Shown here piece after piece: positions 1 to 64,000 of a stretch of 64,000 bases of DNA (the first letter of the stretch is position 1; each line of letters opens with the position of its first letter). Both the position numbers and the translations under genes were made by a program. The notes beneath the pieces were generated by a model. It saw nothing but the letters and a program-made list of their open reading frames with translations, searched no databases and had not been told where the DNA came from. Source of the stretch: Mesorhizobium sp. 65-26 (GTDB taxonomy: Bacteria; Pseudomonadota; Alphaproteobacteria; Rhizobiales; Rhizobiaceae); the NCBI GenBank assembly GCA_001899205.1, contig MKVL01000010.1:453914-517913 (forward strand), given 5' to 3'.

Positions 1-2
1 TC

Positions 3-104
3 ACCGCCGTCATGCTCGGCATGTCGCTGGTTGCCGGTTGCAGCACGATGACGGAGGGGAGTTCAACAACATGCATGCTACCCTGCAGGGTAGCCCCGCC
101 GTGA
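3..104 (+). CDS. C-terminal part of a small lipoprotein (start at or before window edge)
   Basis: The frame is open from the window edge and ends at a TGA at 102-104. It contains a hydrophobic stretch followed by a lipobox-like Leu-Val-Ala-Gly-Cys, so the product looks like a very short outer- or inner-membrane lipoprotein. An in-frame ATG lies at 12, but the true start may be upstream of the window. The next ORF is in another frame, so one longer gene broken by a frameshift is an alternative. Function unknown. Confidence 0.4.
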   Translation, partial: TAVMLGMSLVAGCSTMTEGSSTTCMLPCRVAPP

Positions 105-130
105 AACGTTCGGTTATCAAGGAGTGTGTG

Positions 131-334
131 GTGAGCGAAAGAGCCACTCCCGCCGGCAAGAAGAAGACCTACTCGGCGTTCATGAACGTGAGCCCGGATC
201 GCTACGAAGCAGCCATGTGCAACCGGCTGGTCAATGCGCTCGCGGATGGGCGTATCACCTATGTCGATTACCAGAAGCTGTCCTCGCCGACCGCCGACAG
301 CAGCAAGGTGATCAAGATCATGCAGGGCCGCTAG
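131..334 (+). CDS. small hypothetical protein
   Basis: A 67-residue ORF starting at GTG 131, chosen because a clear AAGGAG ribosome site lies 6 bases upstream (119-124). The frame is open further upstream without a comparable site. The product is Lys- and Ser-rich, has no membrane segment, and contains a YEAAMCNRLVNAL-like helix and a short tail. It could be the body of the preceding lipoprotein if a frameshift separates them. The separate RBS argues for an independent gene. I do not recognise the family. Confidence 0.45.
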   Translation: MSERATPAGKKKTYSAFMNVSPDRYEAAMCNRLVNALADGRITYVDYQKLSSPTADSSKVIKIMQGR

Positions 335-352
335 CCACCCGAGCTCGCCCCG

Positions 353-658
353 TCAAATCTGGTCGTTATAAGGTTCCTTCATCTGGCCCACCATGCGTGC
401 CAGCCGCGAGAAGGAGGGCATGTCGGCCTCCGGCTGGCACTGGTTGGCAAGCTCCAGCAGGCGGATCGGGAAGTTGACGGCGTCGCGGCTCGACGCCGAC
501 ATGCCCTGCGAGCGTTCCTCGCCGGTCTCTCCGGCCTCCGCCTTGCGCAACGCAATGTCGATTTCCTCCACGGTCAGGACGCCCTTGCGGACGAGCACGT
601 GGTTGATCGCGGCGACGGCCATCAGAAGGCCCTCGAGCTGCAGATTGGCGACGTTCAT
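353..658 (-). CDS. small hypothetical protein
   Basis: A 101-residue protein on the minus strand. The start at 658 follows a GGGAG ribosome site; the frame extends further up but lacks a better start. The N-terminal half is amphipathic helical (LQLEGLLMAVAAINHVLV), followed by a motif reading as a short helix-turn-helix-like KGVLTVEEIDIAL, then an acidic linker. No signal peptide or transmembrane segment. It converges with the gene ending at 334. Function unknown. Confidence 0.6.
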   Translation of the reverse strand: MNVANLQLEGLLMAVAAINHVLVRKGVLTVEEIDIALRKAEAGETGEERSQGMSASSRDAVNFPIRLLELANQCQPEADMPSFSRLARMVGQMKEPYNDQI

Positions 659-769
659 GGCTGTGCTCCCGTTAATTGGCCCCTTCGGCTGGCTATGAAA
701 ACGCGCGAGCACCGTTTCCGATCCGGCTGGTGCGTCCAGCCGGATCGGAGCGAGGGCGCTCGACCGTGT

Positions 770-1501
770 CTACGGGGTCACCGCATTCACGACGAGAAGT
801 GCGGAGTCGAGCAGCCACTCGTCCTTCGGTTCTGCCAAGCCCCGGGCATTCAGAAGCAATTGGCGCGGCTCCTCCCCGCGCAGCCACCGCTGCATCCGGT
901 CGATGGTGTCATCGTCGACATTGCCCCAATAGGCCACGTTCCGGGGTTTCCTGATCAAGGACTCGGCCTCTCCCTGGAAGAACGCGGCCAGATGCAGCGC
1001 CGCGTTCGGGCTCGGCGTCGATAGCCATGCGGCCAGCGCTCCATCGAGGTCGCCGCCGAGCAGGGCTATCGCGGCGATCCAGCCCGAAGAGTCGACCTCG
1101 TCCGGATGCCGCCACAGCCCGGCGCGCCACGCTTCGGCGAACAACCCAAGGACAGCCTTGCGCTCGTCGGGTGGCCACGTAGGCCATCCGGCATATCCGA
1201 GCTTGCCGGCGATGAAGGGCGGGTCGAGGCCGGGCTGGCTATGGCAAAAGGTGGCAAGTTCGAGGATGCGAGGCAGGAAGTGCCTGTAGTCGTCGACGCC
1301 GCCGACCGTTGTCATCGCCCAACCCGCGTAGGGGCCGATCTGTTCGGGCGTCAGGGCACGCAACGGCGCTGACGTAAGCGTCGCCAGGAGAGCCCGCGGG
1401 TCGCGCGTCGGCGCGGCCTCCAGCATGCGCGGCCGCGAGTAGTCGGCGAACGCCGTGTAGCAATCATCGATGCGGTTCTGGAGGTTGGTGTCCGTCGGCA
1501 T
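770..1501 (-). CDS. hypothetical cytosolic protein
   Basis: A 243-residue protein with start ATG at 1501; the ORF continues upstream only with low-complexity Arg/Pro-rich sequence typical of a non-coding frame. It has no signal or membrane segment and is rich in Trp and helical segments. Recurrent features are an N-terminal ALLATLTSAPLRALT segment, a DDYRHFLPRILELA segment and a C-terminal NARGLAEPKDEWLLDSALL segment. I do not assign a domain. It stands alone, divergent from crcB. Confidence 0.65.
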   Translation of the reverse strand: MPTDTNLQNRIDDCYTAFADYSRPRMLEAAPTRDPRALLATLTSAPLRALTPEQIGPYAGWAMTTVGGVDDYRHFLPRILELATFCHSQPGLDPPFIAGKLGYAGWPTWPPDERKAVLGLFAEAWRAGLWRHPDEVDSSGWIAAIALLGGDLDGALAAWLSTPSPNAALHLAAFFQGEAESLIRKPRNVAYWGNVDDDTIDRMQRWLRGEEPRQLLLNARGLAEPKDEWLLDSALLVVNAVTP

Positions 1502-1860
1502 GCTTCTTCCATGTGGCCATGTGAGGGCTGCAAGATAGGCAGCCGACGGGCGGCCGTCGAGCGGTCGCACACGGCAGCGAGCCCTGCTTGCCCGCGCGGG
1601 CTGGTTCTGGCATGGTGGCCCCGATGGGAATGGGGTTCTCCCGAAACCGCCAGTGATGGCTGATGACTCCTGCCGCGAAACCGCGGCGGGAATCCGTCTG
1701 TCCCGCCGACACGGCGGGTCCCGTGCTCGCCTCGGATTTTTGACTTGGACGCATTTGCGCGACGCCACGTGCCGACCGCAGATGCGCGTACTGAACAGAG
1801 CGCGATGTCGCCCGAAACCGCTTCACACGTTTCGGCATCATGCTCCAGAGAGGATCGAGC
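1502..1860. other. intergenic region between divergent genes
   Basis: This stretch of 359 bases separates the minus-strand hypothetical gene from crcB and should hold both promoters. I see no ORF with coding character. No fluoride-riboswitch core can be recognised by eye before crcB. Confidence 0.4.
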
Positions 1861-2292
1861 ATGTCTTTTTCCAATTGTCTGCTGGTCATGGCGGGCGGCG
1901 CGCTGGGTACGCTGGCGCGCTACCTCGTCTCCACCTGGGCGCTGCCGGTGAGCAGCGAGCTGCCCTGGGGCACCATCATCATCAACATCACCGGCTCCTT
2001 GCTGATTGGCTTCTTCGGCACGCTGACGCTGGCCACCGGCCGCTTTCCCGTGTCGGAGAACCTGCGCCTGTTCGTGATGATCGGGCTGTGCGGCGGCTAC
2101 ACCACCTTCTCCTCGTTCAGCCTGCAGACGCTCGACTTGTTGCGGGCCGGCGGCTTCGGCCGAGCCGCGCTCAACATCGGCCTGTCGGTGGTGCTGTGCG
2201 TGGGGGCGGTGGCGCTCGGCCACGCGCTCGCCGCGCGCATCAATGGCGGCGCCACCCAGGTCGCCCAGATCGCTATCGAGGAGGAGGCTTGA
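1861..2292 (+). CDS. crcB: fluoride ion channel CrcB/Fluc
   Basis: A 143-residue integral membrane protein with four hydrophobic segments, the usual size for Fluc channels that export fluoride as antiparallel dimers in the inner membrane. Family hallmarks are visible: [10 protein letters not shown] near the N-terminus, [10 protein letters not shown] in helix 2, and [13 protein letters not shown] in the broken helix 3 that lines the pore. The ATG at 1861 was chosen because the protein then begins at the conserved first helix; the upstream ribosome site (GAGAGGATC) is weak. It is monocistronic, followed by a terminator-like hairpin at the prophage boundary. Confidence 0.93.
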
Positions 2293-2436
2293 GCGAGCTG
2301 GCGAAAGGCCAGCTGCCGGCCGGGCCACTAGCCGAAGCGCTGCCTTTCGTTTTGTAGGAATTTTTTCTTAGATGCCGTTGACGAGGTGAAGGCAGCCATG
2401 GTACATTTCTTTTCATGGTGCTGATTTGCGCCTCTG

Positions 2437-2470
2437 ACCCGCTCCCACCGTTCAGTTGGGGCGGGTTTTG
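2437..2470 (+). terminator. rho-independent terminator at the left edge of the prophage block
   Basis: A GC-rich stem of about 11 pairs (ACCCGC... paired with ...GCGGGT, one wobble) with a short loop, followed by TTTTG. It lies between crcB and the first phage gene and probably insulates the two. Confidence 0.6.
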
Positions 2471-2547
2471 TTTTGGCGGGCTCCGTTCTCTGTTTCGCAT
2501 TGGCTGAGAGAGAAGCGACCGCAGCACAATCGTTTTGAGAGATCGCC

Positions 2548-3006
2548 ATGCCTCGCTATGCCACCATCATCATCGACGATGACGGCCGCGAGGTCGTCAG
2601 CGCCATCGGCGAATTCGAAGGCGCTTGCCGCGAGCCCGGCTTCGGGCGCGCCGAGGCGGTGGCCGCGGGCGTGCGCGTCGGCATGGTGCGTGGCGGTTTG
2701 GTCGACGCGTCCGGCGGCTTTGGCTTTCCGGCGCGCGGGCAGGATGCTGGCGCCGCCGCCGGCATGTTGGCGATGCTGAAGCGGTTGCCGCGGGGCAGGC
2801 CAGCGAAGAGGGCGGGTGAGGCTGCAAGCGCCGGTTCCGGTTCCGGAAAAAAGGCTGGAAAGCCCGCGCGCGGAAGGGCCGGCAGGGCCAAGCGAGGCCG
2901 CAAGGCGGGATCGGGCAAAGTCGGATCGGGCAAGGCAGGACCAGGCGGAGCTGCAACGGGTCATGCCGACGGCGCCACCGGCACGGGCGAGGGCGGCGAT
3001 GGCTGA
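2548..3006 (+). CDS. phage-associated protein with basic AT-hook-like tail
   Basis: A 152-residue protein, first gene of the phage block. Residues 1-70 form a compact domain starting with alternating hydrophobics (YATIIIDDDG). From about residue 75 the chain is low-complexity Gly/Lys/Arg/Ala with repeated GRAGRAKRGRK-type clusters, suggesting nucleic acid contact. Its stop overlaps the start of the small terminase gene by 8 bases, so the two are translationally coupled. The position just before the terminase genes suggests a packaging-linked role. This is inference; the family is unknown to me. Confidence 0.6.
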   Translation: MPRYATIIIDDDGREVVSAIGEFEGACREPGFGRAEAVAAGVRVGMVRGGLVDASGGFGFPARGQDAGAAAGMLAMLKRLPRGRPAKRAGEAASAGSGSGKKAGKPARGRAGRAKRGRKAGSGKVGSGKAGPGGAATGHADGATGTGEGGDG

Positions 3007-3397
3007 CAAGGTTTCGGGCCGCGTCACGCGCCGCAAGGCGGCACCGCAGCCCGCCGGCAAGGGCTCCGCCCGCCCGGGGCGGGCGAAGAAGACACTTGGC
3101 GACGATTTCCTGGCGGCGGTGCGGGCCGACTTTCGCTCGCATGGCGCCGGCGTGCTGGCCGCGGTGCGCGCGGACAAGCCCGAGCAGTATCTGAAGATAG
3201 TGCTCTCCGTCCTGCCCAGGGATTTCAATGCCGCCATGAACAGTCTGGACACGCTGAGCGATGACGAGATCCGCAGCCGCATCCGCGCCCTCGAAAGCAC
3301 GCTCGGACCCGGGCTCGGCGCGCCGGACGAAGGAACGGACCTATCTGGCGCTGCTCCAGGAACTGGAGCGGAGGCAGGGCCGGAACAGGCTGGCTAG
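2999..3397 (+). CDS. probable terminase small subunit
   Basis: A 132-residue protein starting at ATG 2999, overlapping the end of the previous gene. After a basic disordered N-terminus it has a helical core, DDFLAAVRADFRSHG...YLKIVLSVLP, resembling the helical region of small terminase-like proteins beside podoviral large terminases. It would bind the packaging site and load DNA onto TerL. Its 3' end overlaps the TerL ORF by 137 bases. The assignment rests on gene order plus this motif. Confidence 0.6.
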   Translation: MADKVSGRVTRRKAAPQPAGKGSARPGRAKKTLGDDFLAAVRADFRSHGAGVLAAVRADKPEQYLKIVLSVLPRDFNAAMNSLDTLSDDEIRSRIRALESTLGPGLGAPDEGTDLSGAAPGTGAEAGPEQAG

Positions 3398-4034
3398 TTA
3401 TCGGCCGTACGACAGGCAGGCCGATTTCCATGCCGCCGGCGCGGCCAACCGCGAGCGCCTGTTCATGGCCGGCAACCAGCTCGGCAAGACGCTGGCAGGC
3501 GCTGCCGAATGGGCTATGCATCTCACCGGCCGCTATCCCGGCTGGTGGCGGGGCAAAGTGTTCGATGGCCCGACGCGGCTGTGGGCGGCCGGCGTGACCG
3601 GCGAGGGCACGCGGGACAATCCGCAGCGCCTGCTGGTCGGCCCGCCGCAGCAGGCGGAGGCAAGAGGCACCGGGATGATCCCGGGCGAAGCCATCCTCGA
3701 CACCATCATGGGGCGTGGCGCGCCAGGCGCGCTAGACAGCGTCGTGGTGCGGCATGGCGGCGGTGGCGACGTGCAGGCCGGCGAATCCGTGCTGTCGTTC
3801 AAATCCTACGAGAAGGGCCGGGAGAAGTGGCAGGGCGAGACGCTGCATGGCGTCTGGTTCGACGAGGAGCCGCCGCTCGACATCTATTCGGAAGGGCTGA
3901 CCCGCACCAACGCCACTGATGGTATCACCATGGTGACGTTCACGCCGCTGCGCGGGCTTTCCGAGGTGGTGCTGCTGTTCCTGTCGGCCGAGGAGGTGCA
4001 GAGGACGGGAAGGGGTGAGGTTCCTCCATCTTGA
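3261..4034 (+). CDS. phage terminase large subunit, N-terminal ATPase part (interrupted gene)
   Basis: A 257-residue fragment carrying the packaging ATPase domain. The Walker A motif is MAGNQLGKT (about residues 69-77), Walker B is VWFDEEPP, and the following TFTPLRGLSEVV segment fits the coupling motif. Homology to TerL ends near nucleotide 3990, and the last dozen codons are unrelated. The nuclease half resumes at 4997 after roughly 1 kb holding two unrelated genes. Only one in-frame ATG (3261) is available, inside the small-subunit gene. Unless the halves assemble as two polypeptides, packaging is probably disabled. Confidence 0.85.
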   Translation: MTRSAAASAPSKARSDPGSARRTKERTYLALLQELERRQGRNRLASYRPYDRQADFHAAGAANRERLFMAGNQLGKTLAGAAEWAMHLTGRYPGWWRGKVFDGPTRLWAAGVTGEGTRDNPQRLLVGPPQQAEARGTGMIPGEAILDTIMGRGAPGALDSVVVRHGGGGDVQAGESVLSFKSYEKGREKWQGETLHGVWFDEEPPLDIYSEGLTRTNATDGITMVTFTPLRGLSEVVLLFLSAEEVQRTGRGEVPPS

Positions 4035-4131
4035 GAAGCGGCGTTCGAAACCGCGCCGAAACCATGATTTTCATTGCTTGTTTGGTTGGGAACCAATGTG
4101 GCGTAGCTTCCAATAACGCCCGGAGGCCGAA

Positions 4132-4485
4132 ATGCGCCGCACGCCAGCCCTGCTAGTCTTCTGCGCGCTGCTCTGTGCCTGTTCCGGCAGCGGCGACTGG
4201 CGTGCTGACGCGATCGCTTCGGCCGAGGGCAAGATACGCGGCCTCGTCGCCGATCCGGGAGCCACCTTTTCGCATGTCCAGCTCACAGGCGACAGCTCAA
4301 CCGGCCAGACCTGCGGTGTCATCATGGCCAAGATCGGCGCCTTCACCAAGCAGGCGCGCTTCATCGTCTATATCGACAACAGTGCCGGCCCTTTCGTCGA
4401 GCCCGTCATGGGCCAGTCCATGTCGCTGGCCGATTTCGACTGGGCCTGGAAGAACGACTGTGTGAACGAGGGATACAAGGGCTGA
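4132..4485 (+). CDS. small lipoprotein inserted within the terminase gene
   Basis: A 117-residue protein with a basic N-terminus, a hydrophobic run and a lipobox ending at Cys17 (ALLCAC), followed by a soluble domain with two further cysteines in the mature part (TCGVI and NDCVN). A CGGAGG ribosome site lies 5 bases before ATG 4132. It sits inside the large terminase gene and so is cargo rather than a virion gene. The mature domain (TFSHVQLTGDSSTGQTCGVI) resembles small periplasmic proteins of unknown function. A surface-exclusion role is possible but unproven. Confidence 0.75.
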   Translation: MRRTPALLVFCALLCACSGSGDWRADAIASAEGKIRGLVADPGATFSHVQLTGDSSTGQTCGVIMAKIGAFTKQARFIVYIDNSAGPFVEPVMGQSMSLADFDWAWKNDCVNEGYKG

Positions 4486-4621
4486 GCCGATCGGAGGACC
4501 TGGCGCAGCCTGGCCCTCTGCGGAGTGCCGGCCGAATCCAGTCCGGCCGGTCGATAAGGTAGCCGCTATTCGAACAGGAGACGTACCATTCACATGGCTT
4601 CCGGTGACAAATTCCGGTTGC

Positions 4622-4903
4622 TCAGGGGTATTGGCTGCCCGCAAGCTGCCTGGCGCGCGCCTTGGGATCGGTGGCTTTGCGGGTGAGCGGTTGGCACCAT
4701 ATCCTTTCGTCGCCTACCGAGTTCTCACGGGACCAGACATTGCATACTTTATCTGGTGTGTCCGGGATGCAAACTTCGTGTTTGAAACCTGTGACAGGAT
4801 TTGTATACATCCGGCATGTCTTTTTGCTTGTGTCGTACGGAACGTTCGACTGGCAAGCCGATGTACTGGCGGCAATAGCGGCGACGATTGCTATGCGGAT
4901 CAT
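4622..4903 (-). CDS. small lipoprotein, antisense within the split terminase
   Basis: A 93-residue protein on the minus strand with a signal sequence and lipobox Ser-Thr-Ser-Ala-Cys17, then a cysteine-rich mature domain (cysteines in KKTCRMY, HEVCIP, DKVCNVW, IWCQP). GGGGGAGA precedes the start at 4903 by 4-5 bases. It converges with the other lipoprotein gene in the insert. The surrounding DNA (about 4560-4995) is visibly AT-richer than the flanking phage genes, consistent with separate acquisition. Function unknown. Confidence 0.7.
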   Translation of the reverse strand: MIRIAIVAAIAASTSACQSNVPYDTSKKTCRMYTNPVTGFKHEVCIPDTPDKVCNVWSRENSVGDERIWCQPLTRKATDPKARARQLAGSQYP

Positions 4904-4996
4904 GTATCTCCCCCCGATTCACCGGCAGCTTCGCATCCATGTGCAGTATTATCAATCGCGTTTGGTCGTCCCTAAGTATAGTTAGAGTAAACTAAT

Positions 4997-5752
4997 ATGA
5001 CTCGGCACGTCACCTTCATGACCATCGACGATGCCGGGCATTACTCGCCCGAACAGCGGGCGGCGATCGTTGCCGCCTATCCCGAGCACGAGCGCGAGGC
5101 GCGGGCGAAGGGCATTCCGGTGCTGGGCTCGGGGCGCGTCTTTCCGGTGGCGGAAGCGACGGTCGCCTGCGAGCCGTTCCGGCTGCCGCGCCACTGGCCG
5201 CGGCTCGGCGCGCTCGACTTCGGCTGGGACCATCCTTCGGCGGCGATCGAGCTTGCCTGGGATACCGAAGCCGACATCGTCCACGTCACGAAGTGTCATC
5301 GCGCCAGCCAGCAGACGCCAGCGATCCAGGCGCTGGCGCTGAAACCCTGGGGTGAATGGTTGCCATGGGCATGGCCGCGCGACGGCCGCCGCGAAACGCT
5401 GGAAGGGGCGGGCGTGGCGCTTGCCCGGCAATACGCCGCGCATGGGCTGAACATGCTCGCCGGTCACGCCCGCTTCTCCGACGGCTCGGTCTCGGTCGAG
5501 GCCGGGCTGATGGAAATGCTCGACCGCATGCAGACCGGCCGCTTCAAGGTGTTCTCGACGCTCGGCCAATGGTTCGAGGAATTCCGTCTCTACCACCGCA
5601 AGGACGGCCAGGTGGTGAAGCTGCGCGACGACCTGATGTCGGCCACCCGCTACGGCGTGATGATGCTGCGCGAGGCGACGGTCGATCCGGCGGAATTCAC
5701 AGCGGCGCGGCGGCCAGCGAGGCAGAGCGACCCGCTGGGGGCGTTCCGGTAG
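4997..5752 (+). CDS. phage terminase large subunit, C-terminal nuclease part
   Basis: A 251-residue ORF beginning MTRHVTFMTIDDAGHYSPEQ, which reads directly on from the ATPase half of a podoviral TerL. The RNase H-like nuclease is marked by GALDFGWDHPSA (first catalytic Asp) and later acidic segments (EAGLMEMLDRMQTGRFKV, KLRDDLMSATRYGVMM). The frame is closed by a stop 9 bases upstream of ATG 4997, so it can be made only by independent initiation; no good ribosome site is visible there. It is the second half of the interrupted gene. Confidence 0.85.
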   Translation: MTRHVTFMTIDDAGHYSPEQRAAIVAAYPEHEREARAKGIPVLGSGRVFPVAEATVACEPFRLPRHWPRLGALDFGWDHPSAAIELAWDTEADIVHVTKCHRASQQTPAIQALALKPWGEWLPWAWPRDGRRETLEGAGVALARQYAAHGLNMLAGHARFSDGSVSVEAGLMEMLDRMQTGRFKVFSTLGQWFEEFRLYHRKDGQVVKLRDDLMSATRYGVMMLREATVDPAEFTAARRPARQSDPLGAFR

Positions 5753-5770
5753 GTCTGGGCCCCGCGCGTT

Positions 5771-5894
5771 CGTCATGCTCGGGCTTGGCCCGAGCAGTCA
5801 TCCCAAGGTATTGCAGCGGTTACAGAATTCCCCACTTCTGCATTCTGCAGCAGAGGTCTCGGCATGGATGCTCGGGTCAAGCCCGAGCATGACG
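5771..5894. repeat. intergenic palindromic element of rhizobial type
   Basis: A 124-base element bounded by inverted termini: 5771-5796 begins CGTCATGCTCGGGCTT and 5869-5894 ends AAGCCCGAGCATGACG. Each terminus is itself palindromic (GCTCGGGC...GCCCGAGC). Similar CGTCATGCTCGGGC elements are scattered through Mesorhizobium and relatives. It lies just after the split terminase and before the first ejection-protein gene, where recombination could have helped cargo exchange. Confidence 0.75.
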
Positions 5895-6051
5895 AAGAGG
5901 CGGCGCCGAGCGTTCCGAGCACGATCCTGGCATTGGCCAATTCTGCCGAAAATCCTGAGCCCAACAAATCCCGCGTGCGATGCGTGCGTGCTTGCGATCG
6001 GTCGCGCCGCTATCGCCCCCCATGTTCGACGCCAGCCGGTGGAGACAGTCA

Positions 6052-6834
6052 ATGGTCCACGTCATTCCTCTCTCAGTCGCCCTGCGCCGCAACGATGCCG
6101 GCAATGCGGTGCGGCTTGCAGATGCCTCGGCGGCGGGTGAGGCGGCTCGGCCGCTCGATCCCTACTGGCGGGCGGTTGCGGAGCACTATCAGCAACGCGT
6201 GGCGCGGCAGCAGGCCTTCGACACCGAGATCGCCGCGCGCAGGCTGGGTGGCGAGATCGCTCAGGCCGAGGCCGACACCGCGGCGAACGCGCCGGCTGAC
6301 GGGGAAGGCCTGCACCACGCCATGTATGGCGAAGTCGATCGACACACCGGTCGTGTCGTCCAGAAAGGCCGGTTCGACATGCTGTTCGACGATTTCATCA
6401 AGCAGGCGCCGCCCGAACTGCGCGCTGGCCTCGCCAGCCGCAAGCCAGCTCTGCGAGAGGCAGGCTCAGTGCGCATGGCGGTGCGGCAGCTTGAGCGCCG
6501 CAGCCAGTATGAGCAGGATCATCTGGCGGCGGTCCAGGCCGAAGAGCTCGATGCCATTGCCAAAAGCGATCCGGATGACATGCCCGCTTTCGAGACCGCC
6601 CGCCGCGCCGGCCTCGACCTCATCGCCAAGATGAACCTCGACGCCGAAAGCAGGCAAAAGGCCGAAGCCGCCTGGCGCGAAAGCACGGCAAGGACGCGCC
6701 TGGAAGCTCTGATCGCGCGGGATCCGAAGCGTGCCGCCGAGATGCCGAGCGCCGGATCGATGGCCGGCGACGGCATGAGCGGGACCGTGAGCATGCCGCC
6801 TAGCGCAGGCGCGCCAGATGAGTCGGGGCGGTGA
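6052..6834 (+). CDS. ejection-protein-like paralogue 1 (N-terminal module only)
   Basis: A 260-residue protein; ATG 6052 follows GGAGAC by 6 bases. It is closely similar along its length to the N-terminal third of the proteins at 12228 and 23315: shared FDTEIAARRL, NAPADGxGLHxAMYG, PELRAGLASRKPALREAGS, YEQDHLAAVQAEELDAIAKSDP and GLDLIAKMNLDAESRQKAEAAW blocks. Mostly alpha-helical, it ends in a Gly/Ser/Pro linker. The third copy sits where T7-like phages keep internal virion (ejection) proteins, hence the name. Its stop overlaps the GTG of the next ORF, so the pair may act as one translation unit. Confidence 0.7.
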   Translation: MVHVIPLSVALRRNDAGNAVRLADASAAGEAARPLDPYWRAVAEHYQQRVARQQAFDTEIAARRLGGEIAQAEADTAANAPADGEGLHHAMYGEVDRHTGRVVQKGRFDMLFDDFIKQAPPELRAGLASRKPALREAGSVRMAVRQLERRSQYEQDHLAAVQAEELDAIAKSDPDDMPAFETARRAGLDLIAKMNLDAESRQKAEAAWRESTARTRLEALIARDPKRAAEMPSAGSMAGDGMSGTVSMPPSAGAPDESGR

Positions 6835-7316
6835 AAGGCGATCGCCTCGACTCGCGCTCCGATCTGTCAGCCAATGACGCCTCATACGCATCCGACATCT
6901 TCAATAGACTAGTGCCCACCTATGGTAACTATGGCGGCCCAGGCTGGACTGGCGGCGCTTGGGGTGGCGATTTCAAGCCACCCGCAATCGACATTCAGGA
7001 CGGATTTTACAGGCAACATGACGAGGGATATCATGATGCGGCAAGTTTGGATGATGTTATAGCGGCCGACCGGCAACTTGTGGCGTCTTTGGATGAATAT
7101 CTCAAAAATGGAAGCTATTGGGATGATCCAGCCTTGAATACCAACAAAGACCGCATATTGGCTGCAATTTACGCGGAAGGCGCATCAAGAGTCTTTCAAG
7201 CTAAGATTTCTGCTTTGATGGTTGCTCGCGGGGATGCTCAAAAAACTTACGACGATGCGCGATCTGCCGTAGGTCGATCGCAATTCATTAATACGATGAC
7301 GTTTGGCAAATGGTAG
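6831..7316 (+). CDS. phospholipase A2-like ORF coupled to ejection-protein paralogue 1
   Basis: A 161-residue ORF from GTG 6831, overlapping the upstream stop as GTGA. The frame is closed by a stop at 6819, so this GTG or a frameshift is the only entry. Residues 34-38 (YGGPG) match the calcium-loop YxGxG of PLA2 enzymes. Residues 60-67 contain His-Asp-x-x-Tyr (RQHDEGY), the catalytic dyad motif, followed by an AADRQL helix. This order resembles the parvovirus-type PLA2 domain also seen in bacterial toxins. It should hydrolyse the sn-2 bond of phospholipids. The DNA is clearly AT-richer than its neighbours, suggesting transfer. Confidence 0.65.
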   Translation: MKGDRLDSRSDLSANDASYASDIFNRLVPTYGNYGGPGWTGGAWGGDFKPPAIDIQDGFYRQHDEGYHDAASLDDVIAADRQLVASLDEYLKNGSYWDDPALNTNKDRILAAIYAEGASRVFQAKISALMVARGDAQKTYDDARSAVGRSQFINTMTFGKW

Positions 7317-7363
7317 TACTTTCTGAGTAAGGTCCTACTCTCACTGCTTGGCAGAGCTCGAAG

Positions 7364-7561
7364 ATGCTGTTTAATATATTTCTAGTCCTTGGAATGATCG
7401 CGCTTCCGTCCGCAGTGGCGTTGGCTATGTATGGATTGACGTCAAAGGAAATCAAGCCAGCCCAACGTGTGAGAATCTTACTCGGATCTGCGATTATCAG
7501 TATTCCAGGGTTTCTGACCGCCTATCTGCTGTTTGTATTTTTGGTGGTGCTGTTTCAATGA
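7364..7561 (+). CDS. small two-helix membrane protein, possible immunity protein
   Basis: A 65-residue protein with two hydrophobic segments (about residues 3-24 and 40-63) separated by a short charged loop (SKEIKPAQRVR). It starts 47 bases after the PLA2-like ORF, in the same AT-rich segment, with a GAG-type ribosome site. Small membrane proteins directly downstream of membrane-active toxins are often their immunity proteins. That is the reading I favour, but a holin-like or unrelated role cannot be excluded from sequence. Confidence 0.55.
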   Translation: MLFNIFLVLGMIALPSAVALAMYGLTSKEIKPAQRVRILLGSAIISIPGFLTAYLLFVFLVVLFQ

Positions 7562-7624
7562 CTTGACGCATGACGCTCGTCGTTTGTCTTCAAGTCTGGA
7601 ACGCGGCTGCTTCACGCAGATGGC

Positions 7625-7816
7625 GATGACAGCTCCAGCGCCGAATATGAACGGGACCATCTGGCGGCGGTCCAGGCCGAAAAGTTCGATACCATTGCCA
7701 AAAGCGATCCGGACGACATGCCTGCTTTCGAGACCGCCCGTCGCGCCGGCCTCGGCCTCATAGCCAAGATGAACCTCGATTATCGAAAGTGCTCTTTTCG
7801 AACTTCAGCACAATGA
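7625..7816 (+). pseudogene. fragment of a duplicated ejection-protein module
   Basis: The stretch 7636-7787 is a near copy of 6493-6655 in paralogue 1: it encodes ERDHLAAVQAEKF, IAKSDPDDMPAFETARRAGL and IAKMNLD before running into unrelated sequence and a TGA at 7814-7816. It has no start of its own. A displaced piece of the module downstream of a toxin/immunity-like pair is what exchange or duplication of C-terminal cassettes leaves behind. Confidence 0.75.
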
Positions 7817-7944
7817 TCCTAAGAAGAAACAAAAGGCCTATGCCACAGATATAGCCTACATAGCGCCGGTTAGGCGTTATTTAAAACTTATACAGTGACT
7901 GCCCTGTTAACGGCACAAGAATTGCTGTATGCGGTTTTTGCAGG

Positions 7945-8424
7945 TTACCGATTTTTACGGAACGATCGGGCGATACGTTCGACAATTGGCCCGAACATCG
8001 CCTGATCCTTCGTGTCGTACACGATATCAAAACAGGTGACGATACGATGCTTTTGGCACATGCCGTAGAAAACAACTTTGCCATCAGCCGAGGTGCTTGA
8101 AATTGCAGCGAGCGAGGGTTTGTCAACTTGATAAGTCACTTTATCGCCATCGCTGACGTTCATATCTTTCAGGTACTCGAATAGGCTCTTGCCGTAGGTA
8201 TGGGTTCGATACTGACGCAGCTGGGAGTGTGGATATTCTTCCGGCTCGAATGTTTGGCCGTAGTTATGGGCGAATCCGCCAAGCAAACGGCCATCGCCTT
8301 CTGCAAAGAAAACAGGAATCTCGATTTTACTCCCGCCACTGATGGAAACCGTCCATCTGATCGGCTCGTCGGCGATGGCGGCTGGTGCCAACAACGCCAA
8401 AAGGCCGAGTGCAAAGAATCTCAT
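7945..8424 (-). CDS. secreted hypothetical protein (cargo gene)
   Basis: A 159-residue protein on the minus strand with a typical signal peptide (MRFFALGLLALLAPAAIA, cleavage after about residue 18) and a beta-rich soluble domain containing two cysteines (GMCQKHRIVTCFDIVYD). GGAGG lies 6 bases before the start at 8424. It is convergent with the PLA2-like cassette. Its location between phage structural modules and opposite orientation mark it as cargo. A periplasmic protective role is conceivable; the family is not recognised. Confidence 0.65.
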   Translation of the reverse strand: MRFFALGLLALLAPAAIADEPIRWTVSISGGSKIEIPVFFAEGDGRLLGGFAHNYGQTFEPEEYPHSQLRQYRTHTYGKSLFEYLKDMNVSDGDKVTYQVDKPSLAAISSTSADGKVVFYGMCQKHRIVTCFDIVYDTKDQAMFGPIVERIARSFRKNR

Positions 8425-8695
8425 TGCGTCCTCCGGAGCGGTAATTGCGTGGCGACGCCGCAAACGCCCGGAACGGGCTGAGACAATCGACATCTTCATC
8501 GCGAAATACATAGGCTCTGCACCCATAGCGTGTGTTGTCGATAGGTTCAATTGCTGGCGGCGGATCATAATTCTGCATCGTCGGCGGCGCTTGAGGGGCG
8601 CGGCATGGATCCCAGAGGCTGCGCCGGGTCGCGTCGCTCCTTGCTGCGCTCAGGGATGACGAGTCGCGACGCCGACGACCAACGAAAGTCCATCC

Positions 8696-9247
8696 ATGCC
8701 CGTCCGCATCGTCCCCGCCACGTTGCGGGATCTCTCCTACATCGCCGCCAACCTGAGGCCCGAGGACCGGGACGAGATCGACTGCCAGTGCGATGGCTGG
8801 ACGCCGGCGCTGCTGGCGCTGACGGCCCTGCAGGGCCTTGCCTATGTCGCCGAGCTCGACGGCAATCCGGAGGCGGGCTTCGGCGCGGCCGAGCAGCGGA
8901 GCGGCCTGTGGATCGCCTGGAGCTGGGGCACGCGCCGGATGCGGCGCTGCGTGCCCGACATCACGCGCTTCTTCCATGGCGTGCTCGGGCCGCGGGTCGC
9001 GGCGCGCGGCGCCTTTCGCGTCGAGGCGCGGCCGCTCGCCGGCAATGAACTCGCGCTGCGCTGGCTGGCAAGGCTGGGCGCGACGCAGCGCTGTCGCCTG
9101 CCGGCCTATGGCAGGAACGGCGAGGATTTCTTCCTCTATGACTGGACAAGAGAAGGCTGGAACCATGTGTCTGTTTCAAAAACCACCGGAACTGAAGCCG
9201 CTGCCGCCGGTGCCGACCGCGCAGGACAAGGACGTGCAGGCGCGTGA
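8696..9247 (+). CDS. T7 gp13-like virion protein (acetyltransferase-like fold)
   Basis: A 183-residue protein beginning MPVRIVPATLRDLSYIAANL, typical of GNAT-like DUF2833 proteins related to T7 gp13, an internal protein needed for virion assembly. The segment WIAWSWGTRRMRRCVPDITRF and the ARPLAGNELALRWLARLG block match the degenerate acetyltransferase core seen in such proteins. It lies before the portal gene as in many podoviral prophages. Its last 83 bases overlap the next ORF. Enzymatic activity is unlikely; a structural role is favoured. Confidence 0.65.
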   Translation: MPVRIVPATLRDLSYIAANLRPEDRDEIDCQCDGWTPALLALTALQGLAYVAELDGNPEAGFGAAEQRSGLWIAWSWGTRRMRRCVPDITRFFHGVLGPRVAARGAFRVEARPLAGNELALRWLARLGATQRCRLPAYGRNGEDFFLYDWTREGWNHVSVSKTTGTEAAAAGADRAGQGRAGA

Positions 9248-9359
9248 AGCGGCGCTGCGCGCCGAACTCGAGCAGCGCCAGGGCTCGGCGAGCACCGTCA
9301 AGACCGACCTCGCGCCGGGCTCGCTCTCCGGCCAACGCCGCGTGCTGCTCGGGGTCTGA
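9165..9359 (+). CDS. small phage protein upstream of the portal
   Basis: A 64-residue protein starting at ATG 9165 within the end of the gp13-like gene, in another frame, preceded by GAGAAGGCTGG. It begins MCLFQKPPELKPLPPVP and has a charged helix (DVQAREAALRAELEQRQ). Short Pro-rich proteins of this type often precede the portal in T7-like prophages. The function is not known to me. The tight overlap suggests it is part of the structural operon. Confidence 0.55.
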   Translation: MCLFQKPPELKPLPPVPTAQDKDVQAREAALRAELEQRQGSASTVKTDLAPGSLSGQRRVLLGV

Positions 9360-9363
9360 ACCC

Positions 9364-9453
9364 ATGACCGCGATGAAGCGCAGCTTTCGCCGCCGTGTGC
9401 TGGATTGGTGGATCTGGCGCCGGCACGCCCGCCGGATGAAGCGGCGCGGGTAA
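9364..9453 (+). CDS. possible tiny basic protein
   Basis: An ORF of 29 residues, nearly half Arg/Lys with four Trp-containing positions (RRRVLDWWIWRRHARRMKRRG). It starts 4 bases after the previous stop and lies in the same operon. No strong ribosome site is visible (GGGGT only), so expression would depend on coupling. The amphipathic basic/aromatic composition could bind membranes or nucleic acid. It may not be a gene. Confidence 0.3.
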   Translation: MTAMKRSFRRRVLDWWIWRRHARRMKRRG

Positions 9454-9575
9454 GGCGCGCCGGCAACTTCCGCCACGTTTGGAAAGATGGCCGGTCTTTC
9501 GCCTGGGCACCATTCGGCGCCGCCGCCTTCCGCATCTCCACCCAAATCTCCCATCACAACCAGACGAGATCTCCC

Positions 9576-11369
9576 ATGAGCGATTCACGCGCCCGCGATA
9601 TTCTCGCGCGCCAGTCCGAGATGGAAACCGAGCGCAGCCGCTATGAACCGGTCTGGGAAGCGGTGGCCGAGTTCTGCGATCCCGACGCGCCCGACATGTG
9701 GAACGGCCGTGATCGCGCCGGCGACAATCAGGCCGAGCGCCAGGAGCGGCGCGGCTCGCGTGTCTATGCCAACACCATCAATTCGGCCGCCAACCGTCTG
9801 GCGGCGGGGCTCGAAAGCCTGATCATCCCGCAATCGGAGAAATGGCACGGGCTCACCACGGCGGCCATGGACGACGAGGAGACCGACGAGGAAAAGGAAT
9901 GGGCGGAGGGACTGCGCGACTTCCTGTTCGCGCTGCGCTATTCGCCCGCCTCGAATTTCGTGCCGGCCACGCAGGCCTGCCTGCGCAATGTCGTGCGCTA
10001 CGGTCCGGCCTACCTCTATGCCGAGGAGGGGTTCGGCGCGACGCTGATCCGCTATGTCTCCATCCCCGTTGCCGAGGGTTATCTGTCGCGCGACCGCTGG
10101 GGCCAGGTCGATACCTTCCATCGCCGCTACGAGCGCACCGCCCGCCAGGCGGCGCAGATGCTGGGTTATAGTAAGCTGCCGCCGCGCATCAGGGCGCTGG
10201 TCGACGACCCCGCCAAATGCGACACGCGCGTCTCGCTCGTCCAGTGCATAAAGCCGCGCGACGAGCGCAGGCTCTATCGCGCAGGCGACAGCCATCGCTA
10301 TCTCGATACCGCCTTCGCTTCCTACCATGTCATCGAGGAGGAAGAGGTGATCGTCAGGGAGGCGGGCTTCGGTACTTTCCCGGTCTCCTGCTTCAACTGG
10401 CGCCGCTACGAGGGCGATGTCTACGGCATCTCGCCGACCATTGAGGCGCTGACCACGGTGCGCGAGGAGAACGCCGTGCGCCGTTCCGGCCTGCGCGCGC
10501 TGCAGCAGATCACGGACCCGCCGACCGCCTCCAGGGCGAGGCTCGACTATGTGCCCGTGCTCAATCCCGGCGAGAATTATCCCGGTCTCATCGATGACAA
10601 CGGCCGGCCGTTGATCCAGCCGATCGCTACCGGCCAGAACCCCAGCTACGCCTTCGACTCCGCGGCGAGCCGGGCGGAGGAGATCCGCGACATGATGTTC
10701 GTCAACCTGTTCCAGACGCTGGTGCAGAATCCGCAGATGACGGCGACCGAGGCGTTGATAAGGCAGGAGGAAAAGGGCGCGCTGCTCGGACCTTCCGGCT
10801 CGGTCATCCAGGCCGGCTTCGCCAGCAATCTCGACCGCGAGCTCGGCCTTCTCGAGGACAAGGGGCTCTATGACGAGGACAGCCGCTTCGTGCCACCGCA
10901 GAGCCTGGCGGGCAAGTCCGTCCGTCCGACCTTCACCGGACCGCTCGACGTGCTGCGCCGCGCAGCGGAAGCCCGCGACACGATCCAGCTGGTCCAGACG
11001 GCCATGCAGATGGCGCAGTTCGACCCCGGCATCATGGACAACATCGACACCGATGCGGCGATCCGCGTCGTGCAGGGCGCCGGGCGCAGCCCGCAGCGCG
11101 TCTTCCGTCGCCGGGACGAGGTGGAAGGTCTGCGTGGAACCAGAGCACAAGCCCAACAAGCACAGACCGGCATGGCGGCACTCGCCGCTGCGGGCAGGGT
11201 GGCGAAGGATGCCGTGCCCGCGGCTGTCGAGGCGCGCAACAGCGGCCTGCTCGACAGCCTGCAGGCGATGATGCAGGGCGCCCAGGCCGGAACGGCGGAT
11301 GGTGGCGGATCGCCCGGCGCCCCGTCCATCGGGATGCAAGGCGCGGCGCCGGGCGGCGGTGCCGCATGA
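9576..11369 (+). CDS. podoviral portal (head-tail connector) protein
   Basis: A 597-residue protein with the features of the T7 gp8-like connector family: N-terminal LARQSEMETERSRYEPVWE, then RRGSRVYANTINSAANRLAAGLES, a NWRRYEGDVYGISP segment and a Gln/Ala/Gly-rich C-terminus. Twelve copies would form the portal ring through which DNA is packaged and ejected. ATG 9576 is chosen because homology begins there; the open frame upstream is non-conserved. The stop overlaps the next start by 4 bases (ATGA), indicating coupling. Confidence 0.9.
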   Translation: MSDSRARDILARQSEMETERSRYEPVWEAVAEFCDPDAPDMWNGRDRAGDNQAERQERRGSRVYANTINSAANRLAAGLESLIIPQSEKWHGLTTAAMDDEETDEEKEWAEGLRDFLFALRYSPASNFVPATQACLRNVVRYGPAYLYAEEGFGATLIRYVSIPVAEGYLSRDRWGQVDTFHRRYERTARQAAQMLGYSKLPPRIRALVDDPAKCDTRVSLVQCIKPRDERRLYRAGDSHRYLDTAFASYHVIEEEEVIVREAGFGTFPVSCFNWRRYEGDVYGISPTIEALTTVREENAVRRSGLRALQQITDPPTASRARLDYVPVLNPGENYPGLIDDNGRPLIQPIATGQNPSYAFDSAASRAEEIRDMMFVNLFQTLVQNPQMTATEALIRQEEKGALLGPSGSVIQAGFASNLDRELGLLEDKGLYDEDSRFVPPQSLAGKSVRPTFTGPLDVLRRAAEARDTIQLVQTAMQMAQFDPGIMDNIDTDAAIRVVQGAGRSPQRVFRRRDEVEGLRGTRAQAQQAQTGMAALAAAGRVAKDAVPAAVEARNSGLLDSLQAMMQGAQAGTADGGGSPGAPSIGMQGAAPGGGAA

Positions 11370-11689
11370 GCCGCAAGCGCTTTGCCCGACCTTCCGACGC
11401 CGGCGGCCCGCTCGCGGCGCGCGCGGCGCTGGCGAAAGCCTATGCGCGGGTCTTCTCCGGCGAGGACGGCGAAATGGTGCTGGCCGACCTGACGGCCACG
11501 ACAGGCTACTACCGCCGCCCGTCCTATGGCGACTGGCTGGCGCGAACGAAGACGCCCGAGGGCTTCGAACTGCACAGCGCGCTGAGCAATGCCCGCGCCG
11601 AAGTGGTGCGGCACATCATGGATCAGTTGATGCTGGAGGACGGAGACCTGGCCGCGCTGGAGAAGGCGGCGCGGGCGGAGGAGAGGTGA
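11366..11689 (+). CDS. Bbp19-like phage protein
   Basis: A 107-residue protein with the helical pattern AKAYARVFSGEDGEMVLADL, common to Bbp19-type proteins found between the portal and capsid genes of Bordetella-phage-like podoviruses. It has no signal or membrane segment. It is coupled to the portal by a 4-base overlap. The role is unknown, probably virion assembly. In related phages the scaffold and capsid genes follow at once; here they are displaced by cargo genes and the second ejection protein. Confidence 0.6.
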   Translation: MSRKRFARPSDAGGPLAARAALAKAYARVFSGEDGEMVLADLTATTGYYRRPSYGDWLARTKTPEGFELHSALSNARAEVVRHIMDQLMLEDGDLAALEKAARAEER

Positions 11690-11710
11690 GAGCGACGGGG
11701 CACTGCTTGG

Positions 11711-12028
11711 CTACAATTCGCTTAAATCCACGGTAAACCGCACCGGGCTCCGTTTGACTCCCTGAGGCCAGCACTTCCTGACCGATCTCAAGAGTTGTTG
11801 TGCCGCTGTCGCGGCCGTGGCTGAATGCGGCGTATAGGAAACAACGGCAATAGACTGGAGTCTGCCAGTCTTGTCCAAGGTCGCCTCGAACGTGGCCTTG
11901 AGATGAATGTCGACCGCCGACGCGGGAAGCCGCAGGCAACGCAGAATCTGATCGTCGAGGCGCTTCGCCTCATTGGCGCGCACTGGCGCGGCCGACATCA
12001 GCAGCAGTAAAATCGCAAGTATCCGCAT
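11711..12028 (-). CDS. secreted protein with TonB/TolA C-terminal-like domain (cargo gene)
   Basis: A 105-residue minus-strand protein with a signal peptide (MRILAILLLLMSAAPVRA) and a mature part whose pattern (LKATFEATLDKTGRLQSIAVV...LLRSVRKCWPQG) resembles the beta-alpha-beta C-terminal domain of TonB/TolA proteins. Two cysteines (residues in ILRCLRLP and RKCWPQ) may pair. AAGGGGAA precedes the start at 12028. It has no transmembrane anchor, so it would be free in the periplasm. As a TonB/TolA mimic it could interfere with receptor-dependent killing or infection. That is speculation. Confidence 0.65.
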   Translation of the reverse strand: MRILAILLLLMSAAPVRANEAKRLDDQILRCLRLPASAVDIHLKATFEATLDKTGRLQSIAVVSYTPHSATAATAAQQLLRSVRKCWPQGVKRSPVRFTVDLSEL

Positions 12029-12227
12029 TCGTCGTTCCCCTTGCTGGTGAACGATAGCGTCGAAAGTCCAGAGAAGTAAGGTGCCGCCGCCAAGGCCACG
12101 TTCCTTGTGCCGCTTCCACCATCCGGACCTCCAAACAATCAGCACCCGCACTGTCCGACCGGGCCGTCAGCTCGGCGGGCCGTCGCCGCGTGCTCCTTTC
12201 GAAACTGCCTGGGCAGGGAAACAGCCA

Positions 12228-14431
12228 ATGGTCCATATCATCCCTCTCTCCGTCGCACAGCGCCGGCCTGGCAACGCAGTGCGATATCCGGTCTCCGCGG
12301 CAGGCCCGCAGTTCGACGACCATTGGCAGGCGGTTGCCGAGCGCCATGAGCAGCGCATGGCGCAGCAGCGGGCCTTCGATACCGAGATCGCCGCGCGCCG
12401 GCTGAACGATGAGATCGCCAAGGCGGAAGCTGATGCGGTGGCCAACGCGCCCGCCGACGGTGCAGGCCTGCACGACGCCATGTACGGCCAGGTCGATCCG
12501 CGCACCGGCCAGGTGGTGAAGACCGGCCTCTTCGACACGCTGTTCGGCGATTTCCAGGAGCAGGCCCCAGCCGAACTGCGCCCCGGCCTGGCCAGCCGCA
12601 AGGCCGCGCTGCGAGAGGCCGGCTCTTTGCGCATGGCGATGCAGCAGCTCCAGCGCCGCAAGCAATATGAGCAAGACCAGGTTTCGGCGGCGCAGACCGA
12701 CGAGCTCGACAACATCGCGCGGAGCGACCCGAACGACGCCGCCGCTTTCGAGGCCGCGCGCCAGCGTGGCCTCGATCTCATCGCCTCTATGGGCCTAGAT
12801 GCGCAAGGCAGGTCTCAGGCCGAAGCCGCCTGGCGCGACCGCACGGCAAAGTCGCGTGTCGAGGCGTTGATTGCCGGCAATCCGCAAACAGCGCTCGATC
12901 TGCTTGGACTGAGAGGTTCTTCCAGCAACCAAAGTAATCTGCCCGATCAGGGCGTCGATAGCATGACCACCGGCTCTGTCGCGCGGAACGACAACTCTGG
13001 TTTGTCTGGCGAAAAGGAGGGGCGCCTTCACAAGGCCGACCCAAGCGAGCGGGTAGGGCAGGCGTTTCTCGACAAAGCCCCCATCGACGCGCTGCTGGCT
13101 CAGCTATCGCCTGGTTCATACGATGACGTTGTCAGGCAAGCACGCAGCGCGGATGCCGCGAGCTTTATTTCGAGGCACGCCAATCTCGACACCGACGCGC
13201 AGAAGGCAAAGGCCGCGATAGACAATATGGAGCCCTATTCCGGTTCAAGGCATGACGACACCGAATTCGCTCAAGTCTTCGGCGCCGAAGAGGGCGGCAA
13301 GAGGTCCAGAGCCTTCAACTGGAGGGCAGATGTGAGCCCATATCTAGCCGACATGCGCGTGAAGCCGACCAACGAGGTCGACGCGTCCATTTTCGCGGCG
13401 AAACCCATTCCGAACCGATTCTCGCCGAAGCAGGACCCTGAATTATACAAGCTCGATCAGGCACGCTTTGAAGAGGATGAGAAGCGTCATGAACTGAACG
13501 CGGACGCCGCCGCGTTGGTTATCCAACAGAGGCAGGTCGACCCTGCTGCCTACGCCCGCAGGGTCAGCCCCAGCCTCGATGCTGCGCTCAAGGATTTATC
13601 GACGCCGCAGAATTTGCAGTCTGCGCTCGCCAAGTCATTTGCGGCTCAGCGTCAGTTGGGCATTGCAAAGCCCCAGCCGCTGCCTCGGTCCGATGCCGAG
13701 GGCCTGCTGAGGGCCTGGGGCGATTCACCTGATCCCGAGGAAGCGCGTCGGCAAGCGCTGGAGGGGATAGCGGACCCGAGGTGGCGCAAAGCGTTGGCTA
13801 AGCAGTTGGATGACATCGGGTTGGCTCGACCACAGGCGCGGGCCGCGGATGGGGTGGATTCGAGCGCAGACCGATCTGACGGTGTCGATTCCGAGCGACC
13901 CGCAAAATTTGCGAAGTCTATCTATCTGTCGCCTGCAGACATTCTTCGCCTCAAGAAAGCGGTAATGACAGAGTGGCTGCAGATCGACGATGAAGACGAA
14001 GCGAGAGGCGTCCTCGACGTTATACTGAACAGGTACGTCTCTGGGCACTTCGGAAACGATTTTCGCGAGCTTCTAAACAAGAACGCCCAATTTACTGCCA
14101 TAAATAGCGAAATAAGTAGGAAAAACGGACAGCATGACGTTGACCAGCTGTCGATATCTGACCCAAGATTCCCTAGAGTATCAAATCTGATTGATGAGTA
14201 TTTATTGCAGCGAGCAGCTGGAGCGCGTGCCGTGGCCGGAACTAGGTTGAATTATGCAAATCCAGGTGAGTCCGATCAAAAAAGTCAAGCCTGGATAAGG
14301 GTATTAAAGACGGAAAGTGGCTTGGGCGACAATTCTACGGCACGGCAAAAGACAACGTTCCGTTCCGTCCTAAGGAGTTTGGGATCGAGCTTCCTGATGA
14401 TTATTATCCTGATGCGATGACACCCCCGTAA
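12228..14431 (+). CDS. ejection-protein paralogue 2 with SleB-like cell-wall hydrolase C-terminus (frameshifted)
   Basis: The uninterrupted frame runs to 14420 (730 residues), but its last 45 codons look non-coding. A -1 shift at the A6 run 14278-14283 gives a sensible ending (LDKGIKDGKWLGRQFYGTA...FGIELPDDYYPDAM) and a stop at 14429-14431. Residues 1-230 are the paralogue module. A long helical region follows. From about residue 570 the ARGVLDVILNRYVSGHFG...QFTA...LNYANP pattern resembles SleB-type peptidoglycan hydrolases, which would locally open the wall during DNA ejection. The shift may be a mutation, a sequencing error or slippage. Confidence 0.7.
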
Positions 14432-14465
14432 CGACAGTGCTGATACCGAGGACGACGTCGCAGCA

Positions 14466-14885
14466 TTAGTGAGCGCACCCAATATCCTGAAGGGTGAAGT
14501 CCACGTCGCTGCCGTCATCCGTGCGGATGGTGTAGAACGTTGTGGACGCGCTTTCGGCGGGCCGCCACTTGAAGTCTTTTACGATCTTCGGCACTACGGC
14601 GAACATGTAAGAGAGCATAGGGCCGGCGATGAAACCATGCTCTCCCTCTTTCGTCACCAGCTCCGCCGCTGTTGCCGCCTGCAACTGGCTGCAGTCATCC
14701 GAGAAGCATGCCTTGCCGGAGCCTTGTCTGATCACGGTCACGACAACACCTGACTCGGCTGCCTTAAAAAGAACGCCCTTAGGGCAGCTTTTGAATAACG
14801 TTGCCGGCTGATTCACGTCGTTAGACCGCGCTACGCCGGATAGCAAGGCAAGCATCGCTGCCGCGGCGAGAATGAGCGGTTTCAA
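14466..14885 (-). CDS. secreted cysteine-containing hypothetical protein (cargo gene)
   Basis: A 139-residue minus-strand protein with a signal peptide (MKPLILAAAAMLALLSGVARS) and a mature domain with four cysteines (KSCPKG, KACFSDDCSQL, DIGCAH). It lies 34 bases after, and convergent to, the hydrolase-bearing ejection gene. A periplasmic protein beside a peptidoglycan hydrolase could protect the lysogen from it, but nothing in the sequence proves this. Family not recognised. Confidence 0.65.
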   Translation of the reverse strand: MKPLILAAAAMLALLSGVARSNDVNQPATLFKSCPKGVLFKAAESGVVVTVIRQGSGKACFSDDCSQLQAATAAELVTKEGEHGFIAGPMLSYMFAVVPKIVKDFKWRPAESASTTFYTIRTDDGSDVDFTLQDIGCAH

Positions 14886-15324
14886 GAATGCCTCTTATGG
14901 TTGCATTATCAAAAAAAACTTCACGAAGGTTGTAGTCATTTTCATTGAGTTGTCCAATCGAATTTCCGTCGCGGCTTTGTGGTTGCGAGACACATTGCCG
15001 GCGTTCAATGCCGCCAAGGGAGCCTGCCGAGGCGATGATCGCGCAGTATTGAGGAAACGAAAACGCCAATACTGCCCAATATCGCAATGCGTAGCGCCAG
15101 GTTAGCTCGCGCATTGTAGGCGCGGTGCTGTGTTCCGGCCGAATTGAACCGTCCGCAGGGCACGGCAATCGATTTAGGATGCACGAATTTTCGATGGGCC
15201 TTAGATTGAGGGCCGCTTTTTGCGAATTGAGCCCTCGACAGAGCCGATATCTGAGATCGTGGGGGCAGCCGTTCATCCCCCTGCCGGACCTTCTCCCCGT
15301 GAACGGGGAGAAGGCGGCTAACGA
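14886..15324. other. intergenic stretch with one palindrome
   Basis: Within these 439 bases I see no ORF with coding character or ribosome site. It holds a CCTTCTCCCCGT/ACGGGGAGAAGG palindrome at its right end, listed separately. Confidence 0.4.
15289..15314. repeat. CCTTCTCCCC palindrome
   Basis: A perfect 12-base inverted repeat (CCTTCTCCCCGT with ACGGGGAGAAGG) around a 2-base centre. A second copy of the core lies at 18917-18940. This is the type of short palindrome found between genes in many rhizobia. It could also act as a transcription terminator for the convergent lipoprotein gene. Confidence 0.6.
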
Positions 15325-15642
15325 TCAATAATTGCCGTTGTAGTAGCGGTCGTCGCAGGGCGCCACGTAGATGCGGCCCGACGGATCGCGGTAGCGGCAG
15401 AGCTGATTGTTGCGCGGCTCCTGCGGGGTCGTGGCATTGCCGACGACGGCGCCCAGCAGCGCGCCGCTGGCCGCGCCGATGACGGTGCTCTTGGTGTCGT
15501 GGCCGATGGCCTGGCCGACGAGGGCGCCGCCGGCGCCGCCGAGCAGGGCGCCAGTGGTGGTGCGCTGCTGGGACTCGGTCTGCGAGCATCCCGCCAGAAC
15601 GGCGGTGAGAAGAACTGCCGCCATGGCTTTCTTGACGATCAT
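15325..15642 (-). CDS. glycine-zipper lipoprotein (cargo gene)
   Basis: A 105-residue lipoprotein: lipobox Val-Leu-Ala-Gly-Cys19, then a glycine-zipper region (TGALLGGAGGALVGQAIG and SALLGAVVGNA-like repeats) of the 17-kDa-antigen/YMGG type, and a C-terminal Arg/Tyr-rich tail with two cysteines (LCRYRDP, APCDDRYY). AAGGAG precedes the start at 15642. Such proteins sit at the outer membrane and may oligomerise through the zipper. It interrupts the phage operon on the opposite strand, so it is cargo that could change the lysogen's surface. Confidence 0.75.
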   Translation of the reverse strand: MIVKKAMAAVLLTAVLAGCSQTESQQRTTTGALLGGAGGALVGQAIGHDTKSTVIGAASGALLGAVVGNATTPQEPRNNQLCRYRDPSGRIYVAPCDDRYYNGNY

Positions 15643-15933
15643 CCGGAAACTCCTTTGAAGCCCCAGGATCTGAAAATTGGGGGCGAGCGGACGCCAGATG
15701 CGGTGGCATTGCGGCGGAACGGCGGCGCGCCTGCTCACGAAGTGAATCGTGGTTTCTCGGGCGTTGATGCGCGCGCAGTGAAACATTCCGCGCGAACAAT
15801 CGGATAGCGCCGCCGGCTACCAACCCGATTCAACCTGATCCGCTTGCCGCCAATCGTCCGCGCAGGCCGCCAGGTCTTGCGGGACAAACGAGCCGCGACA
15901 CGCGGCGTCCCTACTCAAGAACGGAGAAACGAC

Positions 15934-16507
15934 ATGACACGAGGTCTTCCGCGTACGCTTGCCCGCGCGGCCACCCGCGAGGCGGGTCTTGCGCCGCCCA
16001 GGCTCGGTCTCAAGGCCGTGACGACGGGGCAGGGCGGTTCGTTCCGCACCGTCTTCACCTTCGCCGGCATGCAGGTGCCTGTGGCCAAGGCGCAGTCCTA
16101 TGCTGGCCAGCTTTTGTTCAACTTCGCCAAGGGCAAGGTCCGGCTGAAGGGGGGGCACGGCCAGGCTTCAGGTCGCGGCGCTGAGCGACCGCGCCGCGAC
16201 CATCAAGAACAACGCCTCGCTGGCCTGGGCGCTGGGTTCAGCCCCGGCATCCGCCACGGCGCTCGCCGGGACGATGGCGAATTTCGCGGCTGCCACGACG
16301 CGCACGCTCGACGGCGCCGGCAACGCGCTGTCCTCGGTCTCCAGGGCCGACCTCGCCGCTGCCGCCACGCTCGACGGCACGGTGACGCCCGTCAGCCTCT
16401 ACCTCAACCTTGCTTTCGCCACCGGCACGGACATCGCCGCCGACGGCACGCTCGCCGTGACGGGAACGATCACCCTGTTGTGGGAACATTGGGGCGACAA
16501 CGCCTAA
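15934..16507 (+). CDS. phage structural protein, frameshifted at a G7 run
   Basis: ATG 15934 follows GGAGA and opens a frame (TRGLPRTLARAATREAG...FAGMQVPVAKAQSYAGQLLFNFAKGKVRLKG). Coding character then switches frame after the G7 run at 16149-16155 and continues as TARLQVAALSDRAATIKNNAS...LLWEHWGDNA to a stop at 16505-16507. Removing one G restores a single 190-residue protein rich in Ala/Thr, with beta-type C-terminal repeats. Its place just before scaffold and capsid suggests a head or decoration protein. Mutation or sequencing error are both possible. Confidence 0.6.
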
Positions 16508-16524
16508 CCCCAAAACGGCATCTG

Positions 16525-16710
16525 CTAGTCGTGGCCGTTGGCTTGCCGCCACGCTTCCCATTCCGCCTGAGACAGGCTTTCACTCCCATGGATGCGGTGC
16601 CACTCGACCCATTCGGCATGCGTGGGAAGTTTCTCAAACGCTGGCTGATAGCCGCGAAGATCATACTCGTCCTTTGCCAGAAGCATGGAGTTCTTCTCGT
16701 AGCGAACCAT
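16525..16710 (-). CDS. small Trp-rich hypothetical protein (cargo gene)
   Basis: A 61-residue minus-strand ORF beginning MVRYEKNSMLLAKDEYDLRG, with a charged, Trp-rich C-terminal half (HAEWVEWHRIHG, AEWEAWRQANGHD) that looks genuinely coding. The ribosome site (GCGAGACC) is weak. It fills the gap between the frameshifted structural gene and the scaffold gene, on the opposite strand like other cargo here. No homologue comes to mind. Confidence 0.5.
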   Translation of the reverse strand: MVRYEKNSMLLAKDEYDLRGYQPAFEKLPTHAEWVEWHRIHGSESLSQAEWEAWRQANGHD

Positions 16711-16833
16711 CGCAATGGTCTCGCTGTGGCGATAGAGGCCTCGGCCCACGACTTCCTCCCTGCTTGGCGAGACAGAGCCATCGTCCGCAGCATGGCACGG
16801 GTCGGCTTTCCCAACAATCAGAGGATTAATCAC

Positions 16834-17739
16834 ATGACAGATCTGGCAGAGGCCGGGTCCGTGGCCTCGCGGCCGGCGGGCAACCCGGCGGCGTCGTCGG
16901 CCGGCGGAGACATCGGGTCCGCCCCAGCGACCGGCAAAAGCTGGCTTGACGGTCTTTCCGAAGGGAACCGCAAGCTCGCCGAAGCCAAGGGCTGGACCGG
17001 GCCCGAAAGCCTCGACGGGGTTTTCACATCCTATGCGGAGCTGGAGCGTCAGCAGGGCGAAAGCCTGCGCGTTCCGGCCAGGGGCGCGCCGAAGGAGGAG
17101 TGGGAGAAATTCCATTCCAGGCTTCCCGAGGCGATGCGCCCGGTGACCGAGCCCGCCAGGGTTGAGTATCGGCGACCCGACGGGCTGCCGGACGATTTCG
17201 CCTATTCGGACGAGCTCGCCAACGCCTCGAAGGCCTGGGCGGTCGAAGCGGGCGCCAGCCCAAAGATCGCTCAGGCCTATCATGACCGGTTCGTCGGCTA
17301 CATGGCCGAGCAGCAGCGCCTGCAGCAGGTGGCGCTGGCCCGCTCGGTGGAAGGCACCCATGACGAGCTGGTGCGCGACTGGGGACCGACCGACAGCGAC
17401 GCTTTTCGCCAGAAGCTGGAGGTCGCCAACCGGGCGATGAAGAAGCTCGGGCTGGTCGACGCCTATAAGCAGAAGGGCATCCTCCTGCCCGACGGCGCGC
17501 TGACCGATCCGCAGATCGCCAGGGCCTTCCATGCAATCGGCGAGGCGATGTTCAGGGAAGACACGATCGACGCCGACGGGACGCCGTCCGCGCGCAACCC
17601 CTTCCGGCGTAATGCCGGCGGCGAACGCAACGTGTCGGCGATCTCGGCCCTGGTCCGAAGCGACCCGCAGCGCGCCAGGCGGCTGGCCCGGGAAGCGGGC
17701 GAGAATCCCGACCTGTGGATGCCTAGCAACCCGTTCTGA
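16834..17739 (+). CDS. phage scaffolding protein
   Basis: A 301-residue, highly charged, mostly helical protein immediately upstream of the capsid gene, as expected for an assembly scaffold. ATG 16834 follows CAGAGGA. The N-terminal 50 residues are low-complexity. A SWLDGLSEGNRKLAEAKGW segment and PESLDGVFTSYAELER motif are typical of podoviral scaffolds, and the C-terminus is basic (SDPQRARRLAREAGENP). The frame is open upstream only by chance, through the neighbouring out-of-frame region. Confidence 0.8.
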   Translation: MTDLAEAGSVASRPAGNPAASSAGGDIGSAPATGKSWLDGLSEGNRKLAEAKGWTGPESLDGVFTSYAELERQQGESLRVPARGAPKEEWEKFHSRLPEAMRPVTEPARVEYRRPDGLPDDFAYSDELANASKAWAVEAGASPKIAQAYHDRFVGYMAEQQRLQQVALARSVEGTHDELVRDWGPTDSDAFRQKLEVANRAMKKLGLVDAYKQKGILLPDGALTDPQIARAFHAIGEAMFREDTIDADGTPSARNPFRRNAGGERNVSAISALVRSDPQRARRLAREAGENPDLWMPSNPF

Positions 17740-17792
17740 TCGACTGCATCCGAACGCCTCTCATCTCAATCAACACGCAAAGGAAAGACAAA

Positions 17793-18782
17793 ATGGCAGA
17801 CGCCTACACCCGCATCGCCGACGCGATCGTCCCGTCGGTCTACGCGCAGTACTCGTTCGAGGAGCACGTCCAGTCGCTCGAGATCTACCAGGCCGGGATC
17901 CTGTTTTCCGACCCGTCGATCTCGTCGAAACTGTCCATGGGCGGGCGCTCGGTCGACATGCCCGGCTGGAAGGACCTCGGCAACGATCCGTCGGAGCCAG
18001 TGAACGACGATCCGGCCGATTCCATCGAGATGAAGAAGATTGGCGCGCGCCGCGAGGTCGCCGCCCGCAACGTGCGCGCCCAGGCCTGGGGCGTTCCTGA
18101 TCTCACCGCCATCCTCGCAGGCGACGATCCGCAGAAGCTGATCGTGCGGCGCCAGACCGAATACTGGCAGCGCGCCAACAAGCTGACCCTGATCGGCATC
18201 CTCAAGGGCGTGCTCGCCGACAACGTCGCCAATGACGGTGGCGACCTGGTGCGCGCGACCGGCGCCTCGATCGTCGACACCGACATCATCGAGGCGGCTT
18301 ACCTGATGGGCGATCGCGCCGACAAGTTCCGCACCATCTGGATGCATTCCAAGCAGATGAAGGCGCTGAAGCTCGCCGATCTCATCGACTATGTGCCGTC
18401 GTCGGAGCAGGGCGGACCGCTGATCCCCTATTACATGGGTCTGCGCTGCGTGGTCGACGACGACATCCCGCAGGCGGCCGGCGTCTACACCGCCTTCATG
18501 TTCAAGGACAAGGCGATCCTGTGGAACGAGCTGCCGGTGGGCTCGGAAGGCGGCCCTCTGGAGTTCGACCGCAAGCCGCGCCAGGGCCATGGGGGCGGCG
18601 TCACAGAAATGGTCGGGCGCCGGCACTTCGTGGCGCACGTTCCGGGCACCCGCTTCCTCGATGCCTCCACCGCCGGCGAGTTCGCCACCGACGCGGAGCT
18701 GGCGCTCGCCGCCAACTGGGACCGCACGGCCTCGAGCGTGAAGAATATGAGCTTCATCGCGCTGAGGACGACGGAGGCGTAA
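17793..18782 (+). CDS. major capsid protein
   Basis: A 329-residue protein preceded by AGGAAAG 7-8 bases before its ATG. It begins MADAYTRIADAIVPSVYAQY and carries a WGVPDLTAILAGDDP segment and a C-terminal FVAHVPGTRFLD block, as in coat proteins of podoviral prophages with the HK97 fold. Gene order (scaffold before, tail tubular proteins after) and size agree. No N-terminal prodomain is evident. It is the most clearly intact structural gene of the block. Confidence 0.85.
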   Translation: MADAYTRIADAIVPSVYAQYSFEEHVQSLEIYQAGILFSDPSISSKLSMGGRSVDMPGWKDLGNDPSEPVNDDPADSIEMKKIGARREVAARNVRAQAWGVPDLTAILAGDDPQKLIVRRQTEYWQRANKLTLIGILKGVLADNVANDGGDLVRATGASIVDTDIIEAAYLMGDRADKFRTIWMHSKQMKALKLADLIDYVPSSEQGGPLIPYYMGLRCVVDDDIPQAAGVYTAFMFKDKAILWNELPVGSEGGPLEFDRKPRQGHGGGVTEMVGRRHFVAHVPGTRFLDASTAGEFATDAELALAANWDRTASSVKNMSFIALRTTEA

Positions 18783-18916
18783 GGCAACGAGGACGTTCCT
18801 CTCCCCGTCTCCATACGGAGAGAGGATGCCGGCAGGCAGGGGAGGGGTGGCGCCGGTGTTTCGAAGCTGGTGTCAATTGTTTCACGCCGGTGCTGCCCCT
18901 CATTGCCTGCCGGGCA

Positions 18917-18940
18917 TTTCTCCCCGTGAACGGGGAGAAA
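18917..18940. repeat. TTTCTCCCC palindrome between capsid and tail genes
   Basis: An 11-base inverted repeat around a 2-base centre (TTTCTCCCCGT/ACGGGGAGAAA), the same core as at 15289-15314. A looser CTCTCCCCGTCTCC...GGAGAGAG palindrome lies at about 18797-18825. The two sit in the only gap of the capsid-tail operon and may attenuate transcription. Confidence 0.55.
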
Positions 18941-18973
18941 GAAGCCATTTCCCCACTCACGGACCCCCGACCC

Positions 18974-19567
18974 ATGGCCATCACTCCGCTCGATATCGCC
19001 AACATGGCGCTGGCCGTGCTCGACGAGGCGCCGATCGACTCGCTCGATCAGGACGTCAAGGCGGCGCGGCTCCTCAACCTGCATTTCGACCTGACGCGCG
19101 AGGCGGAACTTGCCCGGCACGCCTGGGTGTTCGCCATCCTGCGCGCCACACTTGCCGGCGCCGATACGGGCTCAGGCTACGGCACGCTGAACCATGCCTA
19201 CGAATTGCCCGTCGACTGCCTGCGGCCGCTGCCGCCGACGCACAATGGCGAGCCTGACGGCGTGCCGCTTTCCTGGCGCCAGGAGGCGGGGCTGATCTAC
19301 AGCGACCGGCCGGGTCCATTGGTCCTGCGCTACATCGCCAACCTCACCGACCCGAACGACTGGGACGCGCTGTTTTCCGAGGTGGTGGTGGCGGCGCTGG
19401 CGGTGAAGCTCGCCCATCCGCTGACCCATAAGGCAGGCATGATCGATATCGCGCGTTCGGCCTATGACCGCGGGCTCGACGCGGCGTTCACCGCCAACGC
19501 CATCCAGCGTGGCGGCAGGCTCCAGACCAGCGCGTGGACGAGCCGGCGCGGCGATTTCCGCCCCTGA
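18974..19567 (+). CDS. tail tubular protein A (gp11-like)
   Basis: A 197-residue protein beginning MAITPLDIANMALAVLDEAPI, the characteristic start of T7 gp11-type tail tubular protein A, with later ARHAWVFAILRATLAG, YELPVDCLRPL and a C-terminal SAYDRGLDAAFTANA. It forms the ring that joins the portal to the tail nozzle. The upstream open frame belongs to the capsid gene's alternative frame and was discarded. Confidence 0.85.
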   Translation: MAITPLDIANMALAVLDEAPIDSLDQDVKAARLLNLHFDLTREAELARHAWVFAILRATLAGADTGSGYGTLNHAYELPVDCLRPLPPTHNGEPDGVPLSWRQEAGLIYSDRPGPLVLRYIANLTDPNDWDALFSEVVVAALAVKLAHPLTHKAGMIDIARSAYDRGLDAAFTANAIQRGGRLQTSAWTSRRGDFRP

Positions 19568-19635
19568 CGTCACGTATTCCCGGCCCCGAAACCGCTTCCC
19601 ATTTTCGGGGGAAATGCTTTGAGGAGTTTGCTTGG

Positions 19636-22089
19636 ATGACAGCGCTCTACCCCATTCAGGACACGTTCGTGCGCGGCGAGATCTCGCCGCGCCTGCATGC
19701 GCGCGCCTCGCTGGACTTCTACCGCGCCGCGCTTTCGGTCTGCGAGAATTTCGTCACGCTGCCGCATGGCGGCATCCGCAAGCGCGGCGGCACCGCCTTT
19801 GTCGGCGAGGTGAAGCTGTCGGCCAAGGCGACGCGGATCGTCCCGTTCGTCTTCTCCTCGGAGCAGGCCTATGCGCTGGAGTTTGGCGACCGGTACATCC
19901 GTGTCCATGCCTATGGCGCCCGCGTCGGGACGGTCGAGGTTGTATCGCCATATGTGGAGGCCGATCTGTTCGACCTCGCCTATGTGCAGTCGGCCGACCA
20001 GATGTGGATCACCCACAGAGCCTATCCGCCCAGGGTGCTGACACGCACGGCGCACGAGGCCTGGAACCTCGACGATTTCGAATTCCTGGACGGGCCCTAC
20101 GACCAGATCAACGACACGGCGACGACGCTGAGGCCGGCCGACTACGGCTCACTGACGCCGAAGATGACGTCCAACACCACGCCATCCGGCACGGTCTCGG
20201 ACTATGGCGGCTCGGCCAGCGCCTGGCGCCTCTTCGACAAGGACACCGGCAGCCATGCCGAAGGCGTAGGCACCAACGGCTCGGTGACATACCGAACGGC
20301 CGGCGGCGAGCAGGTCATCGTCGAGAATTATTATCTGACGGCGCGTTCGGGCGGCGAGGTGGACCGTACGCCGACCAACTGGGTTCTCGAAGGTTCGAAC
20401 GACGGCTCGACCTGGGTAGCGCTCGACAGCCGCAACAGCGAGACGGGATGGTCAGGCGGCGAAACGCGCTACTACGAGTTCTTCAACAAGACCGGCTTCG
20501 AGTACCACCGCTTCACCTTCAAGGCGATCAACGGCGCCACTGACGTCGATTTCGCCGAATTGACGCTGAACAGGGCCGCCGCCAGCCAGGCGGCGTTCGC
20601 CCTTACCGCTTCCTCGACCGCGGGCATCAATGGCGGCGCCGGCTTCCAGGCCAGCGATGTCGGGCGCGCGATCCGGCTGTTCGCCTCCGATGGCCGATGG
20701 CGCTGGGCCAAGATCGCGCTGGTGACGAGCCCGACCGTGGTAATGATCAGGCTCTACGGCTATGCGCTTCCCGATCTCAGCCCCATCAGCCGCTGGCGTC
20801 TCGGCACCTTCGTGCCGGGCAAATATGTCGAATGCGGCTCGCTCTACGAGGAGCGGCTGGCGTTCAGCCGGCGCTTTTCGGTCTACGCCTCCAGGACCGG
20901 CGATTTCGACAATTTCGCCCTCGGGGAAAAGGACGACGACGCGCTGGAATTCATTCAGGCGGGCGGCGGGCAAGCCAACGACATCGTCTGGATCGCGGAG
21001 TCCGACGGGGCACTGGTGATCGGCACGAGCGGCGGCATCCGCGCGCTTTCCGGCTCGGGCGTCGACGAGGCGCTGACGCCGTCCTCGTTCAAGAACCGCC
21101 GCTCGCGCACCTTCGGCTGCGCCCGTGTCCGGCCCGTCGATGCCGGCCAGTCATTCCTTTACGTCACGCGCTCGCGCCGTGCCATCGCCGAGCTCTCACA
21201 AGTGCAGGCCAGCAAATTTGCCTCCGACGATATCGGCCAGATCTCCGAACACATCGCGAAAAAGGGTGTCGTCGAGCTTGCCTACCAGAGCGACCCCGAC
21301 CCGGTGCTGTGGTTTCCCGTGGAGAGCGGTGAGTTGGGCGGCTTCACACATCAACCCAGCCAGGACGTGCGCGGCATGCACCGGCACCGGATCGCCGGCA
21401 CGTTCGACGGCCAACCCTGGGCCAGCGTCGAGAGCGCCTGCGTGACACCGGGGCGGAACGGCGTCGACGATCTCTGGCTGGTCGTCAAGCGCACGATCGG
21501 CGGCGTGGTTCGGCGCTATATCGAGATCATGACCGCGCCATTCGAATATGGCGCGCTTGAGGACGCTTTCAACGTCGACAGCGGCCTTACCTACGAGGGG
21601 GCGGCCGTCACCACCGTCTCGGGCGCAGGACATCTCGAAGGCGAGGTCGTCGACGTTCTGGCCGACGGCAAGGTCTATCGCGGTCTGGCCGTGGCCGACG
21701 GCCAGGTGAGCCTGCCCCATGGCGCCAGCGCGGGCACCTGGCAGGTCGGCCTGCCATTCGCCGCCGAAGCCGCCACGCTGGAACTCGATGTCGGCGGCCG
21801 CGACGGGTCCCTCGTCGGACGGCGCAAGAAGATCGGCCGGGTGATCCTGTCGCTGTTCGAGACCGACACAACAGGGCTGCGGCTGCGTTCCATGGTGCGC
21901 GGACACTGGGAGAGCGTGCGCGTACCGAGCGTCGTTCTGCCCGATGGCAAGGCCAGCCTGTTCAGCGGCAATGTCGAGGTGCCGATAGATGACAGTTGGG
22001 AAGGGCAGGGGCGCATCGAAATCCGTCACGCCGGCCCCACGCCCTGCACGATACGGACGCTTACGCCCGTGTTCGACGCCGAGCCGTAG
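19636..22089 (+). CDS. tail tubular protein B (gp12-like nozzle)
   Basis: An 817-residue protein with GAGGAG 9 bases before ATG 19636. The start TFVRGEISPRLHARASLDFY...CENFVTLPHGGIRKRGGT is diagnostic for gp12-like tail nozzle proteins, as are VPFVFSSEQAYALEFGDRYI and YEERLAFSRRFSVYASRTGD. Around residues 180-330 an inserted segment (DNDGSTWVALDSR-like, HRFTFKAINGATDVDFAEL) resembles a discoidin/F5-8-type carbohydrate-binding module, suggesting extra surface binding. Six copies form the nozzle. Confidence 0.88.
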   Translation: MTALYPIQDTFVRGEISPRLHARASLDFYRAALSVCENFVTLPHGGIRKRGGTAFVGEVKLSAKATRIVPFVFSSEQAYALEFGDRYIRVHAYGARVGTVEVVSPYVEADLFDLAYVQSADQMWITHRAYPPRVLTRTAHEAWNLDDFEFLDGPYDQINDTATTLRPADYGSLTPKMTSNTTPSGTVSDYGGSASAWRLFDKDTGSHAEGVGTNGSVTYRTAGGEQVIVENYYLTARSGGEVDRTPTNWVLEGSNDGSTWVALDSRNSETGWSGGETRYYEFFNKTGFEYHRFTFKAINGATDVDFAELTLNRAAASQAAFALTASSTAGINGGAGFQASDVGRAIRLFASDGRWRWAKIALVTSPTVVMIRLYGYALPDLSPISRWRLGTFVPGKYVECGSLYEERLAFSRRFSVYASRTGDFDNFALGEKDDDALEFIQAGGGQANDIVWIAESDGALVIGTSGGIRALSGSGVDEALTPSSFKNRRSRTFGCARVRPVDAGQSFLYVTRSRRAIAELSQVQASKFASDDIGQISEHIAKKGVVELAYQSDPDPVLWFPVESGELGGFTHQPSQDVRGMHRHRIAGTFDGQPWASVESACVTPGRNGVDDLWLVVKRTIGGVVRRYIEIMTAPFEYGALEDAFNVDSGLTYEGAAVTTVSGAGHLEGEVVDVLADGKVYRGLAVADGQVSLPHGASAGTWQVGLPFAAEAATLELDVGGRDGSLVGRRKKIGRVILSLFETDTTGLRLRSMVRGHWESVRVPSVVLPDGKASLFSGNVEVPIDDSWEGQGRIEIRHAGPTPCTIRTLTPVFDAEP

Positions 22090-22135
22090 AGATTTCCCCT
22101 CGAGGGGCCTCCTGCACCACTGAGGAACATTATCC

Positions 22136-22807
22136 ATGACAATACCCCATGCCGAGGCACTCGGCAGGGCGCGCACGGCTGCGGACTACGCCGCTGTGAT
22201 CGTCTTGCTGGATGCCGACCTTTCGCAAGCCGCAGCCAGCCGGGGCAACCTCCTGGCGGCGGAGGACCGCGCCATTCTCGGCGACGGCGATCTTGCAGCC
22301 GCGCGCGCCGGCGTTGACGACTGCAACGAGCGGATCGCGCTCCTCGAAAGGACCGTCGCGCTGGCGCGGGAACACCGCGCCGCAGCAGCGGCCGACGAGG
22401 CACGCGCCGATATCGAGGCGCTGGGCGCCGCGACCGTGGAGCGCGCCGAGGCGTTCGGTACGCGCTGGCGCGAAGCGCGCCGGCTGGTCGAGCTGCTGCG
22501 CCAGGAACTGTTCGAGGCCGACGCGCTGTCGCGCGCCATCGCCACCGCGAACAGCCTATTCGAGTCCGCCGGGCTCGTGCAGACGAAGGTCAATCTTTCC
22601 GCCACCCGGCGGGCGGCTACGGCTGGCCAGCGCGCCGCCGCGCCTGCTCGGCTCAGCCGAGCCGGGCAAGCGGCCGACAGGTTGCTGCTTTCACTGCTCG
22701 ATCCCGGCCGTGCGCGCGACCCGCGCCCGAAGCGGCGCGCGCGGGCGGCAAGCACGACGATCCCAAGCTCTCCAACGTCCAAGATCTCACGCAACGAGCG
22801 AGGCTGA
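22136..22807 (+). CDS. coiled-coil phage protein of unknown function
   Basis: A 223-residue Ala/Arg/Glu-rich protein predicted to be one long alpha-helical coiled coil over residues 5-140 (LLDADLSQAAASRGNLLAAED, VEAFGTRWREARRLVELLRQEL), ending in a basic disordered tail. It lies between tail tubular protein B and the gp14-like gene in the same operon, one base before the next start. A tail or ejection role is likely from position. I recognise no family. Confidence 0.65.
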   Translation: MTIPHAEALGRARTAADYAAVIVLLDADLSQAAASRGNLLAAEDRAILGDGDLAAARAGVDDCNERIALLERTVALAREHRAAAAADEARADIEALGAATVERAEAFGTRWREARRLVELLRQELFEADALSRAIATANSLFESAGLVQTKVNLSATRRAATAGQRAAAPARLSRAGQAADRLLLSLLDPGRARDPRPKRRARAASTTIPSSPTSKISRNERG

Positions 22808-22808
22808 T

Positions 22809-23315
22809 ATGTGCTCATTGGAACTGATCGGCATGGCGATCTCTGCCGGCGGCGCGCTCATGCAGGGCGTGCAGGACAAGCAACTCTCCGACTACCAGGC
22901 GAAGGCCTACGAACAGCAGGCGCGGGCTGAAGCTCAATCGGCTGCCTTCGAGCAGAGCCAGGAGCGCCACAAGCAGGACCTGCTACAGGCACAGGCGCGC
23001 GCCCAGGCAGGCGCGTCCGGTCTCGGCATGGCCGGCTCGCCCGCCGAGGTGCTGGTGGCGAACGCCCGCCAGGGCCAGATGGACCTCGATGCGATCGAGT
23101 ACGGCTCGCGGATTCGCCAGAACAACCTCCAGGACCAAGCCGCCATCTCGCGCTTCTCCGGTGGCCAGGCGCTGACCTCCAGCTTGTTCAAGGCCGGTAG
23201 CAGTTTCGTCAACGACCTCTCCGGCCTCTACAAGCCGGCCAACGCCGTGAAGTTGGGCACCAACGTCTTTCCGCTCGCCCCGGGTGAGAAACTTTCGACA
23301 GGAGGGCTCTCCTGA
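22809..23315 (+). CDS. internal virion protein, gp14-like
   Basis: A 168-residue protein with an N-terminal hydrophobic Gly/Ala segment (LIGMAISAGGALMQGVQ), then a helical Gln/Ala-rich region (YEQQARAEAQSAAFEQSQERHKQ cut by short turns) and a GLGMAGSPAEVLVANARQGQ motif typical of gp14-like proteins. In T7, gp14 forms the outer-membrane part of the DNA ejection channel. Its stop overlaps the start of the next ejection gene (TGATG). Confidence 0.75.
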   Translation: MCSLELIGMAISAGGALMQGVQDKQLSDYQAKAYEQQARAEAQSAAFEQSQERHKQDLLQAQARAQAGASGLGMAGSPAEVLVANARQGQMDLDAIEYGSRIRQNNLQDQAAISRFSGGQALTSSLFKAGSSFVNDLSGLYKPANAVKLGTNVFPLAPGEKLSTGGLS

Positions 23316-25693
23316 TGGCCAGCATCCCTTTGAACACTGCGCGGCGCGGGCTCGATACCGGCAATACGGTTTCATATCCGGCGGGTTCGCCCCTGGGAGC
23401 CGCAGTCACGGGCTTCGGCAATACGCTGAGCGCCATCGGCGAGCGCCACCGCGAGATGCAGGAACAGCAAGAACGGCTCGCCGCCGCTGTCCAGAGACGC
23501 CTGTTTACCGAGCGCGTGGCGGAGGCCGAAAGCCAGGCTCTGACGAACAGTCCACGCGACGGGAGCGGCCTGCACGAGGCGCTTTATGGCCAGGTCGACC
23601 CCATCAGCGGTGAAGTGGTCAAGCCTGGCCAGTACGATCTGATAGTCAACGACGTGCTTGAACAAGTGCCTTCGAGCCAACGCGCGGCCTTTGTCAGGCA
23701 TGCCCAGGCCGAGCGCCCGATCGGCGCGCGTCGCGCGGCGCAGGCACAGCTTCAACTGCGCGGAGCCTACGAGAACGACCAGTGGGAACAGGCGCGCGGA
23801 GCGTGGCTGAAGAGCATCGCGGGCGGCGATCCGGACAACGAGGCGGCGTTCCAGGCGCGGCGCCGGGACGGTTTGGATTTCCTGGCGACGATGGCGCTCG
23901 ACCCGCAAATCCGGCTGCAGGCGCAGAAGGCCTGGGAGCAGGATCTGGCGGCAGCACGGGTGAGTGCGCTTATCGGCCGCGATCCGAGGCAGGCCCTGGC
24001 CCTGCTGGGGCAAAAGCTGCAAGGCGCGGGGCGATCTGTCGTGGATGCGATGGCGGCGGCTCCGCAGGCAGGTCAAGCGGATCAGGGGGATCAGATCGTT
24101 CCGGGGATCACATCGGAGGTTGCCGCCGACGCGGCGGCTACGTCCTCTCAAGATCCCGATGTCGCGCGGATGACGGCGGCAAAACCGTGGATCACGAATC
24201 TCTCGCCCGATGCGCGCGCCGATCTCGGCCACGAGGCAAAGCTCGCGACGACGGCTGAGCAGGTTTCAATTCGCAAGACGATCGAAGAGGCGGAAAGCCA
24301 GGTTCAGTATGCCATGAATAGCATGGTCGACTATGCCGGCCCACTTCCCAGCGACGAGGACTACGAGAAGGTTTTCGGGCCCACTGAAGGATCGCTGCGC
24401 TCTCGCGCCTTGAAGATCAACGCCAACATTGGCGCACAAACGCGCAAGATGCGGGGATGGTCGAACCAGGAAATCCGTTCCGCACTCCGCGAGGATGAAC
24501 CTCGTCCCGGTGCTTCGCCCGAAGAGGCGGCGCGCTATGAGCTGTTCGCAGCCGCCGCACAAAGCACGCTTCAACGCAGATACGACGATCCGGTCGGATA
24601 TGTCGAAACCACGTTTGGATACGATGCCCAGGACTGGAGTACCGTATCAACGCCGGAGCAGTACAAAGCCGCCATAGGAAGGCTCGTTGCAGCTCAAAGG
24701 GGATTGGGCTTTCAACGAATCCTGGCGCTGCCGCGAGCGGCGGCTCGAGATCTGGCGATCCGGTTCAATGATCCGGGTGTTCCTCGCGAGCAGCGCATGT
24801 TCGAACTCAGCTCGATCTTCCTGGGGATTCGTGATCCTGAAGTGCGCCTCGCCATGGCCCGGCAAGTGATGGCCGCCAGCCGTAGCAACTTGCAGGTGCG
24901 CGCCACGACAGACCCGGATCCGGGTTCGAAATCGGTGGACGCTCAACTTGACGGTATTGCGGAGGATCTGTCGGCGATCGCGGTGAATCCGGCCTGGGTC
25001 CAGTTCGAGGCGCGTCCGATCTGGCAGAAGCCCTTCACTGCCGCTGACGATATCGTCCGGCTGACCGCCAACGGCGCCACGCTGGGGTGGGGCGACAAGT
25101 TCTCCGCCGGCCTTGATTCTTGGCTGAACGATGAGAGCTACGATGCGGCGCTGGCACGAAACCGCGCCGCCACGGAAGATGCCCAGAACCGCTCTGGATC
25201 GGCGGGAACGGTGGCGGATCTGGCCGGCGGAGCGCTGACCGGAGCCGGCATCGAAGGTGTTGGCAGCCGTATTCTCGGAAGGCTTGGTGCCGCAGGTATC
25301 ACCGACGGACTGAGTGGCATAAAGCGCCTTATCGCCGACACTGCCCTGATGGGGGCCCAGGGGGCTGGATATGGAGGGTTGGAGGCTTTGGGCAAGGATG
25401 AAGATTTCTGGGCGGGAATGGCCAAAGGGGGCGGACTGGCGGCGAGCAACAATCTCCTTGCCAAGGGCGCGGGCTCGATCGGCCTGGCGCTGGCGGAGAA
25501 ACTGCCGGCCAACCTGGATTTGGGCAAGCTTTTGGCAAAAGCCGAGAGCCCGCTGTTTTCCACGGTCAAATCATCTCCCGCCGAAATCATGAACGCCCTC
25601 GGGGAAGCCGCATCGACCGAAGGGGAGCGGCAAAGGAAGAAGCGAGAGCTGCGGGAAACTCTCGCGCCCGGCGCCGACAAAAAGCACAACTAG
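23315..25693 (+). CDS. ejection-protein paralogue 3 (large internal virion protein)
   Basis: A 792-residue protein coupled by TGATG to the gp14-like gene, the standard place for gp15/gp16-type ejection proteins. Residues 1-230 share the module of the genes at 6052 and 12228 (NSPRDGSGLHEALYGQVD, YENDQWEQARGAWLKSI, DGLDFLATMALDPQ). Helical middle blocks (AKPWITNL, YDDPVGYVETTFGYDAQDW) follow, and the C-terminal 180 residues are Gly/Ala-rich and hydrophobic (TVADLAGGALTGAGIEGVG, GGGLAASNNLLAKGAGS), suited to membrane insertion. No lytic domain is visible. Confidence 0.78.
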   Translation: MASIPLNTARRGLDTGNTVSYPAGSPLGAAVTGFGNTLSAIGERHREMQEQQERLAAAVQRRLFTERVAEAESQALTNSPRDGSGLHEALYGQVDPISGEVVKPGQYDLIVNDVLEQVPSSQRAAFVRHAQAERPIGARRAAQAQLQLRGAYENDQWEQARGAWLKSIAGGDPDNEAAFQARRRDGLDFLATMALDPQIRLQAQKAWEQDLAAARVSALIGRDPRQALALLGQKLQGAGRSVVDAMAAAPQAGQADQGDQIVPGITSEVAADAAATSSQDPDVARMTAAKPWITNLSPDARADLGHEAKLATTAEQVSIRKTIEEAESQVQYAMNSMVDYAGPLPSDEDYEKVFGPTEGSLRSRALKINANIGAQTRKMRGWSNQEIRSALREDEPRPGASPEEAARYELFAAAAQSTLQRRYDDPVGYVETTFGYDAQDWSTVSTPEQYKAAIGRLVAAQRGLGFQRILALPRAAARDLAIRFNDPGVPREQRMFELSSIFLGIRDPEVRLAMARQVMAASRSNLQVRATTDPDPGSKSVDAQLDGIAEDLSAIAVNPAWVQFEARPIWQKPFTAADDIVRLTANGATLGWGDKFSAGLDSWLNDESYDAALARNRAATEDAQNRSGSAGTVADLAGGALTGAGIEGVGSRILGRLGAAGITDGLSGIKRLIADTALMGAQGAGYGGLEALGKDEDFWAGMAKGGGLAASNNLLAKGAGSIGLALAEKLPANLDLGKLLAKAESPLFSTVKSSPAEIMNALGEAASTEGERQRKKRELRETLAPGADKKHN

Positions 25694-25825
25694 AGGGCCC
25701 CGTCCTTTTGGACGCGCAAAGGACCCCTAACACTTCGCTTCGGCACATGATCCTTTCCGAAAATCAATTCCGACTTTCCGGGTCATGCGCTAACCCACGC
25801 CACGATCGGGCTTGTGGCGATGCCG

Positions 25826-26008
25826 CTACGGCGGGTTTCCTCGATCGTCGGGAGCGGCCTCGCCAATCTTTTGACGGGATGAGCGCCAGACGAGATAGAG
25901 CTGTCCCATCTTCCTGACCGGAACCCGCCGGTCGCGCTGGCTGGTTCGCAGTTCTCGACAGGTTTTTACCTTCAGGGTTCCGCCTGGCAGTTTGATGTGC
26001 AGTGCCAT
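25826..26008 (-). CDS. small-protein family copy A
   Basis: A 60-residue minus-strand protein, one of six paralogues in this region. It has the family blocks IKLPGGTLKVK, a CRELR variant of the usual YRELR, and RRVPVRKMGQLYLVW (one Trp of the IWW pair replaced), plus a variable tail. Basic, no signal or membrane segment; the core probably folds as a short helix followed by a beta-hairpin. It sits just after the third ejection gene, convergent to it. Function unknown. Confidence 0.65.
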   Translation of the reverse strand: MALHIKLPGGTLKVKTCRELRTSQRDRRVPVRKMGQLYLVWRSSRQKIGEAAPDDRGNPP

Positions 26009-26087
26009 GCCGCCACTTTCGTTTCACAACGGGGCGAGAACGGGGTAGGGGCCTCGAGGCACCTGAAGGGAAGCTGGGTTCTCGTGG

Positions 26088-26222
26088 TCAGTCCGGCCAC
26101 CAGATGATGTAGATACGGCCGAGCTTCAGCACCGGCACCCGCCTGGCGCGCTCGCGCTCGCGCAGTTCGCGATAGGTTTTGATCTTCAGCATGCCGCCGG
26201 GCAGTTTCAGGCGAAACGCCAT
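26088..26222 (-). CDS. small-protein family copy B (minimal form)
   Basis: The shortest member at 44 residues, ending right after the conserved core: MAFRLKLPGGMLKIK, YRELRERERARR, VPVLKLGRIYIIWWPD. Because it lacks a tail it defines the minimal domain. GAGGGGGC precedes the start at 26222; the open frame upstream of that Met is not conserved between copies. It is separated from copy A by 79 bases and oriented the same way. Function unknown. Confidence 0.7.
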   Translation of the reverse strand: MAFRLKLPGGMLKIKTYRELRERERARRVPVLKLGRIYIIWWPD

Positions 26223-26671
26223 TCGAGCCCCCTCGCTATGTCCGCCGCGATGGTTTTTCGCGCCCATACTGATGAGGGCGCAAGTCAATTTTACGTTATG
26301 CTAATGGAACGCTTCGCGTTGCATTTTTAGGCGATGGGAGTTGCCCTTTCGCCGTTTGGTGCCGGCTGTTCGCATCCGGCTAAAGGACGCCGGCCAAGCT
26401 GAGTGGATGGTCTTAACTCGGCAAGGGAGCACGGACAGGGCGACCCGTGCAACTTGCCGTCGAGATGACGTCTCGACCTCGATTTTTCATCAGAGGCCAA
26501 ATCTCCGGGCGAGGTGCTGGCGGCAACCCATCACTGGTACGACGCCGGCACCCATGAGGTATGCAGGGCGGCCGTCGTGCCACCTCCGAGCTGTCACCGC
26601 CCACTTTGCCCAGTTTTTGAAGAAATCAGCCCTGGCTCGTTTTTGCGAGCCTTCTTGATGGAGCAAGCCCC
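26223..26671. other. intergenic region upstream of the tail spike
   Basis: This 449-base gap separates small-protein copy B (minus) from the tail-spike gene (plus) and must contain their divergent promoters. A TTGACT sequence on the minus strand (plus-strand complement about 26282-26287) is a candidate -35 for copy B. I see no further member of the small-protein family and no convincing ORF. Confidence 0.4.
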
Positions 26672-29600
26672 ATGGCCCGACCCGCAGCAGCCGCCGTTCG
26701 CCTGTTGACCGGCGAACGTGAACCCGTGCGCCTCGCGACCACCGTTGATATCGGCCTTTCCGGCCTCCAGCGCATCGATGGCACAATGACCGAGGTGGGC
26801 GACCGCGTGTTGGTGAAGGACCAGGCCGACTCGACGCGGAACGGCATCTACACCGCCAGCGCCGGCTCATGGTTCCGCGCGGCGGACGCGCGGACGAGCC
26901 GCGAGATGCAGAAGGGCACGACCGTCCATGTGCAGTTGGGCGCCGTCAATGCAGACCGCGTGTTTTCGTTCGTCGCCGAGGCCCCGGTGGTCGGCACCGA
27001 CCAGATCGCCATCGCGCCTTTCCTACCGCCGGACCTGAATGGAGCGGTGGAGGATGCGGAGACTGCTGCCGCGAACGCTGCCGCCTACGCGGGGCAGGCG
27101 GCGGCGAGCGCTACGGCGGCCGCCGCCAGCGCGGGGCAGACCGCAGCCGATCTGGCTGCCACGCATGCGGACGTCGTTGCGACGGCTGCCAGCCTTGCCA
27201 ACACCCAGCTCGCCTCGGCGGCCTCGGGCGTGTACCCCAGCGCCTACACGACGTCGCTGCCCAAGGGCGTGACCGGAACGACCGGGCTCGTCGGTGGCAC
27301 GGGCGGCGCCAACGGCACGTTCGCGCTTGGCATTTCCGGCGGATCGATATCGGGCGCAGCGGGCACGTTCACCGTGGCCGGCGGCGCGATGACGGCGATC
27401 AACATCACCAACCCTGGCCTTGGCAGCGGCACGACGCCGCCAACGCTCTCCTTCACAGCCTCGGCAGGCCTGACCGGCGCCAGCGCAACTGCGGTAGTGG
27501 GGAACCTGATCGCGGCGCAGAAAACTTATTGGGCGCTGTCGACGGACGGGGCGTATCTCCAGCTTTATCAGAACGACGGGACGGCGACGCCGGCGGTGGT
27601 GGCGAACGCTGCGCTGGGCGCGAAAGCTATGATTGATGCTTTGGCCAGCCTTACCGGTTCGCGCATCGCCAATACCGTCCCGGTTACAGGAACTGGCACC
27701 GCCCTCGCCAACGCAAACGTCTACTTCGAACCGACCTCCCTCAATACCTTCGATGAATTCGTGACGGGACTGTCGGTGGCGATGTCGGCCGATGGCGTGG
27801 TCCGGATCGTCGTGTCGAAGCTGGAGGATGATAGTACGCTTTCCAATGTCGGCATCGTGTCGCAGACATTCAACGCTCTTGCCGGCGTCTCGACCATTTC
27901 GGGGCTGGAAATCTCGAAGCCTGCCGGCTGCGTCATCGGCATTCAGGCGGTTTCGGGCGGCTATCCTCTGTACACCACCGGCATCATTCCCAACGGCGGC
28001 TCCCGTTGGCATTCGGCGGCCATCCCGACGAGTCATACAGCGAAGACGGTCACGACAACGAACGGCATCCAGTGGAGTGCGGTTCTGACCGGGGAAGTCA
28101 CGATCAAGGCGCGTCGCACTGATGCGCAGGGAACGGCGATCGGCAAGGGCGCTTTGGTCGGCTGGTCCAGTATTGTCGCGAGTGGCACGAACACGCCGGC
28201 TAATTACAGCACTGTCCAGCAAGTGTCCGCCGCAGCCGACAGCTACATCACAGGCATCCAGGTTGGCGCGGGCGCGTCCGCCACGGCAACCGTCTTCGCT
28301 GTGAAGATGAATCCCGACAACACCATTGCCGACATCAAGAACGCGACCCCGATCACGCTTATCAACGGCGTCGCAAATCTAGCCACGTCGATTGCGCTTC
28401 CGGCTGGTTACCGGCCAGCTATCACAGGTGGCGCCTATAAGTACCAGGCTAACAACAATCCGACCGGCCTGCGCGTTCACCTGAAAAGCGGTGTGATGGC
28501 GATCGGCGACACGTTGATCGATAGTGCCTCCCATCGCTTCGAGGTCAACTTCACGGTAGAAAGCGGGCTGACGGCTGATGCCCATCGTGCAATCGCGCTG
28601 GCTTCACAGGCAGGCGGGAACACTGGGCTGGGTTTGCTGTCAGCGGCGGACAACACTGGCGTCTTGGACGCGACCGCGATCTTGTCGGCCGCGGCTGTTG
28701 CGCACCCGTTTCCGTACGTCCCACCTGGAACCTTTGCGGTGACGGCGATCCCTAACAATGGCAAAGGTTTCTGGGGGCCTGGCAAGGTGATAGTCAACGG
28801 CGTTCTCATGTCGACGCCAGAGAAGCCGGAATTCGGCTCGAGGTTTTTGAAACTGCGTGCCGCGCTGATGCCGCAGATTGCTACGAACTCCTGCGTCATC
28901 ATCAATGGCGACAGCATTAGCAACGGAGCCTATGCGACCAATCCTAGGACGAACCATGTCGGCCGTCTGACGCATTTTGCCAACATGGGTATCGCGCTCG
29001 ATGAGGCCGTTCTGGTCAACTTCGACAACGCGGATACCTCGGGTGGCAACGCCTTTCATGGGCTGACGTTTTCGAACCCTTCAACTCCAACCTACGGTAC
29101 CGGGGGCCCTGTCGGAAAATCGCTGATACTCCAGCCTGCGCAAGTGCTGACGCTGTCGGCGGCGGCTCATGAAAAGCTCGATCTTACTTATCAGGGCGTG
29201 TCTGGGGGGCAACTCGCCTTCGCCTACAATGGGACCACCTATGCAACGGTGTACACTGCGGCGACCGGCAACGACGTTCTCGCCGCGCTTGGATCCACCG
29301 GCCAGACCGGCAGTGGAACGTACACCATTACCAACACTGGATCGGTCGCGATCGAGGTCACCTCCCTGATGCGGTTTGGGGTCAAGGTCGCGGGCAGCCC
29401 GCCTCGGCTGTATGTCTGCCGCATGGCGCATGGATCCTATACCATGGCCAGCTTCACGGTTTCTCGCATGCAGTCGATGCTGCGCATTGCGACGGCAGTC
29501 GCCGGCGGAGCAAACCACTTGGTGATCCCCGCGCTGGGAACGAATGATGCCGTGGGCACAAATCTGGACTATGGTCAGATGAGGCAGGCAACCCTCGATT

Positions 29601-29872
29601 ATGCCGGGCGCTGGGTTACGGCCGGCGTTCCTGTCGCGAACATCCTTCCGATCATGCCGTGGCGCTGGGCTTCCTACGGTACCTCCAATTTCCAGAATGA
29701 GCTCGGTGGCATCCGCCAAGCATACCGGGAGCTTGGCGTGCGCCGTGTGATCCAGACGGATGCTTTTGACTTCGTCAGTGAAGGCCTAGCCAGTGATGGG
29801 CACCCGAACGATGCGGGCTTTATTGCGGAGTTCAACGCCATGGTCGCGGCGCTATGCGACGGGGCCATCTGA
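26672..29872 (+). CDS. tail spike/fibre with C-terminal SGNH esterase domain
   Basis: A 1066-residue protein; GGAG precedes ATG 26672. Residues 15-115 form a fibre-attachment domain ([30 protein letters not shown]). An Ala-rich helical stalk (125-190), a Gly-rich region and beta-rich repeats follow. From about 735 an SGNH/GDSL hydrolase is recognised: NGDSIS with Ser748, GTND at about 956-959, and a C-terminal SDGHPND with Asp1042/His1044 as triad partners. Such spikes bind surface polysaccharide and remove O-acetyl groups. A minus-strand acetyltransferase gene overlaps its end by 21 bases. Confidence 0.8.
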
Positions 29873-30409
29873 CAATGCCCTGTACGGAATGACCTTGGCA
29901 GGGTTGCCGGCCACTATAGCACCAGGTGGTACGTCTTTGGTCACCACGGCGCACGCTCCCACAATTGCTCCATCACCGATGGTCACGCCTTTGAGTATGC
30001 TTGCGCCGAAACCTATCCAGACACGGTTTCCGATGGTCACCGGCGCGATCTTAATGCCGGTCCAAACCTTCTTGCCTTGGTGCCAATTCGGGATGTCGTG
30101 CTTGCGTAGCTCCCAATCAGGCGAATGCGAATTGTGATCGACGATGGTGACGTTCCAAGAAAGGATCGTGTCCTCGCCGATCGTGATGCTTTCGGCGGCA
30201 ACCAGGTGGCTTTTGCCAATATAGGTCCGATCACCAATGGTGATTTTGGCCTCGCGACGATCGTACGAAAACACGTTCTGAATGATGCAGTCAGTGCCGA
30301 TGGAGTGGTTGCCGCGGCGAGCCGTACGAACTGCGTTCGGGCCGATCTTTGTGCCGGGGCCAGCGTTCACGCCGAGCAGACGGTGGAGCCAAGACGGTAC
30401 GAATGGCAT
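29852..30409 (-). CDS. hexapeptide-repeat O-acetyltransferase (cargo gene)
   Basis: A 185-residue left-handed beta-helix acetyltransferase. It shows repeated [IV]-x-IG hexads ([55 protein letters not shown]) and the C-terminal [16 protein letters not shown] signature. The catalytic His of this family is likely in TIVDHNSHS. It would transfer acetyl groups from acetyl-CoA to a sugar of the lysogen's O-antigen or capsule. Overlapping the 3' end of an esterase-bearing tail spike, it fits a serotype-converting gene that blocks superinfection. Confidence 0.85.
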
Positions 30410-30939
30410 CAGTGTAGGTCTCCACTTGGCTGGACGGCTGATTGATCTTCAGTGACCTGTCCGTCGTCTACAGGAAATACGTGATGCCAACAGAACTACT
30501 TGCCGAATTATTGGCAGCTTCCCTAGCCCTGTCTTCGTCGTCGGTCTGCATCACCGCGATAGGGTAGTGTCGATGGGCGATCATCTGGACCGAAAACGGC
30601 AGTTCTATTTTCTAACTGGGATGTCAGTGCTGATCACCACCACAAAATCAGATAATCGTAAAACATACCTATGTCGACATGACAAACGCGCATCCACACA
30701 ATCGTCAGGCGGGCTAGTTTCAGGGGCGCGGACGATGTCACATCGTCGAATGACGCGGTTCGCTCCTTTGGATGTTCGGGAACTGATCCTCAAGCATTTG
30801 CCCGGTCAGCCGAGACGGTAAGGCGTCGTCATTACAGTTTGTGTCGATTAGCAGCAACTGGAGTGCTCTTGTCCGCAGGTCTCTTGGGCTGAAGTTGCAG
30901 CCTGAGTTTTGGATCGTTCGCCCTCACCAATCGGTGTCG
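30410..30939. other. intergenic stretch without recognisable gene
   Basis: Of the ORFs in these 530 bases, the longest (30567-30821, plus) lacks a ribosome site and coding-like composition. Base composition is AT-richer than the phage operon. Nothing else recognised. Confidence 0.35.
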
Positions 30940-31122
30940 TCAAACGTCCGGGTTCGGACCGCCAGTGGATGATTGGGGGGATTTCTGCCGATCAGCCCAC
31001 CAGATGAAGTAGAGTCGGCCCAATTTCCTCACCGGCACGCGCCGGTCACGCTCCGTCGCGCGCAATTCACGATAGGTCTTCACCTTGAGCATGCCGCCTG
31101 GCAACTTGATACGCAACGCCAT
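30940..31122 (-). CDS. small-protein family copy C
   Basis: A 60-residue member with all family blocks intact: MALRIKLPGGMLKVK, TYRELRATERDRR, VPVRKLGRLYFIWWAD, then a polar tail (SPQSSTGGPNPDV). AAAGGTGAT lies about 5 bases before the start at 31122, and a good sigma70-type promoter is visible upstream (separate entry), so it is probably transcribed alone. Function unknown; the conservation of the core against the free tail indicates selection on the core. Confidence 0.72.
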   Translation of the reverse strand: MALRIKLPGGMLKVKTYRELRATERDRRVPVRKLGRLYFIWWADRQKSPQSSTGGPNPDV

Positions 31123-31144
31123 GGGATCACCTTTTGTGCGGCGC

Positions 31145-31174
31145 ACAATATGAACCTTCCCTTGGGGAAGTCAA
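31145..31174 (-). promoter_or_regulatory. sigma70-type promoter for small-protein copy C
   Basis: On the minus strand TTGACT (31174-31169) is followed after 18 bases by TATTGT (31150-31145), 22 bases before the ribosome-site/start region of copy C. A short palindrome (TTCCCCAAGGGAA) lies in the spacer and could be an operator. Confidence 0.55.
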
Positions 31175-31253
31175 TGAAGCGGGACGTCAACCATAGGGCG
31201 TATCTGGTGGTAGGGAGGTGCTACGCTGAAAGCGTCGGATCGAAGCGTCAAGC

Positions 31254-31442
31254 TTAACGAAAGCTCTTCTGGCGTTCTCGTTCGGAATCCTCTCTTCCAG
31301 TGCCCTGGTTGTTCGACCACCAGATAAAATAAACGGAACCCATCTTCATGACGGGTACGCGACGATCTCTCTCTCGGTCGCGTAATTCTCGATAAAGCTT
31401 CATCTTCAGCGTGCCGCCGGGCAGTCTGATGCGCAATGCCAT
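31254..31442 (-). CDS. small-protein family copy D
   Basis: A 62-residue member: MALRIRLPGGTLKMK, LYRELRDRERDRR, VPVMKMGSVYFIWWSN, then a charged tail (TGREDSERERQKSFR). The longer open frame upstream to 31580 is not shared with other copies and was rejected. The start at 31442 has a GAG-type ribosome site and its own promoter. It lies 131 bases upstream of copy C on the same strand. Function unknown. Confidence 0.7.
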   Translation of the reverse strand: MALRIRLPGGTLKMKLYRELRDRERDRRVPVMKMGSVYFIWWSNNQGTGREDSERERQKSFR

Positions 31443-31470
31443 TGCTTCAACTCTATTATGATGGGCGACA

Positions 31471-31499
31471 CTAAAACAACGTTGCTCTCGAATGGTCAA
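31471..31499 (-). promoter_or_regulatory. sigma70-type promoter for small-protein copy D
   Basis: On the minus strand TTGACC (31499-31494) and TTTTAG (31476-31471) are separated by 17 bases and lie about 30 bases before the start of copy D. Together with the promoter of copy C this suggests each copy is an independent transcription unit. Confidence 0.45.
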
Positions 31500-31715
31500 C
31501 GCGGCGCCCTTGACTATTTCTGGGAGCATCTGGGCCTGGGTCAAGTGTTCGAAACTGGCCCCACCTGCCACCATTTTCAACTCAGCGGAGCTTGTCGCGT
31601 TGTTCGACGAATATGCGCCTTTTCCTGAGGCTGCCCGGATAGCCGGTGGGCCTGCCGGAACCGCCGGTCGGTTTCGCCAGCAACGTAAGGGCGACAGCGC
31701 GGAGGAGGCGTTATG

Positions 31716-31898
31716 CTATTCCGGCTCGGTATCCCGCTCGCCTTTGGACGGTCGATCCGACAGTGAACTCGGCCACCAGACGATAAAATAGCCGCCCACT
31801 TGCCATACCGGAACTTCACGCCGCTGCTCGCGCCGGCGCAGTTCGGAATACCTTTTTATCTTCAGCGTGCCTCCCGGCAACCTGATACGAATGGTCAT
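31716..31898 (-). CDS. small-protein family copy E
   Basis: A 60-residue, more diverged member: MTIRIRLPGGTLKIK, RYSELRRREQRR, EVPVWQVGGYFIVWWPS, and a polar tail. The RRVPV motif is REVPV here and the Lys before the turn is replaced, but spacing and the terminal Trp-Trp are kept. GGAGCGCC precedes the start at 31898. Retention of the fold pattern despite drift argues for a real, selected protein. Function unknown. Confidence 0.68.
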   Translation of the reverse strand: MTIRIRLPGGTLKIKRYSELRRREQRREVPVWQVGGYFIVWWPSSLSDRPSKGERDTEPE

Positions 31899-32057
31899 CG
31901 GCGCTCCACGACATGGCCGAGTGACCTGGAGATACGATCGCTGGCGCACGAAGTTTCATCGACAGGGCGTCACCGGCGCATCTCCGGTTCGAAAGGCGCG
32001 CGCCCGCATGGCGCCGGAGAGCCTTGCCCCGAAAGAAGGCAGGTGATGGCGCCGCGC

Positions 32058-32528
32058 CTACGACTGGGCGGCGGGTGTGTAGACCGGCAGGCTGATCTGG
32101 GCGGGCAATCTGTCGAATTCCTCTGCGGAGCCGGGGTGCTGGAAGAACGGCGTTCCGGCCGCGCGCGGGGTAACATTGAAACGCCGTCCGGTTCTAATGT
32201 CTTCGACGATCGAATGCTTGTCCAGGATGGCGACAGCCGAAACCAGCCAACCTCTTATGACACAGACATCGCTGTCCTGGGCCGTTGAGGGTTCCAGCGG
32301 CACGGCGCCCGTGCCGGGCGGACCGCTGGCGGACTGCGGAGGCACGGCTTCGAACGGAACAATACTCGCCGACAATCGCGCGGCGCGAAGTCTTTCGAAA
32401 AGAGTCAAGGACGGTATCCCGCGTCGTAGTCCCCGGGCCGACAGTCCCCCGACTCTCCGGCTCCCCCCGTCACGTTTTCTAGTCTTGCTCCGGTTGTGCG
32501 TCAATCGGGCCACAACCGATGCCCGCAA
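32058..32528 (-). CDS. possible hypothetical protein
   Basis: A 156-codon minus-strand ORF. Its first half is Arg/Ser/Pro-rich and looks non-coding, while the C-terminal half (DVCVIRGWLVSAVAILDKHS, EDIRTGRRFNVTPRAAGTPF) has a plausible protein pattern. Only one Met, at 32528, and it overlaps the end of copy F. It may be a decayed gene or a chance frame. Confidence 0.3.
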   Translation of the reverse strand: MRASVVARLTHNRSKTRKRDGGSRRVGGLSARGLRRGIPSLTLFERLRAARLSASIVPFEAVPPQSASGPPGTGAVPLEPSTAQDSDVCVIRGWLVSAVAILDKHSIVEDIRTGRRFNVTPRAAGTPFFQHPGSAEEFDRLPAQISLPVYTPAAQS

Positions 32529-32748
32529 ATGTCCGCTTGGTGTGGCCGGATTTCCCGATTTCGCGAGCCACCTTAAGCCTCGTATTCTCGAAGTCGCGGC
32601 GGCCTTTCACGACTTCAAGGTTGCGCTCCAGTCGAAAAACACCCCCCGGTTTCAACTCCGGGACGCGGCGGTCGCGCTCGTTCGCACGCAACTCGCGATA
32701 GGTCTTTATCTTCAGCATGCCGCCAGGCAGCTTCAGTCGAAACGCCAT
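32479..32748 (-). CDS. small-protein family copy F with replaced C-terminus
   Basis: An 89-residue member. The first half matches copy B closely (MAFRLKLPGGMLKIK, TYRELRANERDRR, VPELKPGG). After PGG the usual YxIWW strand is missing and an unrelated 50-residue basic tail follows (VFRLERNLEVVKGRRD...). AAGGAAA lies 1-2 bases before the ATG at 32748, an unusually short spacing. It could be a broken copy or a fusion with a new tail; the intact first half suggests recent change. Confidence 0.6.
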   Translation of the reverse strand: MAFRLKLPGGMLKIKTYRELRANERDRRVPELKPGGVFRLERNLEVVKGRRDFENTRLKVAREIGKSGHTKRTFAGIGCGPIDAQPEQD

Positions 32749-32938
32749 TTTCCTTGGCACGCCAAACGCGCTTTGCAACGTTCGTGCGCGCATCTGGAAA
32801 GAGCTTGCGCCAGGAAAGTTTTATCCAGGACTAATGTAGAAAGAGGTTTTAACTTTTCGGCAGATGAGCAATCCAACGGCGCAACTGACAAGGGCGTTTT
32901 CGCGCAGCGTGGAAGATAGGCAAGCCGTCTGTGGCCGA

Positions 32939-33067
32939 TCAGTTGAAGAACAGGTCAAAGATCTGCAGCGCCACGTAACTCCAGAAGACGATAGCCAGCA
33001 AGACAGCAGCCGTGACCGCCGGTCCGACTTCGCGAGCTGAGTTGCGTGCCGCCAGAAAGATACTCAT
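32939..33067 (-). CDS. 42-residue single-pass membrane protein
   Basis: A short ORF with an excellent GGAGGAAG site about 5 bases before ATG 33067. The product has a charged N-terminus (MSIFLAARNSAREVG) and one hydrophobic helix (AVTAAVLLAIVFWSYVALQIF). The frame extends upstream, but without comparable signals. It sits just before the lysis cassette on the opposite strand. A regulator of lysis or an exclusion peptide is possible; unknown. Confidence 0.55.
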   Translation of the reverse strand: MSIFLAARNSAREVGPAVTAAVLLAIVFWSYVALQIFDLFFN

Positions 33068-33534
33068 GACGACTTCCTCCACATCCGGGCGCGATACGTA
33101 ATGGTCCACTATGCCGTGAGCTTGCGTCACGCATCCCCCAAATAGGGTAGGCGCTTGGTCTATGTCATAGCGGCGGAGTTTGTCACTTACGTGAAACCAC
33201 CAGCCAAGCCGGACGCCTGGCTCCAAAGGTGAATGACTCCGGTCAAAGCGATGTCGCGCTTGGCTGCGGTTCTGTCGATCGTTTCAGCTTGCCAAGCCGC
33301 GGTTCCTGGGCCGGCGCGCCTGCTGACACTGTTGATCCCGTGGATACGATCGGCAAGTGTTCCGTCGTCTCCGATGGCGGCCGCGAAAACTCCGCCAGGC
33401 GCGATTTACAAAAGCGATGCGTCGGCAATGTGTTGGGCTTTCGGCTGTGCAAGCTCAGGGTCTTCGGTGCAAGCCGAGGCTTCTGAAATTCTCTTAAAAG
33501 TTCACTCTCTGACCTTTGGCGGAAAGGACACCTC
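33068..33534. other. intergenic region before the lysis cassette
   Basis: This gap of 467 bases lies between the small membrane protein and the endolysin. Overlapping ORFs exist (33229-33486 and the start of 33233-33982) but lack a convincing ribosome site and composition. It probably carries the lysis-cassette promoter. Confidence 0.35.
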
Positions 33535-34272
33535 ATGGACAAGGCGAAGTTCTTCGCCGGGTTGCGCTCGCGCGAGTCCGGTGTTTTCGGCACGTCACTT
33601 TCTCAGCCCCAGGTCGAGGGCGTGGCGCGCATTGTGGATGAAGGCCAGAGCCGAGGCATGCAGCTTCGGCAACTGGCCTATGTGCTGGCGACCGCCTACC
33701 ACGAGACCGGCGCGAAGATGCAGCCTGTCAGGGAAGCAGGCGGCGAGAAATATCTGCGGTCCAAGCCGTATTATCCGTGGGTGGGTGAGGGGCTTGTTCA
33801 GGTCACTTGGGAGGCGAATGCCCGCAAGTTCGGCGCGTCAGCTCCGGGCCAGCTCATGGAGTGGCCTGTCGCCACGCGGGCCATCTTCGACGGCATGTCG
33901 AAAGGCATGTTCACGGGCAAGAGGCTGGCCGATTACATCGCCGGCGACAGGGTCGACTATGTCGGCGCCCGGCGCATCGTGAACGGAATGGACAAGGCAT
34001 CGCTGATCGCCGGCCATGCCAAGGCATTCGAAACCGCGCTGCGAGCGGCCGGCTATGTCGGCCAAGCGCCGGAGGCGTTGCCAACGCCACAGCCGGCCCC
34101 ACCGGCGGCCGTCCAACCTGCGCCGGCCATGTCACCAGCGTCTGCTGCGCCTGCCGTCCCCGAGCCGCCTGTGGCCGGCGCTCAGGTCGGTTCAACGCCG
34201 CCTCAATCCGGCGCCAGTTGGTTCGCCCGACTGATCTTCGCCTTTCTCAACATCTTCCGTAAAGGAGCATGA
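33535..34272 (+). CDS. endolysin, glycoside hydrolase family 19-like
   Basis: A 245-residue protein preceded by GGAAAGGAC. The N-terminal 155 residues match the chitinase-class-I/lysozyme fold: YVLATAYHETGAKM with Glu57 as likely catalytic acid, a second Glu near 71, and VGEGLVQVTWEANARKFG, equivalent to the GRGxxQxTGxxNY motif. It cleaves the glycan strands of peptidoglycan at lysis. A Pro/Ala-rich linker (about 175-220) leads to a C-terminal hydrophobic segment (WFARLIFAFLNIF), so it may be membrane-tethered until holin action. First gene of the lysis cassette. Confidence 0.85.
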   Translation: MDKAKFFAGLRSRESGVFGTSLSQPQVEGVARIVDEGQSRGMQLRQLAYVLATAYHETGAKMQPVREAGGEKYLRSKPYYPWVGEGLVQVTWEANARKFGASAPGQLMEWPVATRAIFDGMSKGMFTGKRLADYIAGDRVDYVGARRIVNGMDKASLIAGHAKAFETALRAAGYVGQAPEALPTPQPAPPAAVQPAPAMSPASAAPAVPEPPVAGAQVGSTPPQSGASWFARLIFAFLNIFRKGA

Positions 34273-34273
34273 C

Positions 34274-34435
34274 ATGCGCTACGCAAAGTTCTTCGTGGCG
34301 GCCGCCGGCATCGGCGTTCTGATCGGCCTTCAGCAGTTCCAAGTCGAAATCCCCGGCCTTGCCGATATCGTCCGGGACCTGATCGTCGGCGCCCTCGTGG
34401 CCGGCGGCGTCTATCAGGTGCCGAACCGGCAATGA
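34274..34435 (+). CDS. small membrane protein of the lysis cassette (holin-like)
   Basis: A 53-residue protein starting 1 base after the endolysin stop, with AAAGGAG just upstream. It has two hydrophobic stretches (FFVAAAGIGVLIGLQ and LIVGALVAGGVYQV) separated by an acidic turn. Size, topology and position suit a class II holin or pinholin-type protein, though the sequence alone does not prove pore formation. It overlaps the next start by 4 bases (ATGA). Confidence 0.6.
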   Translation: MRYAKFFVAAAGIGVLIGLQQFQVEIPGLADIVRDLIVGALVAGGVYQVPNRQ

Positions 34436-34683
34436 GCGCTCTCCTCTCATTCCTCGTTTCCAATCCGACCATCCTGGCCGCTGGTGCCGGCATCGTCGCC
34501 GCGCTGACCGCCTGGATGCATGGGCGAATTTCCGGTGCGCGGGCGCAAGCCGGCGCCGACAGGGCCAGGGAGGCCGATTCTTATGAGAAATATCTGCAGG
34601 AACTCGGCAAGGCCGCTGCTGCTGGCGGCGCTGTGCGCCCTGGCGACAGCCTGTCAGACGACCCGTTCAACCGGGATCGATAA
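34432..34683 (+). CDS. inner-membrane spanin (Rz-like)
   Basis: An 83-residue protein with one N-terminal transmembrane helix (about residues 5-27) and a periplasmic charged helix (ARAQAGADRAREADSYEKYLQ), the architecture of i-spanins, though short. The lipoprotein gene of the pair starts inside it in a different frame, the classic embedded Rz/Rz1 layout. Spanins fuse inner and outer membranes in the last step of lysis. ATG 34432 overlaps the preceding stop. Confidence 0.7.
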   Translation: MSALLSFLVSNPTILAAGAGIVAALTAWMHGRISGARAQAGADRAREADSYEKYLQELGKAAAAGGAVRPGDSLSDDPFNRDR

Positions 34684-34801
34684 GGGCGTCTGCGCCATCT
34701 GGGGCGGGATCACCTATTCCGCTTCCCGTGATACGCCCGAAACCGTGCTCGAGGTCCGCCGCAACAACGCCAGGCGCCAAGCCTATTGCGAGGGCAAATG
34801 A
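34583..34801 (+). CDS. outer-membrane spanin lipoprotein (Rz1-like), embedded
   Basis: A 72-residue lipoprotein starting inside the i-spanin gene in another frame (101 bases of overlap). The lipobox Ala-Leu-Ala-Thr-Ala-Cys24 follows a hydrophobic run (LLLAALCALATA). The mature part has two more cysteines and a CAIWGGITYSASRDTPETV motif seen in o-spanin-like proteins of rhizobial phages. Its stop overlaps the next start by 4 bases. The nested layout itself is strong support for the function. Confidence 0.75.
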   Translation: MRNICRNSARPLLLAALCALATACQTTRSTGIDKGVCAIWGGITYSASRDTPETVLEVRRNNARRQAYCEGK

Positions 34802-35070
34802 AAGACGATCACGCGCAACGGTTCGGCGAACTCGATGAGGCCGTGCAGGAATTGCTTTTTCGCATGAGGCCGGAACATGTCGAGACGCTGGAATATCTCT
34901 CCACCCTGCCGAGGGACGAGGTTCGCGGCCTGGTCAAGATGTTTCGGGACGTGAAGGCGGTCAGCAGGTTCCTGCGTTGGGCCATCATCACGCTGGTGGC
35001 CATCTTTGTCGGCGGGGTCGCGCTTGGCGAGAACATCGCCAAGGTGGTGGGCTGGATCAGGAACCGGTAG
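34798..35070 (+). CDS. membrane protein of the lysis cassette
   Basis: A 90-residue protein with a hydrophilic helical N-terminal two-thirds (MKDDHAQRFGELDEAVQELL, PEHVETLEYLSTLPRDEVRGL) and one C-terminal transmembrane segment (WAIITLVAIFVGGVALG). It is coupled to the o-spanin by ATGA overlap and is the last gene of the phage block. A single C-terminal helix with a long cytoplasmic part suggests an antiholin or other lysis-timing protein rather than the pore. Confidence 0.65.
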   Translation: MKDDHAQRFGELDEAVQELLFRMRPEHVETLEYLSTLPRDEVRGLVKMFRDVKAVSRFLRWAIITLVAIFVGGVALGENIAKVVGWIRNR

Positions 35071-35417
35071 GCGGAGATGGTCGCGCGAAGCCCGGCTCCT
35101 ATCCTGCAAGATCGACTGAAAGCGCAAATCGGCTCGGCTCCCGCTGCGACAATGCGCGCCATCCCCTGAATGGGGGATGCGGCTTGCCGCATATGATGTT
35201 CAAAGGCGGTCGCGGCGCTCAGGCCCCGCCTTGGTCGGCACCTTGCTTAACGGCCTACCCAGAAGGTGTCGGCCATGTCCCAACGTCGCCCGCGCGTCCT
35301 CTGGATGCGCGGGCTTTTTTGTTGTCTTGCGGTCAGGCTCCCGGTGGCTCAAAAGCTCTGGAAATTCTCCGGGCAACTCTCCGGCAACATGAGGTCAGGC
35401 GGGCGGCAAGAGGGACC
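35071..35417. other. right boundary of the phage block
   Basis: A 347-base region without genes. It contains a CATCCCC/GGGGATG hairpin at about 35160-35179 and a terminator at 35288-35320. I see no tRNA, integrase gene, or direct repeat matching the left edge near 2300-2548. Confidence 0.4.
35288..35320 (+). terminator. rho-independent terminator after the lysis cassette
   Basis: A GCCCGCG/CGCGGGC stem followed by six T residues, ending transcription of the phage block before the methyltransferase gene. Confidence 0.75.
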
Positions 35418-36173
35418 ATGGCACAGAACATCTACGACAATCCGGAATTCTTCGCCGGCTACAGCCAGCTTTCGCGGCAGGTTCATGGCCTCGATGGCGC
35501 GCCTGAATGGCCGGCCATCCGCGCCATGCTGCCTGTGCTGTCCGGCAAGCGCGTCGTGGACCTCGGATGCGGATTCGGCTGGGCTTCGCGCTGGATGCGT
35601 GAGCAGGGGGCCGCGAGGGTGCTTGGCTTCGACCTGTCGGAGAACATGGTGCGCAGGGCAATCGCCGATACGCGCGATACCGCTGTCGAATACCGCATCG
35701 CCGACCTGGAGACGCTGGAACTGCCGCGTGCCTCGTTCGACCTCGCCTACAGCGCCTTGGCCTTCCACTACATCAGAGACTTCAACCGCCTCGCGCGGAT
35801 GGTCCATGCAGCACTCGTGCCTGGTGGCGATTTCGTCTTCACGATCGAGCATCCCGTCTTCATGGCAGCGGCGCATCCGCACTGGATTGCCGACGAGGAT
35901 GGACGCAGGACCTGGCCGGTCAACGGCTACTCCATCGAGGGCGAGCGGTGGACGGACTGGTTCGCCAAGGGCGTCGTAAAATATCATCGCACTATCGGCA
36001 CCACGCTCAACACGCTGATAGGTGCTGGATTCGATATCGCCCATGTCGAGGAATTCGCGCCCTCGCCCGAGCAGATCGAACAAGCGCCCGCTCTTGCCGA
36101 GGAGCTGGAGCGGCCGATGATGCTCCTGGTTTCCGCACGCCGAAAGCCGGCGACCGGCGAGGCCGTGGCGTAG
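35418..36173 (+). CDS. class I SAM-dependent methyltransferase
   Basis: A 251-residue cytosolic protein with a seven-strand methyltransferase core: motif I VVDLGCGFGWAS (about residues 49-60), the acidic residue after strand 2 (VLGFDLSENM), and post-motif FDLAYSALAFHYI. The C-terminal half includes FTIEHPVFMAA and YHRTIGTTLNTLIGAGFDI, typical of small-molecule methyltransferases of the ubiE-like type. AGAGGGA precedes ATG 35418; the longer upstream frame covers the prophage boundary and was rejected. Substrate unknown. Confidence 0.85.
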   Translation: MAQNIYDNPEFFAGYSQLSRQVHGLDGAPEWPAIRAMLPVLSGKRVVDLGCGFGWASRWMREQGAARVLGFDLSENMVRRAIADTRDTAVEYRIADLETLELPRASFDLAYSALAFHYIRDFNRLARMVHAALVPGGDFVFTIEHPVFMAAAHPHWIADEDGRRTWPVNGYSIEGERWTDWFAKGVVKYHRTIGTTLNTLIGAGFDIAHVEEFAPSPEQIEQAPALAEELERPMMLLVSARRKPATGEAVA

Positions 36174-36296
36174 CGCGCCTACGGAAGCCGATCGCCGGCA
36201 GCCAGCTGAGTGGTAGGAAAAAGCGGGAAGGGGCGCCGGACCGCCTCGACGAGACTCGCGATAGCCACCGGTCCTTCAGTCTGCTAGCTCTTCAAA

Positions 36297-37403
36297 ATGG
36301 CTCATGATCATCATTCAAAAGTGCCGCTCTGGACCTGGTTGGCGCCCGCCGCGGCCTTGGTGCTGGTCGAACTGAAATATGTCGGACTGGTCTCGGACAG
36401 CTCGGTTCCGATCATCATCCTTGCTTCCGTGGCGCTCGCCGCATCGGTCTTCGCTTCGGTGCACCATGCCGAGATCCTGGCGCTGCGGGTAGGGGAGCCT
36501 CTCGGCTCGATCATCCTCGCCGTCGCGGTGACGGTGCTCGAAGTCGGGCTGATCGTATCCGTCATGCTGGCGGGCTCGGCGGGCGGCGAAGTCGTGGCCA
36601 GGGACACGGTGTTTTCCGCGCTGATGATCGTGCTCAACTGCGTCATCGGGCTATGCCTCATGCTCGGCGGCAGGCGTCATCACGAGCAGACATTCCAGCT
36701 CAATGCGGCTTCGGCGGCACTGGCTGTGCTGGGCACGCTTGCGACCATCGTGCTGGTGCTGCCCAATTTCGTCGCCGCCGGCGGGCCGCAGCAGTTCTCC
36801 TCCACCCAACTCCTGGTGGTCGGCGCTGTGTCGCTGGTGCTCTATGGCGTCTTCGTCTTCGTGCAGACGATCAAGCATCGCGACTATTTCATGGATGAGC
36901 CGATCGCAGGAGGAGCCGTGGAGGAAGCCCCCCACGAATTGCCGACCGCGAAAGTCACCATGCTCAGCGCGTTGATGCTGCCGGTGTCGTTGCTGGTCGT
37001 GATCCTGCTGGCAAAGGTCCTGTCTCACCCGCTGGAGGACGCGATTGCCTTCGCCGGCCTTCCCGCGGCGTTCGTGGGTGTCGTCATCGCCACGCTCGTC
37101 CTCTTGCCGGAAGGCATCGCCTCGGTGCGGGCCGCGCTGCTCAACCGGCTGCAGAACAGCGTCAACCTGGTGCTCGGCTCGGCGCTTGCCAGCATCGGCT
37201 TGACGATCCCTGTCGTCGCCTGCGTGGCGGTGTTCACGGATCGTCGCCTGACGCTGGGGCTGAGTCCAGCTTCCACCGTTCTCCTGCTGCTGACCCTGTT
37301 CGTCAGCACCATAACGCTGGGAACGGGACGCACGACCGTCCTTCAGGGCACCGTGCATCTCGGCATTTTCGTGGTCTTTTTGCTGATATCCGCGGTGCCC
37401 TGA
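36297..37403 (+). CDS. CaCA-family cation/proton antiporter (ChaA-like)
   Basis: A 368-residue inner-membrane protein with about eleven hydrophobic segments in two inverted halves. Each half carries a family alpha-repeat: SIILAVAVTVLEVGLIVSV in the first and AFVGVVIATLVLLPEGIASVRAA in the second, with acidic residues in the transport site. HHAEILALRVGEPLG is typical of ChaA/y4hA-type transporters, which exchange Ca2+, Na+ or K+ for protons. The N-terminal HDHH could bind metal. No strong ribosome site is visible before ATG 36297. Monocistronic. Confidence 0.87.
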   Translation: MAHDHHSKVPLWTWLAPAAALVLVELKYVGLVSDSSVPIIILASVALAASVFASVHHAEILALRVGEPLGSIILAVAVTVLEVGLIVSVMLAGSAGGEVVARDTVFSALMIVLNCVIGLCLMLGGRRHHEQTFQLNAASAALAVLGTLATIVLVLPNFVAAGGPQQFSSTQLLVVGAVSLVLYGVFVFVQTIKHRDYFMDEPIAGGAVEEAPHELPTAKVTMLSALMLPVSLLVVILLAKVLSHPLEDAIAFAGLPAAFVGVVIATLVLLPEGIASVRAALLNRLQNSVNLVLGSALASIGLTIPVVACVAVFTDRRLTLGLSPASTVLLLLTLFVSTITLGTGRTTVLQGTVHLGIFVVFLLISAVP

Positions 37404-37440
37404 GGCGCTACGCGCCCAGATGGCTCCGTCGGCAGGGGCT

Positions 37441-37674
37441 TCACTCTACCTGCTGTGTTCTCTCGGCGAGCGCGAAGGCCTGGAGGTTTCTCGCCTTGCC
37501 GAGATCCTCATCGGCATTGGCGATGATCGCATGGAAGGCCGCGCGGGCGATATCCTTCTTTGAGGCCTGCGGGTGCGCCCTCCGCACCGCCTTGACCAGT
37601 TCCTTCGGCGTCATGCCCGGCGTCACCAGCCGCATCAGCGTGTCGCCTATGGCCTGCAGTTCGGACGGATCCAT
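37441..37674 (-). CDS. small hypothetical protein
   Basis: A 77-residue minus-strand protein (start at 37674 after AGAGGAC) with a helical pattern: PSELQAIGDTLMRLVTPGMT, PKELVKAVRRAHPQASKKDI, AFHAIIANADEDLGKARNLQ. It is soluble with no signal. It resembles small proteins of unknown function common in rhizobia. It converges with the antiporter gene. No role can be assigned. Confidence 0.65.
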   Translation of the reverse strand: MDPSELQAIGDTLMRLVTPGMTPKELVKAVRRAHPQASKKDIARAAFHAIIANADEDLGKARNLQAFALAERTQQVE

Positions 37675-37991
37675 TGCGAAGGCAGTCCTCTGTTGGGAGC
37701 CGCACCTTAGCACCAAAGGTCCGCTCATCGGAAGCCTTCGAGGCGGACTGCGTCGCGGCGACGTGCTCTGGCGGGGGAGGGATTGGACCCCCTCCGTCGC
37801 CGGGCATGGCGGCGGAAGGGGCTGGAGTAAACCGCTGTTAAGCGGAAGGCGCAGGATGATCCTGCACTAGCTTGAATAAAGGGTAATAGCCAAGACCAGG
37901 CGAAGCGGAATTGCCGGTTGTGATTGCATCGGGTTGTATTGCCGCCGTTCGAACGCAGGCACGCCCAGGCATCCGTATCTACCCCTTCGTC
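37675..37991. other. intergenic region with a tRNA-3'-end-like fragment
   Basis: The 317 bases hold no gene. At about 37769-37795 the minus strand resembles a tRNA acceptor/T-arm end (CCA-type end plus GAGGG/CCCTC stem), but there is no matching 5' acceptor strand, so it is at most a decayed fragment. Confidence 0.3.
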
Positions 37992-38471
37992 CTATTGCCC
38001 GGCCAGGCGGTGCTGCCGGACCAGCCGATATTCGTGCCAGATCAACACCATGACGAAGAGATCGAAAACGGTCAGCACGATCAGCCCGGCCGAGTGCGTG
38101 TAGCTGAACCGGTACAACTGGTAGACGATGAAAAGCGACAGCGCGACGAGCGAAGCCGGATAGGCCCAAAGCTTGTTGGTAAGCAAGCCGGCCACGAGAG
38201 CGAGTTTCACAAGGCCGTGGCTGAGCAGGTAGAATGCGTAGAAATGCTGCGTGGATACAGAGAAATTGCTGGCCAGGGTCAGAAGATGGCCGGCGAGGAA
38301 ATCGTGCGGATCCTCGATCAGCTCTTCCTGCGTCAACTGCCTGACCAGCGATACGATCGTGTCGGTGCTGATCAAGGCAAGCATAAGGCCGCCTATGCAT
38401 TCGACCAGTGCATGCGCGCCCTTGAGCAGGACGCTTATCTGGAAGACCTGGTGGATGCGGCGTTCATCCAT
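37992..38471 (-). CDS. DUF2127 family membrane protein
   Basis: A 159-residue protein with four hydrophobic segments. It begins RRIHQVFQISVLLKGAHALVE and contains FYAFYLLSHGLVKLALVAGLL and YQLYRFSYTHSAGLIVLTVFD, the conserved pattern of DUF2127 proteins (KGxxALxE, HGxVK, YRxxxTHS). These are bacterial inner-membrane proteins of unknown biochemical function. The start at 38471 is the only reasonable Met. It lies upstream of, and on the same strand as, nothing obviously related. Confidence 0.82.
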   Translation of the reverse strand: MDERRIHQVFQISVLLKGAHALVECIGGLMLALISTDTIVSLVRQLTQEELIEDPHDFLAGHLLTLASNFSVSTQHFYAFYLLSHGLVKLALVAGLLTNKLWAYPASLVALSLFIVYQLYRFSYTHSAGLIVLTVFDLFVMVLIWHEYRLVRQHRLAGQ

Positions 38472-38599
38472 GGTGGCTCATCGAGGCTCCGTGTTAAGCG
38501 TGTTGGTTTGGCCTGCCGCGTCGCGAGTATCGGTCGGGAGAAGGGGCGCTCGTTTCCAACATGGCCCCGCCGTGGAATTGTCCCGCGGTCACGGCCTGC

Positions 38600-39307
38600 T
38601 CACGTCAAGATGTTAACAGCGCGGGCGGCGACTAGGGCGATGGTTAGTAGCGAAATCATCGCCTCGGCCATCATCAGCAGCTTGGCGCGGGGCGTCAGCG
38701 GCATGGTGTCGGTGGGCGAAAACGCTGTGGCGTTGGTGAACGCAAGGAACAGATAGTCCACGAACCCAGGTAACCAGCCTCGCATATCCCGGTCGTTCAG
38801 CGACATTTGCGGGAACAGGAAATCCGCCTCGGCGCGCTTGACCAGGCCGCATGTCGGCGGGCCGCCCCGGTCGGTGCTCCAGAACCAGAGCGCGAAGACG
38901 ATGACGTTCGTCACCCAGATGTTCAGCGCATCGACCAGCAGCGTCGTCCCGGTGCTGCCGGCGTGACCGCCGACCAGTGCGCGCACGAGGAAAACCAGCG
39001 ATCCGCAATTCATGAGGCTGATGATGCCGGTCATCACCAGCGCCGTCCTGCGGATCATCAGGCGACGCTCGCCGATCCTGTGCCATTCGTGGTCTTCGAC
39101 GGCCTTCCTGGCTTCCGACTGGGTCCAGGCCGTTGCTACCGACAGCGGCACAAGCAGGGCAGCTTCGAGCACGGGAGCCAGCCAGCGTGGCCCGAAGGAC
39201 AGGTCGTTGATGACCAGCAGTTGCAGGCAGATGATGACGAGGACGGCGCCGCGCGCCAGCCAGAAGTCTAGGGCTCGATGGTGGATAACGATATGATGGT
39301 CGCGCAT
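38600..39307 (-). CDS. DUF1345-like membrane protein
   Basis: A 235-residue inner-membrane protein with about five hydrophobic segments. The C-terminal DYLFLAFTNATAFSPTDTM...AKLLMMAEAMISLLTIALVAARAVNIL has the look of DUF1345/ion-channel-like proteins, in which a loop before the last helix carries a conserved FT-x-x-T-x-F pattern. ATG at 39307 was chosen because the preceding 31 codons are low-complexity. Function unknown. It is 49 bases downstream of the DUF4337 gene on the same strand and probably co-transcribed. Confidence 0.65.
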   Translation of the reverse strand: MRDHHIVIHHRALDFWLARGAVLVIICLQLLVINDLSFGPRWLAPVLEAALLVPLSVATAWTQSEARKAVEDHEWHRIGERRLMIRRTALVMTGIISLMNCGSLVFLVRALVGGHAGSTGTTLLVDALNIWVTNVIVFALWFWSTDRGGPPTCGLVKRAEADFLFPQMSLNDRDMRGWLPGFVDYLFLAFTNATAFSPTDTMPLTPRAKLLMMAEAMISLLTIALVAARAVNILT

Positions 39308-39356
39308 GCGGCTTCCGACGTTTGATGAGGGAATCGAGGGATAGGGGCTGTGGCGC

Positions 39357-39929
39357 TCAGACGTAGGCGAAACCTGCGGCGATGATGCCCATGGCGCCAA
39401 GCACCAGGGAGCCGATCCAGGGCCAGCGCCGGCCGCGCATGATGATGGACAGCGTTGCTATGGCGATGGAGACGTGCAGCAAGGTTGTAGCCAGCGTCAG
39501 TATGTGGTGACGGCGGGCGCGTATCTCGCTATCGCGCAGCTTCTCGTCCACCTGCTTTTCCAGTTCCGTTGCCCTGGCCTGGATGGCCACGCCGTCGTCC
39601 TCGTTGCGCTTGGCGTCCGCGCGGAATGCGTCGGTGTTGGCTCCGCCCATCGCCGCGGCGATCTCGTAGCTGTTCTTCTTGATGCTCTTGGCCTCGAAGA
39701 AGGCCCACTGGTCGCTGGCCTTGTTCTGCAGGTATGAAGCCTCGCTCTTGTCGTTGATCGCTTCGGCGGTCTCGAGCGACTCGAAGCTGCCGACGGTCGC
39801 CGCCAGCACGGCCAGGACCGCGATGCTCGCCGACACGGTTATCAGGAAGGGGTTGCCTTCATGTGCCGCATGCTCGGCATGTTCAGCGTTTTCGAGATGC
39901 TCTTGCGTGGTGTCTTCCACTACACTCAT
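39357..39929 (-). CDS. DUF4337 family membrane protein
   Basis: A 190-residue protein starting at 39929 after AAGGATCAGG. It has a His/Glu-rich N-terminus (EHLENAEHAEHAAHEG), one helix (FLITVSASIAVLAVLAATVG), a soluble helical domain containing ASYLQNKASDQWAFFEAKSIKK (diagnostic for DUF4337), and two C-terminal helices. Topology suggests a periplasmic or cytosolic coiled region anchored on both sides. Function unknown. It heads a two-gene unit with the DUF1345-like gene. Confidence 0.85.
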   Translation of the reverse strand: MSVVEDTTQEHLENAEHAEHAAHEGNPFLITVSASIAVLAVLAATVGSFESLETAEAINDKSEASYLQNKASDQWAFFEAKSIKKNSYEIAAAMGGANTDAFRADAKRNEDDGVAIQARATELEKQVDEKLRDSEIRARRHHILTLATTLLHVSIAIATLSIIMRGRRWPWIGSLVLGAMGIIAAGFAYV

Positions 39930-40219
39930 TGCGGTTTGCCTGATCCTTCGAGGTCGAGCCGGGTGGCTAACCGCCAAGTTTCAGCCGCAATGTTGGTCTG
40001 GCGATGATGGCGCTGCTATACATTTTCGTAAGAATTGCCGTTCGATCCCTATCCTCCCGAATGCTCACCGCCGTCGGTCGGCCCCGCATTTGCCGGGCTC
40101 AGGCCTCTCCGCCGTGTCGCTTGAAAGCGTCTCGCTCCAACCTCGCGGATGGTCATTTTTTCGCGAAACATGGGCCGGGGGGCTGTTCGCGAAAGCCTTC
40201 GATATGATCTAAGCGCGCT

Positions 40220-41809
40220 ATGACGAGAACTGACGACATCATCGACGGTGGGCAAGGCGGCGCCTTCGGAAGAAGCGGATCGCCGGCGCGATCGATCCTG
40301 CTCGAGCATCCCGTCGGCGCGCTGGCGCTGCTCTGCCTGTTGCAGATCGTGTTCTGGACCGCGTTGCCCGCTTTGGTCGACGTCGGGCCGCCGCGCGATG
40401 TCGCGGAAGGTTTCATGTGGGGTCGCGAATGGGTGCTGCTTACCTACAAGCATCCGCAGCTTCCGGCCTGGCTGCTCGAAACCAGCCATCTGCTCACCGG
40501 CTCGTTCCGCTGGCCGCAGTTTCTTCTCTCGCAACTGATGATCTCGGCCACCTTCGTCTTCGTCTATCTGCTGGCGAGCGATATGCTCGGCCGCACGCGC
40601 GCCCTGGCCGCCGTTCTCCTGCTTCCGTCGATCTATCTCTTCGGCTGGTCGGGAACGCAGTTCAACCACGATACGGCGCAAATGCCGTTCTGGGCCGCGA
40701 TAGCCTGGCTGCTGTGGCGCGCCGGGCGGGGCGATGGACCCGGCTGGTGGCTCGCCCTGGGTGTCGTCGCCGGGGTTGGCATCTACGCCAAGTTCTCTAC
40801 CGCCATGCTGATAGGCTTCGGCGGTTTTTGGATCCTCTACGACGCGCGTGCCCGTGCGCAGCTTGCCACGCCTTGGCCTTGGCTTGGGCTTGCGATCTTC
40901 ATCGGCCTGGTGACGCCCGTCGTTATCCAGTTGGTGCGTATCGACTTCCTGCCGTTCTCCTACGCGGCGGAGCGCGACCAGTGGGTACTGGCAAACCGTG
41001 CTCGCCTCTACTACATCGGTGTGCAGGCCGCCGAGATGGCCGGCATGTTCATCGTTCTCGGCATATGCGGTCTTCTGAGCAAGAAGCGGCAGCCTGAAGC
41101 CGTGCCGGTGCTCGAACGGCGCGCGCTGGTTTATCTTCTGTGGATGGGGCTGGGGCCGGCCGTTCTCACGATGATCGCTTCACTGTTCGTCGGCATCGGC
41201 GAGGCCTGGGGCACGCCGATGTACAATCTCGTCGGTGTGGTAGCCATCGCCCTGCTTGGCCGTAATCTCGGCGCCGTAGAGCTGCGCAAGCTCGCCATCT
41301 GCGCGGCCGTATTCATCATCGGCGTATCGACCTACTACGCTGCCTCCGCCTGGGCTGGCTGTAACCTGTTCGGGAAGCTGCAACCGGTCTGCTGGCCGGC
41401 GCGTACCATTTCCGAAAAGGCCGAAGCAGTCTGGCACGAGCAGGTTTCCGGCCCGCTCGGCATCGTTGCCGGCGATGCAGATCTCGCCACGCTTGCCGGC
41501 CTCAACGCCAAGGACAAGCCTTCGATCTTCACGGAACTCAACTACCGGTTCGCCCCGTGGATCACGCCGCAAAGGTTGCGCGAGCAAGGAATGCTGCTGG
41601 TCTGGCGCACTGGCACGAACGCGCCTCCTGAAGCTGCTGACTGGATCAAGGACCGCCCTGTCAAGACTGTCCTTCTCGATTGGTCGCTGAAGGCGCGCCC
41701 GATTTCGCTGAGCTTCGTCGTCGTGCCGCCGGGAACGGAGCCGCCGGACGCTTCCAGTACCTCTCCAGGCAACGCCGAGAGTGCGCCGGCGAACGCGCCG
41801 AAGCTATAG
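40220..41809 (+). CDS. GT39/ArnT-type membrane glycosyltransferase
   Basis: A 529-residue inner-membrane protein with about eleven hydrophobic segments. The N-terminal EGFMWGREWVLLTYKHPQLP places acidic Glu/Asp residues in the first periplasmic loop, as in the GT-C fold enzymes of the dolichyl-phosphate-mannose (PMT) and ArnT type. YLFGWSGTQFNHDTAQMPFW and GIYAKFSTAML are typical family blocks. It should transfer a sugar from a polyprenyl-phosphate carrier to lipid A or another envelope acceptor. A Pro/Ser-rich C-terminal tail follows. A terminator lies about 90 bases downstream. Confidence 0.82.
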   Translation: MTRTDDIIDGGQGGAFGRSGSPARSILLEHPVGALALLCLLQIVFWTALPALVDVGPPRDVAEGFMWGREWVLLTYKHPQLPAWLLETSHLLTGSFRWPQFLLSQLMISATFVFVYLLASDMLGRTRALAAVLLLPSIYLFGWSGTQFNHDTAQMPFWAAIAWLLWRAGRGDGPGWWLALGVVAGVGIYAKFSTAMLIGFGGFWILYDARARAQLATPWPWLGLAIFIGLVTPVVIQLVRIDFLPFSYAAERDQWVLANRARLYYIGVQAAEMAGMFIVLGICGLLSKKRQPEAVPVLERRALVYLLWMGLGPAVLTMIASLFVGIGEAWGTPMYNLVGVVAIALLGRNLGAVELRKLAICAAVFIIGVSTYYAASAWAGCNLFGKLQPVCWPARTISEKAEAVWHEQVSGPLGIVAGDADLATLAGLNAKDKPSIFTELNYRFAPWITPQRLREQGMLLVWRTGTNAPPEAADWIKDRPVKTVLLDWSLKARPISLSFVVVPPGTEPPDASSTSPGNAESAPANAPKL

Positions 41810-41901
41810 TACTGCTCTGAGGACCATATCTCGGACAGCCGGGAATGGACTGGATACGGCACCCTTGCGCCGAACAGCACCTGTCGTCCGACAATGTCTA
41901 A

Positions 41902-41934
41902 GCCCGCCCCGCCGCACGCGGGGCGGGCTTTTTT
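41902..41934 (+). terminator. rho-independent terminator
   Basis: A perfect GCCCGCCCCG/CGGGGCGGGC stem around GCCGCACG-type loop bases, followed by TTTTTT. It terminates the glycosyltransferase transcript upstream of the riboswitch. Confidence 0.85.
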
Positions 41935-42002
41935 CGTTTTGATGCCTGCGACGAAAAAATGGCTTTCACAATCGCCCGAATGGTGCTTTAACGCCTGCAT
42001 CC

Positions 42003-42092
42003 ACAGGGGTGCTCCGTACGGTCGGGGCTGAGACGGGGGCGGCAAGCCCACAGACCCTAGAAGCTGATCTGGGTAATACCAGCGGAGCGAGG
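42003..42092 (+). ncRNA. TPP riboswitch (THI element)
   Basis: The conserved THI-box elements are in order: AGGGGTGCTCC, GGGGCTGAGA, ACAGACCCTAG, AAGCTGATCTGGGTAATACC and AGCGGAGC. The pyrimidine-sensing CTGAGA and pyrophosphate-sensing CTGATCTGG-TAATACCAGCG segments are essentially canonical, and the 5' GCTCC can pair with 3' GGAGC. It ends 6 bases before the ykoF-like start, so TPP binding probably hides the ribosome site and represses the transport operon. Confidence 0.93.
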
Positions 42093-42098
42093 CGGGCG

Positions 42099-42707
42099 AT
42101 GTTTTCAGGCGCACAGATTTCCCTATATCCGATGACCGACGATTTTGTCGGCGTCATCCTTGGCGCTCTCGGCGCGCTCGACCCGTACCGCGACAGGTTG
42201 CGGATCGAGACCGACGATATAGCGACGCTGCTGGTCGGACCGCCCGAAGTGCTGTTCCCGGCCATGCGAGACCTGTTCGTGGCAGCTGCAAAGAGCGGCA
42301 AGCATTGCGTGCTGTCGGCTGCCGTCTCGCGCGGTTGCCCTGGCGAGCCCGACGATCCGATCTGCCGCTCCGATGAGATCGGAGGGCCGACCATTCCGCT
42401 CGACGAGCGCAAGGTGGCGGCGATCCGCGCGGTGCAGGCCACCCCCTCGACCAATCAGCCAGCCGCCGCCCAGTTCTCGCTTTATGTGATGGGCACCGGC
42501 AACCATATGGACGAGATCTATGGCTGCATCGACTTCCTGAAGCAGTCGGGCGTCTTCGAACGCTCCAAGCATTTCTGCACCAAGCTGCGCGGCGATGCCG
42601 GCGCGATCTTCGCCACGCTCAACGAGGCCTTCTGCCGCTTCGGGCCGGGCGCTGGCCATGTGACCCTCGACATCACCATTTCGGCGAACAGCCCGACTGC
42701 GGTTTGA
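42099..42707 (+). CDS. ykoF: YkoF-family thiamine/HMP-binding protein
   Basis: A 202-residue soluble protein with two repeated ferredoxin-like halves. Each starts with a Gln-rich strand: GAQISLYPMTDDF in the first and AAQFSLYVMGTGNHMDEIYG in the second. This duplication is the YkoF architecture, which binds thiamine or its pyrimidine moiety (HMP). ATG 42099 lies directly behind the TPP riboswitch; an upstream open frame runs through the riboswitch and was rejected. It is the first gene of a four-gene uptake operon, and probably scavenges the ligand in the cytoplasm. Confidence 0.88.
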   Translation: MFSGAQISLYPMTDDFVGVILGALGALDPYRDRLRIETDDIATLLVGPPEVLFPAMRDLFVAAAKSGKHCVLSAAVSRGCPGEPDDPICRSDEIGGPTIPLDERKVAAIRAVQATPSTNQPAAAQFSLYVMGTGNHMDEIYGCIDFLKQSGVFERSKHFCTKLRGDAGAIFATLNEAFCRFGPGAGHVTLDITISANSPTAV

Positions 42708-42739
42708 GCGGCGCTTAGGCGCGCTATCGAGGTAAGGCC

Positions 42740-43609
42740 GTGGCTGGACCGTTTGCTCCATCATCGGGGAGAGATGCCCCGTTGTCGCTTCCGAGGTCCC
42801 GTCAACCGCGGAGACTGGGGACAGCTTTCGCCCGGACTATTCCGGCTGTCATCTCGCTTGCGCTGCTGATCGCTGTCTGGGAGCTTTATGCCCGTTTCGG
42901 CGGTATTGCCCCTACCGTGCTTCCTGCGCCCTCGCGCGTTCTTCAGCAGGCTTGGGAAAACCGGGCGGCGCTTGCCGAAAACACGCTCCCTACCATCCGT
43001 GCGACGCTGGCTGGCTTTGCTTGTTCGCTCGTTGCTGCTTTCGTGCTCTCGGCGCTGGTCGATTTCGCGCCGCGACTGCGACGCGCGCTGTTCCCGATCC
43101 TGATCGCCAGCCAGACGCTGCCGCTCGTGGCGATAGCGCCGCTGGTCGTGCTTTGGTTCGGCTTCGGCCTGTTGCCGAAGATATTGCTGGTGGCGCTGGT
43201 CACCTTCTTCCCGATGATGGTGGCATTGGTGGAAGGCTATGCCGCGACCCAGAAGGAGATCGCCGAGATGCTCGCCGCCATGGGGGCAGGGCGCTGGCGC
43301 ATCTTCCGATCGGCAAGGCTGCCTTCCGCGCTGCCCTACTTCTTCGCCGGGCTCAGGGTCTCCATCACCTATGCGGTGGTCGGCGCGATCTTCGCCGAAT
43401 ATGCCGGCGCGGCGAAGGGGCTGGGCATCTACATGCTCAGCGCCAAGAACAATTTCCGGCCGGATCTGGTGCTTGCGGCCGTGACGATCAGTTCGGCGCT
43501 CACGCTCATGTTGTTCGGCTTGGCTGTCCTGATTCAGCACCTTGCCATGCCGTGGGAGCGCGCCGGGCGTGAAGACGGGCAAAAGTCGTCGACGGAGGGC
43601 GGCCGATGA
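42740..43609 (+). CDS. thiX: ABC transporter permease for thiamine precursor
   Basis: A 289-residue inner-membrane permease with six helices of the BPD_transp_1 type. The EAA loop is visible as EIAEMLAAMGAGRWRIFRSA, and the LVVLWFGFGLLPKILLVALV region is typical of the NMT1/SsuC-like subfamily. It sits 32 bases after ykoF and overlaps the ATPase gene by 4 bases (ATGA). In the thiXYZ system it forms the channel for hydroxymethylpyrimidine or a related thiamine precursor. TPP-controlled. Confidence 0.87.
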   Translation: MAGPFAPSSGRDAPLSLPRSRQPRRLGTAFARTIPAVISLALLIAVWELYARFGGIAPTVLPAPSRVLQQAWENRAALAENTLPTIRATLAGFACSLVAAFVLSALVDFAPRLRRALFPILIASQTLPLVAIAPLVVLWFGFGLLPKILLVALVTFFPMMVALVEGYAATQKEIAEMLAAMGAGRWRIFRSARLPSALPYFFAGLRVSITYAVVGAIFAEYAGAAKGLGIYMLSAKNNFRPDLVLAAVTISSALTLMLFGLAVLIQHLAMPWERAGREDGQKSSTEGGR

Positions 43610-44379
43610 CCAGGCTCGAGCTTCGCGATGTCCGCAAGAGCTTCGGCGCGCTCGAGGTTCTGGCCGACATTTCGCTGCATGTCGGCGAGGGCGAGTTCGT
43701 CTCGATCCTCGGGCCGTCCGGTGCTGGAAAGTCCACGTTGTTCCAGTTGCTGACAGGCGCGGTCCGCGGCGAGGGCGAGATGCGCTTCGACGGCGTGCCG
43801 CTCGACGACCACGGCAGCCGGTTCGCCTTCATGCCGCAGCGCGACGCGCTTATGCCGTGGCGGCGCGTCATCGACAACGCGGCGCTCGGACTGGAAGTGC
43901 AAGGCATGAGGCGCCGCGCCGCGCGCGAACGCGTGGCGCCTTTGTTCGCCGAGTTCGGCCTTGCCGGCTTCGAGCGCGCCTGGCCGGCCGAGCTTTCCGG
44001 CGGCATGCGCCAGCGCGTGGCCTTGCTGCGCACAGTGGTACAGGCACGCGACATGCTGCTTCTCGATGAGCCCTTCGGCGCGCTGGACGCGTTGACGCGG
44101 GCCGCCATGCAGCGCTGGCTCGAGGGAATGTGGCGCGGTCATCGATGGACGGCGCTGCTCATCACCCACGATGTACGCGAGGCGGTGCTGCTGTCCGATC
44201 GCATCTATGTGCTGTCAGCACGGCCGGCGCGCGTGATCAGCGAGATTCCAGTGCCGCTGCCACGCCCGCGCACGGAAGGTGCTGCGCTTGCCCGCGAGGC
44301 CGCCGCCATCGAGGCGGGCATCCTCGACACGCTGCTCGGCGCCACCAATTCCCGACCATTCGATGGAGAAGCGAAATGA
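43606..44379 (+). CDS. thiZ: ABC transporter ATP-binding protein for thiamine precursor
   Basis: A 257-residue ATPase with Walker A GPSGAGKST, Q-loop MPQRDALMPW, signature ELSGGMRQR, Walker B MLLLDEP, D-loop ALDALTR and H-loop LITHD. It is of the nitrate/sulfonate/taurine (SsuB-like) subfamily, which pairs with NMT1-type binding proteins. It overlaps both neighbours by 4 bases. It powers import by the thiX permease. Confidence 0.9.
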   Translation: MTRLELRDVRKSFGALEVLADISLHVGEGEFVSILGPSGAGKSTLFQLLTGAVRGEGEMRFDGVPLDDHGSRFAFMPQRDALMPWRRVIDNAALGLEVQGMRRRAARERVAPLFAEFGLAGFERAWPAELSGGMRQRVALLRTVVQARDMLLLDEPFGALDALTRAAMQRWLEGMWRGHRWTALLITHDVREAVLLSDRIYVLSARPARVISEIPVPLPRPRTEGAALAREAAAIEAGILDTLLGATNSRPFDGEAK

Positions 44380-45389
44380 CTGAACTCACCCGCCGCCAGG
44401 CGTTGCTCCTGGCGCTCGCAGGCCTGCCTCTCGCGGGAGCCGCCACATCTGCCCGGGCGGCAGGGCAGAAAATCACCGTCGCGCTCGACTGGACGGTCAA
44501 CACCAATCACATCGGCCTCTTCGTCGCCCGGGACAAGGGTTTCTACCGAGATGCCGGGCTCGATGTCGAAATCCTGCCCTATGGCGACACCGGGTCGGGC
44601 ACGCTGGTCGCCAATCGCGTCGCCGATTTCGGGATTTCCGGCGCGCTCGGCCTGTTCACCCAGAAAAGCGCTGGCGCCGATCTGAAGGCGGTCTATGCCG
44701 TCGTCCAGTCGGAGACCGGGCGCGTCGTCTTCAACGCCAATCGCGCGGAAATCAAGAGCCCCCGGAATCTCGACGGGCTGACCTATGGCGGCTTCGGCAG
44801 CGCCTGGGAGAACGCGCTGATCTCGACCATTATCCGCCATGACGGCGGCAAGGGCGAATTCAAGACGGTCAGCCTCGGCACGTCGGCTTACGAAGCACTG
44901 GCCACCGGCGCGGTCGACTTCACGCTGGAGGTTTCGACCTGGGAGGGCGTCGAGGCGGAACTCAAAGGCCTGATGCAGCGCACTTTCCGCTACGCCGACT
45001 ACGGCGTGCCGGATGAACACACTACCTTCATCATTTCCAGCAATGCCTTCCTGTCAGCCAATCCGAAGGCGTCGTCGGCTTTCGTCCAGGCAACCCGGCG
45101 CGGCTATGAATTCGCAGTCGACCAACCGCGGGAAGCGAGCGATCTCCTGGTCGCGGCCAACAAGGACGCGCTGACCAATCCGGCCTTGATCGACGCGTCG
45201 CTGAAGGCGCTGAACGATGGTCATTTCCTGAAAAGCGCCGCCGGCGCCATAGGGACCATCGACAAAGCGAAGGTTGAGGCTATGGGCCGGTACCTGTTCT
45301 CCTCCGGTATCCTCCTTGATGGAGATGGCAAGCAACTGAAGGAAAAGCCGGATTTCGACAGCTACTTCAGCAATGCGTTCTTGGGCTAG
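44376..45389 (+). CDS. thiY: ABC substrate-binding protein, NMT1/THI5-like
   Basis: A 337-residue periplasmic protein. The signal (RRQALLLALAGLPLAGAATSARA) begins with a twin-arginine-like RRQ but otherwise looks Sec- or Tat-compatible. The mature N-terminus KITVALDWTVNTNHIGLFVA is the NMT1/THI5-like signature for pyrimidine-precursor binding; YGDTGSGTLVANRVADFGIS is the second lobe's ligand loop. It is the last gene of the TPP-regulated operon, coupled by ATGA overlap. The substrate is probably HMP, formylaminopyrimidine or thiamine; which one cannot be read from sequence. Confidence 0.88.
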   Translation: MTELTRRQALLLALAGLPLAGAATSARAAGQKITVALDWTVNTNHIGLFVARDKGFYRDAGLDVEILPYGDTGSGTLVANRVADFGISGALGLFTQKSAGADLKAVYAVVQSETGRVVFNANRAEIKSPRNLDGLTYGGFGSAWENALISTIIRHDGGKGEFKTVSLGTSAYEALATGAVDFTLEVSTWEGVEAELKGLMQRTFRYADYGVPDEHTTFIISSNAFLSANPKASSAFVQATRRGYEFAVDQPREASDLLVAANKDALTNPALIDASLKALNDGHFLKSAAGAIGTIDKAKVEAMGRYLFSSGILLDGDGKQLKEKPDFDSYFSNAFLG

Positions 45390-45441
45390 CTCCGGCATCC
45401 GCGAAAGAAGCAGCCAGGGGCCGCCGGAGGGGCGCGATGTG

Positions 45442-46227
45442 CTAGTTCCTGGCGATCTCATAGAGCAGGGTGGCTTTGACATGCCGCCCTGGCTCGCCCT
45501 GCAGCGACAGGGCCGCCGCGTAGAGCTTCGCAAATATCGGGCAGAGTTCGGCAGATTCCGGGTTGGGCTCCGCGATGGCCTTCATCTCGTCCTGCGTGGC
45601 GCCGGCCTTGGCCAATGCGGAAGCGAGCATCGACCAGTCTTCATCGCTGGCTGCGGTCGCCGGTAGTCCACTGTTCCTTGCCGCGCCGAAAGCGTGGAAG
45701 AGCGTCGCGCCGATCCGGTCGAGGTTCATCATGAAGGCCTGATCGGGGGCTTCGATCGCGCTCGGTCCCTCGCGGACATAGCGATTGCAGGTCGCGCTGG
45801 GTTGTTTCGCCATCACATGGTTGAGCATATCCAACTGGGCGCCGAGCGCTTCCATTGCGCTGCGCTCGGGAGCCGACAGGAGCAACGGTGCGTATTTTTT
45901 CCTGAGATCGGCTACCGAGACTCGACTTGCATCGCTCACGTCCTCCCTGCTTCCTCCCGACCGTGCCACCGTTGTTATCTTCTGGACGACCGCGTCGTAG
46001 TCGTCGGGAAACTCCTGCTTTATCGCCTTGAAGATCTGGAAGTCCTGGTTCTGCAAATGCTCGCTGACCTGGGCAGTGGTCAGCCGGGCCGGATCGTCGT
46101 GTCTGCCGGCCACGGTCTCATAGAGATACTTGCCACCGGCGAAGCCAAAGCCCCAGGGCAGGATCTTCATCGCGGCGAGCAACAATACGGCCCCCGCCGC
46201 CACGCTCGCAGTCTTCCAACGTGCCAT
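45442..46227 (-). CDS. envelope-anchored hypothetical protein, partner of the TPR protein
   Basis: A 261-residue protein with an N-terminal hydrophobic anchor (ASVAAGAVLLLAAMKILPWGF) and a helical extracytoplasmic domain (DFQIFKAIKQEFPDDYDAVV, ALGAQLDMLNHVMAKQPSATC, SDEDWSMLASALAKAGATQDEM) with two cysteines. GGGAGAT precedes the start at 46227, only 20 bases after the TPR gene's stop, so the two form an operon. Function unknown; a complex with the large TPR protein is a reasonable guess. Confidence 0.7.
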   Translation of the reverse strand: MARWKTASVAAGAVLLLAAMKILPWGFGFAGGKYLYETVAGRHDDPARLTTAQVSEHLQNQDFQIFKAIKQEFPDDYDAVVQKITTVARSGGSREDVSDASRVSVADLRKKYAPLLLSAPERSAMEALGAQLDMLNHVMAKQPSATCNRYVREGPSAIEAPDQAFMMNLDRIGATLFHAFGAARNSGLPATAASDEDWSMLASALAKAGATQDEMKAIAEPNPESAELCPIFAKLYAAALSLQGEPGRHVKATLLYEIARN

Positions 46228-46247
46228 TTTGCGATCTCCCGAACAGC

Positions 46248-49200
46248 CTATCTTGCCCCAAGGTTCAGCGCCTTCCTGTGGTCGGCCTCGGCGCGCTTGC
46301 GCTTGCCCTTGGCTGCCCATGCCTGGCTTCGTGCTTCATAAAGGCTGGCGATTCGCGGGTCGAGTTTGATGGCCTTGTCGAGATCGGCAATGGCACCGTC
46401 ATAGTCCCCTTTGCCTGTTCGGATCACCCCACGGCCATAGTAGGCATAGACGTTCTTGGGATCGAGACTGAGAGCCTTCTCGAAATCACTGTAGGCGCCG
46501 GCACTGTCATGATTGCCCATGCGCACGAGGCCGCGATCGCCATAGATCCTTGCTTCGGCTGGAGCGAGGATTATTGCCTTGTCGTAGTCGGCAAGGGCCC
46601 TGTCATAATCCTGTTTCATGGTGAAACTCTGCGCGCGTCCGTAGTAGGTCGGCGCATAAGCCGGATCGAGTTCGATGGCATTGTCGTAATCGGCTATCGC
46701 GCGGTCGTAGTCGCCCTTGGCGTGCCAGGCCAGGGCGCGGGCGAAATAGGCGTCATGATATGCCGGGACGAGCGCGATAGCCTTGTCGAATTGTGCAATG
46801 GCGCCGTCATACTCTCCCTTGTCGTGCAAGGTGCTACCTTTGGCGAGGAATGTTTGAGCGCTTTCCGGGCCGCCTTTTTGGAGCGTGTCATCCAATCCCG
46901 TCGCGGCGTTGTCCATCTCGCTCGCGACCTTGCCTGGCTTTTTTAAGGGACGGGCCTCGCCTTTCGCGACCATGGCCAACCGCCGACCCTCACGAGCAGC
47001 CTTGTCTTTGGGGTCGAGTTGAAGCGCCCGGTCGAAGTCGGCGATGGCGCGGTCATAATCGCCTATGTAGTACCAAGCGCTGCCCCGGCCGAAATAGAAC
47101 GATGCGTAGTCTGGCTTCATCTCGATGGCGCGGTCGAAGTCGGAGATCGCTTTTGCCGGCTCTCGTTTCGCTACCAGGGCGAGTGCACGGCCATTATAAG
47201 CTTCAACATAAGAGGGATCGAGTTGAATCGCATGACTGAAATCATCCAGCGCGCGGTCGTACTCGCCCTTCTGCAAGCGTGCCAGGCCTCGCGCTGAATA
47301 GGCCGATGGATTCTTTGGAGCGAGGGTCGCCGCGCGGCTGTACTCCGCGATGGCGAGATCATATTTGCGTTTGCGATAGAAGGCATCGCCGCGCTCCATA
47401 AATGGACTGACAGCTGCGGAGCCCAGGCCGGCACTGGAGGCTGCCGTTTTGTCATCCTGCTTTTTCGCCGCCAATGCAGCCTCGCGCTGCTTGCGGGCGT
47501 TGATATCGTCCGGCTCGAGGTCGAGAGCCTTGTCGAAATCGGCAATGGCGCGGTCGTAGTCCTTCTTGTCCGCCCAGAGCATGCCCCTCACAACATACAT
47601 CAATGCGTCTTCCGGCCCGAGGTCGATCACTCGGCCGTAGTCGGCAATGGCCTGATCCAGATCGCCTTTCGTCTGGTAGACAAGGGCTCGGCAAAAGTAG
47701 GCGGTGCGTGACTTCGAATCGATGTGAATGGCCTGTTCGCAATCGGCGATTGCGAGGTCCAAATTGCCCTTCTTCATCCATGTCAGGCCGCGACGGAAAT
47801 AGGTATTGACGATAGTCGGGGCGAATTGGATGGCTTTGTTGTAGTCGGCCAGGGCCCGGTCGTATTTTCCCATGCTCGACCAGAGATTGCCGCGACCGTA
47901 ATAGCTGTCGGCCTCCTGGGGAGCGAGCTTGATTGCCAGATTGTAGGCTGCGCCCGCGCGGAGCGTGTCGCCCTTTTCGGACCAGTGATAGCCCGCAAGG
48001 GCCGCGGCGGCGGCGATCGTTGCGTCGGGCATATTCCGATTTGCCTGCCTGATGGACTGCTGTTCGGCCTTTGCCGTGACCGCGTCGCCGCGCGGTGCTT
48101 GGACGGCGTTCACGAGACCTGGGTCCAGCCGCAACGCTTCGTCGTAGTCGGCAACAGCGCGATCGTATTCGCCTATGTCGTTGAACACATTACCGCGCAA
48201 CAAATAGGTAAATGCGGCATCTGGCTTAAGCGCGATGGCCCGGTTGTAGTCTTCGATGGCGCGATCCGTTTCGCCCTTCGACGAAAGTGCGGCGGCGCGC
48301 GTGGCGACCATGTCGGCATCGCTGGGAGCCAGCTGGACCGCTCGGTCGTAGTCCTGCCATGCCCCGTCGAGGTCACCGGACTGCGCCCGGGCAAGGCCCC
48401 GGCGATAGTGCGCGAGTGCATTGCCTGGATCCAGCTTGAGGGCGCGGCTGTATTCGGCGATAGCCCTTTCATATTTGCGCCGCTTTGTCTGACGGTCGCC
48501 ATTCTCGATGGCATCGTTGACATCGGAGCCATCCGGTTTGGTCGTACCGACGGCAGGCTGGGTATAGCGCTCTCCTCCCGCTTCCGCGGCCGCTTTTCTG
48601 CTGGCGGAATAATCGGGATTGCCGGGATCGAGCTTCAGCGCCTGGTCGAAGTCGGCGATGGCGCCTGCGTAGTCCTTCAAGTCGGTCCGCGCCATCCCGC
48701 GCCCGTAATAGCTGGCGTCGTCCGAGGGGTCGATCCCGATCGCCACGGAATAGCCGGCGATCGCGCGCCGGGCGTCCCCCTTGGCGCGCCAGGCCATCCC
48801 TCTGCAGTAGTGTGCATCGCGCGCCTCCGGATCGAGCCAGGCGGCCCGGTCGCAGTCGGCAAGAGCGCTATCGGCATCGCCCAACGCGATCTTGGCAAGG
48901 CCTCGGCGAAAATGCCCGGCGGCAAAATTCGGCGCGAGCTGGACGACCTTGTCGTAGTCGGCGATAGCCTGGCGATAATCATGTTTGGCGATCGCGGCGT
49001 TGCCACGGCCGAAATAGGCGAACCGGTAGGCGGGATCGAGCGCTATCGCATGATCGTATGCGTCAATAGCCTTGTCGTACATTCCCATGTCGAGGAAGGC
49101 ATCGCCGCCCAGGACAGCCTGTAAGGCGCGTGGATCCTTGGCCTCCTGCGCCTTTGCGGCCAGGCTGTCGTCAGTGACCGCGAAATTCGGATCGACGGCC

Positions 49201-49631
49201 GGCGGCTTCGGCTGGTTCCGAGCCAGATCATTCTCCTTGCCGGCAGCCTCTCCGGGGCAATTGTCAACGCGGTCGGGATCGCGCGCGACGGCGCGCAGGC
49301 AATCCGCTACGGCTCCGGTCCTGTCGCCCTTCAGCATCTTGGCCCGGCTACGTCCGACATAGGCGTCGACATTGTCCGGATCGAGGCTGATGGCTTTGTC
49401 AAAATCAACGAGCGCGCTTTCGGCATCATATTTCGACAATCGCATTTCGGCACGTTCGATTAGGATCTTCGCCGCCGCGGGGTCCCTTGTCTGCTGGACC
49501 AGCGGCTCGATGGCCTGCGCGCGAGCGTCGGCCATAAGGAAGATGAGAAAAATGGTCGCAGATCCACGCAGGCTCAACGGCGCAAACAGCCCACGCGCCG
49601 CGGCCAGCCGGAAGCGCCCCCAGTGTAGCAT
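46248..49631 (-). CDS. 1127-residue secreted TPR-repeat protein
   Basis: A very long repeat protein starting at 49631 (GGAAGGGGATC upstream) with a signal region (LRGSATIFLIFLMADARAQA). Almost the whole mature chain consists of 34-residue tetratricopeptide repeats, well over twenty by eye, with the core YDRAIADYDKAIxLDP and AYYGRG-type helices. Degenerate linkers (about residues 330-360 and 660-690) divide the array into blocks. It should form an extended periplasmic or surface superhelix that scaffolds other proteins. Many plus-strand ORFs here are antisense shadows of the repeats. It is co-directional with the gene at 45442. Confidence 0.88.
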   Translation of the reverse strand: MLHWGRFRLAAARGLFAPLSLRGSATIFLIFLMADARAQAIEPLVQQTRDPAAAKILIERAEMRLSKYDAESALVDFDKAISLDPDNVDAYVGRSRAKMLKGDRTGAVADCLRAVARDPDRVDNCPGEAAGKENDLARNQPKPPAVDPNFAVTDDSLAAKAQEAKDPRALQAVLGGDAFLDMGMYDKAIDAYDHAIALDPAYRFAYFGRGNAAIAKHDYRQAIADYDKVVQLAPNFAAGHFRRGLAKIALGDADSALADCDRAAWLDPEARDAHYCRGMAWRAKGDARRAIAGYSVAIGIDPSDDASYYGRGMARTDLKDYAGAIADFDQALKLDPGNPDYSASRKAAAEAGGERYTQPAVGTTKPDGSDVNDAIENGDRQTKRRKYERAIAEYSRALKLDPGNALAHYRRGLARAQSGDLDGAWQDYDRAVQLAPSDADMVATRAAALSSKGETDRAIEDYNRAIALKPDAAFTYLLRGNVFNDIGEYDRAVADYDEALRLDPGLVNAVQAPRGDAVTAKAEQQSIRQANRNMPDATIAAAAALAGYHWSEKGDTLRAGAAYNLAIKLAPQEADSYYGRGNLWSSMGKYDRALADYNKAIQFAPTIVNTYFRRGLTWMKKGNLDLAIADCEQAIHIDSKSRTAYFCRALVYQTKGDLDQAIADYGRVIDLGPEDALMYVVRGMLWADKKDYDRAIADFDKALDLEPDDINARKQREAALAAKKQDDKTAASSAGLGSAAVSPFMERGDAFYRKRKYDLAIAEYSRAATLAPKNPSAYSARGLARLQKGEYDRALDDFSHAIQLDPSYVEAYNGRALALVAKREPAKAISDFDRAIEMKPDYASFYFGRGSAWYYIGDYDRAIADFDRALQLDPKDKAAREGRRLAMVAKGEARPLKKPGKVASEMDNAATGLDDTLQKGGPESAQTFLAKGSTLHDKGEYDGAIAQFDKAIALVPAYHDAYFARALAWHAKGDYDRAIADYDNAIELDPAYAPTYYGRAQSFTMKQDYDRALADYDKAIILAPAEARIYGDRGLVRMGNHDSAGAYSDFEKALSLDPKNVYAYYGRGVIRTGKGDYDGAIADLDKAIKLDPRIASLYEARSQAWAAKGKRKRAEADHRKALNLGAR

Positions 49632-49891
49632 TGAAATGATCCCCTTCCCGAACCCCTGATCCCGCAATGCGGGATCGGTGCACTGTTCCTTTTTTGTTCC
49701 GAAATGCAAGCAGAAATTGTAGCCCGGCCAAAGGATATGGCTACGGCTGTGCGGAGCTGGCTTCAACGACCGGGGGATCGGAGATTCCTGCCGATGTCTG
49801 GGAAATGCACGGTTCACTAAAGCACACCGCGACCGATTAACCCACCGGCAAGGGGTTGCGTGCAATGGTCGCCGAAGGCTGGAGAGTCGGC

Positions 49892-50578
49892 ATGATCTTC
49901 TCGAAGACAAACGTCCTGCCCGCTACGTCGAGCGGGACATGGCTGTCGGCCGGGCGCCGCCAGGAGATATTGATCGACCTGCGCGAGGGGTTGTTTCGTG
50001 CCTGCGCGCTGGCCTTTGCCGGCTTCTTCGTCTACCGCGGCGTCTATCATCTGGTCCTCGACCCGACACGGCTCAACGTGTTGCTGCTGACGATTTCGGA
50101 AACGCTGACCTTCACCTGGCTGCTCCTGTCGCGCCGGCCTCTGGTGCGCGACTGGAATCCCGTGACCGTGGTGGTGTCGCTGGTCGCCAGCTTCGGCGCC
50201 AGCCTCATCGAACTCGAGCCCGGCACCGCGATAGCGCCGTTGTTCATCGCCGCGCCACTGCAATTCCTGGCATTGTGGGTGGTCATTTGGGGCAAGATGT
50301 CGCTTGGCCGCTCATTCGCCATCCTGCCGGCCAACCGGGGCGTGGTGACTGGCGGCGCCTACCGTTTCGTCAGGCATCCGATCTACGCCGGCTACCTTAC
50401 GGGGCATGTGCTCTATTTGCTGTCCAGCTTCTCGTTCTACAACATGGCGGTCTACTCTTTCATCACGGTGTTTCAACTGCACCGGCTCATGCGCGAGGAA
50501 GCGCTGCTCGCCCAGACGCCCGAGTACAAGGACTATATGAGCAGGGTCCGCTACCGGCTTTTCTACGGCGTTTTCTGA
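49892..50578 (+). CDS. isoprenylcysteine carboxyl methyltransferase-family membrane protein
   Basis: A 228-residue protein with five to six hydrophobic helices. The C-terminal block YRFVRHPIYAGYLTGHVLY and EEALLAQTPEYKDYMSRVRYR is the ICMT/PEMT signature, with the RHPxYxG motif binding S-adenosylmethionine at the membrane. ATG 49892 was chosen for its GGAGAG site 6 bases upstream; in-frame starts at 49856 (TTG) and 49865 (ATG) lack one. Bacterial members methylate lipids or small membrane substrates; the target here is unknown. Divergent from the TPR gene. Confidence 0.8.
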   Translation: MIFSKTNVLPATSSGTWLSAGRRQEILIDLREGLFRACALAFAGFFVYRGVYHLVLDPTRLNVLLLTISETLTFTWLLLSRRPLVRDWNPVTVVVSLVASFGASLIELEPGTAIAPLFIAAPLQFLALWVVIWGKMSLGRSFAILPANRGVVTGGAYRFVRHPIYAGYLTGHVLYLLSSFSFYNMAVYSFITVFQLHRLMREEALLAQTPEYKDYMSRVRYRLFYGVF

Positions 50579-50766
50579 GCCGGTACAGGACTTCTCCGGA
50601 CGCCATCAGGCCGTCCGGCGCAAGCTTCCGCACCAAAGCCCTTGCATTTCCTTTCGCGACGTTCCAGCGGAACGGCAGCGCGTTTCAGGCGTTCATCGTC
50701 AGCACCACGCGAACGGGCGGCTTGGCAAAGAGCAGGGCCGGCGATGGGCAACGGGAGCGAAAATCC

Positions 50767-50931
50767 ATGAGCCTTGGAACCATACTCATCATCATCCTGA
50801 TTATCGCGCTGCTGGGCGGATTCAGCGGCCTGGGAGGCGGTCCATTCTATGGGACCGGCTACTATGGCGGCGGCGGCCTCGGTCTGGTGCTGCTGATCAT
50901 CATCATACTTGTGGTCCTCGGACGAATTTAG
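50767..50931 (+). CDS. DUF3309 family small membrane protein
   Basis: A 54-residue protein: an N-terminal hydrophobic helix (MSLGTILIIILIIALLGG), a Gly/Tyr-rich middle (GTGYYGGGGLG) and a second hydrophobic helix ending VVLGRI. This is the exact pattern of DUF3309, a tiny rhizobial/proteobacterial family of unknown function often linked to envelope stress. A GGGAGCGAAAATCC site precedes ATG 50767. The longer frame upstream is an antisense/alternative-frame artefact. Confidence 0.87.
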   Translation: MSLGTILIIILIIALLGGFSGLGGGPFYGTGYYGGGGLGLVLLIIIILVVLGRI

Positions 50932-51022
50932 CAGACTGCATCCTTGAACAGGCAATCGACCGGCGATGGGGCCGCCGGTCGGCCCCGCCGGATATCAGGC
51001 CCTCAGATCCGGGCAAGGGAGA

Positions 51023-51529
51023 ATGAAAGAGCGAGCCTACGGGCGTGCCAGGACCACCGCGGCGAGCACGCAGGTGTCAACCGTCATCAGGGCCGCGCGG
51101 AGTGCCGTCTACCAGGCATGTATCGACCCCGACAAGGTCGCCATGTGGCGCGTGCCCGACAACATGCGGGCCAAGGTCGAGATTTTCGACGCGCGGCAGG
51201 GGGGCATCTATCGGATGGCACTTACCTATCGCGATCGCGGCGACGCGGCCTCCGGCAAATCGTCCTCCGACACCGATCGCTTCCAGGGCCGTTTTGTCGA
51301 ACTCGTGCCACTCGACCGGATCGTCGAAGCCGTCGAGTTCGAGTCTCCCGATCCGCAATTCGCGGGCGAGATGAGGATCACGACCACTTTCGCTGATACC
51401 GAGCGAGGCACCGAGGTGACGATCCTGTGCCAGAACCTGCCGCCCGGCATCCGGCTGGCCGACAACGAGACCGGTACGATACAGGCGTTGAAGAAGCTGA
51501 CGGCGCTGCTTGAGCGAGAAGGCGTCTGA
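51023..51529 (+). CDS. SRPBCC (AHSA1-like) domain protein
   Basis: A 168-residue protein starting at ATG 51023 after AAGGGAGA. The fold pattern of START/Bet v1-like SRPBCC proteins is visible: ASTQVSTVIRAARSAVYQAC at the N-terminus, DPDKVAMWRVPDNM, a mid-chain FVELVPLDRIVEAVEFESPD and a C-terminal amphipathic helix (TIQALKKLTALLERE). AHSA1-type proteins bind hydrophobic ligands or act as co-chaperones. No operon partner. Confidence 0.82.
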   Translation: MKERAYGRARTTAASTQVSTVIRAARSAVYQACIDPDKVAMWRVPDNMRAKVEIFDARQGGIYRMALTYRDRGDAASGKSSSDTDRFQGRFVELVPLDRIVEAVEFESPDPQFAGEMRITTTFADTERGTEVTILCQNLPPGIRLADNETGTIQALKKLTALLEREGV

Positions 51530-51677
51530 ATGGCACCTGGCGCCACGACACCAAAGACATAGCGCCAGCATCTTTGCGGACCTCGACTCTACGTCAAATT
51601 TAAATGACGTCTCCTCGCGAGGCGCGGCAAGGTTGTCCCGCGCCTACGGTTTTTCAAATGCCCTCACCGGCGGCGTG

Positions 51678-51715
51678 AGCCCGTCGCCCGCTCCAGGGTG
51701 ACGGGCTGCTGCTTT
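51678..51715 (+). terminator. possible terminator in the 51530-51837 gap
   Basis: AGCCCGTC(G)CCC pairs with GGG(T)GACGGGCT and is followed by a short CTTTT run. The rest of this 308-base gap holds no recognisable gene. Confidence 0.5.
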
Positions 51716-51837
51716 TGGCGGCATGCTAGAGATATACGGTAAAGGGCGATCCGGTGCGCATACCGCGACCGAAGTACGCAAGGGCGCGTGTCCGACATTA
51801 GGGCGTCTGGCCGCATGGGACTTGCAGACTCTCACAT

Positions 51838-52278
51838 ATGCTGCCAATCCCGTGTGGTCGGGATTGGGGCGTGATCTTGCGGACATTCGGCCTTGTGGCG
51901 GCAGGCTTGGCGACATGGGCGATCGTGCAAGGTATTGCCTTCAAGATGACCGGGGGCGGTCATGGATGGTTGGCGCCTTTTTGGACGTCCTTGTGCCTCG
52001 TCGTTTTGTCTCCGACCGTGTTTGTCGCGGTCCTGGCGTCAAGATCATTGTCGCTGGTTGTCGAGACAAGCGTCTCTATGGCCACGTTGATGCTCGATGT
52101 GTTTCTCTTCGAGAGCATCGTTGGCAGCGAACGCGACTATTTCCTGGTAACATGGGACCGGGCTCCCGGCGCTCTGGTCCTGTGGGTCGCGCTCTGGGCG
52201 GCTTGGCATATCCTTGTTCTGGTTTCAGTGCTTCGTCGGTACGGCTTGCGTTCCGCCGCGCGCACCGCGGCCGAGTAA
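51838..52278 (+). CDS. four-helix membrane protein of unknown function
   Basis: A 146-residue protein with four hydrophobic segments ([78 protein letters not shown]). The ribosome site is not obvious and the start is uncertain. Composition and regular helix spacing support a real inner-membrane protein. It precedes the aconitase X genes by 115 bases; no functional link is evident. Confidence 0.55.
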
Positions 52279-52393
52279 TCCAGAATCGCGGCAGTTCGCC
52301 GATATCGCCGGTGGACGTCGACCGAAAGACTCGGCGCCTCGCCGACGGTGGTGCTACGCTGCGCACTTGAGCACGGCACGCCGATGGCAGGAC

Positions 52394-53644
52394 ATGATGT
52401 TAGAACTCTCCGCCGAAGATCAGTCGATGTTGCAGGGCGGGCAGGGGGTGGCCGTGGCGGCGGCCATGAAGATACTCGTGGCCTTTGCCGGTGCCGTCGG
52501 TGCGCGCAGCCTGCTGGACATCTGCGCCGCCCATATTGACGGTTGCCTATATCATGGCCAGGCCGGGCTTGACTTCGTCGAGCGGCTGGTTGCCGGTGGC
52601 GGCAGGGTCAATGTGCCGACGACGCTCAATGTCGGCTCCCTTGATCTCATCCATCCTGAACTCGTGCGCATGCCCGAGGGGCGCGATGCGCCGGCGCGTC
52701 GCCTGATGAGGGCGCACATGGACCTCGGCTGCCAGGCGACATTCACCTGCGCTCCGTACCAGACGCGATTTCGACCGTCCTTCGGGCAGCAGATTGCCTG
52801 GGGCGAGTCCAACGCGATCGTCTTTGCCAATTCCGTCATCGGGGCGCGCACCAACCGCTACGGCGACTTTATCGATCTCTGCTGCGCAATGACCGGTCGG
52901 GCGCCGGCCTTCGGGTTGCATTTGAGTGAAAACCGGCGTGGCCGCATCCTGTACGAACTGGAGGGCCTCGACGCGGATCCACGCGACGCGACCTTTGTCG
53001 GCGCCGGACTGATCATTGGACAAAAGAGCGGCGATCATATTCCGGTCATGGCAGGCCTGCCGTCGCCACGCGACGAAGACCAGCTCAAGGCACTCGGCGC
53101 GGCGGCCGCGACCAGCGGAGCCGTGGCGCTGTTTCATGCCGTTGGCATCACGCCTGAGGCCGGCACGCTTGATGAAGCCTTCCAGGGCGAGGTGCCCCAG
53201 GACGTGATCCGCGTGACCCGTGCAGACATTCGCGAAGCCGTCGCGGCGTTGTCGGGCGTGCCGGAGGGCGCGCCCCTGTCGGCTGTCTGCCTGGGCACGC
53301 CGCACTTTTCGCACGAAGAATGGATGCGCCTGTTGCCGATGCTGCGCGCGGCGGCTCCGGGAAAGCGAGTTCCGATCTACGTCAATACGGGGCGCGCCAC
53401 GCTCGAGCGGCTCAAGGCCGAAGGCGCTCTCGACGATGCGGAGGCGCTCGGGCTGGTACCGGTCGCCGACACCTGCACTTATGTAACGTCGGTGCTACGG
53501 CGCCTCGACGGCGCCGTGATGACCAATTCCGGGAAATGGGCGCATTACGCACCGGGCAACATCGGCGTCTCGGTTGCCTTCGGCGATCTCGCCGACTGCG
53601 TTCGTTCCGCCGCTGCCGGCTTTGTCGTGCGGGACACACTATGA
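52394..53644 (+). CDS. aconitase X catalytic (large) subunit, hydroxyproline-type dehydratase
   Basis: A 416-residue member of the aconitase X family. Recognisable blocks are the N-terminal [48 protein letters not shown], a mid-chain [21 protein letters not shown], and the C-terminal VADTCTYVT and [12 protein letters not shown], with Cys residues positioned for an iron-sulfur or metal site. Proteobacterial two-subunit enzymes of this type dehydrate cis-3-hydroxy-L-proline. The next gene, overlapping by 4 bases, is the small subunit. ATG 52394 chosen over a second ATG at 52397. Confidence 0.85.
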
Positions 53645-54057
53645 GTGGGCGAGAGGGCATATTTCAGCTCGCCGGTGCGGCGCAAGGCAGCGCATTGGTG
53701 CTGTCGAGGCCGCTTTCCTTCTGGGGCGGGATCGACGCGGAAACCGGCGGCGTCATCGATCGCTCGCATCCGGACCTTGGCGTCAACATCGCCGGTCGCA
53801 TGCTGGTGATGGAAGGTGGTCGCGGTTCGTCCTCTTCCTCTTCAGTGCTGGCGGAGGCGATCCGCCTTGGGACGGCGCCTGCCGCAATCCTCCTGGCTCG
53901 GCCGGATCCAATCCTGGCCGTTGGCGCCATCGTTGCGGAATTTCTCTATGGGAAAGCCATGCCATTGGTCGCGTGCGACATCACCGGCATCGGTTCAGGG
54001 GACCAGATCGCCATCGCCGTGGGCAAGGACGGCATGGCGATCATTCGCAAGCTCTGA
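53641..54057 (+). CDS. aconitase X small (swivel) subunit, DUF126
   Basis: A 138-residue protein coupled to the large subunit by an ATGA overlap. Family motifs are [19 protein letters not shown] (substrate-loop region), [18 protein letters not shown] and [17 protein letters not shown], the serine-rich loop that reaches into the active site of the swivelling domain. In fused homologues this domain is the N- or C-terminal part of one chain; here it is separate, as in the Azospirillum-type heteromeric enzyme. Confidence 0.88.
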
Positions 54058-54101
54058 GGACCAGTTGCCGCAGGCGCGCGAGTGTCGGGCCTGCGGCGCG
54101 G

Positions 54102-55184
54102 TCAACCGGCCATCAGGCCTGCGGTGCCCCTGCGCCAATAGTTCGCCGCAAGCGTCGCGTCGCGACCGAGGCCGAGTGTGACGCGCCAGTGGTCGCGCAC
54201 GATGCGGGAAGCCTCCGCTTCCGCGGCGAACCAGCCGAAGCCTGTTCCGTCCTGTGGCCAGGTTACCGAGCAGACGGCCTCGGCTAGGCGAGGATCGGTA
54301 CCGGGGGCCGCTCCGTTGCGCTCGAGCCAACGCAATTCGATGGCCGTGGCATTGGCTATGTACTGGCGTTCGCCAATGTCGGCGACCTCAACGAAGGCGA
54401 TGCCACGCGTGGTGGCGGGCAGGCTCTCCAGCAGGCGGGACAACGCCGGCAGCCCGGTTTCATCGCAGCCCATGACGTACCATTGCGCCTGCCGCACGGG
54501 TCGGCCGACCGGTCCCATGATGCCGACCGTCATGCCTGCGCGCGCCTGCATGGCCCAGGCCGAGCCGACGCTTTCGCCAGGGTGGACGAGGAAGTCGACA
54601 TCCATCCAGCCGGCGGTGACATCAAGCGCGCGGATCGTGTAGACGCGCGCCACCGGCCGCCGGTCGTCCTCGGGCCACGATGGCAGGCCGTTGGCGCCGA
54701 GTACCGGCCACTGCGGATCGGGCACGTCCCGTGTTGGGAACAGCACGCGGATGTGCATGCCGCCGAACTTGGCGAAACGACCGAGATCCTCGCCCGAGAA
54801 ACGAATGCGGCGCATGCGCGGGGTGAGATCATGCACATCGACGACCGTCATCTGACGGAACTGGGCAAGGCTTGTCTCGCTTGCAAGGTCGCCGGTCCAG
54901 ACGATCTCGGGGCTTTCCTCCTTGGCATAGACCTGCACCGCGGTGGCGAGCAGATCCTTGACGCGGGCAAGGCCGTCACGGTCAGCGGCACTGGCCCGCA
55001 TCACCAGCCTGTCGAGGTCGAAGGAGCCATCGCCGAAGGCGAAGCGGAAGCCGATCCGCTGGCCTTCCTGCGTCGAATCCGCCTCGAAGCTTCGCAGCCG
55101 GTCGGCGATGTTGTCCATGTAACGCGGCAGATGACGCAGGTTCAGCCGCGCTTCGCATGCCAGTTCGCTTGCCGGTGCGTTCAT
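54102..55184 (-). CDS. DUF2218 plus siderophore-interacting protein (ferric reductase)
   Basis: A 360-residue fusion. Residues 1-100 are a DUF2218 domain (NLRHLPRYMDNIADRLRSF...RFAFGDGSFDL). A SIP-type reductase follows: FAD-binding MTVVDVHDLTPRMRRIRFSG and ARVYTIRALD, and the C-terminal AD-binding part WYVMGCDETGLPALSRLLESL. It reduces ferric siderophore or heme-derived iron in the cytoplasm using NAD(P)H. GGAGGGTGA lies before the start at 55184, only 5 bases past the receptor's stop codon, so it is the second gene of an iron-uptake operon. Confidence 0.88.
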   Translation of the reverse strand: MNAPASELACEARLNLRHLPRYMDNIADRLRSFEADSTQEGQRIGFRFAFGDGSFDLDRLVMRASAADRDGLARVKDLLATAVQVYAKEESPEIVWTGDLASETSLAQFRQMTVVDVHDLTPRMRRIRFSGEDLGRFAKFGGMHIRVLFPTRDVPDPQWPVLGANGLPSWPEDDRRPVARVYTIRALDVTAGWMDVDFLVHPGESVGSAWAMQARAGMTVGIMGPVGRPVRQAQWYVMGCDETGLPALSRLLESLPATTRGIAFVEVADIGERQYIANATAIELRWLERNGAAPGTDPRLAEAVCSVTWPQDGTGFGWFAAEAEASRIVRDHWRVTLGLGRDATLAANYWRRGTAGLMAG

Positions 55185-55189
55185 GATTG

Positions 55190-57346
55190 TCACCCTCCGA
55201 TCCTGCCGGTCAGCGCAACCTTGAAGGTGCGCCCCTTGCCCTGCTGCGTTGCCGCCGTGGTCGACCATGAGCTCTGCGGGTCGGTGTAGGCGGCGTTGAA
55301 GACGTTATCGATGCCGAAGTCGAGTTTGGCGTTGTCGTTGATGCGCCAGTTGGCGAAGAGGTTGACCAGCTCGAAACCGTCGTTGACGACAGGTGTCGCG
55401 TTCGGATTGCTGCGGCTGGTGCGCGTGATCTCGCCGACGCTGAGATATTGCGCGCCGACGGTGAGCTGGTCTTCCAGCATGCGGAAGCCGACGGTGGCGG
55501 AGAAGCGGTTGAGCGGCGTGTTGTTGAGCCGCTGGCCGGCATACACGCCGTTGACGATCTTGGCATCGATCAGCGCGCCGGCGAGATTCACGAAGCCCCA
55601 ACCGTAGTCGTAGACCATCTCGGCCTCGATGCCCTTGAGGCGAGCGTCGCCGATGTTGATCGCCGTGCGGGGCAGCACGGTCAGGTCGACGTCGATGTAG
55701 TCCTCGACCGCTGTGTGGAAGACGTTGACCTTGGCGCGCAGCTTGTCGCCGGGGGTCAGCACGTCATTGTACTTCAGGTTGACGCCGGCCTCCCAGCTCT
55801 TGGCCGTCTCGGGTTGCAGCAGCAGGTTGGGAACGTAGCTGTCGCCGGAGCCATGCGCGCCGCCGCCGCGGAAGACATCCTGGAGGCCAGGCGCCCGATA
55901 GCCCTCGGAGTAGGTTCCGTAGAGCTGGAAGCCTTCGACAGGAGTGACGCCGACGGTGAGGCGAGGGGACCAGCGGCTGCCGGCGATCGAAGCCTCCTCG
56001 ATCGTCGGTTTGCGCGTTTCGCCGTCGAGGCGGTAGCCGTCGTAGCGCATGGCCGCGATGAGCTGCAGCCAATTGCTGTAATCGCCCTGCCATTGCACGA
56101 AGCCGCCATAGCCCTGCTGCTCGCCAGAGCCGAAATGCGTGGTCTCTGAATTGCCCTCGAGGTAGTAGTAGTCGAGGCCGTAGGTCAGCGTGTGCGCCAT
56201 GTCCCAGCCATCGAAGCGCGAGGAGTTGCGCATGTTGATGCCGGTCGTGGCGACATCGTAGTAACGGAAATTGCCGATGGCCGAGGTGGGCCAGACCTGT
56301 GTCTGCTCGGCGCGCGTGCGGTTGTGGTAGGCGTTGACGCTGAGGTCGATCAGGTCGTTGTCGTCCGGCTTCCAGGTGTAGGCGGCCGTGTAGGTCTGGT
56401 TGATCGTGTTGGTGTCGTAGCGGCTGAGCGTTGGCGAGGTGGAGCCGCTCGATCCGGTGATCTGGTCGTTGTACTGCTGCAATATGGCGCCGAGCTTCAG
56501 CTCGTGGCCATCGGCTGGGCGCAGCGTGGTCTTCAGATAGCCGCTCTTCACGCGCTCGCCGGTCCACGGTACGGTGTCGCCATTGCCGTCCTTGTAGCTG
56601 TCCCGGTCGCGATAGATCAGGTTGCCGATGATGTCGGCGTCCTCGCTGAAACGATAGGCGCCGGTCGTGCTGGTGGTGAAGCCGTCGCCGTTGCTCTCGT
56701 AGCCAAGCTTTTCGCTCAGGGCCCAGCGCTCGCTGTTCTTGAGGAAATCGCCGGCGTCCATCGTCTCGAAGGAGACGACGCCGCCGATGCCGCCGGAACC
56801 GTAAGCATTCGAAACGGGACCACGAATGACGGTGGCTTCCTTGATGAGCTCGGGCTCGATGTAGAAGGAACCGGAGCCGTGGCCGACGCGCCAATAGTCC
56901 TGGCGCGCGCCGTCCAGCGTCACCACGACGCGGCCGTATTGCTCCAGGCCACGGATGTTGATGGCGGTGGCCGGGTCGTCGCCGTTCATCGAGGCGGCGA
57001 CACCCGGCGTGGTGCGGAAAATGTCGGCGGCGGTGTTGGGCTGGATGCGCTCCAGCTCTTCCTTGTCGACCGCGCTGATCGCGGCCATCGATTCGATGAC
57101 GGCGGTTTTGATCATGGTCGCCGAGATTGTGATGAGGTCGAGCATCGTCGCCGGCTGGTTCGACGCAGCTGCCGCGGCCGGTTGCGCGGTTTGCGCGGCG
57201 GTGGCTTGCGGCAGGCGGCCGGCCTTGGCGGCGGCTTTCTTCTCCTGCTCCTGCGCGCCGGCAAGCGGCGCCGCCAGCAGGCCGAGCGCCAGGGCAAGCG
57301 CGGTGCTGGCCGACAGGCGTGTAGCGATTGTGGTTGTTGTTCTCAT
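55190..57346 (-). CDS. TonB-dependent heme/hemoglobin receptor
   Basis: A 718-residue outer-membrane beta-barrel with a signal peptide (ALALALGLLAAPLAGA). The plug domain is at about residues 80-200: TAADIFRTTPGVAASMNG, INIRGLEQYGRVVVTLDGAR, IRGPVSNAYGSGGIGGVV. A heme-receptor FRAP/NPNL-like motif appears as EGYRAPGLQDVF followed by YVPNLLLQPE. The C-terminus ends in an aromatic-poor strand (FKVALTGRIGG). The start at 57346 opens the signal sequence. First gene of the operon with the SIP gene; an iron box lies upstream, shared with divergent hmuT. Confidence 0.88.
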   Translation of the reverse strand: MRTTTTIATRLSASTALALALGLLAAPLAGAQEQEKKAAAKAGRLPQATAAQTAQPAAAAASNQPATMLDLITISATMIKTAVIESMAAISAVDKEELERIQPNTAADIFRTTPGVAASMNGDDPATAINIRGLEQYGRVVVTLDGARQDYWRVGHGSGSFYIEPELIKEATVIRGPVSNAYGSGGIGGVVSFETMDAGDFLKNSERWALSEKLGYESNGDGFTTSTTGAYRFSEDADIIGNLIYRDRDSYKDGNGDTVPWTGERVKSGYLKTTLRPADGHELKLGAILQQYNDQITGSSGSTSPTLSRYDTNTINQTYTAAYTWKPDDNDLIDLSVNAYHNRTRAEQTQVWPTSAIGNFRYYDVATTGINMRNSSRFDGWDMAHTLTYGLDYYYLEGNSETTHFGSGEQQGYGGFVQWQGDYSNWLQLIAAMRYDGYRLDGETRKPTIEEASIAGSRWSPRLTVGVTPVEGFQLYGTYSEGYRAPGLQDVFRGGGAHGSGDSYVPNLLLQPETAKSWEAGVNLKYNDVLTPGDKLRAKVNVFHTAVEDYIDVDLTVLPRTAINIGDARLKGIEAEMVYDYGWGFVNLAGALIDAKIVNGVYAGQRLNNTPLNRFSATVGFRMLEDQLTVGAQYLSVGEITRTSRSNPNATPVVNDGFELVNLFANWRINDNAKLDFGIDNVFNAAYTDPQSSWSTTAATQQGKGRTFKVALTGRIGG

Positions 57347-57465
57347 GGCGATGTGGCCCCCGGGCAAAAACAGGATTTGCTGGCGGTGGCGACACGGGCC
57401 GTGGCTGGCATGGCGAAGCGCCGCGAGCCGGTTCACGGTCGGGGCAGGGGTCACATATTAAAACA

Positions 57466-57480
57466 TGATGACATGAGTCA
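57466..57480. promoter_or_regulatory. RirA-type iron-responsive operator (TGA-N9-TCA)
   Basis: TGATGACATGAGTCA fits the IRO-box consensus TGA-N9-TCA bound by RirA in Rhizobiales under iron-replete conditions. It is located in the 196-base divergent promoter region between the heme receptor and hmuT, in an AT-rich stretch suitable for both promoters, so one operator could control both sides. Confidence 0.6.
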
Positions 57481-57542
57481 ACTTTAAATTTATAGCCACC
57501 GATCATCACCACGGAGCCAATGGCAAAAGGAGCGAAAACGGC

Positions 57543-58493
57543 ATGGTCGGCATCGACGCGAAGGGACTTCGGCTGATACGCGCGTGCTTTGGCCCGTCGG
57601 GCTTGGCTGCGCTGTTGTTGGTGGCGATATCGCTGCTGGCGCCGTCCTGCGGCTTCAAGGCGCAAGCGGCCGAAAGCGTGGTCGACGCCCTAGGGCGAAC
57701 TGTCGCGCCCGGACCGGCGACGCGAATCCTGACGCTCGGCTCCGACGTCACCGAGATCGTTCATGCCCTGGGCGCGGGCGAGCGCGTCGTCGGCGTCGAT
57801 CGCGGCAGCAAGTACCCGGAAGCGGTGGCGAGCAGGCCCAATGTCGGTTACCGGCGGCAGCTTTCCGTGGAGGGGCTGGTGGCGCTGAACCCGGACCTCA
57901 TCCTGGCGTCGGAAGACAGCGGCCCGCCCGAGGCGATCGAGGTGCTGAAGTCGCTGGCCGTTCCGACCGTATTCGTGCCACAGGACAACAGCCCGGAAGG
58001 CATCGAACGCAAGATAACACTCATCGCGGCAGCCCTTGGTCGCGAGGAAGCGGGCAAGGCCGTGTCGGCCGAGGTGCTTGCCGCCTTCGATGCGGCCGCG
58101 GGGCTCGCGTCACGCATCCCGCCGGAGAAGCGCAAGAAGGTCGTGTTCTTCCACGGACTGGTGCGGCTCAGCGCGGCCGGTTCGGGCACCGCCGCCGACG
58201 CTATCATCCGCTATGCCGGCGGCATCAATCCCATGCGGGAGGTTCAGGGGTACAAGGCCGCGTCGGAGGAGAAGCTCATCGAGATGGCACCCGACGTCAT
58301 CCTGATGATGGGCGACGGCAAGGGCGGGCCGACGGTTGAGGAAGTGTTCGGCAATCGCGCATTGGCCGCCACGCCGGCCGCCACCAACAAGGCCCTCATC
58401 GTTCTCGACGGTGCCTACATGATCGGCTTCGGGCCGCGCACGGCGGATGCCATCCGCGACCTGGCGCAGGCACTCTATCCGCGAACGGAATAG
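57543..58493 (+). CDS. hmuT: heme ABC transporter substrate-binding protein HmuT
   Basis: A 316-residue periplasmic protein; AAAGGAG lies upstream. The signal region (GLAALLLVAISLLAPSCGFKAQA) includes a Cys that might be lipidated. The mature part shows the periplasmic-binding-protein class III pattern for heme: RILTLGSDVTEIVHALGAG, VGVDRGSKYPEAV, ALNPDLILASED, FFHGLVRLSAAGSGTAAD and MAPDVILMM. HmuT passes heme to the HmuUV permease/ATPase. Those genes are not adjacent; the next gene converges, so they must lie elsewhere if present. Confidence 0.88.
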   Translation: MVGIDAKGLRLIRACFGPSGLAALLLVAISLLAPSCGFKAQAAESVVDALGRTVAPGPATRILTLGSDVTEIVHALGAGERVVGVDRGSKYPEAVASRPNVGYRRQLSVEGLVALNPDLILASEDSGPPEAIEVLKSLAVPTVFVPQDNSPEGIERKITLIAAALGREEAGKAVSAEVLAAFDAAAGLASRIPPEKRKKVVFFHGLVRLSAAGSGTAADAIIRYAGGINPMREVQGYKAASEEKLIEMAPDVILMMGDGKGGPTVEEVFGNRALAATPAATNKALIVLDGAYMIGFGPRTADAIRDLAQALYPRTE

Positions 58494-58526
58494 AAGCACG
58501 GACGGCAGGAAGGAGGACGCGGCCGG

Positions 58527-60029
58527 CTATGCGTTCTGCGCGGCTTCGCCCTGGCTCACCCAAGTGCCCGCCAGCGCGGCATGAAGCGCGTCGGCGTCGG
58601 TGCCAAGAGGCCGGTCCTCGGCCAGCGCCGCGACCAGCGCGCGTATCGCGGCATGGATGATGGCGGTAGCCGGCGCCAGCGCAAGGCCCTCGCGCAGGTC
58701 GACCGCCTGCGCCGCCGCCATCATTTCGAAGGCGATGAGGCGCCGCCACAGCGCGATCATCTCCGCGCACTTCGTCACGGCTAGCGGTGTCTGCGTGGCG
58801 TGGTCCTCGACCCCCTCCGACACCGCCAGGAAGTCCAGCATCACCGGGTTGGCGAGATGGCGGATGCGGGTGAGGATCGCCGACACCGTCTTTTGCAGCG
58901 GCACGAAGCCGGCCGAGGCGCCGCCAACGGGCGAGAGGTATTTCGGCAGGCCGTTGCGGCCCGAGCCTGTGAGCTGGATGAAGCGGGCGGCGGACGCCGC
59001 CGCGCATTGCGCGATCGCCAGGCCGAGCGTCTCGAAAGCCAGCGACAGGGAAGCGGTGTGGAAGTTGCCGGTGGACAGGACCTGTCCATCCTCGGGCAGC
59101 ACCAAAGGGTTGTCGGCTGACGAATTGAGCTCGATCTCGACCGCCAGGCGCGCATGGTCGATCGCCTGGATGAGCGCGCCGTGGATGGAAGGCATGCAGC
59201 GGATCGACAGCGGGTCCTGCAAGGTGGTGGGCGCAGGCACCTGGTCCCGCGCGAGCAGATCGCGCAGTGCCTTGGCCGCTGCCTGCTGGCACGCCGCCGG
59301 ACGAGCCAGATGCAGGCGCTGGTCGAGGATAGTGCGGTTGGCGCCAATGCCTTCCATGGTCAACGCACCAGCCTGTTGCTGCTGGGTGAGCGCCGTCAGC
59401 GCGTCGGTGAGCGCCAGCGCGCCGGCGCCGGTCGAGACAGCCGAGGCGTTGATCAGCGACAGCCCGTCCTTCGGCGCCAGGGTGACAGGGGCGAGGCGAG
59501 CCATCATCAGAGCCTTGGCGGCGGGCATGCGGCGGCCCTGATAATCGGCCTCGCCTTCGCCGATCAGAACACGGCCGATCGCCGTCATCAGCACGAGGTC
59601 GCCCGCGCCGATCGAGCCCAGCGACGGCATGATCGGATGGACGCCGCCATTGAGGGCCTCGACAAGCGCGGTGAAGACATGCGGCGACAGGCCGGAGCCG
59701 CCCGTCGCGAGCATGGCGAGGCGCGAGAACATCGCGGCGCGCACGGTTTCGACCGGCAGCGGCTCGCCGACGGCGCCGCCGCGCCCGTCGAGCAACTGAC
59801 GCTGGAACGCGCCGGCGTCGCCTTCGACCGACGTGCCGAGATTGGCGCCGAGGCCGGTGTTCAATCCGTAGATCTGCTGGCCTGAAGCGGCCGCCTGGTC
59901 GAGCACCTTGCGCGCTTCGCCCAGTCTTTCCATGACGTGAGGCGCGACCTCGACCCTGCAAGCCTGGCGGGCGACGGCCGTGACATCCTCGATGCTGGCG
60001 CCGGCGCCGGTGAGAAGGAGCGGGCTCAT
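58527..60029 (-). CDS. HAL/PAL-family lyase with incomplete MIO triad
   Basis: A 500-residue protein of the histidine/aromatic ammonia-lyase superfamily: YGLNTGLGANLGTSV near the N-terminus, SIRCMPSIHGALIQAI, SSADNPLVLPEDGQVLSTGNF and GLPKYLSPVGGASAGFVPLQ are clear. In the cofactor-forming site, canonical GSVGASGDLAP reads GSIGAGDLVLM: the Ser of Ala-Ser-Gly is deleted, so the usual MIO electrophile cannot form in the standard way. Later SLINASAVSTG aligns with the conserved LINGT region. The start at 60029 overlaps the cyclodeaminase stop (ATGA). Confidence 0.85.
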   Translation of the reverse strand: MSPLLLTGAGASIEDVTAVARQACRVEVAPHVMERLGEARKVLDQAAASGQQIYGLNTGLGANLGTSVEGDAGAFQRQLLDGRGGAVGEPLPVETVRAAMFSRLAMLATGGSGLSPHVFTALVEALNGGVHPIMPSLGSIGAGDLVLMTAIGRVLIGEGEADYQGRRMPAAKALMMARLAPVTLAPKDGLSLINASAVSTGAGALALTDALTALTQQQQAGALTMEGIGANRTILDQRLHLARPAACQQAAAKALRDLLARDQVPAPTTLQDPLSIRCMPSIHGALIQAIDHARLAVEIELNSSADNPLVLPEDGQVLSTGNFHTASLSLAFETLGLAIAQCAAASAARFIQLTGSGRNGLPKYLSPVGGASAGFVPLQKTVSAILTRIRHLANPVMLDFLAVSEGVEDHATQTPLAVTKCAEMIALWRRLIAFEMMAAAQAVDLREGLALAPATAIIHAAIRALVAALAEDRPLGTDADALHAALAGTWVSQGEAAQNA

Positions 60030-61027
60030 GCGAAGCGCAGCCGCTGGCCGATGCCTTGCGCGCGCGCCTTGGCGAGCATCGCCTGGCCGAGCGCGATATC
60101 GGAGAGCGACAGGCCGCGATGCCAGAACAGGATGGTCTCGTCGTCGCTCTCGCGTCCCGGCTTGAGCCCGGCAGCGATCTGGCCGAGTTCGGCATGGAGC
60201 GTCTTTTCGCTCAACCGACCGGTCTCGACATGGGCGCGCAGCGAGCCGAACTTGCCGCCCTTGCACTGGCCCCAGTCGTCGACGACCATCTTCTGCATGA
60301 TGTCGGTCAGCGACAGTTCTACGGCGCTCATTGTGCCGTAGGGTATCACCAGCGCGCCGGGCTTGATCCACTCCGTCCTGAGCATCGGCTGGGGCTCCGG
60401 TAGCCGCGAGGCCTCGACGACGATGTCGGTGCCCTCGACGCAGCTCTTCCAGTCGGCGACGGCGACGACCTTCTTGCCGAGGTCGGCGGACAGCTTCGCG
60501 GCAAAGCCGTCGCGGCTTTCCGGCCGGCGCGAATGCACGCGGATCTCGTCGAAGTCGAAAAGGTGATCGAGCAGGCGCACGTTCCAGTAGGCCGTGCCGC
60601 GCGCGCCGACATGGCCGAGCACCTTGGACGATTTCCTTGCCAGGTGCCTGGCCCCTATGGCGGTGACAGCGCCGGTGCGCATGTCGGTGATGACGGTGGC
60701 GTCGAGGATGGCGCGCGGCGTACCGGTGCGCGGGTCGAACAGGTTGAGGATGCCGAACTCGGACGGCAGGCCGTGCAGATAGTTGTCGACATAGTCGCCG
60801 ACGATCTTGACGCCGGCGGCGTCGAGCGGCGCCACATAGCCGCGCAACACATTGAAATGGCCGTGAAAGGAAGGATCGGGTTCCAGATGGACACGCGGCT
60901 CGATCACCGTCTGTCCTTTGCCCTGCGCCACCAGGCCGGACTCGACAGCGTCGAGGATTTCGGCGTCGGTCATGGCGAGGGCTTCGATATCGGGGGCGTT
61001 TAGGTAGTCGATGTAGATCGGCTTCAT
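60026..61027 (-). CDS. ornithine cyclodeaminase/mu-crystallin family protein
   Basis: A 333-residue protein: FHGHFNVLRGYVAPLDAAGVKIVGDYVDNY is the substrate-side region, DATVITDMRTGAVTAIGARHLAR holds the conserved Thr-Asp/Arg segment, and LGHVGARGTAYWNVRLL is the dinucleotide-binding loop, followed by RVHSRRPESRDGFA. Members catalyse NAD-dependent deamination-cyclisation or reduce ketimines such as delta-1-pyrroline-2-carboxylate. Start at 61027. It is translationally coupled to the HAL-like lyase, implying one pathway on an amino-acid-like substrate. Confidence 0.87.
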   Translation of the reverse strand: MKPIYIDYLNAPDIEALAMTDAEILDAVESGLVAQGKGQTVIEPRVHLEPDPSFHGHFNVLRGYVAPLDAAGVKIVGDYVDNYLHGLPSEFGILNLFDPRTGTPRAILDATVITDMRTGAVTAIGARHLARKSSKVLGHVGARGTAYWNVRLLDHLFDFDEIRVHSRRPESRDGFAAKLSADLGKKVVAVADWKSCVEGTDIVVEASRLPEPQPMLRTEWIKPGALVIPYGTMSAVELSLTDIMQKMVVDDWGQCKGGKFGSLRAHVETGRLSEKTLHAELGQIAAGLKPGRESDDETILFWHRGLSLSDIALGQAMLAKARAQGIGQRLRFA

Positions 61028-61202
61028 GCGCGCTGTCTTCCTGTCGAGCCCCGTCCCTCCCATAACAGGAGCGGCGGCGACACGAAAGTTTGTTGAGGCG
61101 CGATCTGGACGCTGGCGGCCGAATGCTGTTCAAACCGGCCGTCATCGGCTGGCCGGACCAGTGGCCTGCGCGATGACCGGATAGTCCCGGACCGCGCCAC
61201 GC

Positions 61203-62642
61203 ATGACCTCCATAAACGAAACCGAAGACCTGCCAGCACCTGCGTCCGCTGGCCTGGCACGGCGTGTCGCGCTGATCGTCGCCGTCGCCTTCTTCATGCA
61301 GCTTCTGGATTCGACCATCATCTCGACATCGCTGCCGCAGATGGGCACGTCCTTCGGCGTGCCCGCGGTGGCCATGAGCATCGGCATTACCGTCTACATG
61401 CTGACTATGGCCGTGTTCGTGCCGCTGTCTGGTTGGCTCGCCGACCGTTTCGGTGCGCGCAACGTCTTCCTGTTGGCGATCGCGTTGTTCACGCTCGCCT
61501 CGCTCGCCTGCGGCCTCTCGCACGGACTCGACGAGTTCGTCGCCGCGCGCGCCGTCCAGGGGCTGGGCAGCGCCCTGATGACTCCGGTCGGCCGCATCCT
61601 GGTGCTGCGCAACGCCTCGAAGTCGGAGCTGCTGGAGGCCACGGCACTGATCACTTGGCCGGCGCTGTTCGCGCCTGTCATCGGGCCGGTGCTGGGCGGC
61701 TTCATCACCACGGCGCTCTCCTGGCACTGGAACTTCTTCATCAACATTCCGCTCGGATTTGTCGGCTTCGCGCTGGTGGCGCGCTACGTCCCCGACACGC
61801 GCGAAGCGGACGCCAAGCCGCTCGACTGGACGGGCTTCATGCTGACAGGCATCGGCCTCGGCGCGATGCTCTACGGGCTGGAGCGGATCGCCCACCCGGA
61901 GGATGGGCTGAAGCCGACCTTCATCCTGCTGGGCGCGGGTCTTGTCGTCGGCTGGCTGGCGGTGCGCCATCTGCGCCAGGCGCGCCATCCGCTGCTCGAT
62001 CTCGGCGCCTTCCGCGTCCAGACCTTCGCGCTGTCGACACTGTCGGCGGGGACAATCTTCAGGGTGGCGATCAATGCGACGCCCTTCCTGCTGCCCCTGT
62101 TGTTCCAGGTCGGCTTCGGCCTCAGCCCGGTGGACGCAGGCGTTATGATCCTGGCCTATTTCCTCGGCAATCTCGGCATGAAGGCGGTGACGACGCCGAC
62201 ACTGCGGCGCTTCGGTTTTCGGCGGGTGCTGATCGTCAACGGCGTGATCGCCTCGCTGTCGATCGCCGCCTGCGCGGCGATCTCGCCCTCGACGCCCTGG
62301 CCGCTTCTGGTGGCGTTGATGCTGGTGGCCGGCCTGTCACGCTCCATGCAGTTCACCGCGCTCAACACGCTCGCCTTCGCCGATATCGCGGTGGCGCAGC
62401 GCAGCTCGGCGGCGACACTCTCCTCGATGCTGCAGCAGGTGGCGATGCTGTTCGGCGTGGCGGTGGCGGCCGCCATCCTCAACCTGTCGCAGATCGCCCG
62501 GGAGGGGACGGAGTTGGATCTCGCGGATTTCCGAATCGCCTTCCTGGTGATTGGCGCGCTCGGACTGGTGGCGGCATTCCGTTTCCTCGCTCTCGAGCCT
62601 GGCGCGGGCGCAGAGGTGTCCGGCCACGCCAGGCGGAATTGA
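61203..62642 (+). CDS. MFS transporter, DHA2 (EmrB-like) family
   Basis: A 479-residue inner-membrane protein with about fourteen hydrophobic helices, as in drug:H+ antiporter-2 transporters. MQLLDSTIISTSLPQMGTSF is the DHA2 motif D1 in helix 1, GWLADRFGARNVF is motif A, and ITWPALFAPVIGPVLGGFI is motif C, marking an exporter. It is divergent from the cyclodeaminase/lyase pair, with 175 bases between, so it may export a product or analogue of that pathway. ATG 61203 is favoured by homology to helix 1; no strong RBS. Confidence 0.88.
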   Translation: MTSINETEDLPAPASAGLARRVALIVAVAFFMQLLDSTIISTSLPQMGTSFGVPAVAMSIGITVYMLTMAVFVPLSGWLADRFGARNVFLLAIALFTLASLACGLSHGLDEFVAARAVQGLGSALMTPVGRILVLRNASKSELLEATALITWPALFAPVIGPVLGGFITTALSWHWNFFINIPLGFVGFALVARYVPDTREADAKPLDWTGFMLTGIGLGAMLYGLERIAHPEDGLKPTFILLGAGLVVGWLAVRHLRQARHPLLDLGAFRVQTFALSTLSAGTIFRVAINATPFLLPLLFQVGFGLSPVDAGVMILAYFLGNLGMKAVTTPTLRRFGFRRVLIVNGVIASLSIAACAAISPSTPWPLLVALMLVAGLSRSMQFTALNTLAFADIAVAQRSSAATLSSMLQQVAMLFGVAVAAAILNLSQIAREGTELDLADFRIAFLVIGALGLVAAFRFLALEPGAGAEVSGHARRN

Positions 62643-62911
62643 CGGCGCGATTCCGCAGCGAACGGGAACACCGATTGCGCGATGCGCGCTAGCCTCGAAA
62701 CGCGCGTTTCGCGAGACGGCGGATCGGCGCAATCGGGAGGCAAAAGCGCTTGCGTTTCCGCGCATTGCGCCAGTTCCGGCTATCGATGCGTCCACTCCGG
62801 CAATATAGCGGCGAGCCACCGTTCTGAACGCGGATTCATTTGACGAGGCGGTGTTGAGCCGATTAGCTTCCGTTCGGGATGGCAGCGCTGCCATCGGGGT
62901 GAAAGCAGACA

Positions 62912-63898
62912 ATGAACGCGATCGGTTGGCCGAATTTCAAGAGCCTTAACCAGGAAGGCATTGTCTTTGCCATAGCGGTGGTGCTGTTCGCCGCCGCCTC
63001 CGTCGGCCTGCCGGGTTTCTTCACCGCGGACAACCTCGTCGCCATCGTACGCTCGGTTTCCGTTCTGGGCATTCTGGCACTCGGCATGGCGGTGGTGATC
63101 ATCGGTCGCGGCATCGACCTGTCGGCTGTGGCGATCATGGCGATGTCGGTCGCCTGGTACCTGCAGCTCCTCAACATCGGCACGCCCGACGGACTGGCCT
63201 TCCTCTACGTACTGGCGGGCGTGCTGGCCATCGGCCTGCTCAACGGTTTCCTCGTCGCCTATGCCGACGTGCCGGCGATCTTCGTGACGCTCGCGACCGG
63301 GTCCTTCGTGTTCGGCTATGTGCGTTCCCAGCTCATCACGCAGGATGCCGTGCCGGTGCCGCAGGACCATTGGGTCGAGCGCCTCGGCGGTCTGCGCTTC
63401 CTCGATATTCCGATCGAGGTGTTCGTCTTCGCGGCGCTCGCTTTCCTGGTGTTCCTGTTCCTGCGCTACACCAAATGGGGCCGCTACATCTATTTCGCCG
63501 GCGACAATCCGGTGGCCGCGCGCAACATCGGCATTCCCGTGCGGCCGATGCTGGTGCTGCGCTATGTGCTGTCGGCGGTCGTGGCGTTCGCCGCCGGCCT
63601 GCTGACGGCCGCGAGCCTGCATTCGATCAACACCCGCGTGGTCAACTCGACGCTGCTCTACGACATCGTGCTGGTGGCTGTGATCGGCGGCATTGGCCTG
63701 TCGGGCGGCCGGGGCGGGGTGCGCAACGTGCTGGTCGGCGCCGCGCTGATCGGAATCCTGCTCAACGCCATGACCATTATCGACATTCCCTTGCTCTACC
63801 AGAACCTGATCAAGGCGGCGATCCTGCTCGGCGCCATCATCGTCGACGGCATCATCAATCCGCGCGACGAACAGACTGCACAGCAGGGCGACATTTAG
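62912..63898 (+). CDS. sugar-type ABC transporter permease (RbsC-like)
   Basis: A 328-residue inner-membrane permease with eight to ten hydrophobic segments. ILALGMAVVIIGRGIDLSAVAIMAMS is the conserved RbsC-type helix-loop, and the cytoplasmic loop YIYFAGDNPVAARNIGIPV with the EAA-like contact region is typical of BPD_transp_2 (carbohydrate uptake 2) permeases. It imports a monosaccharide or related compound. A partial gene starting at 63984 on the same strand is the likely binding protein. ATPase not in the window. Confidence 0.87.
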   Translation: MNAIGWPNFKSLNQEGIVFAIAVVLFAAASVGLPGFFTADNLVAIVRSVSVLGILALGMAVVIIGRGIDLSAVAIMAMSVAWYLQLLNIGTPDGLAFLYVLAGVLAIGLLNGFLVAYADVPAIFVTLATGSFVFGYVRSQLITQDAVPVPQDHWVERLGGLRFLDIPIEVFVFAALAFLVFLFLRYTKWGRYIYFAGDNPVAARNIGIPVRPMLVLRYVLSAVVAFAAGLLTAASLHSINTRVVNSTLLYDIVLVAVIGGIGLSGGRGGVRNVLVGAALIGILLNAMTIIDIPLLYQNLIKAAILLGAIIVDGIINPRDEQTAQQGDI

Positions 63899-63983
63899 AG
63901 CGGCTGGGCTAGCCCAGCTGCTCGGGGGTACCCGGCGCGGTCCATCCTGGCCGGCCGGCAATGATTGAAACCAGAGGACGTGA

Positions 63984-64000
63984 CATGAGACTGATCAGAA
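63984..64000 (+). CDS. start of next gene (cut by window end)
   Basis: ATG at 63984 follows AGAGGACGTGAC, a good ribosome site, and opens MRLIR before the window ends. By position after an RbsC-like permease it is probably the periplasmic sugar-binding protein, but too little is visible to say. Confidence 0.5.

Follow-up and report, generated by a model that had tools for sequence, protein, structure and literature searches.

Six minus-strand open reading frames in the window (the whole 64,000-nucleotide stretch of Mesorhizobium sp. 65-26 DNA analysed here) make up, as judged from their sequences, one new family of tiny basic proteins that is nameless in the libraries scanned. In Mesorhizobium prophages a three-gene array of this family recurs, in which a PhaR-type palindrome and a palindrome in the promoter spacer precede the middle and last genes. 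With a probability of about one half, this is a lysogenic-conversion ('moron') array of small basic regulators that would be partly wired to the carbon storage of the host.

The six copies and their family

The copies, all on the minus strand, were designated A (25826..26008, 60 aa), B (26088..26222, 44 aa), C (30940..31122, 60 aa), D (31254..31442, 62 aa), E (31716..31898, 60 aa) and F (32479..32748, 89 aa), and start at 26008, 26222, 31122, 31442, 31898 and 32748, respectively. The first-pass annotation had assigned these six reading frames to one family. This was borne out by the presence of the frames, by the alignment of their cores and by a profile built from five of the cores, which retrieved all six copies from their own genome (E 3.3e-27 to 1.7e-18). 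Copy F, which was not part of the profile, gave the weakest match of the six. The count of six was too low, as the same profile found nine copies in this genome (6.84 Mb, 42 contigs); the three that had been missed lie outside the window, at C10:854490-854615, C25:559916-560041 and C25:641685-641810.

In the alignment of the six copies the residues M1, L7, P8, G9, G10, L12, K13, K15, E19, L20, R21, R27, V29, P30 and G35 are invariant, and the tails of the paralogues differ. The single core of three blocks that had been described for all holds with limits in F and A; B consists of the core only. F is without the third block, where RRVPELKPGGVFRLERN is found and no IWW, A contains CRELR instead of YRELR and ends in VWR, with W42 replaced by R, and E carries the variants YSELR and REVPV. 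Copy F, with its B-like N-terminus and run-on tail, is probably a decaying copy. Two other B-like genes of the same genome (loci L048 and L050) also stop after 44 aa (...WWPD), which argues that the core-only protein is maintained as such and is no truncated remnant. Separate start signals had been attributed to every copy; Shine-Dalgarno-like sequences indeed precede B, C, E and F, but they are weak for A and D (by eye), and a consensus scan placed a promoter pair directly upstream only at C.

The absence of a recognisable family name was confirmed in the libraries scanned. For the six window copies, searches of Pfam, PHROGs and NCBIfam (E up to 1) yielded nothing that could be accepted, the lone match below cut-off being that of copy D in NCBIfam (E 0.03, far under its cut-off). 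For 36 relatives only weak matches were obtained in Pfam (E up to 10), each with one or two members, and no match of note to the defence models of PADLOC (best E 0.02, in 2/36). The best sequence match in the PDB had an E of 2.2, and no relative of known function was found there. In the open-licence literature, judged from titles and abstract openings, nothing was found on this tiny-protein family or on a PhaR-controlled prophage gene.

Coding and selection were analysed in 80 distinct full-length cores of 126 nt from the window and the fetched loci. None of the 80 contains an in-frame stop, and in each of the other frames between 14 and 80 of the cores are broken. The entropy at codon positions 1, 2 and 3 amounts to 0.72, 0.39 and 1.21 bits. 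The median NG86 dN/dS is 0.195, as calculated over the 1,721 of 3,160 core pairs with dS under 1.5; the other 1,439 pairs were saturated or undefined in dS and left out of the median. By these codon-based measures the 42-residue core is under purifying selection, and the dN/dS check that had been suggested for it came out in favour of a maintained protein. Within the window, copies A to E are separated by dS values of 0.76 to saturation and dN values of 0.14 to 0.43, which indicates old paralogues that have been kept at the protein level. Most copies are conserved paralogues rather than fast diversifiers.

The net charge of the 80 cores ranges from +5 to +9 (median +8), which would be compatible with the binding of nucleic acid or of an acidic protein face. 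For the 44-residue core a fold of strand, strand, short helix, strand and strand is predicted (pLDDT 86.3). Comparison of this model, a monomer of the core, with the structures in the PDB gave no significant match.

A profile check for homologues elsewhere, also proposed earlier, revealed a family conserved at the protein level in other genomes. Neither of the results named beforehand as refuting the original proposal, a lack of such homologues or a dN/dS near 1 with frequent stops, was obtained. It is carried by 21/121 related genomes, 20 of the 21 belonging to the genus of the window, Mesorhizobium, with its own genome counted. At the level of the order it was found in 10/397 genomes and at that of the class in 2/385, the protein of the second having itself been in the profile. 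The 45 named loci come from Mesorhizobium, Aquibium, Tianweitania and one Hyphomicrobiales bacterium, as found with a single peptide pattern by which distant members are missed; relatives are sparse in Hyphomicrobiales outside Mesorhizobium. The family is present on 12 proviral contigs and on 2 of 72,556 plasmid records, both from Mesorhizobium, and tblastn gave no match to phage isolates among 50,697 phage records.

The prophage array and copies elsewhere

The cargo zone of a prophage had been proposed as the location of the copies, and phage genes are indeed found around them. Matches to PHROGs in the window include a head-tail adaptor, a major head protein, tail proteins and an endolysin, which places the copies within a prophage among late genes. 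Between the two copy groups lies a tail fibre or spike gene (26672..29872, plus strand) that matches PHROGs virion and tail-fiber families and has no Pfam match. The cargo beside the array is a hexapeptide-repeat transferase (29852..30409, minus strand; PF00132, E 1.7e-12), a probable acyltransferase, and a similar transferase also neighbours the copies in relatives. At the other side a 56-aa hydrophobic protein without Pfam match (32939..33109, minus strand) takes the place of a hydrophobic protein of 58-70 aa elsewhere, the two being likened by position and hydrophobicity. The other border of the cassette is formed by the endolysin (33535..34272, plus strand; phrog_181 lysis, E 4.7e-20; no Pfam match).

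Comparison of the loci showed, at the level of sequence and gene order, that a three-gene array recurs in Mesorhizobium prophages. It was recognised in 29 fetched loci that contain three or more copies, a first-type gene among them, at spacings of 289-490 nt; 24 of these loci, some of the 29 being one strain from two collections, have distinct leaders and constitute the non-redundant set. The endolysin and the tail fibre enclose the array, whose genes run opposite to the late genes. In the 19 loci for which the neighbourhood was displayed, the usual order is endolysin (on the other strand), the 58-70-aa hydrophobic protein, the three array genes, varying cargo, often a methyltransferase, and the tail fibre. 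A hexapeptide transferase, in either orientation, or a 248-aa protein lacking a Pfam match can make up the cargo. In the window the order is hydrophobic protein, F, E, D, C, transferase and tail fibre; the methyltransferase is absent, and A and B are added beyond the tail fibre. E, D and C occupy the places of the first, middle and last array gene, relative to which A, B and F are extra copies. Copy E is of the type that groups with the first array genes. D and C both group with the last-gene class by motif and by tree, but the tree is based on 42 columns with 41 of its 86 inner branches open, so that D and C have no one-to-one assignment to the middle and last array genes.

In two loci (L120, 8242-8443; L121, 6382-6583) the full middle gene is immediately preceded by a partial duplicate of itself, with an undetermined base at the junction; either the array has grown by slippage or the assembly is faulty here. 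At the right end of the window prophage lies a 90-aa gene (34798-35070). By eye, it resembles a gene (L050, 10189-10449) that neighbours a B-like copy on a different contig of this genome. The latter region is perhaps a phage remnant. Three window genes (6022-6834, 12228-14420 and 23315-25693) have alike beginnings (..IPL..A.R...GN...) by eye and are perhaps repeated internal virion genes; a module of the window prophage may be duplicated, or a second one present.

Outside the arrays, nine loci adjoin a gene resembling smc (by eye). Seven of these contain an E-like and a C-like gene, and in two (L049, of the same genome as the window, and L155) the E-like gene stands alone. Solo copies occur at many other places, and solos and pairs without visible phage genes beside them were seen by eye. 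In a genome of another bacterial family, a solo copy (L078, 10109-10222) adjoins an apparent gene-transfer-agent or phage tail cluster (by eye). Six solo copies (L074, L133, L140, L147, L168 and L174) lie near surface-polysaccharide clusters. A surface-polysaccharide role was considered and rejected, as there was no significant excess of such solos over random windows. A polysaccharide marker gene was detected in 6/27 test loci and 4/59 random windows (Fisher p 0.065), and in 4/23 test loci after like loci had been merged by eye (p 0.21), although the marker proteins had been drawn from the test loci, by which the test set was favoured. In this comparison 12-20 kb was scanned per locus, and of the 60 random windows drawn, one contained a family locus and was left out.

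Putative operators upstream of the array genes

In Bradyrhizobium, PhaR footprints contain the sites TGCGACGCACAA, TGCGTCGCACAA and TGCGCTGCACAA, and passages of PMC6201568 give the consensus TGCRNYGCASMA, which is the one that was applied here. A similar motif, as well as the sequestration of PhaR by accumulated polyhydroxybutyrate (PHB), is described for Sinorhizobium in passages of PMC12542648. Upstream of copy C the PhaR-type palindrome TTGTGCGCCGCACAA is located (31134..31148, minus strand). It includes TGCGCCGCACAA, which fits the published consensus with zero mismatches, and it is the only such site in the window. The two consensus matches in the 64 kb are both strands of this one palindrome, and as 1.2 are expected, the match by itself is not beyond chance; the argument is based on where the site lies and on the relatives.

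In the 24 non-redundant arrays the PhaR consensus was present at most 100 nt upstream, in either orientation, of 0/24 first, 22/24 middle and 24/24 last genes, compared with 5/1,082 other genes and 179/21,600 random stretches; these arrays are mutually related, so the array counts do not represent independent events. At the two middle genes without a site a partial duplicate lies in between. The element TTCC-N5-GGAA was found within 100 nt upstream of 0/24 first, 19/24 middle and 21/24 last genes (controls: 4/1,082 other genes and 150/21,600 random stretches). These motif counts show that PhaR-type and spacer elements lie upstream of the middle and last array genes and that the first genes have neither. 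The presence of a PhaR-type site and a spacer-palindrome promoter on these two genes is new here. When copies were sorted by motif, PhaR sites were found before 17/18 of the D-motif, 35/62 of the C-motif, 0/40 of the E-motif and 0/4 of the B-like class (F included); this sorting puts window copy D in the C-motif class, and the recount in the 24 arrays goes by place.

Among the loci with one or two copies, 1/37 has a PhaR site. This locus, L122 of Mesorhizobium ventifaucium, contains TGCGCTGCACAA in a region resembling a different prophage (by eye). The rarity of the site in such loci suggests that the PhaR wiring belongs to the prophage copies and not to the family as a whole. A gene for PhaR itself (PF07879) was present in 6/6 Mesorhizobium genomes tested, including that of the window, and in neither of two genomes from a distant bacterial family in which a solo copy occurs. 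Searching three genomes for TTGCTGCRYTGCACAA with up to one mismatch yielded 17 hits genome-wide and 0 in the control. Three of the 17 are at array copies. Other hits precede two PHB-depolymerase esterases (PF10503), an acyltransferase (PF01757) and four DUF1127-type genes, one of the four scoring over Pfam's cut-off. A PhaR-type palindrome was also seen upstream of an apparent prolyl-tRNA synthetase gene (by eye) in 3/3 Mesorhizobium genomes searched (L180, L189 and L190).

Copy C is preceded by a sigma-70-like promoter (31145..31174, minus strand), in which TTGACT (31174-31169) is followed by CATATT after a 16-nt spacer or by TATTGT after 18 nt. These two overlapping readings are the sole -35/-10 pairs that the consensus scan placed directly upstream of any window copy; with 4 pairs in 7.6 kb against 2.1 in shuffles, the scan alone is weak evidence. 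Within the promoter lies the spacer palindrome CTTCCCCAAGGGAAG (31156..31170, minus strand), the lone perfect CTTCC-N5-GGAAG in the window. Copy C is the only window copy with both this palindrome and the PhaR-type site, and A, B, D, E and F have neither. A function of CTTCC-N5-GGAAG as operator of the phage repressor was rejected, since it occurs once without mismatch in 64 kb and is thus not a repeated operator of the window prophage.

In the alignment of the 24 arrays, most middle and last genes have upstream TTGACTCTTCC-N5-GGAAG, followed after about 7-10 nt by TGCTGC[A/G]TTGCACA; rows that deviate from this pattern are, for example, L084, L086, L090 and L152. Sequence farther upstream of these promoter elements varies among the arrays, and apart from the elements the upstream sequence differs between copy types. 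Combined with TTGACT, the palindrome gave 14 hits in five relatives with up to 1 mismatch and 5 in the reversed control. By position, 13 of the 14 lie upstream of family copies or partial copies, two of them outside arrays; the link of the pattern to the family rests on these five relatives. When the genome of the window was searched for TTGACTNTTCCN5GGAAG, allowing at most 2 mismatches, 8 hits were obtained and 7 with the reversed control; copy C was missed because its -35 overlaps the palindrome by two bases. Each of four genomes contained 3 to 9 occurrences of the bare CTTCC-N5-GGAAG, compared with 14 to 18 of the reversed control, and some lie away from family copies, so it is not family-specific.

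A leader hairpin over the Shine-Dalgarno sequence of E-type genes was considered and rejected: many single leaders fold, but the alignment consensus was no better than column shuffles (38/100 as low). In the last 60 nt before the first array gene of loci L080-L091 and L114-L152, an inverted repeat was noticed that can pair with the Shine-Dalgarno region.

A possible role, its alternatives and known systems

If the array serves lysogenic conversion, its genes would be active in the lysogen, driven by promoters of their own. PhaR/AniA would repress the middle and last genes through the palindrome in their start region when PHB is scarce, and PHB granules would titrate PhaR and thereby release both genes. 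The spacer palindrome may act as another operator, to which proteins of the family itself would perhaps bind. By analogy with DUF1127 proteins, which they would resemble in working and not in descent, the products are most likely small regulators that bind nucleic acid or one host protein. It is most likely, although unproved, that they adjust the metabolism or the surface of the host during lysogeny. Within the window, control by PhaR would reach copy C only.

The original interpretation of the many diverged copies was a diversifying function such as superinfection immunity, anti-defence or interaction with a variable partner. Read as an arms race, it would mean that immunity, exclusion or anti-defence proteins have been amplified because they face variable partners. 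Their place in prophage cargo beside likely surface-modifying enzymes and a tail fibre, and the several paralogues with different tails, would suit such proteins. However, the core is under purifying selection, the first, middle and last genes recur at the same place in an order kept across species, relatives are found at sites without visible phage genes (by eye), and the best PADLOC match, with its E of 0.02, is not of note. A diversifying function is therefore not supported, and superinfection immunity or anti-defence is improbable. The better reading is a conserved conversion array of prophages in which two of the three genes carry an operator of the host's carbon storage. The chromosomal relatives without visible phage genes nearby also speak against minor virion or tail-assembly proteins, as do the orientation opposite to the late genes and the predicted own promoters of the middle and last genes; despite the nearby tail fibre in the prophages seen, this explanation is very improbable.

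The order of strands and helix in AbrB is like that of the core model. Together with the strong positive charge, this predicted order could point to autoregulated swapped-hairpin DNA-binding proteins of the AbrB/MazE type, for example orphan antitoxins acting on CTTCC-N5-GGAAG, and the position of all but one of the TTGACT-palindrome hits in five relatives upstream of family members, with 5 hits in the reversed control, would agree with autoregulation. But hhalign against 30 AbrB/MazE-like stretches of related genomes gave a probability of 0.1-0.2 percent, no toxin gene paired with the copies was noticed (gene names by eye), and without TTGACT the palindrome is present at other sites of each genome as well, which leaves this possibility doubtful. 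The number of copies, nine in one genome, of which some in the family are frameshifted or partial, might also suggest a repetitive mobile or selfish DNA element with an incidental, decaying reading frame. This is contradicted by the codon-position pattern and the dN/dS, and it is hardly to be reconciled with upstream sequences that differ between types save for the promoter elements and with positions that recur across species.

To return to the conversion array, a more specific version can be put forward tentatively. A temperate phage lineage of Mesorhizobium would have put two array genes under PhaR, the lysogen would make their products only when PHB accumulates, and the proteins would alter host physiology, the surface or the phage life cycle. 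If this is true, stored carbon, and not DNA damage, would gate the behaviour of the prophage, which could sense how well nourished its host is without involving the SOS response. It would provide a testable link between a prophage cassette and the PHB regulator of the host in nitrogen-fixing symbionts. If only the family is right, there are still conserved small proteins with a fairly confident fold prediction and no significant structural match.

Several known systems share features with the array. AbrB/MazE proteins (PF04014) are likewise small and basic with a similar order of strands and helix, but no profile similarity was found. DUF1127 proteins (PF06568; CcaF1, YjiS and the Agrobacterium SDPs) are, in the passages that describe them, also very small and arginine-rich, with several paralogues per alphaproteobacterial genome, and a PhaR-type palindrome lies upstream of a DUF1127-type gene in each of the three genomes searched, that of the window included. 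The two families differ in that there is no Pfam match between them: the DUF1127 model is absent from the matches of the window copies (E up to 1) and from the five families listed for the 36 relatives. In addition, the word phage is absent from the searched text of one DUF1127 paper. With the PhaR/AniA regulon of phasins, PHB depolymerases and EPS genes the array shares a consensus operator over the start region and a regulator gene in the host; the word prophage is absent from the searched text of PMC12542648, and the operator described here matches by its letters. The array resembles phage morons in that additional genes, some with predicted promoters of their own and with likely surface-modifying neighbours, are inserted among late genes and run against them, whereas here recurring paralogues of one tiny family are involved, with a host metabolic operator on two of the three genes.
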